Part shown: in pieces, positions 1 to 64,000 of the stretch
How positions within the stretch are numbered: position 1 is the first letter of the stretch
Layout: the number at the start of each line of letters is the position of its first letter
Assembly (NCBI GenBank): GCA_003213515.1
Contig: QCMV01000004.1
Coordinates: 1 to 64,000 of the forward strand
Source of the DNA: Pelagibacteraceae bacterium AG-422-N09
GTDB lineage: Bacteria; Pseudomonadota; Alphaproteobacteria; Pelagibacterales; AG-422-B15
DNA length: 64,000 nt
Reading direction: 5' to 3'
Notes under the pieces: generated by a model
Database searches by the model: none
What the model saw: only the letters and a program-made list of their open reading frames with translations
Told to the model about the DNA's origin: nothing
Program-made: the position numbers and the translations under genes

Positions 1-2
1 TC

Positions 3-422
3 TCTCCAAGAGAAATCTCAAAATTATATTTTTTTAATCCAAAGGAATTAGATAAATTAAATTCTAAAAAAGATGAAATTGATGTTGATAAATCAAAAAA
101 ACTCTTAAATGAGATATCTAAGTTTGATAATGCTCAAGCAGTTGTTTGTGTGAGAGGATATATAATTGCAATTGAGGCTGCTGAAGGAACTGATCGTTTA
201 CTAGATAGAGTATTTGATGTGAGAAAAAACCTTAATCAATTAAAATCTAAAGCTGGAATGCTTGTAAAGATACCCAAGAAAAGTCAGAGTAAATTAGTTG
301 ATTTGCCTGTAATAGGGCTTAACACGCTAAGGCTAATTAAAAAGGCTAATTTAAACGGAATTGCAATCTATCCAAAACACACATTGATTCATGAAAAAAA
401 GAAAAGTCCTACAATATGCTAA
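3..422 (+). CDS. lpxI: UDP-2,3-diacylglucosamine pyrophosphatase LpxI, C-terminal part (5' truncated by window)
   Basis: Frame open from window start; 'AVVCVRGYIIAIEAAEGTDRLLDRV...KAGMLVKIPKKSQSKLVDLPVIGLNTL' is typical of the LpxI/DUF1009 C-terminus. Confidence 0.85.
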   Translation, partial: SPREISKLYFFNPKELDKLNSKKDEIDVDKSKKLLNEISKFDNAQAVVCVRGYIIAIEAAEGTDRLLDRVFDVRKNLNQLKSKAGMLVKIPKKSQSKLVDLPVIGLNTLRLIKKANLNGIAIYPKHTLIHEKKKSPTIC

Positions 423-462
423 AAAAATATGAATTGAAAATTTATGATGCAGCTCAGTAAAG

Positions 463-1785
463 TTATCTAGTGTTTTTTCTAGATCTTTTTACGCCATATT
501 TAAGGGATTTATTGCCAGTATAATACTGCCTTGGTCTTCCAATTTTCTGGATAGGGTCTTCAATCATCTCTGTCCATTGAGCAGTCCATCCAGCTGTTCG
601 AGCTATAGCAAAAATAACTGTAAACATTTCAGGTGGAAATCCTATTGCTCTAAGAATTATCCCAGAATAGAAATCAACATTAGGGTATAATTTCTTTTCT
701 ATAAAATACTTTTCATTTAAAGCAATTTTTTCTAACTCCATAGCGAGTTTAAGTATTGGATCATTTTTTATACCTACATGAGCTAAAACCTTTTTACATA
801 TTTTTTTTAAAATCTTTGCCCTTGGATCGTAGTTTTTATAAACCCGGTGTCCAAATCCCATTAATTTAAATGGATCTTTTTTTGATTTTGCTTTATTTAG
901 ATATTTTCCTATATTTTTTGTCGATCCAATTTCTTCAAGCATTTCTAAAGCTGCTTGATTTGCCCCTCCATGAGCTGGTCCCCATAAAGATGAGACTCCC
1001 GCAGCAATACAAGCAAATGGATTGGCACCAGATGAGCCAGCTAGACGCACCGTAGATGTTGAAGCATTTTGTTCGTGATCTGCGTGCAAAATAAATATTG
1101 TATCCATAGCTTTAGATATAACAGGAGAAATTTTGTATTCTTCTGCCGTATTACTAAAACACATATGTAAAAAATTTTCTGAAAAAGATAAGTTGTTTTT
1201 TGGAGATACAAAAGCTTGGCCAATTGAATATTTATACGCCATAGCACCGATTGTTGATGATTTAGCAATTATTCTTCTAGTCGCCTCTTGTCTTTGATGG
1301 GCGTCATTGATATCCAAGGTATCTTGATAAAATGAGGACAATGCCCCCATAACCCCGACCATCATTGCCATTGGATGAGCATCACGTCTGAAACCTTGAA
1401 AAAAGTTTATAATTTGTTCATGCAGAAGTGTGTGACGAGTAATAAGTTTTTTATATTTTTTTAATTGTTCCCTATTAGGCAAATCACCATAAATTAATAA
1501 ATTTACAACTTCTATAAAGTCACTTTTATTTGCTAACTCTTCTATATCATACCCACGATATCTTAAAATTCCTTTATCACCGTCGATGAATGTAATTTTT
1601 GATTCACACGATGCTGTTGAAGTAAATCCTGGATCATAAGTGAATAATTTTGCTTGTGAGTGCAGTTTAGAAATATCAATAACAGACTCACCTTGTGTAG
1701 ATTTGTATATTGGTAGTTCGTAAGTATTTTCGTTAATAGTAAGTTTTGCTGTTTTTATTTTAGAGGTGCTTTTATTTTTGGGCAT
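463..1785 (-). CDS. gltA: Citrate synthase
   Basis: [57 protein letters not shown] motifs. Confidence 0.97.
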
Positions 1786-1832
1786 TCACGTATTAATTAA
1801 ACTATTTATCAAATAATTAAAGCAAAATATAA

Positions 1833-2510
1833 TTAATATTTTCTTAAGAGACCTATTAATTTACCCTGAATTTTGACTCGATGAGCAGATAAAATTCGTG
1901 TTTCATAAATAGGGTTAGCACTTTCAAGTGCTATGCTTTGACCTTTTTTTCTAATTCTTTTTAAAGTTGCTTCATTGTCATCAATTAAGGCAACAACAAT
2001 TTCACCATTATCCGCTATATTAGTTTTTTTAATTAAAACAGTATCTCCATTGTGAATGCCTTCATTGATCATTGAGTCACCTTCAACTGTTAATGCATAA
2101 CTTTCACCTATTGGCATCATTTCTTTTGGAACATCAACAGATGTATCATTTTGTTGAATGGCTTCAATTGGAGTACCAGCAGCAATTTTTCCCAAAAGTG
2201 GAAGAGTACTTAATTTATGATTATCATCGTTCGCATTATTTATAAAATTTCCAACAACCAAATTATTTTTATTTTTTTCAGAAATCTTTATGTTTGATAT
2301 TCCATCTTTAATTATTTCAAGTGCTCTTGCTTTATGAGCTAATCTTTTTACAAATCCTCGTTCTTCGAGTGCTAAAATTAATCTGTGGATGCCTGATTTT
2401 GATTTTAAATTAAGTGCAGACTTCATCTCTTCATAAGAAGGAGTGACACCATTTTTACTTTGGAACTTCTGAATATAATTTAATAATTCTTTTTGCTTCT
2501 TTGTTAACAT
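1833..2510 (-). CDS. lexA: LexA repressor
   Basis: Winged-helix N-terminus MLTKKQKELLNYI..., AAG cleavage site (GKIAAGTPIEA), S24 peptidase VEGDSMINEGI. Confidence 0.96.
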   Translation of the reverse strand: MLTKKQKELLNYIQKFQSKNGVTPSYEEMKSALNLKSKSGIHRLILALEERGFVKRLAHKARALEIIKDGISNIKISEKNKNNLVVGNFINNANDDNHKLSTLPLLGKIAAGTPIEAIQQNDTSVDVPKEMMPIGESYALTVEGDSMINEGIHNGDTVLIKKTNIADNGEIVVALIDDNEATLKRIRKKGQSIALESANPIYETRILSAHRVKIQGKLIGLLRKY

Positions 2511-2530
2511 TGATTCGATCCTTAATTAAT

Positions 2531-2545
2531 GTTCTATCAATGTTC
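2531..2545. promoter_or_regulatory. LexA (SOS) box, alphaproteobacterial GTTC-N7-GTTC
   Basis: GTTC TATCAAT GTTC read directly, about 20 nt upstream of the lexA start. Confidence 0.8.
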
Positions 2546-2608
2546 TCTTATAGTTTCAATAAAAAAAAATTCATTATTTTCAATGATTAATTGAGATTAT
2601 GTAATTTT

Positions 2609-3397
2609 TTAATTTAATAATTCTGCAATGCGGTTTGGCAAATTATCTGACTTCATTAAAAATTCACCAATTAAATAGTTGCTTATACCCGTGGTTGTAT
2701 GAATTTTTGATATGTCGCTTTTACTATGAAAGCCACTTTCAGAGATGATGAGTTTGTCACAATTATCTAAATGTTGGGACAAATTTATTGAGGTATCTAG
2801 GTTAGTCACAAAATTATTTAGGTTTCGATTATTTATACCTATCATATTTGAATTCATAGTTTTTGCTCTTTGCAGTTCATCATAATCGTGTACTTCAATA
2901 ATGCTATCCATCTTAAGTTCACTTGCTAAGTTAGCAAATCTATCTGCATCATCTTGACCTAACATTGATAATATGATCAGGATACAATCAGCCCCAATTA
3001 ATTTGCTTTCATATATTTGGTAATCGTCAACTATAAAATCTTTTCTTAGTATAGGTAGTTGCACTTCTTTTCTAATTTCAATTAAATCATCAATTTTGCC
3101 ATTAAAATATTTTTCGTCTGTCAAAACTGAGATGCACGAAATATTATTGTCTTCATATGCCTTTGCAAAATCGATTAAATTTATTTTCTCTTTAGTAAAT
3201 TTACCTAAAGAGGGACTGGCTTTTTTTATTTCTCCTATAATAGATATTTGACTCTTTTGATGATTTAATTTTTCAAAGAAAGGAAAGTTAATATTGTTTA
3301 TATTCAATTTACTTTCAATTTTTGATTGAGGAGTTATTTCTTTTTGATTTGAAACAAAATCAATTTTATACTCATATATTTCTTTTAATATTGACAT
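2609..3397 (-). CDS. trpC: Indole-3-glycerol phosphate synthase
   Basis: IIGEIKKASPSLG, LPILRKDFIVDDYQIYES, IGINNRNLNNF, ISESGF motifs. Confidence 0.95.
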   Translation of the reverse strand: MSILKEIYEYKIDFVSNQKEITPQSKIESKLNINNINFPFFEKLNHQKSQISIIGEIKKASPSLGKFTKEKINLIDFAKAYEDNNISCISVLTDEKYFNGKIDDLIEIRKEVQLPILRKDFIVDDYQIYESKLIGADCILIILSMLGQDDADRFANLASELKMDSIIEVHDYDELQRAKTMNSNMIGINNRNLNNFVTNLDTSINLSQHLDNCDKLIISESGFHSKSDISKIHTTTGISNYLIGEFLMKSDNLPNRIAELLN

Positions 3398-4410
3398 TAT
3401 AAATTTGTAAATTTAGACAATTGTTCAATAATTCTCAAAGGTTCTCCACTTTCAATAATCAATTGAACTTCTTTAAAAGCTTTTACAATATTTTTTTCAT
3501 TGAAATCTTCGGATTGATTTATTAGAATACCGAAAGTGGCATTTGCACAAACAGTATTATAAAAAGTATCTTTTTTACCTTTAAATATTTCAATTATACG
3601 ATCAGCATTAAATATTGCGTCACTTCCTTTAATTTCATCATCTATCATTTTTGGACAATCAAGCATTTCAGGATCAAACTGCATAATTCCATTCTTATTT
3701 GTGAAAATTAAATTAATTCCGCTGAGAGATATTTCATCGTTCCCATCATGGCCAGCAATTAAGCAAATATTTTTGTCTTCTTTTTCAAAAACGTCCTTAT
3801 AAATATCAAAGACTTCTTTAGAATAAACGCCAACTATTTGATTTCTAACATTTGCTGGATTTAACAAAGGACCCAACATATTAAATATAGTTCGGAACCC
3901 AAGTAATTGTCTCACTTGAGCAACGTGTTTCATGGCAGGGTGGTGATTTGGGGCAAACATAAAGCATATTCCTATATTTCTGAGACAATCTTCTAATTTA
4001 GAAGTTTCCATATCGACATTTATGTTTAATGCTTTTAAAACATCAGCTGAACCACATTTTGATGTTAGTGCTCGATTTCCATGTTTAGCTATTGGTATAC
4101 CAGAGGCCGCCAAAACAAAAGCTGTTGCAGTTGAAATATTTAAGCTATTTTTTCCATCACCTCCTGTACCGCATGTGTCCATTGTATTTAATGGTGCATT
4201 GATTGAGAGCATTTTTTTTCTCATTACTTCTAAAGCAGCAATTACATGATGTGATTTAACTCCTGACTTTTGGAGCAATGAAATAAATGAGCTTATTTGT
4301 ATCTCACTTATTTCACCATTCATGATTTGCATAAAGGCTTTTTTAGTGGATTTTAAATCTAAACTATCTTCGTAAGCTAATTGAATGAATTCTTTGAAAT
4401 CAACAGTCAT
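3397..4410 (-). CDS. trpD: Anthranilate phosphoribosyltransferase (ORF open to 4491; start MTVDFKEF preferred)
   Basis: DTCGTGGDGKNSLNIST, AKHGNRALTSKCGSADVL, GPLLNPA motifs. Confidence 0.95.
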   Translation of the reverse strand: MTVDFKEFIQLAYEDSLDLKSTKKAFMQIMNGEISEIQISSFISLLQKSGVKSHHVIAALEVMRKKMLSINAPLNTMDTCGTGGDGKNSLNISTATAFVLAASGIPIAKHGNRALTSKCGSADVLKALNINVDMETSKLEDCLRNIGICFMFAPNHHPAMKHVAQVRQLLGFRTIFNMLGPLLNPANVRNQIVGVYSKEVFDIYKDVFEKEDKNICLIAGHDGNDEISLSGINLIFTNKNGIMQFDPEMLDCPKMIDDEIKGSDAIFNADRIIEIFKGKKDTFYNTVCANATFGILINQSEDFNEKNIVKAFKEVQLIIESGEPLRIIEQLSKFTNL

Positions 4411-4982
4411 AAATTTAAAAAATTCTTCATTATTTTTTTGCCAAATGGTACAGAGGCTATACTTTCTGGATGAAATTGAACTCCATAGCAAGGGTAATTT
4501 TCATGCTCAATTCCCATTATTACATTTTTTTTATTGTCAATAGTCTCCGAAATTACTCTAAAATTTTTAGGCAGTGTTCCATTTTTAATTACTAAACTAT
4601 GATATCTAGTTGCTTCAAATGATGCTGGTAGTCCTTTGAATATTTTTGAACCAAGGTTTGAAACTTTTGAAGTTTTACCGTGCATAATTTTACCTGCTTT
4701 AATTATCTTTGCACCGAATGCTTGTCCAATGGATTGATGCCCCAAACACACACCAAGTATGGGCATTTTATCATAAAATTTTTTAACAAGATCTAAACAA
4801 ATACCTGCTTCATTAGGAGTGCAAGGACCAGGTGATATTATAATTTTTTCGGGATTAAGTTTTGCTATTTTTTTTAATGATATTTTATCATTTCTATATA
4901 TTTGAACGTTATGTCCTAGTTCTTCAACGTAGTGTACTAAATTATAAGTAAAGCTATCATAATTATCTATTAGCAATATCAT
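4407..4982 (-). CDS. trpG: Anthranilate synthase component II (glutamine amidotransferase)
   Basis: LLIDNYDSFTYNLVHY, ISPGPCTPNEAG, GVCLGHQSIGQAFG, GVQFHPES. Confidence 0.96.
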   Translation of the reverse strand: MILLIDNYDSFTYNLVHYVEELGHNVQIYRNDKISLKKIAKLNPEKIIISPGPCTPNEAGICLDLVKKFYDKMPILGVCLGHQSIGQAFGAKIIKAGKIMHGKTSKVSNLGSKIFKGLPASFEATRYHSLVIKNGTLPKNFRVISETIDNKKNVIMGIEHENYPCYGVQFHPESIASVPFGKKIMKNFLNL

Positions 4983-6451
4983 AGGTTATTTCCAAGTACG
5001 ATTTCAGCAGCATTTAATACTGCTTTAGCTTTATTTACAGTCTCCATATATTCGAGTTCTGGATCACTATCATAAACTACACCGCCTCCAGCTTGAACAT
5101 ATAATTTATTTTTAGTAATTATCCCTGTTCTTAAAACGATGCAAGTATCCATATCTCCATCAGGAGAGATATAACCAATTCCACCCGCATAAATACCGCG
5201 GACATCAGTCTCTAATTCATCTATAATTTGCATAGCTCTTATTTTTGGTGCCCCCGATACTGTTCCAGCTGGAAATCCTGCCATTAGTGCTTCAATTGTA
5301 CTGATATTTTTTTTAAGTTTACCAGTTACATTAGAAACCAAGTGCATTACATGAGAATATTTTTCAATTATAAATTTGGCGGTTACGTTTACAGTTGATT
5401 TTTTTGCTACTTTACCAACATCATTTCGACCAAGATCTAACAACATTAAGTGTTCCGATGTTTCTTTTTCGTCTGAAAGTAAGTCTAACTCGTACTTTCG
5501 GTCCTGTTTTATGTTTTTGCCTCTCGGCCTTGTACCTGCGATAGGTCGTAAAGTTATTAATTCAGATCTAAGTCTGACCAGAATCTCTGGACTTGAGCCA
5601 ACAATTTGAAAATTAGGCAAATTAAAGTAGTACATAAATGGTGAGGGGTTAGTCAATCTCAGTACTTTGTACAGCGAGCTGCCTTTACTTTTAAAATTAG
5701 TTTCAAATCTTTGACTTGGAACTACCTGAAATATGTCACCAGCTTTAATATATTTTTTTGCTTTTTTAATATTATTAATGAATTTTGACTTAGTTATATT
5801 TGATTTAATCTTAAGCCTTTTCTTTTTATTGAGATCAATTGTATGATTGTTTACTTTTTTATAAAGGTTATTTTCTATATCATTTAATTCGTTAAGAACT
5901 TGTTCATATTCTTGAGCTTTTTTTACACCAGATAAGAAATGCTTTAATATATATAAAGAATTAGAAACATTATCATAAACAATTAATATCTGAGGAATAA
6001 AAAGTATAAGTTCAGGAGTCATTAAAGTGTTCTTTTTTTTGAACTTAGATATTTTCTCGATATTATAAATATTCTCATATGATATATAACCAAAAAAAGC
6101 ACCTGCCATAGGCGGCAGTTTTTTGTCCTTTAAAAATTTATACTTACTTATTGTTCTATCAATTTTTAAAAATGCATTTTTATTTTTTGAAGAAATTTTT
6201 TTTTCTTTAGTTTCTTTTCTATTGTTTATTTGTATTGTTTTAATTGTATTGTAACCACATATTGAATATCTTCCCTTATCCTTCCCTTTTTCAACAGATT
6301 CATAGAGAAAGCTAAAATTATTGTTTTCTACAATATTAATAAACTCAGGAATAGGGTCAGATTTAAATTTTTTTATTTTTTTAAAAAATATAAAATTATG
6401 TTTGTTTTTAAAGGATGTTAAATATTGATTTTTAGTATGAGAAAAATTCAT
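4979..6451 (-). CDS. trpE: Anthranilate synthase component I
   Basis: IKAGDIFQVVPSQRF, PSPFMYYFNLP, PIAGTRPRG, LDLGRNDVG, AGFPAGTVSGAPKIRAM. Confidence 0.96.
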   Translation of the reverse strand: MNFSHTKNQYLTSFKNKHNFIFFKKIKKFKSDPIPEFINIVENNNFSFLYESVEKGKDKGRYSICGYNTIKTIQINNRKETKEKKISSKNKNAFLKIDRTISKYKFLKDKKLPPMAGAFFGYISYENIYNIEKISKFKKKNTLMTPELILFIPQILIVYDNVSNSLYILKHFLSGVKKAQEYEQVLNELNDIENNLYKKVNNHTIDLNKKKRLKIKSNITKSKFINNIKKAKKYIKAGDIFQVVPSQRFETNFKSKGSSLYKVLRLTNPSPFMYYFNLPNFQIVGSSPEILVRLRSELITLRPIAGTRPRGKNIKQDRKYELDLLSDEKETSEHLMLLDLGRNDVGKVAKKSTVNVTAKFIIEKYSHVMHLVSNVTGKLKKNISTIEALMAGFPAGTVSGAPKIRAMQIIDELETDVRGIYAGGIGYISPDGDMDTCIVLRTGIITKNKLYVQAGGGVVYDSDPELEYMETVNKAKAVLNAAEIVLGNNL

Positions 6452-8295
6452 TACATGAACAGTTTATCTATATTTTGATCATAAATTTCATAAGATGAAT
6501 TTTGAATAATTTCTAATGCCATTATATCAGCTAGTGATGAATTAAAATTATTATTTATATTTATTTTAACAGAATTATAAAAATCGTCAGAAATTTGATT
6601 TCTTGGCATAATAATTTCAGTGACAACACCAATTCCAATTCCTCCGTCAGGTTTTAGAATTTTAAATGGTTGATTAAGTTTATTATTAAATGCATTGACA
6701 ACTGTTTCATTCTGAAAGTCGGAGTTTGTACGATTTATCTTTTCAAGTTTTAGCAAATTATAATCATTATTAAGCACATATTCAGAAAAAGAATCTTCAT
6801 TTTGTATCTTAATTGAATTTAAAATGTCATCAGAAAGTTTATCAAGGTTTTTATCTTTTTGCTCGGCTACATAGTCAGTTATAACTTTTTCTCTAATTTT
6901 TTCTAAATCAGGTACGTAAGATTTTTGTTTTTCTTTAAGCGTATAAATATAGGCGATATTTTCTTTTATTATTATTTCTGAAATAAATCCGATTGGAGTA
7001 TTTTCATCCAAAAATGAACTATCTTCCCCTAAATTTACTAAAAACTGCTCAAAATCAACATTTTCAGATAATTTGATGTTAACGCTATTTTCAACTATCT
7101 CATCAAATGTATAATCATTAATTAGCAATTCATCTAGAATATTAATGGCGTCATCAAATTCTTGATATGCAGCCTCTAATGATAGGTATTCTATAATTTC
7201 ACTTTTAACAGATTCAAAATCTATCACTTTTTCTTCATTTACTTTACTTACCCTAAATAAATAAAACCCTAAATCATCGTAGCTAATGGGTTCGCTCAAG
7301 GCATTAACATCTAATTTAAAAATAAACTCTGAAATATTTTTAGAGAAAGTATCGCCAGTAAAATTTTCTATATTTGAAAGCTTAAAATCATTTATTTTAA
7401 TGTATTCATTAAAGTCATTAATATTTTTTTCTGCTACTGCATCATAAAAATCATAAGCTTCAGACTCATCGCTAAACCTTATAAAATGAATATTTCTGCT
7501 TTCTACTTCAGTATATTGATCAATATTATTGCTGTAGTAATCCTGAGCCTCAACAATATTAATATTCTCTTTTCTTTTAAAGTCATTAATATTTACTTCA
7601 ATAAAGTCTATAATAGTTTTCTCGGGAATTAGATAATTCGATTTATTATCCAAATAGTAATCATTAATTAAATTATTATTTGTATCAATTTTAACTTCAT
7701 TTTTATTCAATAAAAAATAACTAATTGTTCTCTTTTCACCTTCATAGTCATATAGTTTATTAATAATTGCATCATTTATGTAATTATCAGCATTAAAATT
7801 TTCAAAAATAATACCTTGAAAAATACTATTTTCTATTTCTCTCAGAAAAGATTCTTCAGATTGAAAATTATTTAAAATAAAATTTTTGTATTTAATATTA
7901 GAAAATGTTTCATTGCTGTCTTTGAATTCATCTAGATTAGATATCACTGATTTCAAAGACTCTTCATTTAAATATATGCCTCTTTTTTTAGCATAATCAT
8001 TAACCATTTTAGAATAAATGAGGTCTTGTAGCAGTAGATTATGAAGTTGCAACTCATAAGCTTCTTTGAGGCTTAAATTTGAATTGGTATTTTGATTATA
8101 ATCTCTTACAGTTTGTTGAAACTTTATATAAAATTCATCAAGCGATATTTTTTCATTACCTACTTTTGCAGCAAGTTGACTGTTGCCAGAAGAAAGTATG
8201 TCTCCCACGCCCCACAGAGCAAAACTTAAAACCATTATAGCAAGAAGTATTTTGCCAAAAATTGATGAAACTAAATTTCTTATTATATCTAACAT
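6451..8295 (-). CDS. ppiD: SurA N-terminal/PpiD-like periplasmic folding protein
   Basis: N-terminal TM plus 'SSIFGKILLAIMVLSFALWGVGDIL...VGNEKISLDEFYIKFQQ'; position upstream of trpE as in other Alphaproteobacteria. Confidence 0.8.
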   Translation of the reverse strand: MLDIIRNLVSSIFGKILLAIMVLSFALWGVGDILSSGNSQLAAKVGNEKISLDEFYIKFQQTVRDYNQNTNSNLSLKEAYELQLHNLLLQDLIYSKMVNDYAKKRGIYLNEESLKSVISNLDEFKDSNETFSNIKYKNFILNNFQSEESFLREIENSIFQGIIFENFNADNYINDAIINKLYDYEGEKRTISYFLLNKNEVKIDTNNNLINDYYLDNKSNYLIPEKTIIDFIEVNINDFKRKENINIVEAQDYYSNNIDQYTEVESRNIHFIRFSDESEAYDFYDAVAEKNINDFNEYIKINDFKLSNIENFTGDTFSKNISEFIFKLDVNALSEPISYDDLGFYLFRVSKVNEEKVIDFESVKSEIIEYLSLEAAYQEFDDAINILDELLINDYTFDEIVENSVNIKLSENVDFEQFLVNLGEDSSFLDENTPIGFISEIIIKENIAYIYTLKEKQKSYVPDLEKIREKVITDYVAEQKDKNLDKLSDDILNSIKIQNEDSFSEYVLNNDYNLLKLEKINRTNSDFQNETVVNAFNNKLNQPFKILKPDGGIGIGVVTEIIMPRNQISDDFYNSVKININNNFNSSLADIMALEIIQNSSYEIYDQNIDKLFM

Positions 8296-8344
8296 TTTTT
8301 ACTATGATGGTATAAATTAGAGTTTATAAAAGGAATAATCACGA

Positions 8345-9085
8345 ATGAAAAGGGTTAAATATACTATCGCTAATTGGAAGATGAATGGCTTAAATGGAGC
8401 TGTAAAGGTAGTTAATTCCATTGACAGGCATATTAAAAACACAAGACATAAAAAATCTAAAGTTGTCATTTGTCCCCCTTTCACATTGTTGACTAATTTC
8501 ATTAACGCAAAAACTGGAATTGATTTTGGGGGTCAAGACTGTCATCACTTAAATGAAGGTGCATTTACCGGATGTATCAGTGCTCAAATGCTTAAATCTG
8601 CAGGGTGCAAATATGTCATAATAGGCCATTCAGAACGAAGGGAGTATCAAAAAGAAACATCAAAAGAACTTAATTTAAAAATTGATATTGCAAACAAGTA
8701 TAATTTAAAAATTATTTACTGCATAGGCGAGAGATTAAGTGAAATAAAGATTAGAAAAAAAATTCTCAACAGTCAGCTCAGCTCACTCCCAAAAAAAATA
8801 AATATAAAAAATCTTATTATTGCTTACGAACCTGTCTGGGCCATCGGGACAGGTAAAACCCCATCAATCGGTGAAATCAATTGTATACATTTAGATATTA
8901 GAAATTTACTCTCAAAAAAAATTGGTAAATCTGAAAGTCAAAATATCTCAATATTATATGGAGGGTCAGTCAATCCTTCCAATGCTAGTGATATTTTAAA
9001 TTTAGATCAAGTAGATGGTGCTTTAGTGGGTGGCGCATCTTTAAAATCAAAAGATTTTAGTAAAATAATTGATTCTTACTCATAA
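8345..9085 (+). CDS. tpiA: Triosephosphate isomerase
   Basis: IANWKMNGL, VIIGHSERREY, AYEPVWAIGTGKT, ILYGGSVNP. Confidence 0.97.
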   Translation: MKRVKYTIANWKMNGLNGAVKVVNSIDRHIKNTRHKKSKVVICPPFTLLTNFINAKTGIDFGGQDCHHLNEGAFTGCISAQMLKSAGCKYVIIGHSERREYQKETSKELNLKIDIANKYNLKIIYCIGERLSEIKIRKKILNSQLSSLPKKINIKNLIIAYEPVWAIGTGKTPSIGEINCIHLDIRNLLSKKIGKSESQNISILYGGSVNPSNASDILNLDQVDGALVGGASLKSKDFSKIIDSYS

Positions 9086-9105
9086 TTAGATATATAACTC
9101 ATTTT

Positions 9106-9417
9106 ATGGAAACATCTTTATTAATAATCCACGCTATACTTGCAGTTGTTTTAATTATTGTTGTACTCGTTCAAAGAGCAGAGGGCGGTGCGCTTGGCAT
9201 TGGAGGCGGTAGTGACGGCATGTCTCCTCGAGGAAGCGCTGACATATTAACAAGAACAACCGCAATTATTGCTGTATTATTTGTGATTACAAGTATAAGC
9301 CTAACTGTTTTAAGTTTAAAATCGTCAGATAGAAGTCTAAATTTTGAAGATACAGGCACAGAGGAAACGATTGAAGGTTTAATTGAAGATTTACCTGAAC
9401 AACCACAACTAGATTAA
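9106..9417 (+). CDS. secG: Preprotein translocase subunit SecG
   Basis: Two TM segments, VLVQRAEGGALGIGGG. Confidence 0.92.
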   Translation: METSLLIIHAILAVVLIIVVLVQRAEGGALGIGGGSDGMSPRGSADILTRTTAIIAVLFVITSISLTVLSLKSSDRSLNFEDTGTEETIEGLIEDLPEQPQLD

Positions 9418-9459
9418 TACCTTTGATTTAATTAAGACTCTGTAGTATAAAATACTTCC

Positions 9460-11085
9460 ATGACGCGATTTATATTTGTAACAGGCGGCGTGGTTTCATC
9501 ACTTGGTAAAGGCTTAGCTTCTGCTTCTTTAGCTTCTTTACTTCAACATCATGGCTATAAAGTAAGGATTAGAAAATTAGATCCATATCTAAATGTTGAT
9601 CCAGGCACAATGAGTCCATATCAGCATGGTGAAGTTTATGTTACTGATGATGGTGCAGAAACGGATTTGGATCTTGGTCATTATGAAAGATTTACTGGTG
9701 TAGTTTCTAAAAAATCTGACAACATCACATCTGGAAGAGTATATCAAAAAATTATAACAAGAGAGAGAAAAGGCGAGTACCTAGGAGCTACAGTACAAGT
9801 TATTCCACATGTTACAAATGAAATTAAAGAATTTATTTCAAACGATCTTGAGCAAGAAGATTTTGTGATATGTGAGATAGGTGGGACAATTGGAGATATT
9901 GAAAGCTTACCTTTTATAGAAGCTATAAGACAATTTCATAATGATAATGGGCATGATAACTCATTATTTATTCATGTTACATTGGTACCATACATTGCAA
10001 GTTCAGGTGAATTAAAAACAAAACCTACTCAACATTCAGTAAAAGAACTGAGGAGTTTGGGTATACAACCAAATATTTTATTGTGCAGATCTGACAGAAT
10101 AATACCTGAAGGTGAAAGAAAAAAAATTGGCTTATTCTGCAATGTTCAACATAACTGCGTTATACAAGCGATAAATGCAAATTCAATATACGAAGTTCCA
10201 ATTAATTTTTACAATGAAGGATTAGATAAGAGAGTCTTAGAATATTTCAATTTAGATGCAAATAAAACTATAGATCTTAAAATGTGGTCTCAAGTTTCAA
10301 AACATGTTCTTGAACCTGAAGGAAAGGTCGTAATTGCAATAGTGGGCAAATATACAGGACTTGCTGATGCTTATAAATCCCTGAATGAAGCATTATCTCA
10401 TGGTGGAATTTTTAATAATGTAAAAGTTGAATTAAAATGGTTCGAGTCTGAAGAATTAAATAGTTCCAATACGTCAAGCTTATTAGCAAATTGTCATGGC
10501 ATTTTAGTTCCAGGAGGATTTGGTGAACGAGGTTCGGAAGGAAAAATTGCAGCAATTAAGTATGCAAGAGAAAACAATATACCATATTTTGGAATATGTT
10601 TTGGAATGCAACTTGCAGTTATAGAGATGGCAAGAAATATATTAGGTATGCAGGATGCAAATTCAAGCGAATTCTCTAATTGCACTAATTCAATTGTCGG
10701 CCTTATGACGGAGTGGACAACTTCAGAAAATACAACCGAAAAGAGATCTAAAAATGACGACCTTGGTGGAACAATGAGACTTGGATCATATGAAGCAAAA
10801 TTAAGAAAAGGCAGTAAAATATATAATATATATAAAGACGAAATTATTAATGAAAGACATCGTCACAGATATGAAGTTAACAATAAATTTGCCGAAGAAT
10901 TTGAAAACAAAGGCGTTATCTTTTCTGGTTATTCACCTGATGGACTGTTACCTGAAACTGTTGAACTGAAAGATCATCCATGGTTTATTGGAGTGCAATA
11001 TCACCCTGAATTAAAATCAAAGCCATTTGAACCACATCCTTTATTTAAGTCATTTATTGATGCTGCAAAAAAGATACAAAGATGA
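9460..11085 (+). CDS. pyrG: CTP synthase
   Basis: [58 protein letters not shown]. Confidence 0.98.
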
Positions 11086-11909
11086 ATAAAATAGTAAAAT
11101 TGAATAATTTTGAATTTTCTAATTATGATAAATTAAATCTAATAGCTGGACCATGTGTTCTTGAGTCCCATAGTCATGCTAAAAAAATGGTTGAGGCACT
11201 CTTAGAAATTACTACAAAATTAAAAATTAATTTTGTTTATAAGACCTCTTTTGATAAGGCCAACCGTACAAGTTTACATTCTGAGAGAGGTTTAGGAATC
11301 GATGCTTCATTAGAAATATTTAAATCTCTAAAAGAAGAATATAAGATAAATATTTTAACAGACGTGCATAATGTATCTGACTGTGAGAAAGTAAAAGATT
11401 ATGTTGATATATTGCAAATTCCAGCTTTTTTATGCAGACAGACTGATTTATTAATTGCTGCAGCAAAAACTGATTTAATAGTAAATGTTAAAAAAGGTCA
11501 GTTTTTAGCTCCATTGGACATGATTAATGTCTCTAAAAAAATTGAAGATAGCGGTAATAAGAAAATACTTTTGACTGAAAGAGGGGCTTCATTTGGCTAT
11601 AATAATTTAGTTTCTGATATGAGATCACTTGAAATTATGAAAAGTGAGATAGGCTACCCTGTAATTTTTGACGCAACTCACTCCGTGCAATCACCTGGAG
11701 GAATGGGTGATAAAAGTGGGGGAGATAGAAAGTATGTGCCGGCTCTATCAAAAGCTGCTACTGCAGTTGGTGTTGCAGGTGTATTTATGGAAACACATAA
11801 TGATCCAGATAATGCTCCATCCGATGGACCAAATATGGTCAAATTAGAAGATATGAGTGATTTGATAAAAAAACTCATTGAAATTGACAATTTAGTCAAA
11901 GAAAAATAA
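11082..11909 (+). CDS. kdsA: 3-deoxy-8-phosphooctulonate (Kdo-8-P) synthase
   Basis: [46 protein letters not shown]. Confidence 0.96.
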
Positions 11910-11934
11910 GTATCTAGAGATAACATAGATATTT

Positions 11935-13203
11935 ATGCATTTTATAAAAAATATAGTTTCCAGACAAATATTCGACAGCAGAGGCAACCCTACTGTTGAA
12001 ACAGACGTTTTTCTATCAAACGGTGTTATGGGTAGAGCCGCTGTTCCATCTGGTGCATCAACTGGTAAAAATGAGGCTTTTGAATTAAGGGATAACAAGA
12101 AGTTATATCATGGAAAATCTGTTTTAAAGGCAGTAGACAATGTCAATAGCGTAATTTTTGATACACTTTCTGGTTATGATGTTCTTGAGCAGGAAGAAAT
12201 TGATGAGACTTTAATAGAATTAGATGGAACACCAAATAAAAAAAGGTTAGGGGCCAATGCAATATTAAGTGTTTCACTTGCCTGTGCTGACGCTGCTTCA
12301 AAGTATTTGGGTATACCTCTTTACAAATATTTAGGTGGCTCCAAGGCATTTAGAATGCCAACACCTATGCTTAATATTATAAATGGAGGAGCCCATGCAA
12401 ATAATAATTTATCATTTCAAGAATTCATGATTATACCTGTAAAATGCAATACCTTTACAGATTCTATTAGAAAAGCATCCGAAGTTTTTCACACACTTAA
12501 ACAAATTTTAGAAAAAAAAAATATATCAACTGCAGTTGGAGATGAAGGCGGTTTTGCACCAAATTTAAAAAATGAAGACCAAGCCTGTGCACTAATAAAA
12601 GAAGCGATTACAAAAACAGGATATAAATTAGGAAAAGATTTCTTTTTGTCATTGGATGTTGCAGCATCTGAATTTTATAATAATAAAAAATATAAGATCC
12701 TATCAGAGAAGAAATCGTTTTCTAGTGATCAATTTTCTGATTATTTAATCAAATTGTGTAAAAAATATTCTATTATTTCGCTTGAAGATCCTTTTGCAGA
12801 AGACGACTGGAAAGCATGGCAAAAATTTAATCATAATTATGGATCTGAAATACAAGTTGTTGGGGACGATATATTTACAACAAATATAGATTTAATTTCA
12901 AAAGGCATAAAAATGAAAGCTGCAAACGCCGTCTTAATAAAAGTAAATCAAATTGGAACATTAACTGAAACTATGAAGGCAATAGAACTTGCTCAAATGA
13001 ATGGTTTAGAAACTATTATCTCTCACCGATCTGGTGAAACAGAAAATACGTTTATTTCTGATCTTTCAGTAGCAACAAATTCTGGTCAAATTAAAACAGG
13101 GTCAATGTCTCGTTCTGATAGAATTGCTAAATTCAATCAACTAATTAGAATTGAGGAATTTTTTAATTCTAAAAAATCATTAAAAATCAATAAGTTTTAC
13201 TGA
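11935..13203 (+). CDS. eno: Enolase
   Basis: QIFDSRGNPTVE, VPSGASTG, GDEGGFAPN, SHRSGETE. Confidence 0.98.
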   Translation: MHFIKNIVSRQIFDSRGNPTVETDVFLSNGVMGRAAVPSGASTGKNEAFELRDNKKLYHGKSVLKAVDNVNSVIFDTLSGYDVLEQEEIDETLIELDGTPNKKRLGANAILSVSLACADAASKYLGIPLYKYLGGSKAFRMPTPMLNIINGGAHANNNLSFQEFMIIPVKCNTFTDSIRKASEVFHTLKQILEKKNISTAVGDEGGFAPNLKNEDQACALIKEAITKTGYKLGKDFFLSLDVAASEFYNNKKYKILSEKKSFSSDQFSDYLIKLCKKYSIISLEDPFAEDDWKAWQKFNHNYGSEIQVVGDDIFTTNIDLISKGIKMKAANAVLIKVNQIGTLTETMKAIELAQMNGLETIISHRSGETENTFISDLSVATNSGQIKTGSMSRSDRIAKFNQLIRIEEFFNSKKSLKINKFY

Positions 13204-13301
13204 TATAATATTAATTAAAGAGAACAAAAAGAGTCCAAAGGGCATTTTTTTTATTTTTTTCTACCTTTTTTATTCATTGAAATTGTCCTGATTCGCCAAA
13301 T

Positions 13302-13634
13302 ATGATTCTCTTACTTGACATGAATAAGGTTGCTACATTAATGACGGCCATTAAGAATTATTATTCTTATTTTTTTCTGCCATTAATTCTAATATATTTA
13401 TTATTCAATATTTTTGATGGAAATAACGGCCTCTTGTCTCATTCTAGACTAAATGCAGAAATTGCGAGTCTTGAGACAAAGGTAAAAAATATAAAAAGTA
13501 GCAATAGTTTATACGAGGTTAAAATCTCTTCTTTGCAAAAACATGACAAAAATACCGATCTAGTTGATGAACAGATAAGAAACGTTCTAGGCTACGGAAA
13601 AAATAACGAATTCATTATATTTTTTGATAATTAG
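13302..13634 (+). CDS. ftsB: FtsB/DivIC-like septum formation initiator
   Basis: Short single-TM plus coiled coil immediately after eno; weak sequence motifs but conserved position. Confidence 0.7.
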   Translation: MILLLDMNKVATLMTAIKNYYSYFFLPLILIYLLFNIFDGNNGLLSHSRLNAEIASLETKVKNIKSSNSLYEVKISSLQKHDKNTDLVDEQIRNVLGYGKNNEFIIFFDN

Positions 13635-13656
13635 TATCCACTTGAAATTACATTGA

Positions 13657-13677
13657 ATTACCATTAATTATGGTAAT
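13657..13677. repeat. 8-bp inverted repeat ATTACCAT-taatt-ATGGTAAT upstream of lipA
   Basis: Perfect dyad read directly; ends 7 nt before the lipA ATG. Confidence 0.8.
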
Positions 13678-13683
13678 GTATCA

Positions 13684-14607
13684 ATGCCAAGTAACATATC
13701 TAAAGCTCTTTTAAGAAAGAAATTTTCTGCAATTGACAGTCCAGTTAAGCCTGAGTGGATAAAGGTTAAGATCCAAATAGATAAAATTAATGAAATAAAG
13801 AAAACCTTAAAATCAAATAAAATTGTTACTGTATGTGAAGAAGCGATGTGCCCCAATATGTCTGATTGCTGGGCAAAATCCCATGCTACATTTATGATAC
13901 TTGGAGATATTTGTACGAGAGCATGCAGTTTCTGCAATATCAGTACTGGCAAACCAAATCATGTTGATCATATGGAACCTATAAGAGTTGCAAATTCAGT
14001 AAAAAAATTAAAATTATCTCATGTAGTAATTACATCTGTCGATAGAGACGATCTTAATGATGGTGGAGCTAAACATTTTTCAAACACAATTAATGAAATA
14101 AAATTAAAATGTCCTAACACAACTATTGAAATATTAACTCCTGATTTTAGAAATAAAAAAAATTCAATTGAATTGCTTTCTAAATGTCAAATAGATGTAT
14201 TTAATCACAACTTAGAAACTGTTGAGTCTTTATATAAAACTGTAAGACCAGGCGCCAATTATAAACACTCACTATCTATTCTCAGGAACATTAAAAAACT
14301 AAACCCCAATCTATTTACTAAATCCGGAATTATGATTGGTTTAGGCGAGAAATTTTATGAAATTATGAAATTAATGGACGACTTGAGGTGTAATGATGTG
14401 GATTTCATTACCATTGGTCAATATTTAAGACCCACAAGAAACCATCATCCAGTAATTAAATATCATAGCCCGGATTACTTTCATAAACTTTATGAAGAAG
14501 CTATGAGTAGGGGTTTTAAAATAGCATCTTCATCACCCTTTACAAGATCGTCATATCATGCAGAGGATGACTTTAAGAGGCTGAAATATATAATGTTGAA
14601 TGCCTAA
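13684..14607 (+). CDS. lipA: Lipoyl synthase
   Basis: CEEAMCPNMSDCW, MILGDICTRACSFCNIST, SGIMIGLGE. Confidence 0.97.
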   Translation: MPSNISKALLRKKFSAIDSPVKPEWIKVKIQIDKINEIKKTLKSNKIVTVCEEAMCPNMSDCWAKSHATFMILGDICTRACSFCNISTGKPNHVDHMEPIRVANSVKKLKLSHVVITSVDRDDLNDGGAKHFSNTINEIKLKCPNTTIEILTPDFRNKKNSIELLSKCQIDVFNHNLETVESLYKTVRPGANYKHSLSILRNIKKLNPNLFTKSGIMIGLGEKFYEIMKLMDDLRCNDVDFITIGQYLRPTRNHHPVIKYHSPDYFHKLYEEAMSRGFKIASSSPFTRSSYHAEDDFKRLKYIMLNA

Positions 14608-15043
14608 GCAGGAAGAAAGCAAAACTGTTAGTTATACAAAAGATCAAATGTTTGATCTAGTTGCCGATATTGATCGTTACGATGAATTTCTTCCGTGGTG
14701 TAACAATTCTAAGATAATCAATACAAGTATAAAAGATGATATAAAAATTGTTATTGCTGACCTAGAGATTGGTTACGATCAATTTGTTTATACCTACCGC
14801 AGTGAAGTTAAACTTCATGAAGATAAAAGTGAAATAAATGTCCGAAACTTAGATGGACCTTTTAAATATTTAGAAAATAATTGGAAATTTGTATCTGTAA
14901 ATGAAACTGATTGTGAAATTCAATTTAAAATTGATTTTGAATTAAATATTACACTTTTTGATATACTTATGAGAAAATTTTTTGATCTTGCTTTTCAAAA
15001 AATGGTGGATGCGTTTATTAGTCGTGCAAATGAAATATATTAG
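14600..15043 (+). CDS. RatA/Coq10-type START-domain protein
   Basis: MFDLVADIDRYDEFLPWC; follows lipA as in other Alphaproteobacteria. Confidence 0.88.
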   Translation: MPKQEESKTVSYTKDQMFDLVADIDRYDEFLPWCNNSKIINTSIKDDIKIVIADLEIGYDQFVYTYRSEVKLHEDKSEINVRNLDGPFKYLENNWKFVSVNETDCEIQFKIDFELNITLFDILMRKFFDLAFQKMVDAFISRANEIY

Positions 15044-15531
15044 ATTTTTGATAAATTCTTAATTATTTCTTTTAATATGAATTCAGTGCTTTTTTCTTGA
15101 ATTTTTTTCCTCGTTCTTTCTCTAAAATTTTTTTTAATTGTTGTGTAATAATACTTGTTTTTTATTTTCGTACCCAGTCCAAAATAAACACAGCCAACTG
15201 GTGTTTTTGAACTTCCTCCATCAGGCCCTGCAACTCCAGTGACAGACACTAATATTTCACTTCTACTAATTTTTTTTAAACCTTTAACCATTGACAAAGC
15301 AGTTTGATGGCTTACTGCTCCATATTTACTTATTGTTGTTTTAGGGACTTTTAAAAGACGTTTTTTCAAATCATTAGAATATGAAACTACAGATCCATCA
15401 AAAAAATCTGAGGATCCACTAATACTGGTTAACTTGGAACTAATCATACCGCCAGTGCAGGACTCAGCTAGACAAATACTAAACGGTTTTTCTTTTCTTA
15501 ATTTCTTGATCTTTTTAATATAACTAAGCAT
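15040..15531 (-). CDS. pncC: CinA C-terminal domain / nicotinamide-nucleotide amidase
   Basis: SICLAESCTGGMISSKLTSISGSSDFFDGSVVSYSN, VTGVAGPDGGS. Confidence 0.93.
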   Translation of the reverse strand: MLSYIKKIKKLRKEKPFSICLAESCTGGMISSKLTSISGSSDFFDGSVVSYSNDLKKRLLKVPKTTISKYGAVSHQTALSMVKGLKKISRSEILVSVTGVAGPDGGSSKTPVGCVYFGLGTKIKNKYYYTTIKKNFRERTRKKIQEKSTEFILKEIIKNLSKI

Positions 15532-15988
15532 TTAAAAACAAAATTATTTTGTAAATCATAATTATTATAAGAGAATAAATGCCGGCAACAACATCATCCA
15601 TTATTACACCATTAGCGCCTTTAATATTTTCTACCTTATTAACTGGATAAATCTTAAAAATATCAAATAATCTAAAACTACTAAAAGCCAATAAAACCTC
15701 ATATACGTTAAATTGTAATAGAAAAATTAATGGCAATGATTGACCAATAAATTCATCAACTACAACTTCTGAGGGATCATCTTTATTTACATTTCTCAGA
15801 TAAATATTGATAGCTTTAAAAGAACAAATAAAAACTATTATTATAATCATATAAAAGAAATAAATATTTAGGTAGACAATTGATATATACCAAACAAGAA
15901 TCGCAAATAGTGAGCCAAAAGTACCTGGTGCTATACGGATATAACCAATTCCAAATACTGAAACAAAGGTCTTAATTAAAAAAGTCAT
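15524..15988 (-). CDS. pgpA: Phosphatidylglycerophosphatase A (ORF open to 16018)
   Basis: GIGYIRIAPGTFGSLFA, DPSEVVVDEFIGQSLPL, membrane segments. Confidence 0.93.
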   Translation of the reverse strand: MTFLIKTFVSVFGIGYIRIAPGTFGSLFAILVWYISIVYLNIYFFYMIIIIVFICSFKAINIYLRNVNKDDPSEVVVDEFIGQSLPLIFLLQFNVYEVLLAFSSFRLFDIFKIYPVNKVENIKGANGVIMDDVVAGIYSLIIIMIYKIILFLNA

Positions 15989-17127
15989 AAATTCATAATT
16001 TTTATTGTTGTCCAACAAGCCACTGCTTTTGATTTACCAATAATACCAATGTTATCTGCGGTCTTTGCCTTTACATTTATATACTTCTCATCACAATTCA
16101 TTAATGAAGAAATATTTTTTCTTATTAATTTTTTATATTTTTCAAGCCTTATTTTTTGACAAATTATAGTACAATCTAGATTACTAATAATTGAATTGTC
16201 TAATTTGATTATTTTTTTTATTTCATCTAATAAAACTACAGAAGAAATGTTTTTATATTTTTTCATTGGAGGAAAATATGTGCCAATATCGCCTTTATTG
16301 TTTGCTCCAAGTAAGGCATCAATTATTGAATGTATAACAACATCACCATCAGAGTACCCAATAGCCTGATAGTTACATCTAATTTTTAATCCAGCTAATG
16401 ACAAATATTTTCCGCTTTTAAGTTTATGTATATCAAATCCACTTCCATATTTAATATTAAAATTAAGGATTTTTATTAAAGTATTAATATCATTTTTTTT
16501 TGTAATTTTTATATTTTCTTTACTAGCCTCAATGTATTTAATCTTTAAATTTTTGTTTTTTTCGATGACACCAAGATCATCGGTCGGATTTATTTTTATC
16601 TTTTCTAGATTGTCTCTAAAAAAATTAAATTTAAATACCTGTGGTGTTTGGTAGTATTTATAATCGTTTCTTTTAACTGATTTATTATTTTTTCTAATTG
16701 TGTCTTCAAATTTAGATGCTGGGACTGCACAATGATATTTTTTACTATTCATACTCGATAATAGTTCAATCATAATATTTTTTGTAAAGGTAGGTCTTGC
16801 TGCATCATGGATCATTAAAAAATCGTAATTATTTGAATTGATATTTTTTAAAGCCTGCTTGAGGCTGGCAAATCTTGTTTTACCGCCATAAACCAATTGA
16901 TTTTCAGTATATTTCAATAATAAATTTTTTTCGTTTTTAGTTATTTTTTTCGAAATAGTAATATATATAGAGTCTTTGTTTAAATATTTTGTTATATTTT
17001 TAAGTGTTATTTCTATAATTGGAGTGCGATGCACCTTGTAAAAAAGTTTTGATTTTGAACTGTCAAATCTTAAGCCATTTCCTGATGCTAATATTATACA
17101 AGCAATTTTTGATTTTTTATAAGACAT
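15985..17127 (-). CDS. ispDF: Bifunctional IspD/IspF (MEP pathway)
   Basis: IspD: IILASGNGLRF, VYGGKTRFASL, IHDAARP; IspF: GSGFDIHKLKSG, GYSDGDVVIHSIIDALLGA. Confidence 0.95.
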   Translation of the reverse strand: MSYKKSKIACIILASGNGLRFDSSKSKLFYKVHRTPIIEITLKNITKYLNKDSIYITISKKITKNEKNLLLKYTENQLVYGGKTRFASLKQALKNINSNNYDFLMIHDAARPTFTKNIMIELLSSMNSKKYHCAVPASKFEDTIRKNNKSVKRNDYKYYQTPQVFKFNFFRDNLEKIKINPTDDLGVIEKNKNLKIKYIEASKENIKITKKNDINTLIKILNFNIKYGSGFDIHKLKSGKYLSLAGLKIRCNYQAIGYSDGDVVIHSIIDALLGANNKGDIGTYFPPMKKYKNISSVVLLDEIKKIIKLDNSIISNLDCTIICQKIRLEKYKKLIRKNISSLMNCDEKYINVKAKTADNIGIIGKSKAVACWTTIKIMNL

Positions 17128-17161
17128 AGTAAATTAATATATAGCTTATTAACCGCCCAGA

Positions 17162-18949
17162 ATGAATAATAAATACATTAATATTTCAGTTTTGAATCTA
17201 CGTATTATTTCGTTGATTTTAGGTTCGTTAATATTTATTGGCTTATCTTTCGTTTTACTCTTTTATCAGAGAACCAATACAGCTAGTACACTTGAGTATT
17301 CAAATATATATATATTATTTGCAGCTCTTTTAACTTTAATATTAATATTTTCACTTATTTACCTATTATTTCCAATTTATTTAAGGGTTAGAAGAAAAAA
17401 ATTAAGCACACTTAATAGTAAATTCACATTATATTTCATCCTCATTGCACTCACGCCTTCTATTTTTCTTGGCATTATCGGTTTGGCATTAATTAATTTT
17501 GGTATCAATGATTGGTTTAATTCAAAAATAAATAATGTAATTGATAATTCAGTGTTTGTTGCTGAAAGCTACTTGGAAGAGCATAAAGAAACTATTAAAG
17601 GTGATGTATACGCAATGTACAATGATCTTAACTCTTCAAGCGACGTTCTATCAAATGATAACAGTAAATTAGCAATTGCACTAAGGACTCAATCTCTAAT
17701 AAGAGCACTTCCTGAGGTATATGTAATAACTAGACAGGGCACTATTTCGGCAAAAGCATTTGATAGTAATATTCTACAATATCGCCCTCCAGAAAATTCA
17801 TTTGTCAGAGCTGATGCAGGGGAAATGGCCATTATGTCATCAACTATAGTCAACAAAGTTTATGCTCTAGTTAAGTTGAAAAACTATGAAAATTCTTACT
17901 TGTTTGCAGGCAGATCCATGGATGCAAATGTGATAAGCGCTTTAAATGACACTGTTTCAGCTAAAAATGAGTATACATTTCTTGAAAATAATAGAGATCA
18001 AATAAGCCTTATTTTTGTGCTTATCTACATTATTATATCATTAATACTTATTCTACTGTCCACATTTATAGGATTAAAATTTGCAGAAAAAATTGTCTTA
18101 CCTTTATCTATGGTAATTAAAGCTACCAATAATATCAGTAAAGGTAAGTATGAAGATAAAATTCAAAAAACAAATGATTATGTAGAATTAAATCGTTTGG
18201 CAGAGTCATTTAATAAAATGAGTGCTGATATAATAAAACAACGTAAACAAATTTTAATTTCAGAAAAGCATGAAACTTGGTCTGATATAGCTAGAAAGAT
18301 TGCACATGAAATCAAGAATCCACTTACTCCTATACAGCTTTCATCCGAACGATTGGAAAAGAAAATCAAAAATACAGCAATTGATAACAATGAAATTACT
18401 GATTGTATAGATACTATAAGACGTCAGGTTAATGAAATTGGATATTTAGTTGATGAATTTTCAAACTTCGCGAGGCTTCCAAATCCAATATTAGAGAAAC
18501 AAGATATCTATGAAATTATTATCAATATAGTTAATGATTATAGAGATAATTATAAAATGATTGATTTTGAATATAATTTTGCAAAAAATAAGTATGAAAT
18601 GTTGATAGATAAATCTCAGATATCAAGAGTATTTCAAAATCTTATAATTAATTCAATTCAATCAATACAAGAAGCAAATGTATCTGTTGGTAAGATCAAT
18701 TTAGTATCTTCAATTTCTGATAATTATTTAAATATTTTAATATTAGATAATGGTATAGGATTAAAATATGAAAAGAATGAACTTATAAAACCTTACTTCA
18801 CTACAAAGAAAAGGAGAGGCGGCTCAGGTTTAGGTCTGGCGATCGTTGAAAAGATATTATTTGATCATAATGCTGAGTTTTTCATTGAAAATAGAAATGA
18901 CGGAGCTGAAGGAGCGAAAGTTGAAATTAAGTTTGATAACAAAATATGA
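17162..18949 (+). CDS. ntrY: NtrY-type sensor histidine kinase
   Basis: N-terminal TMs, HAMP, HExxNPLTPIQLSSERL, GLGLAIVEKI. Confidence 0.93.
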   Translation: MNNKYINISVLNLRIISLILGSLIFIGLSFVLLFYQRTNTASTLEYSNIYILFAALLTLILIFSLIYLLFPIYLRVRRKKLSTLNSKFTLYFILIALTPSIFLGIIGLALINFGINDWFNSKINNVIDNSVFVAESYLEEHKETIKGDVYAMYNDLNSSSDVLSNDNSKLAIALRTQSLIRALPEVYVITRQGTISAKAFDSNILQYRPPENSFVRADAGEMAIMSSTIVNKVYALVKLKNYENSYLFAGRSMDANVISALNDTVSAKNEYTFLENNRDQISLIFVLIYIIISLILILLSTFIGLKFAEKIVLPLSMVIKATNNISKGKYEDKIQKTNDYVELNRLAESFNKMSADIIKQRKQILISEKHETWSDIARKIAHEIKNPLTPIQLSSERLEKKIKNTAIDNNEITDCIDTIRRQVNEIGYLVDEFSNFARLPNPILEKQDIYEIIINIVNDYRDNYKMIDFEYNFAKNKYEMLIDKSQISRVFQNLIINSIQSIQEANVSVGKINLVSSISDNYLNILILDNGIGLKYEKNELIKPYFTTKKRRGGSGLGLAIVEKILFDHNAEFFIENRNDGAEGAKVEIKFDNKI

Positions 18950-20280
18950 ATAAGAAAAAAATACTTATAATCGATGATGAAGTTGACATAGCCAATAATA
19001 TAAAGGCAATTTTAAGTGATGAGAATTATAACTCATCAATCGCACATAATTCTAAAGATGCCTTGAAACAATTGTCCGATAATAATTATAGTTTAATAAT
19101 ATTGGACGTTTGGTTAACTAATTCAGACCTAGATGGAATTGAAATATTAAAAAAAATAAGAGAAACTAGTTTAACGCCAGTTATTATTATATCTGGTCAC
19201 GGTAATATTGAAATGGCTGTCAAGGCAATTAAAGAAGGCGCTAACGAGTTTATTGAAAAACCTTTTACAACTGAAAGACTTTTGCTATCTGTGAGCAGGT
19301 CTATAGAACTGTATGAAATCAAATCTGAGAATGAACGTTTAAAGCAAGAAAATATTTATGATTATAAATTTATTGGAGAGTCATTAGCTATTAACAAAGT
19401 TAGAAATTTAATAAAAAAAATTGCTCCAACAACTAGTAGGGTAATGATTTATGGAGATTCTGGAACAGGGAAAGATATTGTGGCACGTGAAATACACAAA
19501 TTCTCAAACTTTAATGATGGTCCGTTTATTGCAATAAATGCAGCATTAATGGAGCCTGAAAATATAGAAAAAGAATTTTTTGGTTACAAAGAAAGTGATG
19601 TCGACAAGCAAGGCTACTTTGAATTAGCGTCAAATGGAACTATATTTATAGATGAAGTAGGTGAAATGCCGTTACAGACTCAGGCAAAAATTTTAAGAGT
19701 CTTAACAGACAAACAGTTCACAAAAGTGGGAGGGAGCAAAATTATCGACCTTAAATGCAGAATTATATGCTCTTCGATACAAAATCTTGAAACACTGATT
19801 GATGAAGGTTCGTTTCGTAAAGATTTATTTCATCGTTTAAATGTGGTTAGTATTAAATTGCCGAAATTGATCGAGCGATTAGATGATATTGATGACTTAA
19901 TTAGATATTTTACTGAATTATTTACAGGAGAGAGTAAAAGACATATTGATTTAATACCGATAATAAAATCTAAGTATATAAATTATGAGTGGCCTGGCAA
20001 TATAAGGGAATTAAGAAATATAATTGAAAGGCATATTATACTTGGTGATAAATATGAAGAGGATATTGACACGCCTCGTGATAGAGAAATAACTAACCAA
20101 AACGTAATATCTCTGCCTCTTAAAAATGCAAGAAAAGTGTTTGAAAAAAACTATCTTCAGTCACAAATAAATCGGTTTGATGGAAATATATCTAAAACAG
20201 CGTCATTTATTGGCATGGAAAGATCGGCTTTACATAGAAAACTCAAACAACTCGGCATAACAGAAGACTTAAAAAAATGA
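18946..20280 (+). CDS. ntrX: NtrX-type response regulator (REC-AAA+-Fis HTH)
   Basis: REC domain, GDSGTGKDIVAREIH Walker A, C-terminal Fis-type HTH; follows ntrY. Confidence 0.93.
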   Translation: MNKKKILIIDDEVDIANNIKAILSDENYNSSIAHNSKDALKQLSDNNYSLIILDVWLTNSDLDGIEILKKIRETSLTPVIIISGHGNIEMAVKAIKEGANEFIEKPFTTERLLLSVSRSIELYEIKSENERLKQENIYDYKFIGESLAINKVRNLIKKIAPTTSRVMIYGDSGTGKDIVAREIHKFSNFNDGPFIAINAALMEPENIEKEFFGYKESDVDKQGYFELASNGTIFIDEVGEMPLQTQAKILRVLTDKQFTKVGGSKIIDLKCRIICSSIQNLETLIDEGSFRKDLFHRLNVVSIKLPKLIERLDDIDDLIRYFTELFTGESKRHIDLIPIIKSKYINYEWPGNIRELRNIIERHIILGDKYEEDIDTPRDREITNQNVISLPLKNARKVFEKNYLQSQINRFDGNISKTASFIGMERSALHRKLKQLGITEDLKK

Positions 20281-21668
20281 AAGTTATAATTTGTGGGGCA
20301 GGCAAAGTTGGTACAAGTATTGCGAAACATTTAGTTTCACAGAAAAATGATGTTACTGTAATCGATCAATCTTTGGAACTGATTAATGATATAAAAGAAA
20401 AAGTTGATCTTAAAACAATTAATGGTTCAGCATCAAACCCATCAATATTAAAAAAGGCTGGAGCCGAAGAAACAGATATGATTATAGCTGTTACTTTACA
20501 CGATGAAATTAACATGGTTGCCTGTCAAATGGCACATACTTTTTTTAAAATTCCTAGAAAAATAGCCCGATTGAGATCTGAAGATTTCTTAAATCCTATT
20601 TGGAGAGATCTTTATAACGCTGATAATATGCCAATAGATTTAATAATTAGTCCTGAATTAGAAGTTGCTAAATCTATTGAAAGACAATTAAAAGCACCTG
20701 GCGCTTATGATGTTGTACCATTTTTAAATGACGAAATTGAATTATTGAGTTTGCCAATAAATGAAAATTGCCCACTTATTGATACAAATTTGAAGAGCAT
20801 ACACGAATTATTTCAAGAAAACTCAAACAAAGATAAAGATTTACGAGCCTCTATTTTAGGAATAAATCGTGGAGATAATTTGTTTATACCAAAAAAAAGC
20901 GACTCACTTTTTAATGGAGACCTTGTTTATATTCTTTCCGACAAAAATCATGTTAAGAGGACAATGAGTGCATTTGGCTTAAATGAAAAACCAATAAAAA
21001 AAATTATAATTGTTGGCGGTGGAAACATAGGTTTTAATCTTGCAAAAGATATAGAAATATATCACTCAGATATTTCAGTTTGTATCATTGAAAATAATAA
21101 CGAGAGAGCTAAGTATATTGCTGATCAACTTGGAAATACTCTAGTTTTAAATGGAGATGGACTAGATCAAAGTATATTAGATGAAGCTAATATCAGAGAT
21201 ACTGACATGATGCTAGCTTTAACAAATGACGATGAAACTAATATAATTATTTCAGCTGTTGCAAAGAAAAACAATTGCGAGTCACTAATTTTGGTAAATA
21301 ATTCAGAATACAATAAATTAAAAGGTGTTTTAGGAATAAGTAAGGTAATTGATCCTCGAAAAATTACTGTTTCAAAAATATTAAAACACGTACATCGTGG
21401 AAGAATAGAATCGGTTTATTCAATAGGCAATAATCAGGCTGAACTGATACATGCACAGGCACTTAAATCGTCAAAATTACTAAATAAAACAATAAAAGAA
21501 TCAAATTTACCAAATGGAATGAGGATTGGACTTATGAAAAAAAAGAACCATATTGTTGTTCCTAATAAGGAAACAATTATTGAAGAAAATGATGAAATAC
21601 TATTTTTTTGTATGACCGAAGATTTAAAAAATGCAGAAGATCTATTTAAAATAAGAGAGGCTTATTAG
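20277..21668 (+). CDS. trkA: Trk potassium uptake regulatory protein TrkA
   Basis: Two RCK repeats: MKVIICGAGKVGTSIAKHL and IIIVGGGNIGFNLAKDIE. Confidence 0.95.
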   Translation: MKVIICGAGKVGTSIAKHLVSQKNDVTVIDQSLELINDIKEKVDLKTINGSASNPSILKKAGAEETDMIIAVTLHDEINMVACQMAHTFFKIPRKIARLRSEDFLNPIWRDLYNADNMPIDLIISPELEVAKSIERQLKAPGAYDVVPFLNDEIELLSLPINENCPLIDTNLKSIHELFQENSNKDKDLRASILGINRGDNLFIPKKSDSLFNGDLVYILSDKNHVKRTMSAFGLNEKPIKKIIIVGGGNIGFNLAKDIEIYHSDISVCIIENNNERAKYIADQLGNTLVLNGDGLDQSILDEANIRDTDMMLALTNDDETNIIISAVAKKNNCESLILVNNSEYNKLKGVLGISKVIDPRKITVSKILKHVHRGRIESVYSIGNNQAELIHAQALKSSKLLNKTIKESNLPNGMRIGLMKKKNHIVVPNKETIIEENDEILFFCMTEDLKNAEDLFKIREAY

Positions 21669-22519
21669 TGTCAAGAATCTCCTATGTAAATGGCAATTAT
21701 TGTGAGCACAAAGAGTCTTTTGTGCATATCGAAGATCGAGGCTATCAATTTGCAGATGGTGTTTATGAAGTATTTGGCGTAATAAATAAAAAAATAGTCG
21801 ATTACGATGGTCATATTAATCGCCTTTTTAGATCTTTAATTGAAGTTCAAATTAAATCTCCAATTAACAAATCCTCATACTACTTTCATTTAAAGAGACT
21901 TATAAAAATAAATAGAATTGATGATGGTTTGATTTATTTGCAAATTACCAGAGGTGTAGCCGAGCGAGATTTTAAATTTCCAAAAAAAACAATACCCTCA
22001 ATTGTCATGATTGCTAAAAGTATTTCTCTAGGTTCTTATGAAAATACTTTTAAAAAAGGTATTAAGGTTCGAACAGTAAAAGATTTAAGGTGGAAAAGAG
22101 TTGATATTAAAACGATTAATTTATTAGCTCCAGTATTAGCTAAACAAGAGGCTGATGTTCACAATTGTCAGGAAGCATGGTTAATTGATGGTGAAGGCTT
22201 CGTAACTGAAGGAAGCTCTAGTACAGCGTGGATTCTAAAGAAAAATACTTTATGTACAACGCCGTTATCAAATTCTATTTTGAAAGGCATAACAAGGCAA
22301 ACACTAATAAAAGGTTTAAAAAAAAATAAACTAAGATTAATAGAAAAAAAATTTAATATTAATGATATTAAAGAGGCTGATGAGGCTTTCATAACAAGCG
22401 CTACTCAGTACGTAATGCCAGTAGTAAGTGTTGATAATTTTAAAATAGGCAATGGTAAAGTAGGAAAGTATGCTAACATTTTTAGCAAAGCCTATATGGA
22501 GGCTATAAAATTATCCTAA
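21668..22519 (+). CDS. dat: D-amino-acid/branched-chain aminotransferase class IV (GTG start)
   Basis: HIEDRGYQFADGVYEVF, EAWLIDGEGFVTEGSSSTAWIL. Confidence 0.9.
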   Translation: MSRISYVNGNYCEHKESFVHIEDRGYQFADGVYEVFGVINKKIVDYDGHINRLFRSLIEVQIKSPINKSSYYFHLKRLIKINRIDDGLIYLQITRGVAERDFKFPKKTIPSIVMIAKSISLGSYENTFKKGIKVRTVKDLRWKRVDIKTINLLAPVLAKQEADVHNCQEAWLIDGEGFVTEGSSSTAWILKKNTLCTTPLSNSILKGITRQTLIKGLKKNKLRLIEKKFNINDIKEADEAFITSATQYVMPVVSVDNFKIGNGKVGKYANIFSKAYMEAIKLS

Positions 22520-22590
22520 AAAAAAATGTTACTAGAAGTCTAATTGTTCATCCTGAAATTAATGGGGATGATAAATATATTACTCATGAA

Positions 22591-23601
22591 ATGTTTCATG
22601 AAATACAAAACCTTGTTCAAAACCTTAACATTGAAATAATTTCAAAAGAAATAATAAAACTAAAGCATAAAAATCCATCAACTTTCATAGGTAAAGGAAA
22701 TTTATTAAGAATTAAAAATTATGTCTCTGAAAAAAAAATAGATTTATTGATAATAAATAATAATTTATCACCATCACAGCAAAGAAACCTTGAAAGATAT
22801 CTAAATACTAAAGTTACTGACAGATCAGGTATAATTATTGAGATCTTTAGTAAAAGAGCTTCATCTAAAGAAAGTAAACTTCAAGTTGAATTGGCGGAAC
22901 TAATATATAGAAAATCCAGACTTGTTAGAGCCTGGACTCATCTTGAAAGGCAAAGGGGGGGTACCACATTTATCGGAGGTCCAGGAGAACTACAGATTGA
23001 ATTAGATAAACGATTAATACAGTCTAAAATTGTAAAAATTAAAAGAAAGTTAATGAAAGTAAAAGAAAGGCGACACATTCAGAGAAAATCAAGGCTTAAT
23101 AGTCAATTTAAAACTTTTGCTCTTGTGGGATATACTAATGCAGGAAAAACTAAGTTGTTTAACAGGTTAACTAAAAAAAAGCAGTCGAGTCAGGACAAAT
23201 TATTTGAAACATTAGATACAAAAATCAGTAAGTTTTTTTTAGATAATCAGCAAGTAGGTGTAATCGACACAGTAGGTTTTATAAATAATATACCAACCCA
23301 GTTGATTGAATCTTTTCACGCAACATTGGAAGAGATTAATTCAGCAACTTATATATTAAATGTAATTGACGTTAATGACATAAATGTTCAAAGTAAAATA
23401 CAAACAACAAAACGAATATTAAAAGATACTGGTGTTTCAAATGAGAAAATATCGAATATGATAAACGTGTATAATAAGATTGATGTGAGTAAATCTAAAT
23501 TTAATTTTAATCAGAATAGAATATTCGTAAGTGCATTAACGGGTGAGGGAATAGATAATTTAAAGGACAGAATAAAAAAAGAGATTATAAAGATTCATTA
23601 A
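22591..23601 (+). CDS. hflX: GTPase HflX (first ATG; homologous reading frame extends upstream)
   Basis: FIGKGNLLRI, ARASSKESKLQVELAEL-like, GGTTFIGGPGELQIELDKR, LVGYTNAGKTKLFNRL. Confidence 0.95.
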   Translation: MFHEIQNLVQNLNIEIISKEIIKLKHKNPSTFIGKGNLLRIKNYVSEKKIDLLIINNNLSPSQQRNLERYLNTKVTDRSGIIIEIFSKRASSKESKLQVELAELIYRKSRLVRAWTHLERQRGGTTFIGGPGELQIELDKRLIQSKIVKIKRKLMKVKERRHIQRKSRLNSQFKTFALVGYTNAGKTKLFNRLTKKKQSSQDKLFETLDTKISKFFLDNQQVGVIDTVGFINNIPTQLIESFHATLEEINSATYILNVIDVNDINVQSKIQTTKRILKDTGVSNEKISNMINVYNKIDVSKSKFNFNQNRIFVSALTGEGIDNLKDRIKKEIIKIH

Positions 23602-24340
23602 TAATAATTTTAATTGAACCATTTCTTGCTTCATATCCAACAAAACTATTTAGTTTGTCATCTTTATATATGACCTTGATATAATCAGATGCAGCAAATA
23701 CATCATTAACTTTTTCTTCTTTTTTATACCCTCCAATCCGGATTTGTTTTGCCTCACACTCAATTGTACCATTGTCCGTATTCTTTGTTAGATTATTAAA
23801 AACTACATCATATCTTCTTTTTCCATCAAATATTTTAAATTTATTTTTACAGCTTTCAGTTTTATTAAAATCTAATACATTTAAAAAAAATGATGATGGA
23901 TCAATTGTATCAATTAACATTTCATCATTCACAACCGACAATTTCGAATTATCAAATTCTGGCACATTAATTATTTTAACAATCTTGTTATCATCATAAT
24001 CTATTTCAACATATTTCTCTTTTTTCTTACGAATATATGTGTATGTATATTTTGTTGGTTGGTATAAATTATTTACAAATCCTTCAACTTTGCCTTTGCC
24101 ATCTATTTGATTTATAAATTCAACAATATTTTTAGAATTAATTATAAACTCATAATGAAATGATTCATTTTCTACATTTAATAAAGTATTAATCTCCATT
24201 ATCTTAATTTTTGGAACAAGTGGTAATTTTGCGTAAATATTGAATTTTCTTTCTTGATTTAATGTATCTGCTAAAGTGGGTGGTATAAAAAAGAAAAATA
24301 TAAATATAAAGGTAAATACTGATTTTTTAATCAATAGCAT
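23585..24340 (-). CDS. DUF3108-family periplasmic/exported protein (ORF open to 24367)
   Basis: Signal-peptide-like N-terminus; YTYIRKKKEKYVEIDYDDN, CEAKQIRIGGYKKEE. Confidence 0.7.
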   Translation of the reverse strand: MLLIKKSVFTFIFIFFFFIPPTLADTLNQERKFNIYAKLPLVPKIKIMEINTLLNVENESFHYEFIINSKNIVEFINQIDGKGKVEGFVNNLYQPTKYTYTYIRKKKEKYVEIDYDDNKIVKIINVPEFDNSKLSVVNDEMLIDTIDPSSFFLNVLDFNKTESCKNKFKIFDGKRRYDVVFNNLTKNTDNGTIECEAKQIRIGGYKKEEKVNDVFAASDYIKVIYKDDKLNSFVGYEARNGSIKIIINESL

Positions 24341-24345
24341 AGTTT

Positions 24346-25401
24346 GTGAAAGTACTACATATATCAAATTTTGTCCAAAAACAGAAGGGACGATTGTATT
24401 GGAACCATTGTTTTAAAATTAATAATGGATTCATTAGAAATGGTCATAACCTCTGCCTATTTAGTGATAGAGACATGAGTAGAATGAATAAGTTAAATAA
24501 ATTAAATAATAATAGATCACTTAATAAGGATCTATTAGCTACTTTTAAGAACTTTGACCCTGACGTTGTAGTAATGGGGCATGCGGATAAAATACACAAC
24601 AAAACACTTAATGAATTTAGATCTATTAAAAAAAATATTAAAATAATCGAATGGAACGTTGATAATTACCTATTAGATAATACAGAAAAAAAATTTAAGC
24701 TAAGATCTCATCTAATAGATGCATTTTTTATTACTAATGCTGATAAAGTAATAAGCTCATGTTTATGCAAAAATAACTCAATTTCTTTTTTTCCTAATAT
24801 TTTTGACTCATCAATTGAGAGCTTAAGAATATTTGAAATTAACTCTTTCAAATATGATATATTTTATGCTTTAAGTTATGGTGTAGGTTCGGGAAAGATA
24901 AGATCATACAAATCAGATTACGATAGAGAAGTATTCCTTGATCACGTTAACAATAATTTTCCGAATATTAAAACAAACTTTTTTGGGTATAGAGGTAGCC
25001 AGCCAGTTTGGGGAGCTGAATTCGAGAGAGAAATAAGTAAATCTCCGATTAGTTTAAATTTAAGCAGAAAGCCACATTTAAAATACTACAGTTCCGATCG
25101 AATTTCTCAATACCTAGGAAATGGTTCTTGCTTGTTTGTTGATAAAAATTCTAATCTAGATGACTTATTTAATAATGATGAAGTTGTATTTTTTGACGGA
25201 ATGGATTTAAATGAATTTGGAGAAAAAATTGATTATTATTCTAGAAACCATATTGAAGCAAAAAAGATTGCAAAAAAAGGATGGGAAAGGGGCCATAAAG
25301 ATTATAATGAGCGAATTATAACTAATTATTTTTTAGACATTGCATTCAACAATAAACCTACAAAAGATTATAGTTGGCCAATTCATCAATTTTATAAATA
25401 A
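24346..25401 (+). CDS. CgeB-like glycosyltransferase (GTG start)
   Basis: LNLSRKPHLKYYSSDRISQYLGNGSCLFVDKNSNLDDLF... C-terminal CgeB/GT pattern. Confidence 0.75.
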   Translation: MKVLHISNFVQKQKGRLYWNHCFKINNGFIRNGHNLCLFSDRDMSRMNKLNKLNNNRSLNKDLLATFKNFDPDVVVMGHADKIHNKTLNEFRSIKKNIKIIEWNVDNYLLDNTEKKFKLRSHLIDAFFITNADKVISSCLCKNNSISFFPNIFDSSIESLRIFEINSFKYDIFYALSYGVGSGKIRSYKSDYDREVFLDHVNNNFPNIKTNFFGYRGSQPVWGAEFEREISKSPISLNLSRKPHLKYYSSDRISQYLGNGSCLFVDKNSNLDDLFNNDEVVFFDGMDLNEFGEKIDYYSRNHIEAKKIAKKGWERGHKDYNERIITNYFLDIAFNNKPTKDYSWPIHQFYK

Positions 25402-25408
25402 TAATTAC

Positions 25409-25438
25409 GAGGAGAAACATTTATTTCAGTTTCTCCTC
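25409..25438. terminator. Bidirectional-looking terminator between convergent genes
   Basis: GAGGAGAAAC-atttatttca-GTTTCTCCTC, 10-bp perfect stem; T-rich on the + side. Confidence 0.8.
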
Positions 25439-25445
25439 AATAATA

Positions 25446-25829
25446 TTATTTTTTTTTAGTCCAAACTATTGCTAATTGAAACACTAGTATAAATAGAGTG
25501 AACACAGTTTGAACTGGTCCACCTAATATAGTCGGTGAACTGGCATATTCTGATAATCTTTCACCGGAAGATGATCCAATTTCAACTAATTGTGCTGTGT
25601 ATTCTGTAAGTATATTTCCGCCAATTTGATTTGACTGAAAAAAGAAAAAGGCCACAAATAAACAATAAATAGTCGTAAACACCTTTCCAGACATCGCTGC
25701 ATTAGAATCTTCATAAATATTTCTTGCCATTCTAAAGCCTAGCCATGTAAATAATATAAATCCGACTGAGTACATAGCGTTAAAAACAAACCCTTGATAC
25801 ATCAGATTTAATAATTGATATTCGTTCAT
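25446..25829 (-). CDS. Uncharacterised 127-aa integral membrane protein
   Basis: ORF with 3 predicted hydrophobic segments; no family recognised. Confidence 0.65.
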   Translation of the reverse strand: MNEYQLLNLMYQGFVFNAMYSVGFILFTWLGFRMARNIYEDSNAAMSGKVFTTIYCLFVAFFFFQSNQIGGNILTEYTAQLVEIGSSSGERLSEYASSPTILGGPVQTVFTLFILVFQLAIVWTKKK

Positions 25830-26019
25830 ATATGAAATTCCTTAATTTTTTTTAAGTTAGTTTAATAATAAGTAGGGTATTTATTGTTTGGTTTTGTGTA
25901 TATATTGAATATTATTAATATTATATTCGTATAATATATATTATGTAAAATAGTATTATAATCAATCAAATCAGTATATAAAATGCATAATTTAATAAAT
26001 AAAGTTATATATTAAATAA

Positions 26020-26994
26020 TTAAAATAAATTACTGATTTTATACGATATTTTATTAAAAGTTTTTTTAATATCCAACGACTTAAATATGAATTGATATTT
26101 GCCTCGCGTATAAGGTCTAAATTCAAAATAAGCGTTTTTAGTTATAGTTCTGTCGAATATATCAATTATGTTTTTATTATAATAAGCTCCAATACATGTT
26201 ATAGCCCCATGAGGACTAATAATAAGGTCTGAATACCCTACTTCCTTTATTAAATCATCAGAGCTTATAGGCCCTAAAAATTGAATATTTTTATTATTTT
26301 TAAAAATATCAATGTAATTATTTTCCGTTATTTGAAATTCAAGATCTGTGCTTACTCTGATTTTTATATTAAATTTTCTTATTAATTGTAAAAATAATTC
26401 ATCAAATTGATTTATATTTTTGTCAATATCTCCAAAAATATCTGATTTATAATGAAATAAAACATCTATTGGTTTTCCATTTATATCATACTTTATTTCA
26501 TTATATGGAATTTGATATTTTATTGATGGAATTACATTTTCTAACAGCTTTTTTTCCATATCATAAATAGGATTTTTTCTAATATTTTTAGTTCTATTAT
26601 TGACCTCATATTTAAATAAATATTTCCTTAAAAAAATACTTGGCCTTTTCCTCTTTTCATTATCGACACAAATCCCAAGGAATTTTGTATTTCTAAATAC
26701 AATAGGCAAAAAAAAGTAGAAATTTTTAGGAGAAAGTATGAATACATACTCGTAATTATTTATAAATAACTTAAGAAATAATTTAAATTTTTCTATAAAG
26801 GAAAGATTATAGTTGACTTGAATTATATTCAATTTTTCCTGAGATAGGACACTTGCAAACCTTACATTTATTTCAGATAAATGTATGTCAGTGATATGCT
26901 CAGAAAAATGGTTCCTTAGATGTTCAATATTTCTAAGTGAGTGAAAAAAATCACCTACTCTGTCATTTTTTAATATAAGAATTTTTTTATCCAT
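26020..26994 (-). CDS. Glycosyltransferase family 9 (heptosyltransferase-like)
   Basis: KILILKNDRVGDFFHSLRNIEHLR, FLGPISSDDLIKEVGYSDLIISPHGAITCIGAYYN. Confidence 0.8.
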   Translation of the reverse strand: MDKKILILKNDRVGDFFHSLRNIEHLRNHFSEHITDIHLSEINVRFASVLSQEKLNIIQVNYNLSFIEKFKLFLKLFINNYEYVFILSPKNFYFFLPIVFRNTKFLGICVDNEKRKRPSIFLRKYLFKYEVNNRTKNIRKNPIYDMEKKLLENVIPSIKYQIPYNEIKYDINGKPIDVLFHYKSDIFGDIDKNINQFDELFLQLIRKFNIKIRVSTDLEFQITENNYIDIFKNNKNIQFLGPISSDDLIKEVGYSDLIISPHGAITCIGAYYNKNIIDIFDRTITKNAYFEFRPYTRGKYQFIFKSLDIKKTFNKISYKISNLF

Positions 26995-27977
26995 ATATCA
27001 GCAATATAGTCCCAATTTTTAAAACCTCTTCTTTTAAACATTTTTTGTCTTATGGAGTTGTAAAAATCATTATTGAATAAAAGTTTTTCTAAATAATAAG
27101 CAAATTCCCTATCATTTTTTGCTATAAACCCGGTTTCATTATGAATTACTCTGTCTTCAACAGAACCGATACCATACGTAACAACTGGTACACACATTTG
27201 AACTGCCTCTTCTACTGTTAAAACCCAAATATCAGATTTATGACCAGTGTAAGCAAATACTCTTGTATTTCTAAGTTCATTAATTAGCTCTTCTCTAGAG
27301 CCAAATTTTCTCTCGAATATATTAGAATTGCGCATTTCTTTAGTATATGAAATTAAATTTGGATTTATAAAGAGTTTTGCCTTCTTTTCTTTATTCTGAA
27401 ATTTATTCATCCATATATCTATAAGCCAATCTAAATTTCTTAAAGACCTTACATTATTAAGCGCATATGGCTCTGGAATTATTTTAAGATCTATTGGTTC
27501 AGTGTAAAATCTTGGATCCACTGACAGAGTTATCATATGTTTTCCAAACATAGAGGTAAGATAACTCCTATTGTGATACTGGTAATTACACATTGTCACT
27601 ACTTCTGGTTTATATTTTAAAAATGAAAGTAACTGTTTTTTTCTTAAAAATTTTTCAAATGGTTGTAATGAGTTAGACCAAACAACTTTTTTTTTTGAAG
27701 ATATGTTTCTAAATAAATTGGCATTAGAAATTGCTATACACAAGTCGTAGTGTTTATCTTGACTAGAATGTTTATTGCCATAGAAAACTCCATTAATAAC
27801 TATATCTTGTTTGACTTCAGTTAATACCTTTACGTTGATATTTTTTTTTACAAAACTTTCTGCTAGTAAGATAAGTGAACTCTCTGTGCCTCTTACTTTA
27901 GTACTATTGAGATCACTGCCTGTAAAATCAGAATCTGAATTATCTATAAATAAAACAGATTTATCATTTCTTAACAT
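26970..27977 (-). CDS. Glycosyltransferase (GT4-like)
   Basis: TRVFAYTGHKSDIWVLTVEEAVQMCVPVVTYGIGSVEDRVIHNETGFIAKN. Confidence 0.8.
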   Translation of the reverse strand: MLRNDKSVLFIDNSDSDFTGSDLNSTKVRGTESSLILLAESFVKKNINVKVLTEVKQDIVINGVFYGNKHSSQDKHYDLCIAISNANLFRNISSKKKVVWSNSLQPFEKFLRKKQLLSFLKYKPEVVTMCNYQYHNRSYLTSMFGKHMITLSVDPRFYTEPIDLKIIPEPYALNNVRSLRNLDWLIDIWMNKFQNKEKKAKLFINPNLISYTKEMRNSNIFERKFGSREELINELRNTRVFAYTGHKSDIWVLTVEEAVQMCVPVVTYGIGSVEDRVIHNETGFIAKNDREFAYYLEKLLFNNDFYNSIRQKMFKRRGFKNWDYIADIWIKKFLY

Positions 27978-29000
27978 TTAAAGTGTTTTTCTTATTTGAC
28001 TTACGTCATAATCAACCATCAGCTTCACTAATTTTTTTAAGCTGGTATTTGGTTTCCATTTGAGTTTACGTTTTGCTTTTCCGGGGTTTCCAATTAATAA
28101 GTCAACTTCAGCTGGTCTGAAAAATTCTTTATCAATCTTTATAATCGTTTTACCATTTTTTGGGTTAATTACTCTTTCTTTCATACCCTGACCTACCCAC
28201 TTATATTCAAAGTTTAAATATTTTAATGTCAAATTTATAAATTCTCTTACGCTGTGTGTTTTTCCGGTCGCAATTACATAGTCATCTGGGTTTTTTTGTT
28301 GAAGCATTAACCACATTGCGTAAACATAATCCCCTGCATATCCCCAATCTCTTTTTGCGTTAATATTGCCGACTTTAAGAACTTCTTTGGAACCATGCTT
28401 TATTCTTGTTAATGTTGAAGTAATTTTTTTAGTCACAAATTCACCCCCTCTTAAAGGTGATTCATGATTGAACAAAATACCAGAGGATGCATGAATATTA
28501 TAAGACTCTCTATAGTTTACTGTTATCCAATGCGAAAACACTTTTGACACTCCATATGGACTTCTTGGATAAAATGGTGTTTTTTCAGTTTGTGGTATCT
28601 GCTGTACTTTTCCAAACATTTCAGATGTAGAAGCTTGGTAAAATTTTATTTTATTATTTATAGAGTTAATTGAATCTAGTATTCGTAATGTACCTAATGA
28701 ATTAATATCAGTAGTAACTATTGGCACTTGGAATGATGTTGGAACAAAGCTTTGAGCTGCTAAATGATATATCTCGTGTGGCTTTGTTTCTTTAATAACA
28801 TTTTGTATATTGCTCAGTTCCAATAAATCAAAATCATAAAACTTAATTTTGTCATAAATATTTAGGTATTTTAAGTTAATAAACTTCTCAGAAGTGCTTC
28901 TGCGTACTGTTCCATAAACTTTGTATCCCTTTTCAATAAGTAATTTTGCTAAATATGCACCGTCTTGACCAGTTATTCCTGTAATTAAGGCTCTTTTCAT
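27978..29000 (-). CDS. gmd: GDP-mannose 4,6-dehydratase (ORF open to 29033)
   Basis: ALITGITGQDGAYLAKLLIEKGYKVYGTVRR, YQASTSEMFG, SPYGVSKVFSHW, RPAEVDLLIGNPGKAK. Confidence 0.95.
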   Translation of the reverse strand: MKRALITGITGQDGAYLAKLLIEKGYKVYGTVRRSTSEKFINLKYLNIYDKIKFYDFDLLELSNIQNVIKETKPHEIYHLAAQSFVPTSFQVPIVTTDINSLGTLRILDSINSINNKIKFYQASTSEMFGKVQQIPQTEKTPFYPRSPYGVSKVFSHWITVNYRESYNIHASSGILFNHESPLRGGEFVTKKITSTLTRIKHGSKEVLKVGNINAKRDWGYAGDYVYAMWLMLQQKNPDDYVIATGKTHSVREFINLTLKYLNFEYKWVGQGMKERVINPKNGKTIIKIDKEFFRPAEVDLLIGNPGKAKRKLKWKPNTSLKKLVKLMVDYDVSQIRKTL

Positions 29001-29016
29001 TTTTGTTACCTGCCTC

Positions 29017-30201
29017 TTAAATATTCTTTTCAAAATCTTTGATTAATTTATGCAAATAATTAATTTCATTTGTCAGGTCCCTAAAATCATTTCCAACAAA
29101 AAAACCGTTTTTATCTATTTCATCTGAAACTAATAAATCTCCACAGATATGATAATCTAAAAACTTTATAACTGGATTTTTTGTAAAGTTTCCAGCAACT
29201 ATTGGCCTACATTCGATTTGATTTTCAATTAAAATATTTACTAAATCATCTCTGAAACTAGCTAATTTGTTTGTCAATAAAAGAGAAAATCCAAACCATG
29301 AAGAAGTCTCCGTTTCTTGTTGAATTATGATATTGGGCTCATTTTCAAATAATGACTTAAAAATGGATGCATTTTTTCTTCTATTTTGAATAAACATCGG
29401 TAACTTATTTAATTGGACAGAACCAATAGCCCCACTCATTTCTAGTGGCCTAATGCCATAGCCGGGGGTGACAAAGTTAAATGAATCATAAAAAGAGTTA
29501 CCAGTTTTCTTTTCAATACTATTATCATCGGGTAAGTCCCTAATCCATCCGTGTGCTCTAAGAGATACACAGAGTTCATATAGATTTTTATCATCAGTAA
29601 GAATCATTCCGCCTTCCATCGTTTGCATGTGATGAGAAAAAAAGAAACTAAATGAACCCAATAAACCACAAGTTCCAGTGAAGTTATCATAGTATTTTGC
29701 TCCCAAACTTTCACAATTATCTTCTATAAGTATGATATTATTTTTTTTGCAAATTTTGTTTATTTCCTCTAAATCACAGGGATTTCCCAACAAATTTACA
29801 GCAAATATTATTTTTGTTTTTGGACTAATGGCTTTTTTTATTTCTTTTGGATCAATATTTAAGGTATTTCGGTCTACATCAACAAATACAAGTTTAAGAC
29901 CGTACTGATTTACTGGATAATATGTTGTACTCCAGCTTACTGCTGGCACGATAACCTCATCACCTTCTTTAAGATCATATTTTTTTGAATAAAACAAAGA
30001 GGCAATCATAAGTAAATTGGCTGATGAACCGGAATTCACCATAATTGCATATTCAGAATTAAAATAAGAAGCAAATTCTTTTTCAAATTTTTTAACTTTT
30101 GGTCCCATCGTATAACGATTGGATTTGATTACTTCATTTATTGCGGATATTTCTTCATTTCCCCACGAGTCACTAGCTAAATTATATTTAATATTTTTCA
30201 T
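29017..30201 (-). CDS. DegT/DnrJ/EryC1-fold enzyme, ColD-like (GDP-4-keto-6-deoxymannose 3-dehydratase type)
   Basis: NSGSSANLLMIASL; PLP-Lys position reads SFFFSHHMQTMEGG (Lys replaced by His as in ColD/RfbH); adjacent to gmd. Confidence 0.78.
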   Translation of the reverse strand: MKNIKYNLASDSWGNEEISAINEVIKSNRYTMGPKVKKFEKEFASYFNSEYAIMVNSGSSANLLMIASLFYSKKYDLKEGDEVIVPAVSWSTTYYPVNQYGLKLVFVDVDRNTLNIDPKEIKKAISPKTKIIFAVNLLGNPCDLEEINKICKKNNIILIEDNCESLGAKYYDNFTGTCGLLGSFSFFFSHHMQTMEGGMILTDDKNLYELCVSLRAHGWIRDLPDDNSIEKKTGNSFYDSFNFVTPGYGIRPLEMSGAIGSVQLNKLPMFIQNRRKNASIFKSLFENEPNIIIQQETETSSWFGFSLLLTNKLASFRDDLVNILIENQIECRPIVAGNFTKNPVIKFLDYHICGDLLVSDEIDKNGFFVGNDFRDLTNEINYLHKLIKDFEKNI

Positions 30202-30574
30202 ACGATTTAACTTCACTTATAATAGAATTAGTTTTTAAATTTATTTCATTTTTCAAAATTGCCCTTTTATCATTCGTATAATAAACTTTACGCGCATAAT
30301 TAATAAAATCTTTTTTAAATTGCTTATTCTTTTCAAATTTTCTTAATTTATCCTCTACATTCCAAAGTTTCAAATTTACGTTTTTCAACTTTTTTACTAA
30401 TGAACTCAAACTTCTAGTATTTATTTTTTTTGATTTAACTACTTTCTTTAACAAATTAAGTTCTTTATTAATGAATATTAATTTATTTTCATCTTTTATC
30501 TTTGATTTTTTGATTTCAAGGATAGTTATTTTGTCAAAAAGCTCACCAATTGATGCTGGGATATTAATTTTCAT
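30188..30574 (-). CDS. DUF6165-like small protein of glycan loci
   Basis: MKINIPASIGELFDKITILEIKKSKI...LWNVEDKLR. Confidence 0.65.
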   Translation of the reverse strand: MKINIPASIGELFDKITILEIKKSKIKDENKLIFINKELNLLKKVVKSKKINTRSLSSLVKKLKNVNLKLWNVEDKLRKFEKNKQFKKDFINYARKVYYTNDKRAILKNEINLKTNSIISEVKSYEKY

Positions 30575-30577
30575 ATC

Positions 30578-31351
30578 TTACGATGCTCTTTTAAATAAAT
30601 TAAAAAAATTGTTACTAGTGATCGCTGAAAATTCACTATAATCAAGATTAAACATTTTTGATACATATTCAACAGTATGAGTAATATATGCTGGCTCATT
30701 TGCTCTACCTCTAACAGGAACAGGTGCAAGAAAAGGTGCGTCTGTTTCGACTAGTATTTTGTTTATAGGTATCATTTTAATTGTTTCTCTAAGTTCAGTG
30801 GAATTCTTAAATGTAACAATACCGCTTATTGAAAATAAAAAATTATATGGCAATAGCTTTTGCATAAATTCTGTGGATCCTGTAAAGCAATGTATGACCC
30901 CAGAAAAATCCTTTTTTTTAATATATTTTTCAATTATCTCGATCATTTCACTTTCAGCACTTCTCATATGAATAACAAGAGGCAAATTCAATTCTTGAGC
31001 TATTTCAATATGCATAATAAAGCTTTTTCTTTGATTTTCTCTGTTGGAATTCTCATAATAATAATCCAACCCCGTTTCTCCTATGCCAATTACTTTTTTA
31101 TTTGATGATAGCTTTGTTATTTTATTTCTTACTTCACCAGTCATATTGTCGGACTCATGAGGATGAATGCCAAGTGTAGAATAAATATTTTTATTGGTAT
31201 CTGATATTTTTAAAATAGGGATAAATTCACTTTCACATGTTGAAATATTTAAAAATCTTTCAACTCCATTCTCTTGAGCGTGTGTGATTATTTCATCTAA
31301 TGATTTTTCATTATTTTTATGTAACAGATGGCAATGACTATCAATTACCAT
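30578..31351 (-). CDS. tatD: TatD family hydrolase
   Basis: MVIDSHCHL, IGETGLDYYY, IHCFTGS, VETDAPFLAPVPVRGRANEP. Confidence 0.96.
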   Translation of the reverse strand: MVIDSHCHLLHKNNEKSLDEIITHAQENGVERFLNISTCESEFIPILKISDTNKNIYSTLGIHPHESDNMTGEVRNKITKLSSNKKVIGIGETGLDYYYENSNRENQRKSFIMHIEIAQELNLPLVIHMRSAESEMIEIIEKYIKKKDFSGVIHCFTGSTEFMQKLLPYNFLFSISGIVTFKNSTELRETIKMIPINKILVETDAPFLAPVPVRGRANEPAYITHTVEYVSKMFNLDYSEFSAITSNNFFNLFKRAS

Positions 31352-32877
31352 TATTGAATCCTTGAAAATAAATGTTTTACTTGATTTAGTCTATTTCCAG
31401 TTATTGAAATAGATTTTTCCATTTCGAAGTTTATATTTTCTAATTTTATATCAAGCATATTGAAAATTTTTAATGAAGTGTCTGGCATGATTGGATTAAT
31501 TAAAAAAGCTATTTTTTTTATACTATCACTAGTTAAACCGAGAATATCAGCAAATAATTTTGGATCACTATCAGATAATTCCCAAGGTTTACTATCATTA
31601 AAGAATTTATTTACTTCATTTATATATAACCATACTAGCTTAATGTAATCATGTAATTTATAGTTTTCTACAAGGGTCAAGGATCGCTCTACTGTTTCGT
31701 CATACATTTTAAATAATTTACCTCCAGCTTCATTTGTATTATTTACTTGTGGTATTATTGAATTTAGTTTTTTTTCAATCATGGTTAAAGATCTTTGACA
31801 TAAATTTCCTAAGTCATTTACTAAATCACTATTAATTCTATTTATTAAAGCATTTTTTGAGAAATCTCCATCATTGCCAAATGGAACCTCTCTTAGTAAG
31901 AAGTATCTAAACTGATCAAGTCCATAATTGTTAATAATCTCAATTGGATCAATTACATTACCTAATGATTTAGAAATTTTGTTACCTTCGTTCGTCCACC
32001 ATCCGTGTGCAAATATTTTTTTTGGAAGATCCAAATCTGCTGCTAATAAAAATGCTGGCCAGTAAACAGCATGATGACGTAAAATATCTTTACCGACTAT
32101 ATGTACTACATTTTTCCAATATTCCTTTAATTCGTTTTCTTTATCATTTAGATAGCTAACCCCATTGGCATAACAAGTTAATGCATCTAACCATACATAC
32201 ATTATGTGAGCATCATCAGTTGGTGTTTTGATTCCCCATTCAAAAGATGTTCTTGATACAGATAGATCATTTAAACCAGACTCGACAAATTTAATAACTT
32301 CATTTCTTTTTGAGGTCGGGCTAATGAAATTTGGATTATTTTTATATAAGTCTAATAATTTATCGGACCATGCTGAGAGCTTGAAGAAATAAGATTTTTC
32401 TGTAATCCATTCGACAGGGCCGCCAGTTGTAGTTTTAAATGAACCATCATTCTGTTTTACTAAATCTTTTTCATTATAAAATGTTTCGTCATTTATTGAG
32501 TACCATCCAGTATATTCGCCTAAATAAATCTGATCTCTTTCATAAAGTCGTTTCCATAAATATGAGGCGCCATCAATATGTCTTTCTTCAGTAGTCCTTA
32601 TAAAATCATCATTTGATAAATTTAATGAGACAGTAAGATCTCTAAAGATTTGTGAGTTTTGATCACAAAGTTCTATAGGTTTTATTTTTTTTGCATCAGC
32701 TGCTTTTTGTATTTTCAATCCATGTTCGTCTGTACCAGTTTGAAATCTAACATCATACCCTCTAAGACTCATAAATCTTGCAATAAAATCTGTAGCAACT
32801 GAAGTATATGCATGGCCTATATGAGGCTTGTCATTTACATAATAAATTGGTGTGGTTATATAGTATTTGTTAGACAT
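31351..32877 (-). CDS. metG: Methionyl-tRNA synthetase
   Basis: ITTPIYYVNDKPHIGHAYTSV, FQTGTDEHG, NEGNKISKSLGN. Confidence 0.97.
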   Translation of the reverse strand: MSNKYYITTPIYYVNDKPHIGHAYTSVATDFIARFMSLRGYDVRFQTGTDEHGLKIQKAADAKKIKPIELCDQNSQIFRDLTVSLNLSNDDFIRTTEERHIDGASYLWKRLYERDQIYLGEYTGWYSINDETFYNEKDLVKQNDGSFKTTTGGPVEWITEKSYFFKLSAWSDKLLDLYKNNPNFISPTSKRNEVIKFVESGLNDLSVSRTSFEWGIKTPTDDAHIMYVWLDALTCYANGVSYLNDKENELKEYWKNVVHIVGKDILRHHAVYWPAFLLAADLDLPKKIFAHGWWTNEGNKISKSLGNVIDPIEIINNYGLDQFRYFLLREVPFGNDGDFSKNALINRINSDLVNDLGNLCQRSLTMIEKKLNSIIPQVNNTNEAGGKLFKMYDETVERSLTLVENYKLHDYIKLVWLYINEVNKFFNDSKPWELSDSDPKLFADILGLTSDSIKKIAFLINPIMPDTSLKIFNMLDIKLENINFEMEKSISITGNRLNQVKHLFSRIQ

Positions 32878-33814
32878 TTTTCATTTTATAAAAAAGAGAA
32901 ATTATAAGAGTGGTATAATCTAGATTTAATCTTTTAAAATAATTTCGATAAGTTTTAACAATTTCTAATATTTTAAGCAAATTAAGAGCATCTTTTTCTT
33001 TTCCTTCTCTGGCCATAGACTTTACTTCGTAAGACGTTAAAAGGTAGATATAATCAAAAAATATAGAAATATCGTCATCTTTACTAAATTTTTTTGAAAT
33101 AAAATTAGAATAATGTGTTGCTGTATTTGATTTGATTAACTTACGATCATTTAATAATTCTTTATAATGATTCTGAATTTCATATAGTTCATGATTTATA
33201 AAATTTTTTGAAAGACTCAAAGATCCGTTAGTTAGATTGAAGAGGTCTCTATTAATAGAAATATCACTTTTTAAATTTTTAAAAAAAATATCTTCGTTTA
33301 ATTTAGAAAAGTTTAAGAAATAGGATCTTGATTTGATAGTTTGTAAAACTTTAGCTTTATTGTGATTTATGATTATGAAATGAGAATTTTTATTTGGCTC
33401 TTCTATTAATTTAAGTAAGGAATTACTGGCTTCTATTGAAAGATCGTCTATTGTTTTAATTATACACACTCTCTTTTGACCAATATCATCTTTTGTTTGA
33501 AAAAACGTATGAACATTTGATATATCATCTCTATAGATTTGATTTTTAAATCTCTTTTTATCTTCTAAATATATTTTCGTAATCATATATATAAACGGTG
33601 AATTTATATGATTTTCATTTGAGCAAATATAAAGAAAATCTTCAAATGTATGATCAATATTATTTTTAACAATTAATTCTGAAAACGATATTGCTATATC
33701 TGATAAAAGTTCGATTTCCCCTCCTGATAAAATAATAGATTGAGGTAAATTATTTTTGTATAGACTGAAAAGCTTTTCCTTTTGGTTGAAATAAACTTGA
33801 TCTAAACTGCTCAT
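32870..33814 (-). CDS. holB: DNA polymerase III delta-prime subunit
   Basis: IKTIDDLSIEASNSLLKLIEEPNKNSHFIIINHN; next to tmk. Confidence 0.88.
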   Translation of the reverse strand: MSSLDQVYFNQKEKLFSLYKNNLPQSIILSGGEIELLSDIAISFSELIVKNNIDHTFEDFLYICSNENHINSPFIYMITKIYLEDKKRFKNQIYRDDISNVHTFFQTKDDIGQKRVCIIKTIDDLSIEASNSLLKLIEEPNKNSHFIIINHNKAKVLQTIKSRSYFLNFSKLNEDIFFKNLKSDISINRDLFNLTNGSLSLSKNFINHELYEIQNHYKELLNDRKLIKSNTATHYSNFISKKFSKDDDISIFFDYIYLLTSYEVKSMAREGKEKDALNLLKILEIVKTYRNYFKRLNLDYTTLIISLFYKMKNV

Positions 33815-34437
33815 ATTCTTTTACTTTTCCCCAATATTTTCCATATATTTTCTGAAACTTTATTTTTATCCTGTCCAGCATCAATAATTTTAATTCTACT
33901 TTTGTTTATTTTGGCAATTTTCAAAAAAGAGGATCTTACTTTTCTATGAAAACTTATATGCATATTCTCATACCTTAAATCATTATTACCTTTTCTTTTT
34001 GACCTAGTTAGACCTGTCTTAGGGTCAATATCAAGGAGAAATGTTACACTTGGCACTAGGTTGTTAATTAATATTTTATTTAGTGAATTTATCAATTTAA
34101 GGTCAACTTTTTTACCGTATCCCTGGTATGCCATGGTTGAGTCAATGTATCTATCGCATAATACCCAGTATCCCTTTTTTAGATTAGGCATAATGACCTT
34201 ATCTATGTGATCTTTACGCGCAGCAAAAAGAAGCATTGTCTCAACTGTACCAGACCATTTCTGATTCTTATCCTTTACAATTAAATTTCTAATTTTTTCA
34301 GCGTCTTTAGTCCCACCCGGCTCTCTAGTAATTATAACCTTTCTTTTTTTTGATAATTTTTTAGCAAGGAGTTTTATTTGAGTTGATTTACCAGACCCTT
34401 CTCCGCCCTCAAAAGATATGAAACGTGAATTAATCAC
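33811..34437 (-). CDS. tmk: Thymidylate kinase
   Basis: FISFEGGEGSGKSTQIKLL, ITREPGGT, DRYIDSTMAYQG. Confidence 0.97.
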   Translation of the reverse strand: MINSRFISFEGGEGSGKSTQIKLLAKKLSKKRKVIITREPGGTKDAEKIRNLIVKDKNQKWSGTVETMLLFAARKDHIDKVIMPNLKKGYWVLCDRYIDSTMAYQGYGKKVDLKLINSLNKILINNLVPSVTFLLDIDPKTGLTRSKRKGNNDLRYENMHISFHRKVRSSFLKIAKINKSRIKIIDAGQDKNKVSENIWKILGKSKRI

Positions 34438-34440
34438 CTA

Positions 34441-35577
34441 TCAGACAAATAAATTAACGATAGATTGATAAATGTAACTAAAAAATCTAGAAAAAATATT
34501 TGTCCTTTTTAGTTCATTTGTAGAATAAATATCAAAATACTCAGATGTCTCATTGGGTATGTTTACTTTTAATTGTCCAATTTTTGTACCAGCAGCAACT
34601 GGGAAGCTTATTTGACTGTCCAGCTCAATACTAAAATCCAAACTCTTATTTTTCATTTTAGGGACTGTTAAAATTATATCTGACGAAGCACTAACAGATG
34701 ACGAGGACTCATTTGAACCAGGAATTTTTATTTGATCAATTTCTTGAGATTTTTTAAATAGTTCAATATTTTCATATTCTCTAAATGCCCAAGTAATAAG
34801 CCTTGACGAGCCTTGGGACCTTTTTTGCTGTGAGCTAAAACCATTTGTAACTGATATTACTCTGCGATTTCCATCAACAGCAGATGCAGCAAGTCCATAT
34901 CCTGAAATTGATAGATGACCTGTTTTAAGTCCATCAACACCCATTTTTTTATACAATAATGGATTTCTATTTTTTTGCTTTATTCCAGACCATTCAAATT
35001 CAGTTTCAGCAAACAAATGATAATATTCTGGAAACTCATTGATTAAGTATTGAGATAAAATTGCAATATCATATACAGTTGAATAATTATCATCGCTATG
35101 CATACCTGTTGAGTTAGTAAAATTTGTATTTAACATACCAATTTCTTTAGCTTTGGATGTCATAATGATAGCAAAAGCTTCTTCGGATCCTGCAATATTT
35201 TCAGCAATAACTATGCAAGCATCATTTCCAGATTGAACAATAATTCCCCTTAATAAGTCTTCAACTCTTATTTCTTTATCTACTTCTACAAACATGGATG
35301 AGCCTTCTCGTTCTCTCCAAGCTTTTTCTGAAACCAGAAATTTATCATCTAAAGATAGGGTTCCGTTAGATAATTTTTCAAATACTATTAATGTTGTCAT
35401 GATTTTTGTCATTGAGGCAGGATATGTTTTTTTATTCATTTCTTTTTCAAAGAGAACTTTACCTGTAGTTGCGTCAATAATTACTGCTGTTTCAGCTTCA
35501 GTATCTATAAATGACGCCTGTACAAAGGGAATTGGAATTAATATTAAGTAAAAAATTACTAGTCTAAGTAAATGCAT
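34441..35577 (-). CDS. dacA: D-alanyl-D-alanine carboxypeptidase
   Basis: YPASMTKIMT (SxxK), SGNDACI (SxN), VDGLKTGHLSISG (KTG). Confidence 0.94.
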   Translation of the reverse strand: MHLLRLVIFYLILIPIPFVQASFIDTEAETAVIIDATTGKVLFEKEMNKKTYPASMTKIMTTLIVFEKLSNGTLSLDDKFLVSEKAWREREGSSMFVEVDKEIRVEDLLRGIIVQSGNDACIVIAENIAGSEEAFAIIMTSKAKEIGMLNTNFTNSTGMHSDDNYSTVYDIAILSQYLINEFPEYYHLFAETEFEWSGIKQKNRNPLLYKKMGVDGLKTGHLSISGYGLAASAVDGNRRVISVTNGFSSQQKRSQGSSRLITWAFREYENIELFKKSQEIDQIKIPGSNESSSSVSASSDIILTVPKMKNKSLDFSIELDSQISFPVAAGTKIGQLKVNIPNETSEYFDIYSTNELKRTNIFSRFFSYIYQSIVNLFV

Positions 35578-35586
35578 ATTATCTTT

Positions 35587-36438
35587 TTATATTAAAAATA
35601 TTGATAAATCTTCATATTTTTTAAATGTGTCATCTTTGAGATCATTGATTAACTTATTCACGTCTTCATATGGACCAATAAGTACTCTAAATATTTGAGC
35701 ACCCTCATTAGTTGTCATGTTATAGACTTTAGCTTTGAAATTCGATAATCCATCTAAAACAATTTTTGCATTTTCTAAAAATGAAAATGTTGCGATATTT
35801 AGATATATTTCATTATATTGTCGTTTCTCTATAGTCTGAATATCAGACACATTAGTAACTATTTCTGAATTAGGTATTCCGGCATCTATCACAACAACAT
35901 CTGAGATGGGCGCTTCTACCACCCTCTTCTCCTCTTCAAAGGTTTGTGTTTCAGAAAGAATAAAGCTTTCATTTGTATTAATCAGTTCTATTTTCACTAA
36001 CCCACCTCCACTATTCAAATTTAATTCTTTAAATACTCCTGTTGATAAATTTATTATATGCGTAGATGAATAAGCTCCCCTGTTATTGACTCTTACTTTT
36101 GTTTTTCTGCCGTTTTCTAAGTTTGTAACTTCAAGGATAGATGGCAAAGGAAGTGATCTATGAGATCCAGAAAGTGCTTCATTATGAAAAAATTCCTTAT
36201 TTGTTGTCAAGTCGCCATTATTTAATTCAATCTCAATTTCAGCAATTCCTACTTCTATATACGATTTATAATCTCTCGGATAAAACCACTTACCATCAAC
36301 CTGATAAGGATCCTCGATATATTTCTCTATTATTGAAATATTTTTATTTTTATTACTATCTTCAATTACTAATGGAACGATATTAACAGCAGCACATTGT
36401 GACAATAAAAGAATTAATAATAAATAAATGTATTTCAT
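35587..36438 (-). CDS. rlpA: RlpA-like lipoprotein with double-psi barrel and SPOR-like C-terminus
   Basis: Lipobox-like LLLSQCAA; LPSILEVTNLENGRKTKVRVNNRGAY; C-terminal FRVLIGPYED. Confidence 0.88.
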   Translation of the reverse strand: MKYIYLLLILLLSQCAAVNIVPLVIEDSNKNKNISIIEKYIEDPYQVDGKWFYPRDYKSYIEVGIAEIEIELNNGDLTTNKEFFHNEALSGSHRSLPLPSILEVTNLENGRKTKVRVNNRGAYSSTHIINLSTGVFKELNLNSGGGLVKIELINTNESFILSETQTFEEEKRVVEAPISDVVVIDAGIPNSEIVTNVSDIQTIEKRQYNEIYLNIATFSFLENAKIVLDGLSNFKAKVYNMTTNEGAQIFRVLIGPYEDVNKLINDLKDDTFKKYEDLSIFLI

Positions 36439-37469
36439 TAATGATATTCTATCATATCAGAAAGAGTGCCAACTGATATTCCAAAAAAAAGTGATCTATT
36501 CCACTTCATGATGACTTTGAAATTTTCATATACTAAAAATTTTTTTCCATCTTCGCCCTCAGGAAATACTAAATATGCATCTAAGTTTCTATTTGGAAGT
36601 TTTTCTCCATTGGCTTTTAATACTCCTAACTCTGACCATTCAGATAATTTTCTTGAAATTTCTATTTTTTTTGCAGAAGTAGTAATAAGGTCCTTATTTA
36701 AAGGTTTAGTAGTAATGACTTCCCTGCCCCACGTAAGATTATTATCCCATCCTGAGCTGCTTAAATAATTCGCGGAAGATGCAAATACATCATCTAGGGT
36801 GGTCCATATATCTTTTCTTTCATCATTATTGTAATCAATTGCATAACTTAGAAAACTTGAAGGCATAAATTGGTTTTGACCCATTGCACCTGCCCAAGAA
36901 CCCATCATATTTTCTGCATCAATGTGTCCTTCATTAATAATTTTAAGTGCATTAATTAGCTCCTCAGTAAAAAAGTCTCTTCTACGAAGATCGTGAGATA
37001 ATGTTGAGAGTGAACGTATTACATTAAAGGATCCAGTAAATTTACCAAAACTTGTTTCTATGCCCCATAGAGCTAAAAGGAATCTTGGTTGAACACCAAA
37101 TTCATTTGAAACTTTTTCTAGAATATTTTTATTTTCTTTATAGAGCTTTTTTCCCTTTTTTACTCTACTTGCTGAAGTAGTATTCGATAAATATTTCTCA
37201 AGTGTAAGAGTAAATTCAGGCTGTGATCTATCAAGTTCTAATACTCTTTCATTCTGTGTAATATTCTTAATGCTATTATTTATTGTATCTTTAGAAATCC
37301 CCTCTTTGAGTGCGAGATTTTCAATATAAATAAGCCAATCTTCAAAAGATCCTTGTTCATCTGCTTGCAATGAGGATAAATTAATTATAGTAAATACTGT
37401 TATTGCAGTAAATAAACTAACTAATTTAGAAATATAAATAATTAAATTTGATGAAGAAAATAAAGTCAT
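36438..37469 (-). CDS. mltB: Lytic murein transglycosylase, MltB type
   Basis: LLALWGIETSFGKFTGSFNVIRSLSTL, GSWAGAMGQNQFMPSSFL. Confidence 0.93.
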   Translation of the reverse strand: MTLFSSSNLIIYISKLVSLFTAITVFTIINLSSLQADEQGSFEDWLIYIENLALKEGISKDTINNSIKNITQNERVLELDRSQPEFTLTLEKYLSNTTSASRVKKGKKLYKENKNILEKVSNEFGVQPRFLLALWGIETSFGKFTGSFNVIRSLSTLSHDLRRRDFFTEELINALKIINEGHIDAENMMGSWAGAMGQNQFMPSSFLSYAIDYNNDERKDIWTTLDDVFASSANYLSSSGWDNNLTWGREVITTKPLNKDLITTSAKKIEISRKLSEWSELGVLKANGEKLPNRNLDAYLVFPEGEDGKKFLVYENFKVIMKWNRSLFFGISVGTLSDMIEYH

Positions 37470-38422
37470 TGGTTGATTTAATTGGTAATACTCCGATTGT
37501 TCAAGCTAAAAATTTAGACACCGGAAAATGTAATCTTTTTCTTAAAATGGAAAGCCTTAATCCAGGCTCATCCATAAAAGATAGAGTGGCTCTAAGAATC
37601 ATTGAGGACGCTGAAGCTCAAGGAAAGTTAAAAAAGGGCTCAACAGTTGTTGAGGCTACAGCTGGTAATACTGGACTTGGTCTAGCATTGATAGCTCTCT
37701 TAAAGGGATATAAGTCAAAAGTTGTAATACTCGATAAAATGAACCACAACAAAATACTTCATCTTAAATCGCTCGGAGCAGAAGTTATTTTGGCAAGGAG
37801 TGATGTGGGACCTGATAGTCCTGAGCATTATGTAAATGTAGCTAAAGAAGTTGCAAAAAATACCCCTGGCTCATTTATGGCAAACCAGTTTACAAATATG
37901 TCAAATCCCCAGGCTCATGAATATTCAACTGGTCCTGAAATTCTGGATCAAATGAATAATGATGTTGATGCTGTTGTTTGTGGAGTTGGTACAGGAGGAA
38001 CAATTTCAGGCCTTGGTAAATTTTTTTCAGAGCATAGTCCAAAAACAGAAATGGTTCTTGCGGATCCAAAGGGTTCAATAGTTAAAGATGCCGTTGAAAA
38101 CAAGCCATTAAAAAAAGCGGACTATTCATGGCTTGTTGAGGGTATAGGTGAAGATTTCATTCCTGAGACTTTAGAATTAAAGTATATAAAAAAAGCTTAT
38201 GAAGTTACGAACGAAGAAGCATTTAGCATGATTAGAGAATTGGCTTTGAAAGAGGGCATATTGGGAGGCTCATCAAGTGGAACCCTTATTTCAGCGGCAA
38301 TTAAATATTGCAAGGACCAAGATAAAGAAAAAAATGTTGTTACATTTGTTTGCGATAATGGTGAAAAATATTTAAATACAGCATATAATGAAGAATGGTT
38401 AAAAGAAAAAAATCTTATATAA
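37448..38422 (+). CDS. Cystathionine beta-synthase-like PLP enzyme
   Basis: LIGNTPIVQAKNL, SIKDRVAL, GVGTGGTISGLG, LADPKGSI, EGIGEDFIPE. Confidence 0.88.
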   Translation: MMKKIKSLVDLIGNTPIVQAKNLDTGKCNLFLKMESLNPGSSIKDRVALRIIEDAEAQGKLKKGSTVVEATAGNTGLGLALIALLKGYKSKVVILDKMNHNKILHLKSLGAEVILARSDVGPDSPEHYVNVAKEVAKNTPGSFMANQFTNMSNPQAHEYSTGPEILDQMNNDVDAVVCGVGTGGTISGLGKFFSEHSPKTEMVLADPKGSIVKDAVENKPLKKADYSWLVEGIGEDFIPETLELKYIKKAYEVTNEEAFSMIRELALKEGILGGSSSGTLISAAIKYCKDQDKEKNVVTFVCDNGEKYLNTAYNEEWLKEKNLI

Positions 38423-39561
38423 AAAAAATAAATCAGCTTGATACTTTATCAGTCCATGCTGGAGTTAAAACGGATCCATTAACTGGAGCCGTAATGACTC
38501 CTATTTATGCAACATCCACTTATGCTCATGATAGACCTGGTGAGCATAAAGGGTATGAATATTCAAGAAGTCAAAATCCTACAAGGGAAGTTTTAGAAAA
38601 TTCAATTGCTGAATTGGAAAGTGGATACAAAGCATTTGCATTTGCTTCAGGGGTTGCGGCTCAAACAGCGGTTTTAGATCTTTTAAAGCCTGAAGATCAT
38701 GTAATTGCTTTTGATGACCTATACGGTGGTACTTTTAGGTTGTTTAATGAAATTAAGAGCAAGTCATCAAATATTGAATTCACATTCGTTGATTTAAATA
38801 CAAATTTTTCAAAAGAAATTAAAAAGAATACAAAAATGATTTGGATTGAAACTCCAACAAATCCATTGCTTAAAATTACGGACTTAAAAAGAATAGCCCG
38901 TATCGCAAGAAAAAATAAGCTTATAACTGTGTGTGATAATACATTTGCTACACCTTATAATCAAAGACCGCTAGAGCATGGAATTGACATTGTTAATCAC
39001 TCGACAACAAAATATATCAATGGCCACTCTGATGTTATTGGTGGAGCCTTAGTCATTGGAAAGAATAAAAAACTTGAGAAAAAATTAGCCTTAATACAAA
39101 ATTCTACAGGCGCCGTTCCAAGTCCTTTTGATTGTTTTCTTACCTTGAGAGGAATTAAAACACTAGCTATTAGAATGAAAAAACATAATGAAAATGGTAT
39201 TAAAGTTGCTCGCTTTTTAAGATCGCATAAAAAAGCATTAAACGTAACGTATCCTGGATTACCAAATCATAAACAGAAAGATATTGCACTTAAACAAATG
39301 AACGGTTTTGGTGGAATGATCACTTTTATCTATGATGGGAATATGTCAGAAATATCGAAGTTTATGCGTAAATTAAGAATTTTTACTATAGCTGAGAGTT
39401 TGGGGGGAGTTGAATCTTTAATTGAGTCCCCTGCTTTAATGACACATGCATATTTAGACGATAAATCCTTTAATCAAGTGCCCAAAAAGCTAGTCAGATT
39501 ATCTGTCGGCATAGAAGACAGCGATGATCTTATAGAGGACTTAAATCAAGCTTTTAAATAA
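38395..39561 (+). CDS. Cystathionine gamma-lyase/synthase family
   Basis: DTLSVHAGVKTDPLTGAVMTPIYATSTYA, VNHSTTKYINGHSDVIGGALV. Confidence 0.93.
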   Translation: MVKRKKSYIKKINQLDTLSVHAGVKTDPLTGAVMTPIYATSTYAHDRPGEHKGYEYSRSQNPTREVLENSIAELESGYKAFAFASGVAAQTAVLDLLKPEDHVIAFDDLYGGTFRLFNEIKSKSSNIEFTFVDLNTNFSKEIKKNTKMIWIETPTNPLLKITDLKRIARIARKNKLITVCDNTFATPYNQRPLEHGIDIVNHSTTKYINGHSDVIGGALVIGKNKKLEKKLALIQNSTGAVPSPFDCFLTLRGIKTLAIRMKKHNENGIKVARFLRSHKKALNVTYPGLPNHKQKDIALKQMNGFGGMITFIYDGNMSEISKFMRKLRIFTIAESLGGVESLIESPALMTHAYLDDKSFNQVPKKLVRLSVGIEDSDDLIEDLNQAFK

Positions 39562-40461
39562 TTAATAGGTACAAATTACAGCATTTACAATAGATGCCAT
39601 TCTAGATTTTTCATCATCTGATCTACTTGTTATAACAACAGGACTTTTACCGCCAATTACAAATCCTCCAGCAGTAGCGTTCGCAAAATGTACAAGAGAT
39701 TTTACGAGTGCATTTCCTGTTTCTATATTTGGAACAATAATAACATTGGCATTTCCTGGAACTTTCCCTAGTGTTCCTTTTATTTTTGCTGACTCTTGTG
39801 AAATAGCATTATCTAAAGCAAAAGGTCCTTCAACAGGAGTATCTGAGTAATTAATTTTTGCCCATTCAACGAGATCATGTGCTTCAATAGAGCTTGGCAT
39901 TTGCTTTAGTTGTTCTTCAGTTGCTGATAAAACGGCAACATATGGATTGAAAGATGGAATTTTTTTTGTGTACTCGAGAACATTCGATAAAATATATTTT
40001 TTAGTTTCTAAGCTTGGTGATATGTTCAAAGCGCCATCAGTAATGATAATTGGCTGACGTGAGTCATTTGGAAAAGTCATAAACCAAATGTGACTTAAGC
40101 GCTTTCCCCTTATTCTTAAATTATATTCTTTTTTTATATACTCACCCATCAAAACATCTGTATGAAGATGACCTTTTATGATTATATTATTTTCTAAACC
40201 GGTGTCCCTACTCGCTACTTCACAGGCAATTTTTGAAGACTCTTCTTCTGAATAACTCTCAATTAATTTATCTTTAGATAATGACCACTCATGCTTATCA
40301 ATAAAGGTAGTCATAAAATCAATATTTCCTATGAGTATTGGATTTATTAATTTTTGACTTTCTGCATCCATAATTGTCTTCAGAATCAAATCATTATTGG
40401 CATTTGCAACAATACCTAAAGTAATTCTTTTTTTGTCAATATAATCAATATTTTGTATCAT
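39562..40461 (-). CDS. Phosphate acetyl/butyryltransferase family protein
   Basis: ITDGALNISPSLETK, GPFALDNAISQESA, VIVPNIETGNALVKSL. Confidence 0.88.
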   Translation of the reverse strand: MIQNIDYIDKKRITLGIVANANNDLILKTIMDAESQKLINPILIGNIDFMTTFIDKHEWSLSKDKLIESYSEEESSKIACEVASRDTGLENNIIIKGHLHTDVLMGEYIKKEYNLRIRGKRLSHIWFMTFPNDSRQPIIITDGALNISPSLETKKYILSNVLEYTKKIPSFNPYVAVLSATEEQLKQMPSSIEAHDLVEWAKINYSDTPVEGPFALDNAISQESAKIKGTLGKVPGNANVIIVPNIETGNALVKSLVHFANATAGGFVIGGKSPVVITSRSDDEKSRMASIVNAVICTY

Positions 40462-40534
40462 TTTAGTAATGTAAATTTTTAATAAAAATAAGTATTAAAG
40501 TATTTATTGAATATAATTTTATAATATATTGTTT

Positions 40535-40657
40535 TTACTTAATATTTTTGAAATAATTAAATAAATACGCTCCCACTATCAAAATCAAAATAATGAATGA
40601 AAATGCATAAAATATAAGTGACAGGTCTTGAAATAATGAAATTAAAAATTCAATCAC
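40535..40657 (-). CDS. Putative 40-aa membrane microprotein (GTG start)
   Basis: Manual translation VIEFLISLFQDLSLIFYAFSFIILILIVGAYLFNYFKNIK*; below ORF-track cutoff. Confidence 0.4.
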   Translation of the reverse strand: MIEFLISLFQDLSLIFYAFSFIILILIVGAYLFNYFKNIK

Positions 40658-40658
40658 T

Positions 40659-40742
40659 TTATGCAAAAATCAGTGTCAATGCCCAATAAAGTAGATATAA
40701 GAATGAGATCGTTACTAGGCCACCTATTATCCAGTCTAACAT
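40659..40742 (-). CDS. Putative 27-aa single-TM microprotein
   Basis: Manual translation MLDWIIGGLVTISFLYLLYWALTLIFA*; stop is 1 nt before the next ORF start. Confidence 0.45.
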   Translation of the reverse strand: MLDWIIGGLVTISFLYLLYWALTLIFA

Positions 40743-40781
40743 ACGGTAATTTTAACATAATTTTGCAAATATTACATAAAT

Positions 40782-41972
40782 ATGAATAGAGATTACGATT
40801 TAATAATCTATGGGGCATCTGGTTTTACCGGAAGATTGGCTGTTGAGTACTTAGATGAAAACTATAGCGACCTAAATTGGGCTATAGCTGGACGTAACGA
40901 GGATAAATTAGTCAATATATCCAACAATAGTAAGAGCAAACCTGATTATTTTATTGCGGAAAGTGAAGATAATGAAAATTTACTAAAAATAGCTTCCAAA
41001 ACACGTGTTATTGCATCTTTAGCAGGCCCATTTAACAAGTATAGCGATAATTTAGTTACACAATGCGTTGAAGCTGGAACTCATTATTTAGACATTACTG
41101 GGGAAAATATTTGGGTGCGTGATCTTATTGATAAACATCACGAGGCAGCAGAAAAAAAACAAATTAAAATCATTCCATCATGTGGTTACGATTCTATTCC
41201 ATCCGATATGGGGTGCTTTTACTTGCAAAGAAGTCTCAATCAAGAGCTGCAGAGAATTGATGGTTATCATCGAGGTAGTGGAGGTGTAAGTGGCGGCACG
41301 ATTGAAAGTGCATTTTCCATGCGTAACTACAAAAGCAAATATTCAATGGGACATCCATTTTTACTCAATTCAAAGGAATATATAAAAACTCAAAATATTT
41401 CTGAAAATAAGGATAATTTCAAAATAAAATACATCGATGATATTAAATTATGGTCAGCGCCCTTTGTTATGGCAATTGCAAACACTAGAGTTGTCAGAAG
41501 AAGCTCTGAAATCCATGATAAAAATCAGGCAAGTTATGGAAGTGAATTTAAATATCAAGAATATATGATGTTAAAAAAATACAGTTCTGCATTTCTTGTG
41601 ACAGCCGGACTTGCTGTTTTTGGGCTAATGTTAATAAGTCCAATAAGTGGTCTCTTTAGAAAATTATTTACTAAAGCTGGTAATGGACCTGATAAAAAAA
41701 CAAGAGAAAATGGTTGGTTTGAGAGCATTTTTATCGGAAAAAATAAAAATAACGAAAAATATAAATTGAGGATGTTTTGCAAAGGTGATCCCGGTTATAA
41801 ATCAACTGCTAAATTAATATGCGAGTCCGCTCTATGTCTTGCATTAAATAGTGAAAATCTCCCCAATACCAACTCTGGTGGTGTCTTAACTACTTCAACT
41901 GGCCTAGGGTCAACATTAATTGATAGATTAAAAAATGCTGACGTTTTATTTGAAGGTCCAAGTAAAATATAG
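40782..41972 (+). CDS. Saccharopine dehydrogenase-like/trans-acting enoyl reductase family
   Basis: DYDLIIYGASGFTGRLAVEYL, CGYDSIPSDMGC. Confidence 0.88.
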   Translation: MNRDYDLIIYGASGFTGRLAVEYLDENYSDLNWAIAGRNEDKLVNISNNSKSKPDYFIAESEDNENLLKIASKTRVIASLAGPFNKYSDNLVTQCVEAGTHYLDITGENIWVRDLIDKHHEAAEKKQIKIIPSCGYDSIPSDMGCFYLQRSLNQELQRIDGYHRGSGGVSGGTIESAFSMRNYKSKYSMGHPFLLNSKEYIKTQNISENKDNFKIKYIDDIKLWSAPFVMAIANTRVVRRSSEIHDKNQASYGSEFKYQEYMMLKKYSSAFLVTAGLAVFGLMLISPISGLFRKLFTKAGNGPDKKTRENGWFESIFIGKNKNNEKYKLRMFCKGDPGYKSTAKLICESALCLALNSENLPNTNSGGVLTTSTGLGSTLIDRLKNADVLFEGPSKI

Positions 41973-42051
41973 ATCGTTGAGATAACCCAAAATGGGTATT
42001 TATAAGCTTTAATTTTAAACCATTTTATTAGATAATTAATTTAAAGCCCAA

Positions 42052-42078
42052 TGTAGGTGCGGTTTTTCTGCACCTACA
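42052..42078. promoter_or_regulatory. Perfect 9-bp stem hairpin TGTAGGTGC-ggtttttct-GCACCTACA
   Basis: Direct reading; lies between 40782..41972 and the HTH gene, with no downstream T-run on +. Confidence 0.6.
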
Positions 42079-42104
42079 AATTAACACTTGGAGAAATCAC
42101 TTAT

Positions 42105-42389
42105 ATGGTACAAAATGAAACTGGAATGTTTGTCATGCCATATAAAAAACTTGATAACAGCAAAACTGATATGGACGAAGAGCTAGTAAATAAAATTAAG
42201 GAAATTTCAAAATTAAGAAAATCTATCTCAATAGATTTAAAAACCATCGCTTCAAAAACAAAAATCTCTACAAATCAACTAAAGAACATTGAGTCATTTA
42301 AATTCGATCGATTGCCTCCAAATCCAATGAGATCAGCTTTTATTGATCAGTATTGCACTGAAGTAGAAAAACTTAATAAAATCTCTTAG
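42105..42389 (+). CDS. Short helix-turn-helix protein, RodZ-N-terminal-like
   Basis: ISIDLKTIASKTKISTNQLKNIESFKFDRLPPNPMRSAFIDQYCTEV; GGAGA SD before ATG at 42105. Confidence 0.65.
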   Translation: MVQNETGMFVMPYKKLDNSKTDMDEELVNKIKEISKLRKSISIDLKTIASKTKISTNQLKNIESFKFDRLPPNPMRSAFIDQYCTEVEKLNKIS

Positions 42390-42841
42390 ATATAATTTCT
42401 CTTAAGAAGCCTGTTATACAAATAAGCAAAAACAACAATTATAAAAGCCCCAACAGCAACAGGTAAAAAAACAAAGCTTATACTCTGGCCAGTTAATATT
42501 ACAATTATTGGATTTGCTCCAGCTGGCGGATGCACGGTATTAGTTATCATCATTACAAATACAGCTAAAGCCACTCCTAAGCCTAATGAGATAAATGTGT
42601 TACCAAGAAGATAGAAAATAATTACCCCAGACAGTGCTGATAGTATATGGCCAAGTATTAAATTTTTAGGTTTTGCTAGTGGGCTATCATAAACAGCCAT
42701 GACTAAAACCATTGATGCGCCAAAGGGCGGTATAAGCCATATCGCACCTTCAATTGAAGAATTTAAATATGCTAAAAATCCTATACACACAAAAGCTCCT
42801 AATGAACTAAATAATGCATTGATCAAAGCTTGTTTATTCAT
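42386..42841 (-). CDS. HPP family membrane protein
   Basis: IWLIPPFGASMVLVMAVYDSPLAKPKNLILGHILSA, MITNTVHPPAGANPI. Confidence 0.93.
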   Translation of the reverse strand: MNKQALINALFSSLGAFVCIGFLAYLNSSIEGAIWLIPPFGASMVLVMAVYDSPLAKPKNLILGHILSALSGVIIFYLLGNTFISLGLGVALAVFVMMITNTVHPPAGANPIIVILTGQSISFVFLPVAVGAFIIVVFAYLYNRLLKRNYI

Positions 42842-42849
42842 TAATTTAA

Positions 42850-43254
42850 TTGTCTATGATAAAACTCTATTTGACTACCCTATTTTACTTTTTGATAATC
42901 GATACAATCGGTATTCAAACATTTGTTGTACGTATTTATAATAAAAATCTTCCAGATAATCTAAAAATTAATCTCGATATAACTTCCGCTGTAATTTTTT
43001 ATCTAATATTTGTACTCGGGCTAGTTTATTTTGTGGTAGCTCCATTTAAGAATGCTTCTTTAACAAGTGTAATAGTGCCAGCTGCTATGTATGGACTTGC
43101 TACTTACGCAACATATGCACTAACTGTAAAAGCGGTGTTTAATGTATTTAACTGGACTATTATTATTTCAGATATTGCATGGGGTATGGCACTTTGTACT
43201 GCAATTTCACTACTGACTGTATATACAATCAGCAAAGTTGGATTTCTAAATTAA
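42850..43254 (+). CDS. DUF2177 family membrane protein
   Basis: Four TM; FLIIDTIGIQTFVVRIYNKNL, AAMYGLATYATYALTVKAV, DIAWGMAL. Confidence 0.88.
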   Translation: MSMIKLYLTTLFYFLIIDTIGIQTFVVRIYNKNLPDNLKINLDITSAVIFYLIFVLGLVYFVVAPFKNASLTSVIVPAAMYGLATYATYALTVKAVFNVFNWTIIISDIAWGMALCTAISLLTVYTISKVGFLN

Positions 43255-43297
43255 TTATTGTTTTAAATAATAAATTCAATAAATTAATTTCTTCAAG

Positions 43298-43389
<92 letters not shown>

Positions 43390-43399
43390 AGAATTTCTA

Positions 43400-43708
43400 T
43401 TAGCCTGCTCTATCAGACCTTTTTTGACCAAGACTAGCATCAACCCATGTTTCATCCATCACGCAAGATGCGGCATCACCTAAATCAAAAAATGCCTTCA
43501 TTGCCTTACCCGTAGGCTCAGCTCCAATTCCCCATGAGCCTGTTTCAGCTTCAACTACGAATGCAACCATATTTGGATTTGGCCAATAGAACTTTGCTGA
43601 ATGAACTCCATCAGTACTTTTTGCAACCTTACACAAATTCAATGCAGCTGTTCCCAGTTTATCTCTGCTTGCATTTTCTTGTCTTTCCCATTTGCTTATG
43701 TGTAACAT
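43400..43708 (-). CDS. Uncharacterised 102-aa protein
   Basis: ORF; AKFYWPNPNMVAFVVEAETGSWG; no family recognised. Confidence 0.6.
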   Translation of the reverse strand: MLHISKWERQENASRDKLGTAALNLCKVAKSTDGVHSAKFYWPNPNMVAFVVEAETGSWGIGAEPTGKAMKAFFDLGDAASCVMDETWVDASLGQKRSDRAG

Positions 43709-43770
43709 AAGATCTCCTTTGTAAACAAATTATTGATTGACTTTATGTTAAGTATGAAATTTGAGAGAGT

Positions 43771-43814
43771 AATTAGTATATTTTAACACTAATACTTATG
43801 TATTAATATTTTAC
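43771..43814. repeat. Copy A of a ~44-nt near-direct repeat with a TAATAC-ttat-GTATTA dyad
   Basis: 38/44 identical by eye to 45569..45612. Confidence 0.7.
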
Positions 43815-43825
43815 AATCTAAATAC

Positions 43826-45496
43826 TTACCTTTGATACATCTGATAGTTAGGACTTTGCCAAGTTTTTAATTCTATTCGAGGCAGAGGCTTATCACCCAA
43901 TATATTGTCACTTATTTTTTCAGCAATCATAATTGTTGGTGCATTTGTATTTCCATTTGTCGCAAAAGGCATAATCGAAGCATCAACAACACGTAAACTA
44001 TTGAAACCATGAACTCTGCCTTGATTATCAACAACTGCATATTTATCTGTTTTTAGCCCCATGCGTGCCGTGCAACACAAGTGCCATTGACTCGTAATGT
44101 TGGAATTTAATTTTGCATCAAGTTCGTCATCTGATTTGTAGTTTTCACCAGGAAAGATTTCATCACCCTTTATGTTTGAAAAAGCAGGTTGATTAAGTAG
44201 TTCGCGCGCCAAATGAATGCCCTTTCGTAACAATTCTCTATCACGTTTGTCTTTGAGATAATTAACAAGAATGCGAGGCGGATCAGCAGGATTTTTTGAT
44301 CGTAATTCGATCTTACCACGACTGTGAGTTCGCATCAAACCGACGTGAACTTGAAATGCATGTTCTTGAAGCAGTTCCCAACTATTGTCTTTCATGGCAA
44401 TTGGTGAAATACATAATTGTAAGTCAGGGTACTCAACACCAGGTGCTGATCTAACACATGCAACAGTATCGAAATGATTAGATGCACACATACCCTCTTT
44501 AGTTAATAGCCATTGGATACCAGATCCTATACTACTTAATCTCTTTGTTTTTGGCCAAAGTGAAACAGGTTTTAAGCATTTATATTTCATAATAAAATCA
44601 GGATGATCTTGAAGATTTTGTCCAACACCCTGTAAATCAGCTAATGTATTAACTCCTATTGAATCTAAATGCTCTTTCGGCCCAATTCCTGAGAGCATGA
44701 GTATGTGTGGTGATCCAACTGCACCAGCACTCAGAATTACTTCTTTTTTTGCCTTTACATTTACTGTTTCATTATTTTTATTTTTAAAACATATGCCTTC
44801 TGCTGTGTTATCTTTAAAATTTAAATTGCAAACAAGCGCATATGTTAAAATTGTTAAATTTTTTCTATTACGTATCGGATCAAGGTAACCCTTTGATGCA
44901 CTCCATCGCTCACCGTTGAATACTGTCCGATCAAATATACCAAAACCTTCTTGGCAAAATCCGCTTATATCATCTGTTTCTTTATACCCTGCTTCTTTTC
45001 CGGCATTAATAAAAGCCAGTGAAAGTGGGTCTTTGGGAATGCTTCTATGTACCTTTAATGGACCTGACTCACCTCGAAAATCATCCCCTCCTCCACTGTA
45101 ACATTCCATTTTCTTAAAATATGGCAAGACATCTGCGTATCCCCATCCATCGCATCCCATTTGTCTCCAACCCTCATAATCAAGTGTGTTTCCTCTTATA
45201 TAGACCATTCCATTTATTGATGATGAGCCACCAATGGTTTTACCGCGGTCATGTTGAAGTTGACGACCATTTAGTTCGGGTTCTGGCTCACCTTTAAATG
45301 CCCAATTGTGTTTAGTACTTTTAAGATTCGATAAAACGGCAGCAGGCATCTTTAAGGTTAAGGATTTGTCTTCCCCGCCTGCTTCAAGAAGAAGGACAGT
45401 ATTCTTTGAATTTGAGGTCAATCTATTCGCTAATACACAGCCAGCAGATCCAGCACCAACAATGATATAGTCGTATTCAGTATCGATTTTTACCAT
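43826..45496 (-). CDS. GMC oxidoreductase (choline dehydrogenase-like)
   Basis: DYIIVGAGSAGCVLANRLT, GGSSSINGMVYIRGN, SAGAVGSPHILMLSGIGP, NTNAPTIMIAEK. Confidence 0.95.
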   Translation of the reverse strand: MVKIDTEYDYIIVGAGSAGCVLANRLTSNSKNTVLLLEAGGEDKSLTLKMPAAVLSNLKSTKHNWAFKGEPEPELNGRQLQHDRGKTIGGSSSINGMVYIRGNTLDYEGWRQMGCDGWGYADVLPYFKKMECYSGGGDDFRGESGPLKVHRSIPKDPLSLAFINAGKEAGYKETDDISGFCQEGFGIFDRTVFNGERWSASKGYLDPIRNRKNLTILTYALVCNLNFKDNTAEGICFKNKNNETVNVKAKKEVILSAGAVGSPHILMLSGIGPKEHLDSIGVNTLADLQGVGQNLQDHPDFIMKYKCLKPVSLWPKTKRLSSIGSGIQWLLTKEGMCASNHFDTVACVRSAPGVEYPDLQLCISPIAMKDNSWELLQEHAFQVHVGLMRTHSRGKIELRSKNPADPPRILVNYLKDKRDRELLRKGIHLARELLNQPAFSNIKGDEIFPGENYKSDDELDAKLNSNITSQWHLCCTARMGLKTDKYAVVDNQGRVHGFNSLRVVDASIMPFATNGNTNAPTIMIAEKISDNILGDKPLPRIELKTWQSPNYQMYQR

Positions 45497-45568
45497 AATA
45501 AATTACTTTTTTTATACTTCTCAATATTTTTTGACTAGCAAATTATTTAATATCAAATCTTATAGAAC

Positions 45569-45612
45569 AATTAATATATTTTATTACTAAAACTTATGTA
45601 CTAATATTTTAT
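45569..45612. repeat. Copy B of the ~44-nt near-direct repeat
   Basis: See copy A at 43771. Confidence 0.7.
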
Positions 45613-45614
45613 TG

Positions 45615-46562
45615 ATGGCAAAAGAAAATAATTTTTTAGCAATAGCTTATATTTTAATGGGTATGACTGCATTTGCGTTTCAAGATACTGCGGTAAGATT
45701 ATTAGCTGTTGATATATCAATACTTCAGGTCATGTTTGCAAGAAGTGTCATTGCTATTGTTCTTCTTGTGCTATTTTTTTATTTTACAGGCCAAAAACTT
45801 ATTTGGACAACTCATTACCCAAAATTAACAATCTTTAGAACAATAATGTTTATTTTTGCGTTCGTATTTTATTATATTGGTCTTGCGTACTTGTCTTTTG
45901 CAGTTACAACGGCTCTTTTTTTTACAGCACCATTCTTTATTACTATATTTTCATCTATTTTTCTGAGAGAAAAAGTTGGCATCATTAGATGGCTAACAAT
46001 TATTTATGGTTTCGCAGGTGTAATGCTCATAGTTTCACCAGATTTTGAAACCATTAATATATTCATGATATTTCCAATACTATGTGCTGCAGGGTATTCT
46101 GGCAGTATGATTATAATAAAATATACATCAAATGAAGATAATGTTTACACGCAAACACTTCATGTATACATCGCTACTATAATTTTATGTCCCATAATTA
46201 CCTATTCTGGATTTTATTTAGATATGGATAATTCTGGAAATGAAATTTTGGAATTTTTATTTAGATACTGGTCCTTCAATGACGCAACAACTCTCTTGAT
46301 GTTATTTTTAGTTGGAGTTTGTGTAATTTTTGGTTTTGTATTTATTTTCAACGCATATCGATATGGTAAACCTTATATTGTTGCACCATTTGAGTATGTA
46401 TTTTTAATTTGGGCCGTACTATTGGGATGGTTTATTTGGAGTGAAACTGTTTCATTGAGAACAATAATAGGAATATTAATTATTGTTTCAGCAGGAATTT
46501 TTATTCTGTACAGAGAGAAAATAAAAGAACAAGAAATAACGACAGACCAACCACTAAGATAG
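45615..46562 (+). CDS. EamA/DMT superfamily transporter
   Basis: Ten TM; MGMTAFAFQDTAVRLLA, repeated EamA pattern. Confidence 0.92.
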   Translation: MAKENNFLAIAYILMGMTAFAFQDTAVRLLAVDISILQVMFARSVIAIVLLVLFFYFTGQKLIWTTHYPKLTIFRTIMFIFAFVFYYIGLAYLSFAVTTALFFTAPFFITIFSSIFLREKVGIIRWLTIIYGFAGVMLIVSPDFETINIFMIFPILCAAGYSGSMIIIKYTSNEDNVYTQTLHVYIATIILCPIITYSGFYLDMDNSGNEILEFLFRYWSFNDATTLLMLFLVGVCVIFGFVFIFNAYRYGKPYIVAPFEYVFLIWAVLLGWFIWSETVSLRTIIGILIIVSAGIFILYREKIKEQEITTDQPLR

Positions 46563-46563
46563 C

Positions 46564-47049
46564 TTAGTCTCTAAAATTAATATATTGAAGAGGTAATTCT
46601 AACTTTAGCTCTTTAATTTTCGATATGGCTTCTTGTAAATTGTCTTTTTTTGCACCACTTATTCTAAGTTCATTTCCTTGAATTTTTGCTTGCACTTTCA
46701 ATTTTGATTCTTTGATTAATTTTGTAATTTTTTTACCCACTTCTTGATCAATACCTTCTAATAGATCGTAATTTTGTCTGATTGTATTGCCAGATGCACT
46801 TTCAGATGATTTTAGTTTTATTACCTTTGGGTCAACGTTACGTTTTATTAAATTTGAAATTAGAATATCTAATACCTGTTTAGCCTTCATTTCATCTTCA
46901 GATAATAAAATAACCCCTCCCTCAGTTCTCTCTAGCTTTGAAACAGAACCTTTAAAGTCATATCTCTGTCCAATTTCCTTCATTGAATTAGATATAGCAT
47001 TATCGACCTCCTGCATTTCAACTCTGCTAACAACATCGAAACTAGGCAC
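46564..47049 (-). CDS. yajQ: YajQ family (DUF520) protein
   Basis: MPSFDVVSRVEMQEVDNAISNSMKEIGQRYDFKGS. Confidence 0.96.
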   Translation of the reverse strand: MPSFDVVSRVEMQEVDNAISNSMKEIGQRYDFKGSVSKLERTEGGVILLSEDEMKAKQVLDILISNLIKRNVDPKVIKLKSSESASGNTIRQNYDLLEGIDQEVGKKITKLIKESKLKVQAKIQGNELRISGAKKDNLQEAISKIKELKLELPLQYINFRD

Positions 47050-48182
47050 TATAATAGAACTCCTTTATTTTCTAATTCTTTAATTTGTTCCTCAGAAAAA
47101 CCAATATCAAGCATTATGCTTTTGTTATCTTGACCAACTTCGGGTGCAGGAGATGGTTTCTCGGATGGCGTAGCACTAAAACGTGGTGCCGGTGATGGTT
47201 GGCGTACATCGTTAATATTGACAAAATTGTCACGCGCCTTCATGTGTTTATGATTGGCTGCCTCTTCGATAGAGAGAACTGGTGAATAACAAACATCAGA
47301 CCCTTCAAAGATTTCATCCCATTCATCCCTTGTTTTAGTTTTAAATATTTCAGCTAATTTACTTTTCATATTATCCCACTGATCTAATTGCATTTGATTT
47401 TTAAATTCATCACCAAGTTTTAATTTCTCAATTAAGAGTTGGTAAAATTGAGGTTCTAAAGAACCTATTGAGACGTGCATGTTGTCTTTTGTCTCATAGA
47501 CTTGATAAAAGGGCGCGCCACCATCAAATAAATTATTACCTCTATTATTTACATTCCATACTCCTGACTGAGATAAACTATGAAATATTGATGTCAGCAC
47601 TGAAACACCATCTATCATAGCGGCATCAACTACTTGTCCTTTACCCGTTCTATTCGCTGACAGTAAAGCTGCGCATACACCAAATGCAAGAAACATAGTA
47701 CCTCCACCATAATCACCAATTAAATTGAGTGGTATTGATGGTTTATTTTCGCCCCAAATTGAATATAGAGCGCCCGCTAATGCGATATAATTAATATCGT
47801 GACCAGCTGCCTGTGCTAGCGGACCATTTTGACCCCAACCGGTAATTCTTCCATAAACTAACTTTTCATTTAGTTTTAAACATTCTTCAGGTCCAATCCC
47901 TAGTTTTTCAGTTACTCCTGGTCGATAACCTTCTATCAGCGCGTCTGCATTTTTTATTAATTTAAATAAAACCTCTTTTGACTCGGGATCCTTTAGATTT
48001 AAACAAATTGATTTCTTACTTCTTCCTGTAATATCAAATTTTGGTTGTTGATTAGGCATAACAGTATTTTTTCTATCAACGCGAATTACTTCAGCACCAA
48101 GATCGGCAAACAACATTCCGCATAATGGCCCTGGCCCAATCCCTGACAATTCGATTATCTTATATCCAGCTAAAACACCCAT
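47049..48182 (-). CDS. CaiB/BaiF CoA-transferase family (alpha-methylacyl-CoA racemase-like)
   Basis: GYKIIELSGIGPGPLCGMLFADLGAEVIRVDR, EGYRPGVTEKLGIGPE. Confidence 0.93.
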   Translation of the reverse strand: MGVLAGYKIIELSGIGPGPLCGMLFADLGAEVIRVDRKNTVMPNQQPKFDITGRSKKSICLNLKDPESKEVLFKLIKNADALIEGYRPGVTEKLGIGPEECLKLNEKLVYGRITGWGQNGPLAQAAGHDINYIALAGALYSIWGENKPSIPLNLIGDYGGGTMFLAFGVCAALLSANRTGKGQVVDAAMIDGVSVLTSIFHSLSQSGVWNVNNRGNNLFDGGAPFYQVYETKDNMHVSIGSLEPQFYQLLIEKLKLGDEFKNQMQLDQWDNMKSKLAEIFKTKTRDEWDEIFEGSDVCYSPVLSIEEAANHKHMKARDNFVNINDVRQPSPAPRFSATPSEKPSPAPEVGQDNKSIMLDIGFSEEQIKELENKGVLL

Positions 48183-48189
48183 GTTTCTA

Positions 48190-50556
48190 CTATAATGCCT
48201 GCAATTCCTTTGCAAAAGAAAAAGCTTTATATATTCGATCTTTATTTGATGTTTTTTGGTAATTATACACCAATGTATGGTCTGATCTTAACTTTAAGTC
48301 ATATTTATATTGAGACATAAATTCAACCAATTGGTCTGTTTTTTCAAAATGATTATTTTTAAATTTTATAGTTAAACCTTTATTTCCAATATCAAATTTT
48401 TCTATTTTCAATTGTTTACATATAATTCTTAGCTCAGTGATGTTATACAAATGTTCAACCTCTTTAGGTGCCTCGCCAAATCGCTCACTCATTTCATCCT
48501 TAATTTTGCTTAATTCCTCACTCGAACTTAAATAAGCAAGCTGACGGTAATAAAACAGTCTAGTGTTTAAATTTGGCATATATTTTTCAGGTATTAAGAC
48601 GCTTAAACCAAGATTTATTTGTGGAGACCACTCATTATCTACTGTCGATGTATCTGATTTTAATTCCAATATCTTATCTTTTAACAATTTATGATAAAGT
48701 TCGAGACCAACTTCTCTAATATGTCCTGATTGAGCATCACCTATAATGTTTCCTGATCCTCGCATATCTAAATCATGACTTGAAAGATTAAAACTTGAGC
48801 CTCTAGAGTTAAATTTTTTAAGAAGCATAAGTCTTTTATAGGCATTTTCAGTTATTCCATTGATGTCTTTAACTGTATAAAAACAAAATGCTTCAATATT
48901 AGATCTGCCAATACGTCCTCTTAACTGATAAAGTTGGGATAATCCAAATTTATCAGAATTATGAATAATCATTGTGTTAGTTTTCTGTAAATCCAGACCC
49001 GACTCGACAATTGTGGTACACAGTAATAGTTGAAATTCGTTGTTATAAAAGTCGATCATAGTATTTTTTAGGTTTTTGGACGGCATTTGACCGTGAGCAA
49101 TTTGATATTTTACATTTGGAAGTTTACTTTTTAAAAAATCCTCAACTTCTGTTAATTCGTTGATTCTTGGGCAGACATAATACACCTGGCCATTACGACT
49201 TAATTCATATTCAATTGCAGAGATTATTTTTTCATCGTTAAAATCAATAACTTCAGTATTTATATTTTGCCTATTTAATGGTGCAGTAGAAATAATTGAC
49301 AAATCCCTAAGGCCTACAAGTGACATTTGTAACGTGCGTGGTATTGGCGTAGCTGTTAAAGCAAGAACATGTACATTTGAACGCAATGACTTAATTTTTT
49401 CTTTTTGAGAAACTCCAAAGTGCTGCTCTTCATCAATAATAAGCATACCTAATTTTTTAAATTTAATTTTACTGTTAAGAAGTGCATGTGTCCCAACAAC
49501 TACATCACTTTCTCCACTATTAATTCTTTCAATAATTTTATTGTTTTCAGATGTTGAGTTTAATCTTGAGATTTGATCTACTTTCAATGGAAAGTTTTTG
49601 AATCTTTTTGTAAAATTTTCATAGTGCTGACTACATAGTAATGTTGTTGGAACAATAAATGCTACTTGAGCACCACTCATAGCTACATTGAACGCTCCTC
49701 TTAATGCAACTTCTGTCTTACCAAAACCAACATCACCGCATATCAAACGGTCCATTGGAAGTCCACTGTTTAGATCAAACAGTAATTCTGATGTCACGTT
49801 TGCTTGATCTTCGGTATCCTGAAATTCAAATTCATTTATAAAATTTGAATAATAAGGTTCTTGAACGGTATATTTTGTCGCTTCTTTTAGAGATCTTTCT
49901 GCAGCAACTTTTATTAAATCTTCAGCAATTTCATTTATTTTATTTTTTGCGTTGGCTTTCCTAAATTGCCAATTTGAACTTCCAAGTTTATCAATTTGAG
50001 CGAATTCACTATTCCCACCGTACTTTGATAAGAGTTCAATATTCTCAACAGGGACATAAAGTTTATCATTATTGAAATATGTTATTTCAATGCAATCATG
50101 ATCGTTTTCCAGGACAGTAACATTTTTTAATCCATTAAATTTTCCTATTCCATGATCAACATGAACAATTAGATCATCTTGTTCAAAAGTACTGAGATCA
50201 GTTAAAAAAGTATCTGCTTTAATTGTGCGTTTACTTTGATTGAAAGAGAACTCATTAAAAGGTTTAATAATGAGCCTGAACAGACTTTGTATCGATTTTT
50301 GATTTTTAGGATTAAATTCTTCAAACTTTTCTATCTCATCACCAAATATATTAATACGAACCGGATTCTTAAAGTCTGTTGGAAAAATATCAATAACATC
50401 TCCTTTAACAGAAAACTCTCCATTTTCGCGAATTGAACTTACGCGCGCATAACCATTGGCAGATAAATAGTTAATTGTTCTTTCATAATCAAATTTTTCA
50501 TCAATGTTGATATTTAAATTCTCATTAATTTGAGTCTTTAAGCGTGGTTTCGTCAT
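48190..50556 (-). CDS. mfd: Transcription-repair coupling factor Mfd, short form (788 aa)
   Basis: VDHGIGKFNGL, GDVGFGKTEVALRGAF, IDEEQHFGV, TATPIPRTLQMSL, YQLRGRIGRS; N-terminal domains missing. Confidence 0.92.
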   Translation of the reverse strand: MTKPRLKTQINENLNINIDEKFDYERTINYLSANGYARVSSIRENGEFSVKGDVIDIFPTDFKNPVRINIFGDEIEKFEEFNPKNQKSIQSLFRLIIKPFNEFSFNQSKRTIKADTFLTDLSTFEQDDLIVHVDHGIGKFNGLKNVTVLENDHDCIEITYFNNDKLYVPVENIELLSKYGGNSEFAQIDKLGSSNWQFRKANAKNKINEIAEDLIKVAAERSLKEATKYTVQEPYYSNFINEFEFQDTEDQANVTSELLFDLNSGLPMDRLICGDVGFGKTEVALRGAFNVAMSGAQVAFIVPTTLLCSQHYENFTKRFKNFPLKVDQISRLNSTSENNKIIERINSGESDVVVGTHALLNSKIKFKKLGMLIIDEEQHFGVSQKEKIKSLRSNVHVLALTATPIPRTLQMSLVGLRDLSIISTAPLNRQNINTEVIDFNDEKIISAIEYELSRNGQVYYVCPRINELTEVEDFLKSKLPNVKYQIAHGQMPSKNLKNTMIDFYNNEFQLLLCTTIVESGLDLQKTNTMIIHNSDKFGLSQLYQLRGRIGRSNIEAFCFYTVKDINGITENAYKRLMLLKKFNSRGSSFNLSSHDLDMRGSGNIIGDAQSGHIREVGLELYHKLLKDKILELKSDTSTVDNEWSPQINLGLSVLIPEKYMPNLNTRLFYYRQLAYLSSSEELSKIKDEMSERFGEAPKEVEHLYNITELRIICKQLKIEKFDIGNKGLTIKFKNNHFEKTDQLVEFMSQYKYDLKLRSDHTLVYNYQKTSNKDRIYKAFSFAKELQAL

Positions 50557-50816
50557 TTTTTAAGCATTGTAAAATCTTTGAGTAATTGCATGACGCGATT
50601 GTCAATTTCTTTTGGAATAGTTACCTTATCTAGCGCATATCGATATATGTCATTATCATCAAGCTCTAATATAGTCTCTAACATTTGAAGCTCACCTTCA
50701 TTAAATAATTTGATATATTTCTCAACAAAAGATCCTAGGAGAATATCCATTTCCTTTGACCCCCGATGTGAGGATTTGAACTGAAGTTTTTTTTGAAGTG
50801 TATGTAAATCGTTCAT
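50553..50816 (-). CDS. sdhE: SdhE-like FAD assembly factor
   Basis: LQFKSSHRGSKEMDILLGSFV...LETILELDDNDIYRY. Confidence 0.93.
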   Translation of the reverse strand: MNDLHTLQKKLQFKSSHRGSKEMDILLGSFVEKYIKLFNEGELQMLETILELDDNDIYRYALDKVTIPKEIDNRVMQLLKDFTMLKK

Positions 50817-50849
50817 ATTTTTTTTATCGATCTTTGATACAATACATAT

Positions 50850-52907
50850 ATGAGGCCAAAGATCTTATACAAGCTTTTTTCAAACATAATGACGATAAAA
50901 GGGATAGGACCAAAGAACGCTAAAATAATCGAGAGATTATGCGGTAAATATATTGTTGATTTATTATTTCATAAACCAGCCGCATATATTGACAGAAGAA
51001 ACAGTCCTAAGATTGTTGATTTGGAAGAAGGAAATATTGCAACTGTCGTAGTTAAAATTGATAGCCACACACCAGCTTTCAATAGAAGAATGCCATATCG
51101 AGTAAATGTCTCTGATGACAGCGGGCAAATGTCAGTCGTCTATTTTAATCTACGGGGTCCATACATAAAAAAAATCTTACCGATCGGCAGCACTAGAGTT
51201 ATTAGTGGTAAAATTGAAAAATTTAACGAATTATATCAAATTACACACCCACACCATGTAGTTGATATTAAAAACTTAGATTCAGTTAAAAAAATTGAGT
51301 GTGTATACCCATTAACTGCAGGTATGACATCTAAAATTATCCAAAAATCAATTAATTCTGCCTTAAGCATGGTTGATGAACTACCTGAATGGATACCTGC
51401 AAAAGTTTTAGAAAGAAACAAATGGCCATCATGGAAAGACTCTATTTATCAAATGCATAACCCGAAAGATGTGAAGGAAAATGATGATAATAAATATATA
51501 GAACGGCTAGTTTTTGATGAGTTGTTCTCTCAGCAGTTAACAATAAGATTAATTAAAAACAAAATTAGTCACAAAAATGGAATTTCACTTCCTAAAAAAA
51601 ATAAGTTGTCAAAGCAATTAAGAAATCATTTGAAATTTCAACTGACTGGTGATCAAGAAACAACTATTGAAGAAATTTCAAACGATCAAGAAGGATCAAG
51701 TAAAATGTTAAGACTTTTACAAGGTGATGTTGGTAGTGGTAAAACGATTGTGGCATTATTTGCAATGATGCAATGCATTGAAAATAATAAAAGATCAGTT
51801 TTAATGGCACCAACAGAAATTCTTGCTGAGCAGCATTTTAATACGATCAAAGAATTTATTAATAATTTAAATCTAACATGTTCACTGATTACATCCTCAA
51901 ATAAAAATAATCACAATTTTGAGGCTGATATTATTATTGGAACACATGCATTATTTCAGCAGAAAGTTACTTTTGAAAATATAGGCTTGGTCGTCATTGA
52001 TGAACAGCATAAGTTTGGAGTACACCAAAGAATTTTATTAAATGAAAAAGCAGGGAATAGTTGCGACATCTTATTGATGACTGCTACTCCTATACCTCGA
52101 ACGATGGAATTGGCAGCGTATGGAGACATGGATATATCCAAAATTTCTGAAAAACCTAAAAACAGAAAGGAAATAATTACTAAATCAATCAATATTAATA
52201 AAATTGACCAACTAAAAGAAAGCCTTACAAAAATATTAAATAAGAAACAAAAGATTTATTGGGTATGCCCTTTAATTGATGAGTCTGAAAAGCTTCAGTT
52301 GCAGTCAGTCAATTCAAGGGTCAATGACTTAAAAAAATATTATTCATCAAACAGTGTTGGTTTAGTTCACGGTCAAATGTCTCAGGATGAAAAAAATGAT
52401 GTCATGTCAAAGTTTAAAGATAATAAAATAGATATTTTAGTCGCAACTTCAGTAATAGAAGTAGGAATAGACGACCCTGATGCAACTGTAATGATTATTG
52501 AGAATTCTGAGAGATATGGCCTATCACAACTTCATCAACTTCGAGGAAGAGTTGGCAGAGGAAATGCACAATCAACATGCATATTACTTTTTGAGGGGCC
52601 ACTCACCGATAATGCTAAACGAAGATTAAAAGTGATGAAGGAAACAAACGATGGTTTCTTAATTGCCGAAGAAGACCTTGATATTCGAGGTGCTGGGGAA
52701 ATATTAGGCTCAAAACAAAGTGGTATTCCAAATTTTAGATTATCAAATCTAGACAAACATAAACATATACTCGAGGAAGCGAGAGGTGTTGCCATGGATA
52801 TCGTTAAAGAAGATCCGGATTTGAAAAAATCTACAGGCAAAGCACAAAGAACACTTTTGCATCTATTTAGAAATCAAGTTGCAATCGATTATTTAAAAAC
52901 TGGCTAA
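50850..52907 (+). CDS. recG: ATP-dependent DNA helicase RecG
   Basis: IKGIGPKNAKIIERL, LQGDVGSGKTIVAL, IDEQHKFGVHQR, ATPIPRT, QLRGRVGRG. Confidence 0.96.
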   Translation: MRPKILYKLFSNIMTIKGIGPKNAKIIERLCGKYIVDLLFHKPAAYIDRRNSPKIVDLEEGNIATVVVKIDSHTPAFNRRMPYRVNVSDDSGQMSVVYFNLRGPYIKKILPIGSTRVISGKIEKFNELYQITHPHHVVDIKNLDSVKKIECVYPLTAGMTSKIIQKSINSALSMVDELPEWIPAKVLERNKWPSWKDSIYQMHNPKDVKENDDNKYIERLVFDELFSQQLTIRLIKNKISHKNGISLPKKNKLSKQLRNHLKFQLTGDQETTIEEISNDQEGSSKMLRLLQGDVGSGKTIVALFAMMQCIENNKRSVLMAPTEILAEQHFNTIKEFINNLNLTCSLITSSNKNNHNFEADIIIGTHALFQQKVTFENIGLVVIDEQHKFGVHQRILLNEKAGNSCDILLMTATPIPRTMELAAYGDMDISKISEKPKNRKEIITKSININKIDQLKESLTKILNKKQKIYWVCPLIDESEKLQLQSVNSRVNDLKKYYSSNSVGLVHGQMSQDEKNDVMSKFKDNKIDILVATSVIEVGIDDPDATVMIIENSERYGLSQLHQLRGRVGRGNAQSTCILLFEGPLTDNAKRRLKVMKETNDGFLIAEEDLDIRGAGEILGSKQSGIPNFRLSNLDKHKHILEEARGVAMDIVKEDPDLKKSTGKAQRTLLHLFRNQVAIDYLKTG

Positions 52908-53546
52908 TTATTTCCTTGGTGGAACCACCATACCGGCTGATACAACTAATTTAATCGCATCTTCAACAGACATATCAAGTTCAACGATATCATCTTTAGG
53001 TATGAAAAGTAAAAACCCTGAGGTCGGATTTGGTGTGGTTGGAACAAATACATTGACCATTTCTATTTTCTGTCTTTCCTTAATTTCACCTTTTGTCTCA
53101 CCTGTCATAAAGCCAATTGCATATATATCTTTTCTTGGATACTCGATGAGAACAACTTTTTGATATGCTGAATCAGTATTTGAGAATGTCTCAGTGATCT
53201 GTTTGATAGCTTTATAGACATTACCAGCTAATGGAATACGTGTAATTAGATTGTCAAAATAACCGAGAATGGCTTTTCCAAATAGGGTTGAAAATATTAG
53301 ACCAATTAAGATAAAAGATAGAAATGCTATAATTAATTCAAGGCCAGGAATTTTATAGCCAATGATCTCAGGTAGCAGCCCATTTGGATTAAATCTGTCT
53401 GGAACCAGACCAGCAATAAATTCGACAATAAATATTGTAATGTAAATCGTCGCTCCAATTGGCGCCGATATTAAAAGACCTGTAAAAAAGTACCTTTTAA
53501 TAAAATTAATGACTGGGTTTCCTTTTTTCTTATTTGCATCTGCCAT
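52908..53546 (-). CDS. DUF502 family membrane protein
   Basis: FTGLLISAPIGATIYITIFIV, RIPLAGNVYKAIKQI, FVPTTPNPTSGFLLF. Confidence 0.93.
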   Translation of the reverse strand: MADANKKKGNPVINFIKRYFFTGLLISAPIGATIYITIFIVEFIAGLVPDRFNPNGLLPEIIGYKIPGLELIIAFLSFILIGLIFSTLFGKAILGYFDNLITRIPLAGNVYKAIKQITETFSNTDSAYQKVVLIEYPRKDIYAIGFMTGETKGEIKERQKIEMVNVFVPTTPNPTSGFLLFIPKDDIVELDMSVEDAIKLVVSAGMVVPPRK

Positions 53547-53620
53547 AGGTTTTAAATAGACTGAATCATTAAAAAAATTTTAAAGAGATTATCATATTTT
53601 TGGGGTTAATATAATCAATA

Positions 53621-55123
53621 ATGGCTATTTTCAAAGAATATACAAATTATGATGGTTTGGGCATAGCCGAATTAATTAGAAATAAAGAAATATCCCCTAT
53701 TGATCCTCTTGATAGTGCCATTGATCTAATTGAAAAACTGAACCCTAAATTAAATGCAGTGCATCGTACAATGTATCACTACGCATTCGAGTCAATAAAT
53801 AGAAACAAAGAATTAAAAGGAACTTTTATTGGAGTTCCATTTCTTATGAAAGATATGGATAGTTCTCTAGCTAACTATCACATGATGCAAGGCAGTAAGT
53901 ATTTAAAAAATACTAAAATGCCTTACGACAATCACCTCACAAGACAATTTAGAGAAACTGGTGCTGTTATATGTGGAAAATCTGCAACACCTGAATACGG
54001 TCTAATGGTTACAACTGAGCCAACTGAATTTGGCCCAACAAGAAATCCTTGGGATACCAATAGAACGACAGGTGGCTCAAGTGGTGGTGCAGCTTCAGCT
54101 GTTTCAAGTCGCATAGTTCCTATTGCACATGCAAGTGATGGTGGTGGATCAATTCGAATTCCTGCTGCATCATGCGGTCTGGTTGGATTAAAGCCTAATA
54201 GAGCAAGAACATCATTCGCACCTTCTCACGGTGATAAATGGGGAGGTCTTACCCACTCCGGTATTGTTTCTCGAACAGTCAGAGATACGGCTCATATGTA
54301 TGATTGTTTGTTCGGAAACGTTGTGGGTGATCCCTATGGAATTCCATACAAAAAAGGTTCTCTTGTTGAAGCATTGAGTAAAAAAAATAAACTTAAAATT
54401 GGGTTCAATCTTAAAAGTCCTGTTGGAATTGAACCCTCCTCTGATGCAATAGAAGCAATTAAATTCAATGCCAAATTATGCGAAGACTTAGGTCATGATG
54501 TTGAAGAAATGAATTTCAGTTATGACGGACTGCTCGCTGCAAGAGCATTTACAATAACTATATCGTCTCATGTAACCCAGATGTTTAATGAATTGAAAGA
54601 TGTTGTTGGAAGAGGATTTAAGAAAAATGAAGTTGAAACGGCAACTAGACTATTTAATTACTTGGGAAAAAGTTTCAGAGCGAGTGATTACACTTGGGCA
54701 CGTTATACTATGCAAAAGATTGCTCGATCAGTAATGGAAGAAACTGATAAGTACGATGTAGTCTTGACTCCTATCATATCTCAGAAACCTCCTTTCATTG
54801 GCGAAATTAGACCAAACAAACAAGCGAGTATTTTAAGTGAAATCATTATGACTTTAAAATTGGGTTGGGTATTTCGTATTCAATCAATTAGAGACACAAT
54901 TCTTAATAACTTAGCACCTGAGAGTTTATGGTACTCGCCTGATGCAATGCTTCAGAACATTACTGGACAGCCATCAATTTCATTACCAACATATTGGACT
55001 AGTGGCAATCTACCTTTAGGCGTACAATTTGCATCTAGATATGCAGATGAAGAAACATTAATTTCTCTGGCTGCTCAATTAGAGGAAATATCTCCTTGGA
55101 TTAACAAAACTCCAAATTTATAA
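53621..55123 (+). CDS. Amidase (amidase signature family)
   Basis: GVPFLMKDMDSS, TGGSSGGAASAVSS, HASDGGGSIRIPAASCGLVGLKPNR. Confidence 0.95.
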   Translation: MAIFKEYTNYDGLGIAELIRNKEISPIDPLDSAIDLIEKLNPKLNAVHRTMYHYAFESINRNKELKGTFIGVPFLMKDMDSSLANYHMMQGSKYLKNTKMPYDNHLTRQFRETGAVICGKSATPEYGLMVTTEPTEFGPTRNPWDTNRTTGGSSGGAASAVSSRIVPIAHASDGGGSIRIPAASCGLVGLKPNRARTSFAPSHGDKWGGLTHSGIVSRTVRDTAHMYDCLFGNVVGDPYGIPYKKGSLVEALSKKNKLKIGFNLKSPVGIEPSSDAIEAIKFNAKLCEDLGHDVEEMNFSYDGLLAARAFTITISSHVTQMFNELKDVVGRGFKKNEVETATRLFNYLGKSFRASDYTWARYTMQKIARSVMEETDKYDVVLTPIISQKPPFIGEIRPNKQASILSEIIMTLKLGWVFRIQSIRDTILNNLAPESLWYSPDAMLQNITGQPSISLPTYWTSGNLPLGVQFASRYADEETLISLAAQLEEISPWINKTPNL

Positions 55124-55795
55124 ATTTTTATTCTTTATTTGGCTGTTGAAGCAGAAGGTAAGAGAAAAAATACTGATAATATGGATTATTGCTATAGATT
55201 TTTGCATTAATACATTTTGCACTAATAGTTCTTCATTCAATCTTGGATCCCCGGAATATATTTGATAAATTACATAGATAACGGTTGATATAAGAAAAAT
55301 AATATTCACAACAGTATACTTATTGTCTGCATTACTAAGAAAAAAGGCAATTACAAAGAATAATGATGCTGGTACTAACCAACGAAATGCATTTATTGCA
55401 AAAAATACATGTGCATCTCTATATAAATCGTGTGGTGTTAGGGCTACTCCAGCAAAAAATACCATTCCAATGAAAAAAAGTACTGCTGCTATACATGCAC
55501 AAAAATAAGAAACTTTATTTTCTGTAAACAACGATGGAATGAAAAAACTTGATATTCCGACCAATAAAAAACAAAAAAGCGCGGAGTTAAAAAAAAATGA
55601 TGAAATGCTGTTAATATCTCCCGCAAATGTAATGTAACCACCCAGTTCACTTAAAAAATTATGACTAAATGAATAACCAATCTGATCAGGATTATGTATG
55701 TTTCCTCCTGGAAAAAAATATGAGGCAATAATTACTGAGACAATAAAAAAAATTGATACAAATCGAATGATATAGACTGTCCAAAATTTAGTCAT
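55118..55795 (-). CDS. DUF998-like membrane protein, paralogue 3
   Basis: YFFPGGNIHNPDQIGYSFSHNFLSELG...GVALTPHDLYRDAHVFFA; ORF open to 55801. Confidence 0.65.
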   Translation of the reverse strand: MTKFWTVYIIRFVSIFFIVSVIIASYFFPGGNIHNPDQIGYSFSHNFLSELGGYITFAGDINSISSFFFNSALFCFLLVGISSFFIPSLFTENKVSYFCACIAAVLFFIGMVFFAGVALTPHDLYRDAHVFFAINAFRWLVPASLFFVIAFFLSNADNKYTVVNIIFLISTVIYVIYQIYSGDPRLNEELLVQNVLMQKSIAIIHIISIFSLTFCFNSQIKNKNL

Positions 55796-56504
55796 TTGCA
55801 TTTTTTTTTCCTATTAACTTATCGAGGCCAAACGTAAACATGATAATCGTTGTAATCATTAGAATAATCATCACCTTCTGTAACACTACATTAAATATCA
55901 AGAAATCCATTGTGTACGTTTCTAGAAAACGAACACGGTCATTTATTGCATCAATCGGTTGAAAGTCACCAAGATAATAGGCATAAACTCCTACTGCAAT
56001 AAAAAGTAGTATACCTCCTGACGCATAATAGTTTGATAAAGGACTAAATAAAAAAGCAAGAACATAAAAGAGAATTGCTGCAGAGTATAAATTAAATGCC
56101 ATAGTTGTAGTAAATAAATGCGCATCAAAGTAAATATCACCTGGTGTTAAGGCAACTCCTACAAAAAAAATACAAGCTGGAAACATAAATAATGTTCCTA
56201 AACAAGCAAATATAAACGAGTAACGATTTACCCTAAATAAACTCGGAATAAACAAAAAAGCTATGCCTTGTAATAAGAGCATGTACATTGCAGTATTCCA
56301 AAAAAACGATGAAAAAAAATTTAAATCTCCAGACATTGTTTTATGAAAACCAAGCTCACTAAGAAAATTTTTATGAAATGAATAACCTACTTGATCTAGT
56401 TCTATATGATTACCGCCAGGGTATAGAAGCATAGCAATGATTACCGCAAAAATATAATAAGCAGATGCAATTCGTAGGATATGCACACACCAGAACCTAG
56501 TCAT
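55788..56504 (-). CDS. DUF998-like membrane protein, paralogue 2
   Basis: LLYPGGNHIELDQVGYSFHKNFLSELG...GVALTPGDIYFDAHLFTT. Confidence 0.65.
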   Translation of the reverse strand: MTRFWCVHILRIASAYYIFAVIIAMLLYPGGNHIELDQVGYSFHKNFLSELGFHKTMSGDLNFFSSFFWNTAMYMLLLQGIAFLFIPSLFRVNRYSFIFACLGTLFMFPACIFFVGVALTPGDIYFDAHLFTTTMAFNLYSAAILFYVLAFLFSPLSNYYASGGILLFIAVGVYAYYLGDFQPIDAINDRVRFLETYTMDFLIFNVVLQKVMIILMITTIIMFTFGLDKLIGKKNAND

Positions 56505-57207
56505 TTAAAAGTTTCTTGTATCCAAATGTAAAGATCAGAATACTGATCATAGAAATAACTGTAATTATTTTTTGCCAAATAACTGATATTGTGAAACGGT
56601 TGTAATCTATGAACTCTCCAACATTTTCTAATTCAAATGGATTGAAGTCAGGTGGAGGCTCACTTGTTTCAAATATTGTATAAAGAGCGACATTTATAAA
56701 ATAGATAAAAGCAACAATAGTATATCTATTACTTATTTTGCTCAGTAAAAATGCGATTGTCATAAAAAAAATACCTACGGTTTGAGCGTTAAAAGCTAAA
56801 ATAACAAACCAAACATGCTCTTCAAAATAAATATTAGCTGGTGTTAAACCAACGCCAATGAAAGATATTCCAGAAATAACTAATAAAATTGATGCAATGA
56901 CTGAAATCACATAAGTTTTCTTATTCTCTCTAAATAAATTTGGTACAAATACGTGAGAGACAGCGCATAGTCCCATTATCAACAAAGAGCTGTTAAATAA
57001 AAAACTTGAAAGAAAGTTCTGAGTGCCATCGCGAGTAAATGTGATTCCTAAGTCACTAAAAAAATTTCCACTAAAAGAGTAAGAATTTAAATCTGGATTA
57101 AATAAAGTTCCTCCTGGAAATAAAATCATAGCAACGGCATTCGTTACAATAAAATATGCAATCATGAATCTAAGCGCATATACAGGAATGTAGCCAAAAT
57201 TTGTCAT
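56497..57207 (-). CDS. DUF998-like membrane protein, paralogue 1
   Basis: ILFPGGTLFNPDLNSYSFSGNFFSDLG...GVGLTPANIYFEEHVWFV. Confidence 0.65.
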   Translation of the reverse strand: MTNFGYIPVYALRFMIAYFIVTNAVAMILFPGGTLFNPDLNSYSFSGNFFSDLGITFTRDGTQNFLSSFLFNSSLLIMGLCAVSHVFVPNLFRENKKTYVISVIASILLVISGISFIGVGLTPANIYFEEHVWFVILAFNAQTVGIFFMTIAFLLSKISNRYTIVAFIYFINVALYTIFETSEPPPDFNPFELENVGEFIDYNRFTISVIWQKIITVISMISILIFTFGYKKLLND

Positions 57208-57211
57208 GAAA

Positions 57212-57292
57212 TTATGCGCTGAAGCTGGATATCAGTATAAAGACCACAAAAGCAGCAACCATTATGTACATTATTTTGTTGTCTAGATTCAT
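57212..57292 (-). CDS. Putative 26-aa single-TM microprotein upstream of the DUF998-like triplet
   Basis: Manual translation MNLDNKIMYIMVAAFVVFILISSFSA*; stop 4 nt before the next ATG. Confidence 0.4.
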   Translation of the reverse strand: MNLDNKIMYIMVAAFVVFILISSFSA

Positions 57293-57315
57293 GATCGAAA
57301 TATAATGTTTATTCT

Positions 57316-57657
57316 ATGGAAAATCCAGCTAGATATACAAATTACAAAGATTTTTTTCCTTTCTATTTAAGGGAACACAGCAAAAAAAGCACGAGGATGC
57401 TGCATTATTTTGGAACGATTGGATACCAAGTTCTATTCTGGTCCCTGCTGCTAACTCAAAATTACTTATTCCTGCCTTTGATCTTACTTGCAGGTTATGG
57501 TCCTGCATGGATTGGGCATTTCTTTATAGAAAAAAATAAACCCGCTACGTTTAAATATCCTTTATGGTCTCTCATTGGTGATCATCATATGGCTTATTTA
57601 ATGCTTACTGGCAAACTTAAGAAAAAATTATCTGATGCCGGGGTATCAGCTACTTAA
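57316..57657 (+). CDS. DUF962/Mpo1-like membrane protein
   Basis: FFPFYLREHSKKSTRMLHYFGT, GYGPAWIGHFFIEKNKPATFKYPLWSLIGD. Confidence 0.88.
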   Translation: MENPARYTNYKDFFPFYLREHSKKSTRMLHYFGTIGYQVLFWSLLLTQNYLFLPLILLAGYGPAWIGHFFIEKNKPATFKYPLWSLIGDHHMAYLMLTGKLKKKLSDAGVSAT

Positions 57658-58068
57658 AACATAATACGCAGTTCCAAGAAACAATAACAACAAAGCAGTT
57701 TGTGAAAAAATCCAGATAGCACCTCTTGCTGCAGTGTTATTGAAACAGATATGCACAATAGAATGGATCAATCTAAATAATAAATATAACCATGCGCAAA
57801 TTAGCAAAAAAGTGCTTTCGATTTCAATAAAAACGATAACCCCGATCAGAAAATAAAAAATTACTGAAAACTCAAATATATTTGAAATATTATTTTTTAT
57901 AATTTTTAAATATAATGGTGCATCTTTATAAGGCTCAATAGGGATTCCACTTTCCTCCCAGTCTTTGCCTTTGCCCATTAGATTAACTGATGCGATTGTA
58001 TGAATTAATCCAATAACAAAAGTTAATAAAATAAGCCCAAGTGCTGGAACTAAAATATTAGTTAACAT
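57646..58068 (-). CDS. MAPEG family membrane protein (ORF open to 58131)
   Basis: NISNIFEFSVIFYFLIGVI, WLYLLFRLIHSIVHICFNNTAARGAIW. Confidence 0.8.
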   Translation of the reverse strand: MLTNILVPALGLILLTFVIGLIHTIASVNLMGKGKDWEESGIPIEPYKDAPLYLKIIKNNISNIFEFSVIFYFLIGVIVFIEIESTFLLICAWLYLLFRLIHSIVHICFNNTAARGAIWIFSQTALLLLFLGTAYYVLSS

Positions 58069-58505
58069 TAGATCATTAAAGAGCAAGCTCGATAAGCCAT
58101 CCATGCTAGGATAATCGTAGACGGTAACCAAAATAGTGTTCTAACTGGTAAGGCTACACCAGGTATGATTTTATTAAAAAATATGTGAACGATTGAGTGC
58201 AGAACTCTTAACCAAAAGAACCATGTTGCTAACAACATAAAATACTCATCAACTGTTCCCGTTACATAAATCATAATGCAAACAGCGTAAAAGAAGATTG
58301 GAAATTCGAACAAATTTGTCAAATTTCGCTGACTATTTTGAATTAATTCGCTGCCGTTTTCAAATGTGGGTATTTTAAAATCATCTTCTGTATTCTTCTT
58401 ATCGATGACAATGGCCTTTAGTCTAAGAACTGTCCCAAAGGCAAAAACAGCCAAAGAAAGCCAAAGCATATTGATGACTGGCTCAAAAATTAATTCGGGT
58501 TGCAT
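58068..58505 (-). CDS. MAPEG family membrane protein (ORF open to 58568)
   Basis: NLTNLFEFPIFFYAVCIMIYV, WFFWLRVLHSIVHIFFNKIIPGVALP. Confidence 0.8.
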   Translation of the reverse strand: MQPELIFEPVINMLWLSLAVFAFGTVLRLKAIVIDKKNTEDDFKIPTFENGSELIQNSQRNLTNLFEFPIFFYAVCIMIYVTGTVDEYFMLLATWFFWLRVLHSIVHIFFNKIIPGVALPVRTLFWLPSTIILAWMAYRACSLMI

Positions 58506-58576
58506 AATAAACTCCTTGATTGAAATAAGAATCCAGTAAATTATATATACTAATTCAGTTTTAACCATATTTAATG

Positions 58577-58589
58577 AAAGGAGGTGGTC
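58577..58589 (+). promoter_or_regulatory. Extended Shine-Dalgarno AAAGGAGGTGGTC
   Basis: Matches the complement of a canonical 16S 3' tail GAUCACCUCCUUU over 13 nt (one G-U). Confidence 0.75.
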
Positions 58590-58590
58590 T

Positions 58591-58689
58591 ATGTCTATAG
58601 GTAGTATAGAGGAGCTTTGCTCGAGTAGTGAAATTCCATGTGATTGTAGATGTGGAAACCTCCACTTTTTGAGTGGAGCTCCGTTTTAA
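58591..58689 (+). CDS. Putative 32-aa Cys-rich peptide
   Basis: Manual translation MSIGSIEELCSSSEIPCDCRCGNLHFLSGAPF*; very strong SD 6 nt upstream; followed by a terminator. Confidence 0.55.
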   Translation: MSIGSIEELCSSSEIPCDCRCGNLHFLSGAPF

Positions 58690-58696
58690 CTACATT

Positions 58697-58725
58697 AAGC
58701 CCCCATTAATTTGGGGGCTTTTTTT
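58697..58725 (+). terminator. Intrinsic terminator
   Basis: AAGCCCCC-attaattt-GGGGGCTT followed by TTTTT. Confidence 0.92.
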
Positions 58726-59092
58726 AAATCTTTAAATTTGGTTTAAATTTTCTTGTTTTATTTTTGTCATTGATAGCGACGTAGGAAAACTCCCCCACTG
58801 CCACTTCAACTTCCTTTTGATTCATTTCAGAACGCATTGCGGTAATTTTGAATATCATTTTGGACTGCTTTACAGATACAATTGATCCGTAAACATTGAT
58901 GAATTTACCAACATGCATAGGATTTTTATATTTAACTTTAGATTCAACTAATACGGCATTTCCTTTTGAAACAAGCTGAGTCATATAAATGCCTCCATGG
59001 GCCATTTGTTTTACGATCCAGGCTCCATGAGCCGTGCCGTAAGGATTGCTATCCGGTGGTTGACATATATTTCTAATTAAAAGTTTACTCAT
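58724..59092 (-). CDS. Hotdog-fold acyl-CoA thioesterase (YciA-like)
   Basis: NPYGTAHGAWIVKQMAHGGIYMTQLV, KVKYKNPMHVGKFINVYGSI. Confidence 0.85.
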   Translation of the reverse strand: MSKLLIRNICQPPDSNPYGTAHGAWIVKQMAHGGIYMTQLVSKGNAVLVESKVKYKNPMHVGKFINVYGSIVSVKQSKMIFKITAMRSEMNQKEVEVAVGEFSYVAINDKNKTRKFKPNLKI

Positions 59093-59447
59093 TTTTTTTT
59101 CTTAAATAACTTATTAGATAAATAGCTGATACACAACCAACTATATTTGCAAAACCCTCCATTATTATAAAATCACGAAACGGTATAAAAAAATGTATAA
59201 ACTCAATAAAAACACTTGTGATCAGAGCTAAGCTGATACCAAATACAAAGTCATTGTTTTTATTATTAGCCAATTGAGCCAAGGCGCCAAGTATGAAAAA
59301 TGAGATAAAGTGTATTCCATAATCCGTAATTAAATTAGCTACTTCTCTCACTGTAGAGTCAGTAGGCACAGGTCGTACATATGAGTAATAAAGATAAAAT
59401 AAATAAAAAAAGAAGATTAGTCGAAGAGGATTTGCTAAAATGCTCAT
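59085..59447 (-). CDS. VanZ-like membrane protein
   Basis: DYGIHFISFFILGALAQL, IEFIHFFIPFRDFIIMEGFANIVG. Confidence 0.8.
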   Translation of the reverse strand: MSILANPLRLIFFFYLFYLYYSYVRPVPTDSTVREVANLITDYGIHFISFFILGALAQLANNKNNDFVFGISLALITSVFIEFIHFFIPFRDFIIMEGFANIVGCVSAIYLISYLRKKNE

Positions 59448-59473
59448 GAACGTACTATAAGTTTATATATAAA

Positions 59474-60151
59474 ATGAGCAATATATTAATCATAGGAGCC
59501 AATCGAGGTCTTGGACTTGAGTTCGCAAAGCAATACAGTAATACAAATCACAACATCATTGCAACCACTCGAAATAAAGGTAGCTCAAAAGAGTTGAATG
59601 AAATTAACAATATCGATATCGCTGAACTTGACTTAACTTCTGATGCGAGCGTAAATAGTTTTGTAACAAGTATCGGATCTCAAAAAATTGACATACTCAT
59701 TCACAACGCAGGTATTTTTAGTGATGAGCAATTAAAAGAAGATCTAGATACAGATGCCTGGATGAATGAAATGAGAATTAATGCTGTGATACCCATAATT
59801 CTTGCAAGAAAATTAAAGAACAACTTAAAAATGGGATCTGATAAGAAAGTTGTTTTTATATCCAGTCAAATGGGAAGCATTTATGATAATTACTCTGGTA
59901 GATTTTATTTTTATCGCTCATCAAAATCAGCTCTTAATTCCGCAGCAAAAAGTTTATCAATAGATTGGAAAGAAGATGGTATATCTGTCCTTATTTTGCA
60001 CCCAGGATGGGTAAAAACCGATATGGGTGGCATAAGTGCCAAATTAGAGATACCTGAGAGCATTACCCAGATGATCAATGTTATAAATGAACTAAATCTT
60101 GATAACTCTGGCTCATTTTTAAATTATGAGGGAAAAAAGCTTGAATGGTAA
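59474..60151 (+). CDS. Short-chain dehydrogenase/reductase
   Basis: ILIIGANRGLGLEFA, LIHNAGIF, SSQMGS, YRSSKSAL. Confidence 0.93.
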   Translation: MSNILIIGANRGLGLEFAKQYSNTNHNIIATTRNKGSSKELNEINNIDIAELDLTSDASVNSFVTSIGSQKIDILIHNAGIFSDEQLKEDLDTDAWMNEMRINAVIPIILARKLKNNLKMGSDKKVVFISSQMGSIYDNYSGRFYFYRSSKSALNSAAKSLSIDWKEDGISVLILHPGWVKTDMGGISAKLEIPESITQMINVINELNLDNSGSFLNYEGKKLEW

Positions 60152-60771
60152 AAAATCATACACACGATAAACCTGATTTCTATAATGATCTTGATAAGAC
60201 ATATGAGAATATTTGGGATCAACTCATAATTGGTAAATCAAAGTCAAAATCTGAATTACATCAAGGGTATATTTCAACATTCAATGAGTCATTTCCATCG
60301 GTTAGAACAGTTGTCTTAAGGCATGTTGATAAGAAAAATAATACCATAAGCTTTCATACAGATATCCGATCCAGTAAAATTGATGAAATCAAAAAAAATA
60401 ACGCTGTGACCATGCTGTTTTATGATCATGGCAAAAAGATACAAATTAAAGTGTCGGGAAAAGCTGAAATCAATCATAAAAATGATAAAGCAAAAATAGC
60501 ATGGGACAACTCAAGGTCATTTAGCAAGAAATGTTATGTTGTTGAAAAGGCACCTGGAACCCCGTCAGATGAACCAACTTCAGGGTACTTACCAGAGCAT
60601 GAAAACAAACTTCCAGACGATGATCTTCTACAAAACGGTTACAACAACTTTACTTTAGTAGAAATTCAAATTCACTCGATTGAGTGGCTTTATTTGCATC
60701 GTCAAGGTCATCGCCGAGCATTGTTTACAACCACAAATGGCAGTTTAAACAAAAAATGGCTTACTCCGTAA
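60145..60771 (+). CDS. Pyridoxamine 5'-phosphate oxidase-like FMN-binding protein
   Basis: PSVRTVVLRHVDKKNNTISFHTDIRSSKIDEI, WLYLHRQGHRRALF. Confidence 0.85.
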   Translation: MVKNHTHDKPDFYNDLDKTYENIWDQLIIGKSKSKSELHQGYISTFNESFPSVRTVVLRHVDKKNNTISFHTDIRSSKIDEIKKNNAVTMLFYDHGKKIQIKVSGKAEINHKNDKAKIAWDNSRSFSKKCYVVEKAPGTPSDEPTSGYLPEHENKLPDDDLLQNGYNNFTLVEIQIHSIEWLYLHRQGHRRALFTTTNGSLNKKWLTP

Positions 60772-60772
60772 T

Positions 60773-61606
60773 ATGTCAATTTTAAGCGTAATATTATTTT
60801 CAGCAATATTGCATGCGTCTTGGAATGCTTTCATAAAAAATAAAGGTAATGGATTTGCGAAAATGGTTATTTTAGCAACGATTATTGCTTTATTTATGGT
60901 GCCTTTATTATTTTACGTTGGCCTGCCCTCTTCTACTGCAGCAATATATTTATTTTTTGGAGTCATTGCCCATACAATGTACATGCACTCATTAACAAGA
61001 GCATATGCTATAGAAGATTTTTCGGTCGCTTATCCATTTGCAAGGGGTCTTGCACCCTTACTAACAATTTTGATTTTAATATTTATCTTAAACAAAACAA
61101 TTTCATTAAATGAAATCATAGCAATTGGAATAATTATATCAGGTATTTTTGTGCTTTTTATCGGTAAAAGTTTCAGCTTAGATTATAAAAACGTATTGGC
61201 CTTATTATATTTTCCAATATCTATAACGTTTTATACTTTAGTTGACTCATATGCAGTCAAAACAGTCGAAAGTTCAATGCAGTATATTGTATGGCTATTT
61301 TTTTTGATGCCTATTCCAATTCTGCTTTATTCTATAAGCAATCAACGTAATTTATTGATAACAACATTCACAGAAAACAAGTTTCCACTGATCATTGCTG
61401 CAATTGGCTCTGTAACTTCGTACTCACTTGTTCTTTGGGCATATACACAAGCACCAATTCACTATGTCGCTTCAATAAGAGAGAGCAGTATAATATTTGC
61501 CTCACTAATCGGACTATTATTTTTTAAAGAACAAGGGTTAAAGAGAAGGCTTGCTGCGGCTGTTATTTTGTTTATTGGAGTTTTCTTATTAGAATACGTA
61601 TCATAA
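60773..61606 (+). CDS. EamA/DMT superfamily transporter
   Basis: Ten TM; ILHASWNAFIKNKGN; EamA pattern. Confidence 0.9.
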   Translation: MSILSVILFSAILHASWNAFIKNKGNGFAKMVILATIIALFMVPLLFYVGLPSSTAAIYLFFGVIAHTMYMHSLTRAYAIEDFSVAYPFARGLAPLLTILILIFILNKTISLNEIIAIGIIISGIFVLFIGKSFSLDYKNVLALLYFPISITFYTLVDSYAVKTVESSMQYIVWLFFLMPIPILLYSISNQRNLLITTFTENKFPLIIAAIGSVTSYSLVLWAYTQAPIHYVASIRESSIIFASLIGLLFFKEQGLKRRLAAAVILFIGVFLLEYVS

Positions 61607-61616
61607 TTCAGTTTTT

Positions 61617-62258
61617 TTATTCGTTAAATAAACGCAATATTAAAAAAGCGATAATTAAGCCAATAATCTGAGATACAATAAATCCTAATATATGAGCAGG
61701 ATCAATGCCAGTAAATGTATTTGTAAGTGATCTGCTTATGGTCACTGCTGGATTTGCAAACGATGTAGAGGACGTAAACCAATAAGCGCCTGTAATATAT
61801 AGTGCAACTGCAATTGCTGGATCTCGTTTTGCTCTAAGTGATAATACAATTGTCAAAAGAAGTCCTACGGAGGCTATAGTTTCTGAAATATGAATATTTA
61901 AACCAGTTCTTTGTTTATCAGAAAATTCAATAAATAAATCATTAAAAATATAATTAGCGATAATAACTCCTGATACACCACCAATGATTTGTAAAATAAT
62001 AAATAATGACATCTCAATCGAAGTAATTTTGGATTTTAATCTAAAATATAAACTTACAATCGGGTTAAAATGAGCTCCAGATATGGGGCTAAATATTGAT
62101 ATTATCACGTAAAGCATTGCTCCTGTTGCTATTGCATTAGCTAGCAATACAACGCCTTCATTTGTTGGCGATAGGTTTTCAGCCATTATCCCTGATCCGA
62201 CTACCGAGAAAACAAGTAGGAGTGTACCCAGATATTCAGAAAGTAGTTTTTGAAGCAT
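61617..62258 (-). CDS. Aquaglyceroporin/MIP family, AqpS-like
   Basis: EYLGTLLLVFSVVGSGIMA, GAHFNPIVSL, SFANPAVTISRSL; adjacent to arsC. Confidence 0.88.
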   Translation of the reverse strand: MLQKLLSEYLGTLLLVFSVVGSGIMAENLSPTNEGVVLLANAIATGAMLYVIISIFSPISGAHFNPIVSLYFRLKSKITSIEMSLFIILQIIGGVSGVIIANYIFNDLFIEFSDKQRTGLNIHISETIASVGLLLTIVLSLRAKRDPAIAVALYITGAYWFTSSTSFANPAVTISRSLTNTFTGIDPAHILGFIVSQIIGLIIAFLILRLFNE

Positions 62259-62259
62259 C

Positions 62260-62682
62260 TTATTTCAGCAAGTTTTCTTTTATTAATTGATCAATATAAT
62301 CAAATGTAGATCTAAAAAATTTTTTGTGTTCTTCTTCGTTTAAATTCTGTTTAACAGGATCTTCAATATTGAAATGAAATGTTCTTGGAGCACCCGGCCA
62401 GATCGGACATGTTTCTTTAGCGGCATTCCCACATACAGTAACGACATAATCCATAGAGGGAGAGTTGGATTCACCAAATACGTCCCAGCTTTTACTATGA
62501 AGTTTATCTGTTGGTATTTTCATTTCATTCAATAAATCGAGAGTTTTAGGATTTATTGTTCCTGAGGGTGTGCTTCCAGCACTAAAACCTTTCAGGCTTT
62601 CGCTATATTTATAATTGGTAATTGCTTCAGCTATAATGCTTCTAGCTGAATTTTGTGTACATAAATAAAGTACATTTTTCAC
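62260..62682 (-). CDS. arsC: Arsenate reductase, low-MW phosphatase type
   Basis: VLYLCTQNSARSIIAEAI, VVTVCGNAAKETCPIWPGAP. Confidence 0.92.
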   Translation of the reverse strand: MKNVLYLCTQNSARSIIAEAITNYKYSESLKGFSAGSTPSGTINPKTLDLLNEMKIPTDKLHSKSWDVFGESNSPSMDYVVTVCGNAAKETCPIWPGAPRTFHFNIEDPVKQNLNEEEHKKFFRSTFDYIDQLIKENLLK

Positions 62683-62684
62683 AA

Positions 62685-63371
62685 TTAAAGACCAAGCGAA
62701 TAACCTGCAGACCTTACCGTTCTAATAGGATCAAAATCAAAACCTTCATTTAAAGCTTTTCTTAATCTCCTTATGTGTACATCTACAGTTCTTGGCTCAA
62801 CATATGGGCTTGTAGTCCAAACATAATCTAACAATTGTTGTCTTGAGAAAACTTTTCCCTGATTTTCCATTAAAAATCTCAATAAATTAAATTCAGTTGG
62901 GCCTAAATTAATTTCTAAATGATTTCTCGACACCTTATGAGTTGAAGAGTCCAATTGAATCCCCTTATAAGTAAGAATTTCATTGTAGAAAATTGGCCTC
63001 ATTCTTTTAAGTACTGCTTTAACTCTAGCTAATAACTCATTGATTGAAAATGGTTTAGTTATGTAATCATCAACTTCGCTTTCAAAGCCCCTTAACTTAT
63101 CCTCCTCCTCTCCACGAGCGGTTAACATAATTAATGGAATATTCTTAGTTGATTTATTTTTTCTAATTCTTCTACTAATCTCAATACCTGATAGCTCAGG
63201 AAGCATCCAATCAATCAAAATTAAATCATACTTTGTGGTGGAGAAAATTTTATCCAATGCAGACTCACCATTTAAACAATAATCCACATCATAACCCGCT
63301 TTAGAGAGATTATACTTTAATAATTCAACTATTGATAACTCATCTTCAACTACAAGTATTTTCGCTTTCAT
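62685..63371 (-). CDS. phoB: Phosphate regulon response regulator PhoB
   Basis: OmpR/PhoB family; ILVVEDELSIVELLKYNL, IDWMLPELSG, VDVHIRRLRKAL. Confidence 0.93.
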   Translation of the reverse strand: MKAKILVVEDELSIVELLKYNLSKAGYDVDYCLNGESALDKIFSTTKYDLILIDWMLPELSGIEISRRIRKNKSTKNIPLIMLTARGEEEDKLRGFESEVDDYITKPFSINELLARVKAVLKRMRPIFYNEILTYKGIQLDSSTHKVSRNHLEINLGPTEFNLLRFLMENQGKVFSRQQLLDYVWTTSPYVEPRTVDVHIRRLRKALNEGFDFDPIRTVRSAGYSLGL

Positions 63372-63372
63372 A

Positions 63373-64000
63373 TTAAGTTTTTATATCTACATCCTCCCAC
63401 TGGCCTGCGTTGTCAGATTTTCTTTCTAATGTTTCACCTGTAACAATGAAATGAATATCTTCAGCAATATTTTGCGCATAATCACCTATTCTTTCAATAT
63501 TTTTAGCTATAGTTAGTAAATGTGCGCATCCATTAATTGTGTCAGGGTTATCTGCCATAGTTTGAAGAAGTTCTCTATAAATTTCTAGGTAAGTTTCATC
63601 TATATCAATGTCAGAGTCCCATACATTAAGTGCTTTTTTTTCAGACATTTTTATAAATGCATCTAAAACATTTTTTATCATTTTTTGAACATCATCGCCC
63701 ATTTGAACTATTTTTGATATAGACTGACTAGGCATAGATACCTTTACATTAGCAACACGTTTTGCAACATTCGTTGCATGATCACCCATTCTTTCCAGAT
63801 CATTTGCGATACTTAGGGCTGATACAACAGTTCGTAAATCATTTGCCATCGGTTGACGCATCGCAATTATTTTATAAGCAAGCGCATAAATATCTTTTTC
63901 AAGATTATCTATTTTATCGTCTTTCTTTAATATCTCTTCTGCAAACTCAGTATCTTTTTCATCTAGAGCTTTAAGAGAGTCCTTTACTTGTTGTTCAACA
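63373..64000 (-). CDS. phoU: Phosphate transport regulator PhoU (runs off window end)
   Basis: ANDLRTVVSALSIANDLERMGDHATNVAKR, KNIERIGDYAQNIAEDIHF; frame stays open beyond the listed 63861 start. Confidence 0.93.
   Translation of the reverse strand, partial: VEQQVKDSLKALDEKDTEFAEEILKKDDKIDNLEKDIYALAYKIIAMRQPMANDLRTVVSALSIANDLERMGDHATNVAKRVANVKVSMPSQSISKIVQMGDDVQKMIKNVLDAFIKMSEKKALNVWDSDIDIDETYLEIYRELLQTMADNPDTINGCAHLLTIAKNIERIGDYAQNIAEDIHFIVTGETLERKSDNAGQWEDVDIKT

Follow-up and report, generated by a model that had tools for sequence, protein, structure and literature searches.

What is the function of a 32-codon reading frame that is preceded by a Shine-Dalgarno (SD) sequence complementary to the whole 3' tail of the 16S rRNA, and that is placed with its own terminator in a gap between two genes of the opposite strand? 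This question is raised by positions 58577-58725 (+) of the window, the whole 64,000-nucleotide stretch of Pelagibacteraceae bacterium AG-422-N09 DNA that was analysed. The gap runs from 58509, the start of a minus-strand MAPEG gene, to 58724, the end of a minus-strand 4HBT thioesterase gene, both assigned by Pfam. A promoter-like site (TTGAAA, 16 nt, TATATA; 58520..58547, +) places the expected RNA start at 58554-58557, and the sequence around it, TTGATTGAAATTAGAATC...ATTATAT, is conserved in sister genera; some of that conservation could instead reflect the ribosome-binding site of the divergent MAPEG gene. Next come the SD, AAAGGAGGTGGTC (58577..58589, +), and the mini-ORF (58591..58689, +), which opens with an ATG at 58591, 6 nt after the GGAGG core, encodes MSIGSIEELCSSSEIPCDCRCGNLHFLSGAPF and closes with a TAA at 58687-58689. 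An intrinsic terminator (58697..58725, +) completes what would be a free-standing transcription unit, with an expected RNA of ~170 nt. The initial annotation, made from the letters alone, had put the SD, ATG, ORF, an internal hairpin, terminator and flanking genes at these same positions and had called the unit a standalone mini-gene. Both points hold. The unit has its own promoter-like site, SD, ORF and terminator, and the wider class to which it belongs mostly has terminators as well. On the minus strand, two tandem MAPEG-family genes (Pfam PF01124) are found at window positions 57646-58568, and three tandem ORFs of 227-238 aa at 55118-57207 look like paralogous membrane proteins.

The host's own 16S rRNA 3' end, ...GGTTGGATCACCTCCTTT, could be read from its genome. 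Complementarity with the SD extends over 13 nt with one G-U, as had been proposed from a canonical tail, and because the tail read is the host's own, the match is real; it also goes well beyond what chance would give. The duplex has an energy of -22.2 kcal/mol. Among the other genes in the window (69 ORFs of 100 aa or more formed the comparison set), the best reaches -15.4 and the median is -8.1, which bears out the suggestion of a very strong translation signal. The string AAAGGAGGTG occurs three times in the 1.22-Mb draft genome (antisense to the 16S end, in the interior of one coding region, and in the window SD), and it is used as an SD in the window unit only. Extended SDs have been described elsewhere. 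For instance, the rpsU mRNA of Flavobacterium johnsoniae pairs with the 16S tail at below -13 kcal/mol, allowing autoregulation as a sensor of ribosome state (PMC9976891). The window SD, at -22.2 kcal/mol, lies below that threshold, though the energy program used in PMC9976891 may differ. However, the rpsU SD drives the gene of ribosomal protein bS21, whereas the window SD drives a mini-ORF that matches no Pfam or NCBIfam family, has a 16S-like segment inside it and encodes a non-conserved peptide.

Conservation within the window's family gives a first indication of what is being maintained. Most genomes of the genus carry the unit at this position (88-100% identity), as do eight genomes of three sister genera (69-79% identity), and near-identical copies occur in Pelagibacterales AG-919-N17 and AG-891-J04. 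No match to the 5' block was obtained in about 100 genomes from the order's other family. In eight drafts from the same genus that lack the RNA, the neighbouring thioesterase is missing too, in a search that lacked its own positive control; contigs absent from the drafts or loss of the entire locus would account for this equally well as loss of the RNA. Over the four genera the SD is invariant except for G/A at one position, and a variable middle separates a nearly invariant 5' block, TGAAAGGAGGTGGTCTATGTCTA, from a nearly invariant 3' block, GGAAACCTYCACTTTNTRAGTGGAGCTCCG. The reading frame, start codon and TAA are maintained in all homologues and every indel in the ORF is of 3 nt; the unit has thus survived the refutation test set for it at the outset, which was a lack of conservation or the presence of frameshifting indels.

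The peptide itself is weakly constrained, and most of it is not conserved across the genus and the three sister genera. Its cysteines are replaced in relatives by Tyr, Arg and other residues, no match was found with the 32-aa sequence in Pfam or NCBIfam, and viral contigs scanned with it held no relatives. Between the window and locus L014, pS is 0.11 in the mini-ORF versus 0.755 in the adjacent thioesterase, with pN equal in the two (0.026 and 0.027, respectively), and between the mini-ORFs of L026 and L061 pN (0.19) is greater than pS (0.15). Synonymous sites are frozen too, so the selection to which these comparisons point is on the nucleotide sequence, and therefore mainly on the RNA, and to a lesser degree on the peptide. 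The idea of a Cys-rich metal-binding or RiPP-like peptide, put forward in the initial annotation, was dropped for these reasons: no Cys pattern is kept, and the adjoining genes encode MAPEG, thioesterase and SDR proteins.

What would such an RNA look like? A 156-nt transcript folds with z = -6.1, and none of 200 shuffles folds as well. In predicted folds, an outer helix, P1 (58601..58693, +), pairs 58601-58605 (GUAGU) with 58689-58693 (ACUAC), and a long rod (58608..58682, +) contains a conserved core helix of 58611-58615 (GGAGC) with 58678-58682 (GCUCC). All five P1 pairs are present in 18 of 19 sequences, the remaining one lacking the outermost pair, and an apical pair of the rod is preserved in genus relatives that have TAT for TGT. 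Both P1 and GGAGC/GCUCC hardly vary in the family and are therefore uninformative about covariation there; within the family, compensatory change is seen in the terminator only, between genera, in its stem. The hairpin CTCCACT-ttttg-AGTGGAG (58660..58678, +) is a feature of the consensus fold and one of several alternatives to the much longer rod; it is mutually exclusive with the rod and with SD pairing, and folding with the 5' part of the ORF kept open gives a related hairpin. Also within the ORF is a segment resembling the 16S tail, GGAAACCTCCACTTT (58654..58668, +), whose ACCUCC can pair with GGAGGU of the SD. At -12.3 kcal/mol it is the best partner of the SD within its own RNA, and the GGAAACCTYCACTTT in it is nearly invariant among 19 sequences. 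Neither this segment nor the rod to which the hairpin is an alternative appears in the initial annotation. An Rfam 15 scan at the window element returned sub-threshold noise and nothing above the gathering cut-off; 20 related loci and 10 more likewise gave no family match at the element.

A covariance search over the Alphaproteobacteria led, unexpectedly, to distant members in which AAAGGAGGTGGTCCAATGTCTA stands ahead of a mini-ORF and a terminator. The class block is defined here as AAAGGAGGTGRTC, 2-3 nt and TGTCTA with the start codon inside; nothing convincing was found when TGTCTA was compared with the 16S for complementarity. The window carries the block at 58577-58597, the only match to the pattern in genome G000, and its unit stands alone and has its terminator at about 170 nt. 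The exact pattern was found in 36 of 385 genomes, one in each, and with up to 3 mismatches in 78 of 289, almost always one per genome; the reversed pattern gave 0 in both cases. At least 27% of the sampled alphaproteobacterial genomes have the mini-gene, with matches in other phyla too, and a scan of named contigs yielded at least 118 loci. Rhodobacterales, Rhodospirillales, Hyphomicrobiales and Pelagibacterales are among the matches listed, as are metagenome-assembled genomes (MAGs) labelled Gammaproteobacteria, Nitrospinota and Gemmatimonadota, and labels outside Alphaproteobacteria need care. Several candidates were set aside along the way. Loci L072, L076 and L077 from the covariance search with the window's family were chance matches to the terminator only, beside true mini-genes; pattern matches on viral contigs were mostly ordinary phage genes; and nqrF matches to the Pararhizobium copy lay beyond the element, at the query's 3' end. 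No match to the element was obtained by blastn in phage records, nor to the Rhodobacterales copy in a plasmid collection.

In total, 148 loci were gathered with the 5'-block pattern, meaning that the SD and TGTCTA are common to them by construction. The first base of the start codon was left unconstrained, and the terminator, the short ORF, the start codon, the bases just ahead of the SD, the motif at +56 and the strand of the next gene were not used in collecting them. Start codons are ATG in 69, GTG in 58, TTG in 21 and CTG in 0, and the ORFs are short, usually 11-44 codons. Terminators were found at 130 of 141 loci versus 41 of 135 random positions, with a median end 167 nt from the SD. CAAC or TAAC immediately precedes the SD in 101 of the 148, and of 83 occurrences of the motif RGNRCARCCYY, 68 lie 55-57 nt downstream of the start codon. 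Neighbouring genes differ between lineages. Sequence comparison thus shows a mini-gene class that is widespread in Alphaproteobacteria, with start and stop maintained and peptides that are lineage-specific. Common ancestry of all the lineages remains unproven; locus counts are not counts of independent events, and predicted structures vary by lineage.

In the Rhodobacterales group with 18 codons, the stop at codon 19 is TGA in 17, TAG in 16 and TAA in 12, and variation in the ORF is spread evenly over codon positions, with no excess at the third. A helix between codons 12-14 and the 3' UTR covaries strongly: 87% of cells are paired versus at most 49% when the partners are slid, and 42 double changes were counted versus 16 in shuffles. 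The 3' UTR of Rhodobacterales RNAs also contains UGGNYCAYCUCCUU, close to the 16S end UGGAUCACCUCCUU. Its CAYCUCC is paired with the SD in 95.4% of cells (55-71% when slid), with a match of 11-13 nt in some copies; one strand of this SD-mimic helix is almost invariant, which leaves no room for covariation. The Sinorhizobium meliloti SD is longer by one A (GGAAGG), and the 3' UTR partner, CCTTCCTTT (CCTTCC), fits. UGGAGCARCCUUC recurs in many alpha- and gammaproteobacterial copies, ~56 nt downstream of the start, and the window's family carries UGGAAACCUYCACUUU; the window itself has GGAAACCTCC at +63, without the CARCC form of the motif, and its self-complementarity is modest when taken alone (shuffle p 0.18). 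Over 88 representatives, SD self-complementarity is greater than in dinucleotide shuffles with a Stouffer Z of 8.7, a value that ignores relatedness among representatives that are not fully independent. For single genes the effect is modest (median p 0.17; 16 of 88 at p<0.05). Self-pairing has a mean energy of -12.8, and pairing to the 16S tail one of -23.3. Statistically, then, RNAs of this class are shown by their sequences to tend to bear a complement of their own SD, often one that is like the 16S 3' tail.

We therefore read the window unit, at roughly even odds (about 0.5), as a standalone gene of ~170 nt for a translated regulatory RNA whose peptide would count for less than the RNA itself and the process of translation. 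The RNA appears to be previously unrecognised and may take part in sensing or tuning ribosomes; among the options of the initial annotation, that of a dual-function or ribosome-sequestering small RNA is the one in keeping with this reading. Literature on 16S-complementary sRNAs, super SDs, and Bradyrhizobium and Rhodobacter sORFs did not describe the class, and an SD combined with an internal copy of the 16S tail was not found in Rfam or the searchable literature.

In this reading, the SD would choose between the real 16S tail (~-23 kcal/mol) and its tethered internal look-alike (~-13 kcal/mol). With plentiful 30S subunits whose tails are accessible, the 30S would win and the ORF would be translated; passage of the ribosome would refold the RNA and free the anti-SD-like segment. 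Where 30S is scarce or its tail is masked, the RNA would close. We infer the gating step of the switch, and candidate outputs include availability of the anti-SD-like segment to RNAs or proteins, titration of 30S, or altered decay of the RNA. A bolder version, less likely than not, is that the elements form a widespread class of ribosome-sensing RNAs. Each would use its full complement of the 16S 3' tail to gauge how many such tails are accessible, against its own copy of the tail as an internal reference, and would switch fold accordingly, with a mini-ORF indifferent in sequence being translated as the read-out.

One copy has very probably been detected in the laboratory already. The S. meliloti copy (CP090106.1, 1061 kb; locus L243) has an extended SD, ATGTCT and a terminator, with a RGGCAGCCC motif 54 nt downstream of the start codon; it stands alone and encodes MSNEISDLVMDMGEVKESRQPSA, 23 aa with a computed pI of 4.18. 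SEP1 (sORF1) of PMC10117765 is a small protein of 23 aa and pI 4.18, conserved in Rhizobiaceae by tBLASTn and confirmed on a Western blot. From length, pI and family range, the copy is very probably SEP1. It is like the window element in being standalone with an extended SD and terminator, but its peptide is unrelated to the window's. It was published as a small protein, and the accessible portion of PMC10117765 ties it neither to a class-wide RNA element nor to the 16S tail. A GGDEF and a DUF3750 gene flank the element (CP090106.1 1058114-1064160), and the record is labelled plasmid pSymB but is 3.7 Mb long, probably a mislabelled chromosome.

SEP1 brings up the simplest rival, that each unit is a plain small-protein gene, an efficient mini-mRNA whose product is the peptide. 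Maintenance of start and stop supports a translated ORF, with Ribo-seq support from SEP1 only (PMC10117765), and indels in multiples of three and, in the window's family, the conserved peptide ends MS..S.E and GNLHF.SGAP fit this well. We consider it unlikely as a general account, as peptides of different lineages are unrelated, codon positions vary evenly, synonymous sites are frozen, a covarying helix runs through codons and the cysteines are not kept. High translation of an sORF need not imply a functional peptide. A type I toxin would call for a hydrophobic toxic peptide paired with an antisense RNA; the peptides of the class look polar and differ from lineage to lineage.

Alternatively, the RNA could be a ribosome decoy, its full-length SD trapping 30S subunits or 70S initiation complexes on a mini-mRNA that yields no useful product, which would lower translation capacity, with the 16S-like segment as a self-brake. 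An SD duplex of about -22 kcal/mol and the unusually stable initiation complexes that strong SDs are reported to form on the F. johnsoniae rpsU mRNA (PMC9976891) are in keeping with this. However, SEP1 has the highest translation efficiency of 54 non-annotated S. meliloti Ribo-seq sORFs (PMC10117765), though pile-up at the start site could inflate that value. A single-copy gene would also need very high abundance to titrate ribosomes, and the fixed stop codon and downstream helix are left unexplained, making the decoy as doubtful as the peptide.

Similarly improbable is a trans-acting sRNA whose anti-SD-like segment (CAYCUCC, CCUUC or ACCUCC) would pair with the SDs of target mRNAs, translation controlling its availability. 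Such segments are conserved, and the alpha-r8 sRNAs of Caulobacter use an anti-SD-like 10-mer to repress a large regulon (PMC12559287), but here the segment is often inside predicted stems and a ribosome-bound ORF would be an unusual seed site. The alpha-r8 SisA-D (PMC12559287) and Bartonella BbsR14 (PMC7717549) share with the class an anti-SD-like sequence in a small RNA; the accessible parts of both papers describe no super SD with conserved start and stop, whereas here a single RNA carries complement and mimic together. With its short ORF, alternative hairpins and terminator, the unit resembles an attenuator, but a cis-acting leader peptide or attenuator is very improbable and largely refuted, as had been anticipated: beyond the unit the plus strand carries no gene for over 700 nt, and next genes vary and, over 138 loci, lie on the same strand in 68 and on the opposite strand in 70. 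For comparison, rnTrpL is also a translated, structured small RNA, but by the account in PMC10117765 it stems from the trpE attenuator, whereas the window element is an independent gene without a downstream gene.

If the regulatory-RNA reading is right, the element would be an RNA gene of housekeeping-like character, conserved in Alphaproteobacteria as different as oceanic Pelagibacterales, rhizobia and Rhodobacterales, and of a class that annotation pipelines and Rfam miss. It would bear on the open question of how bacteria gauge free ribosomes and use the accessibility of the anti-SD, and S. meliloti or Rhodobacter would offer a genetically tractable handle on it.

Some variants deserve mention. 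A shorter version of 15-17 codons, with MSKILDLVTFYLRIES and MSIIILFVTTSYSQI, is seen at marine alphaproteobacterial or Pelagibacterales loci L151, L152, L154, L204 and L223, the last with a 10-bp SD complement inside the ORF. MAGs labelled Gemmatimonadota and Nitrospinota (L109, L122, L186, L207, L208; L139, L149, L184, L216) have TTG-start versions with shared peptides of their own and SD-complementary GATCGCC or GCTTCC segments. On a viral contig (L226:2606-2626), the same SD block stands ahead of a 35-codon Cys-rich ORF (VSSCNNPDCECDHCVCEDCSCS...). Lastly, in Inquilinus limosus, a Whalefall-1 RNA (Rfam RF01762; L129:7753-7804) shares an 8-kb stretch with the mini-gene.
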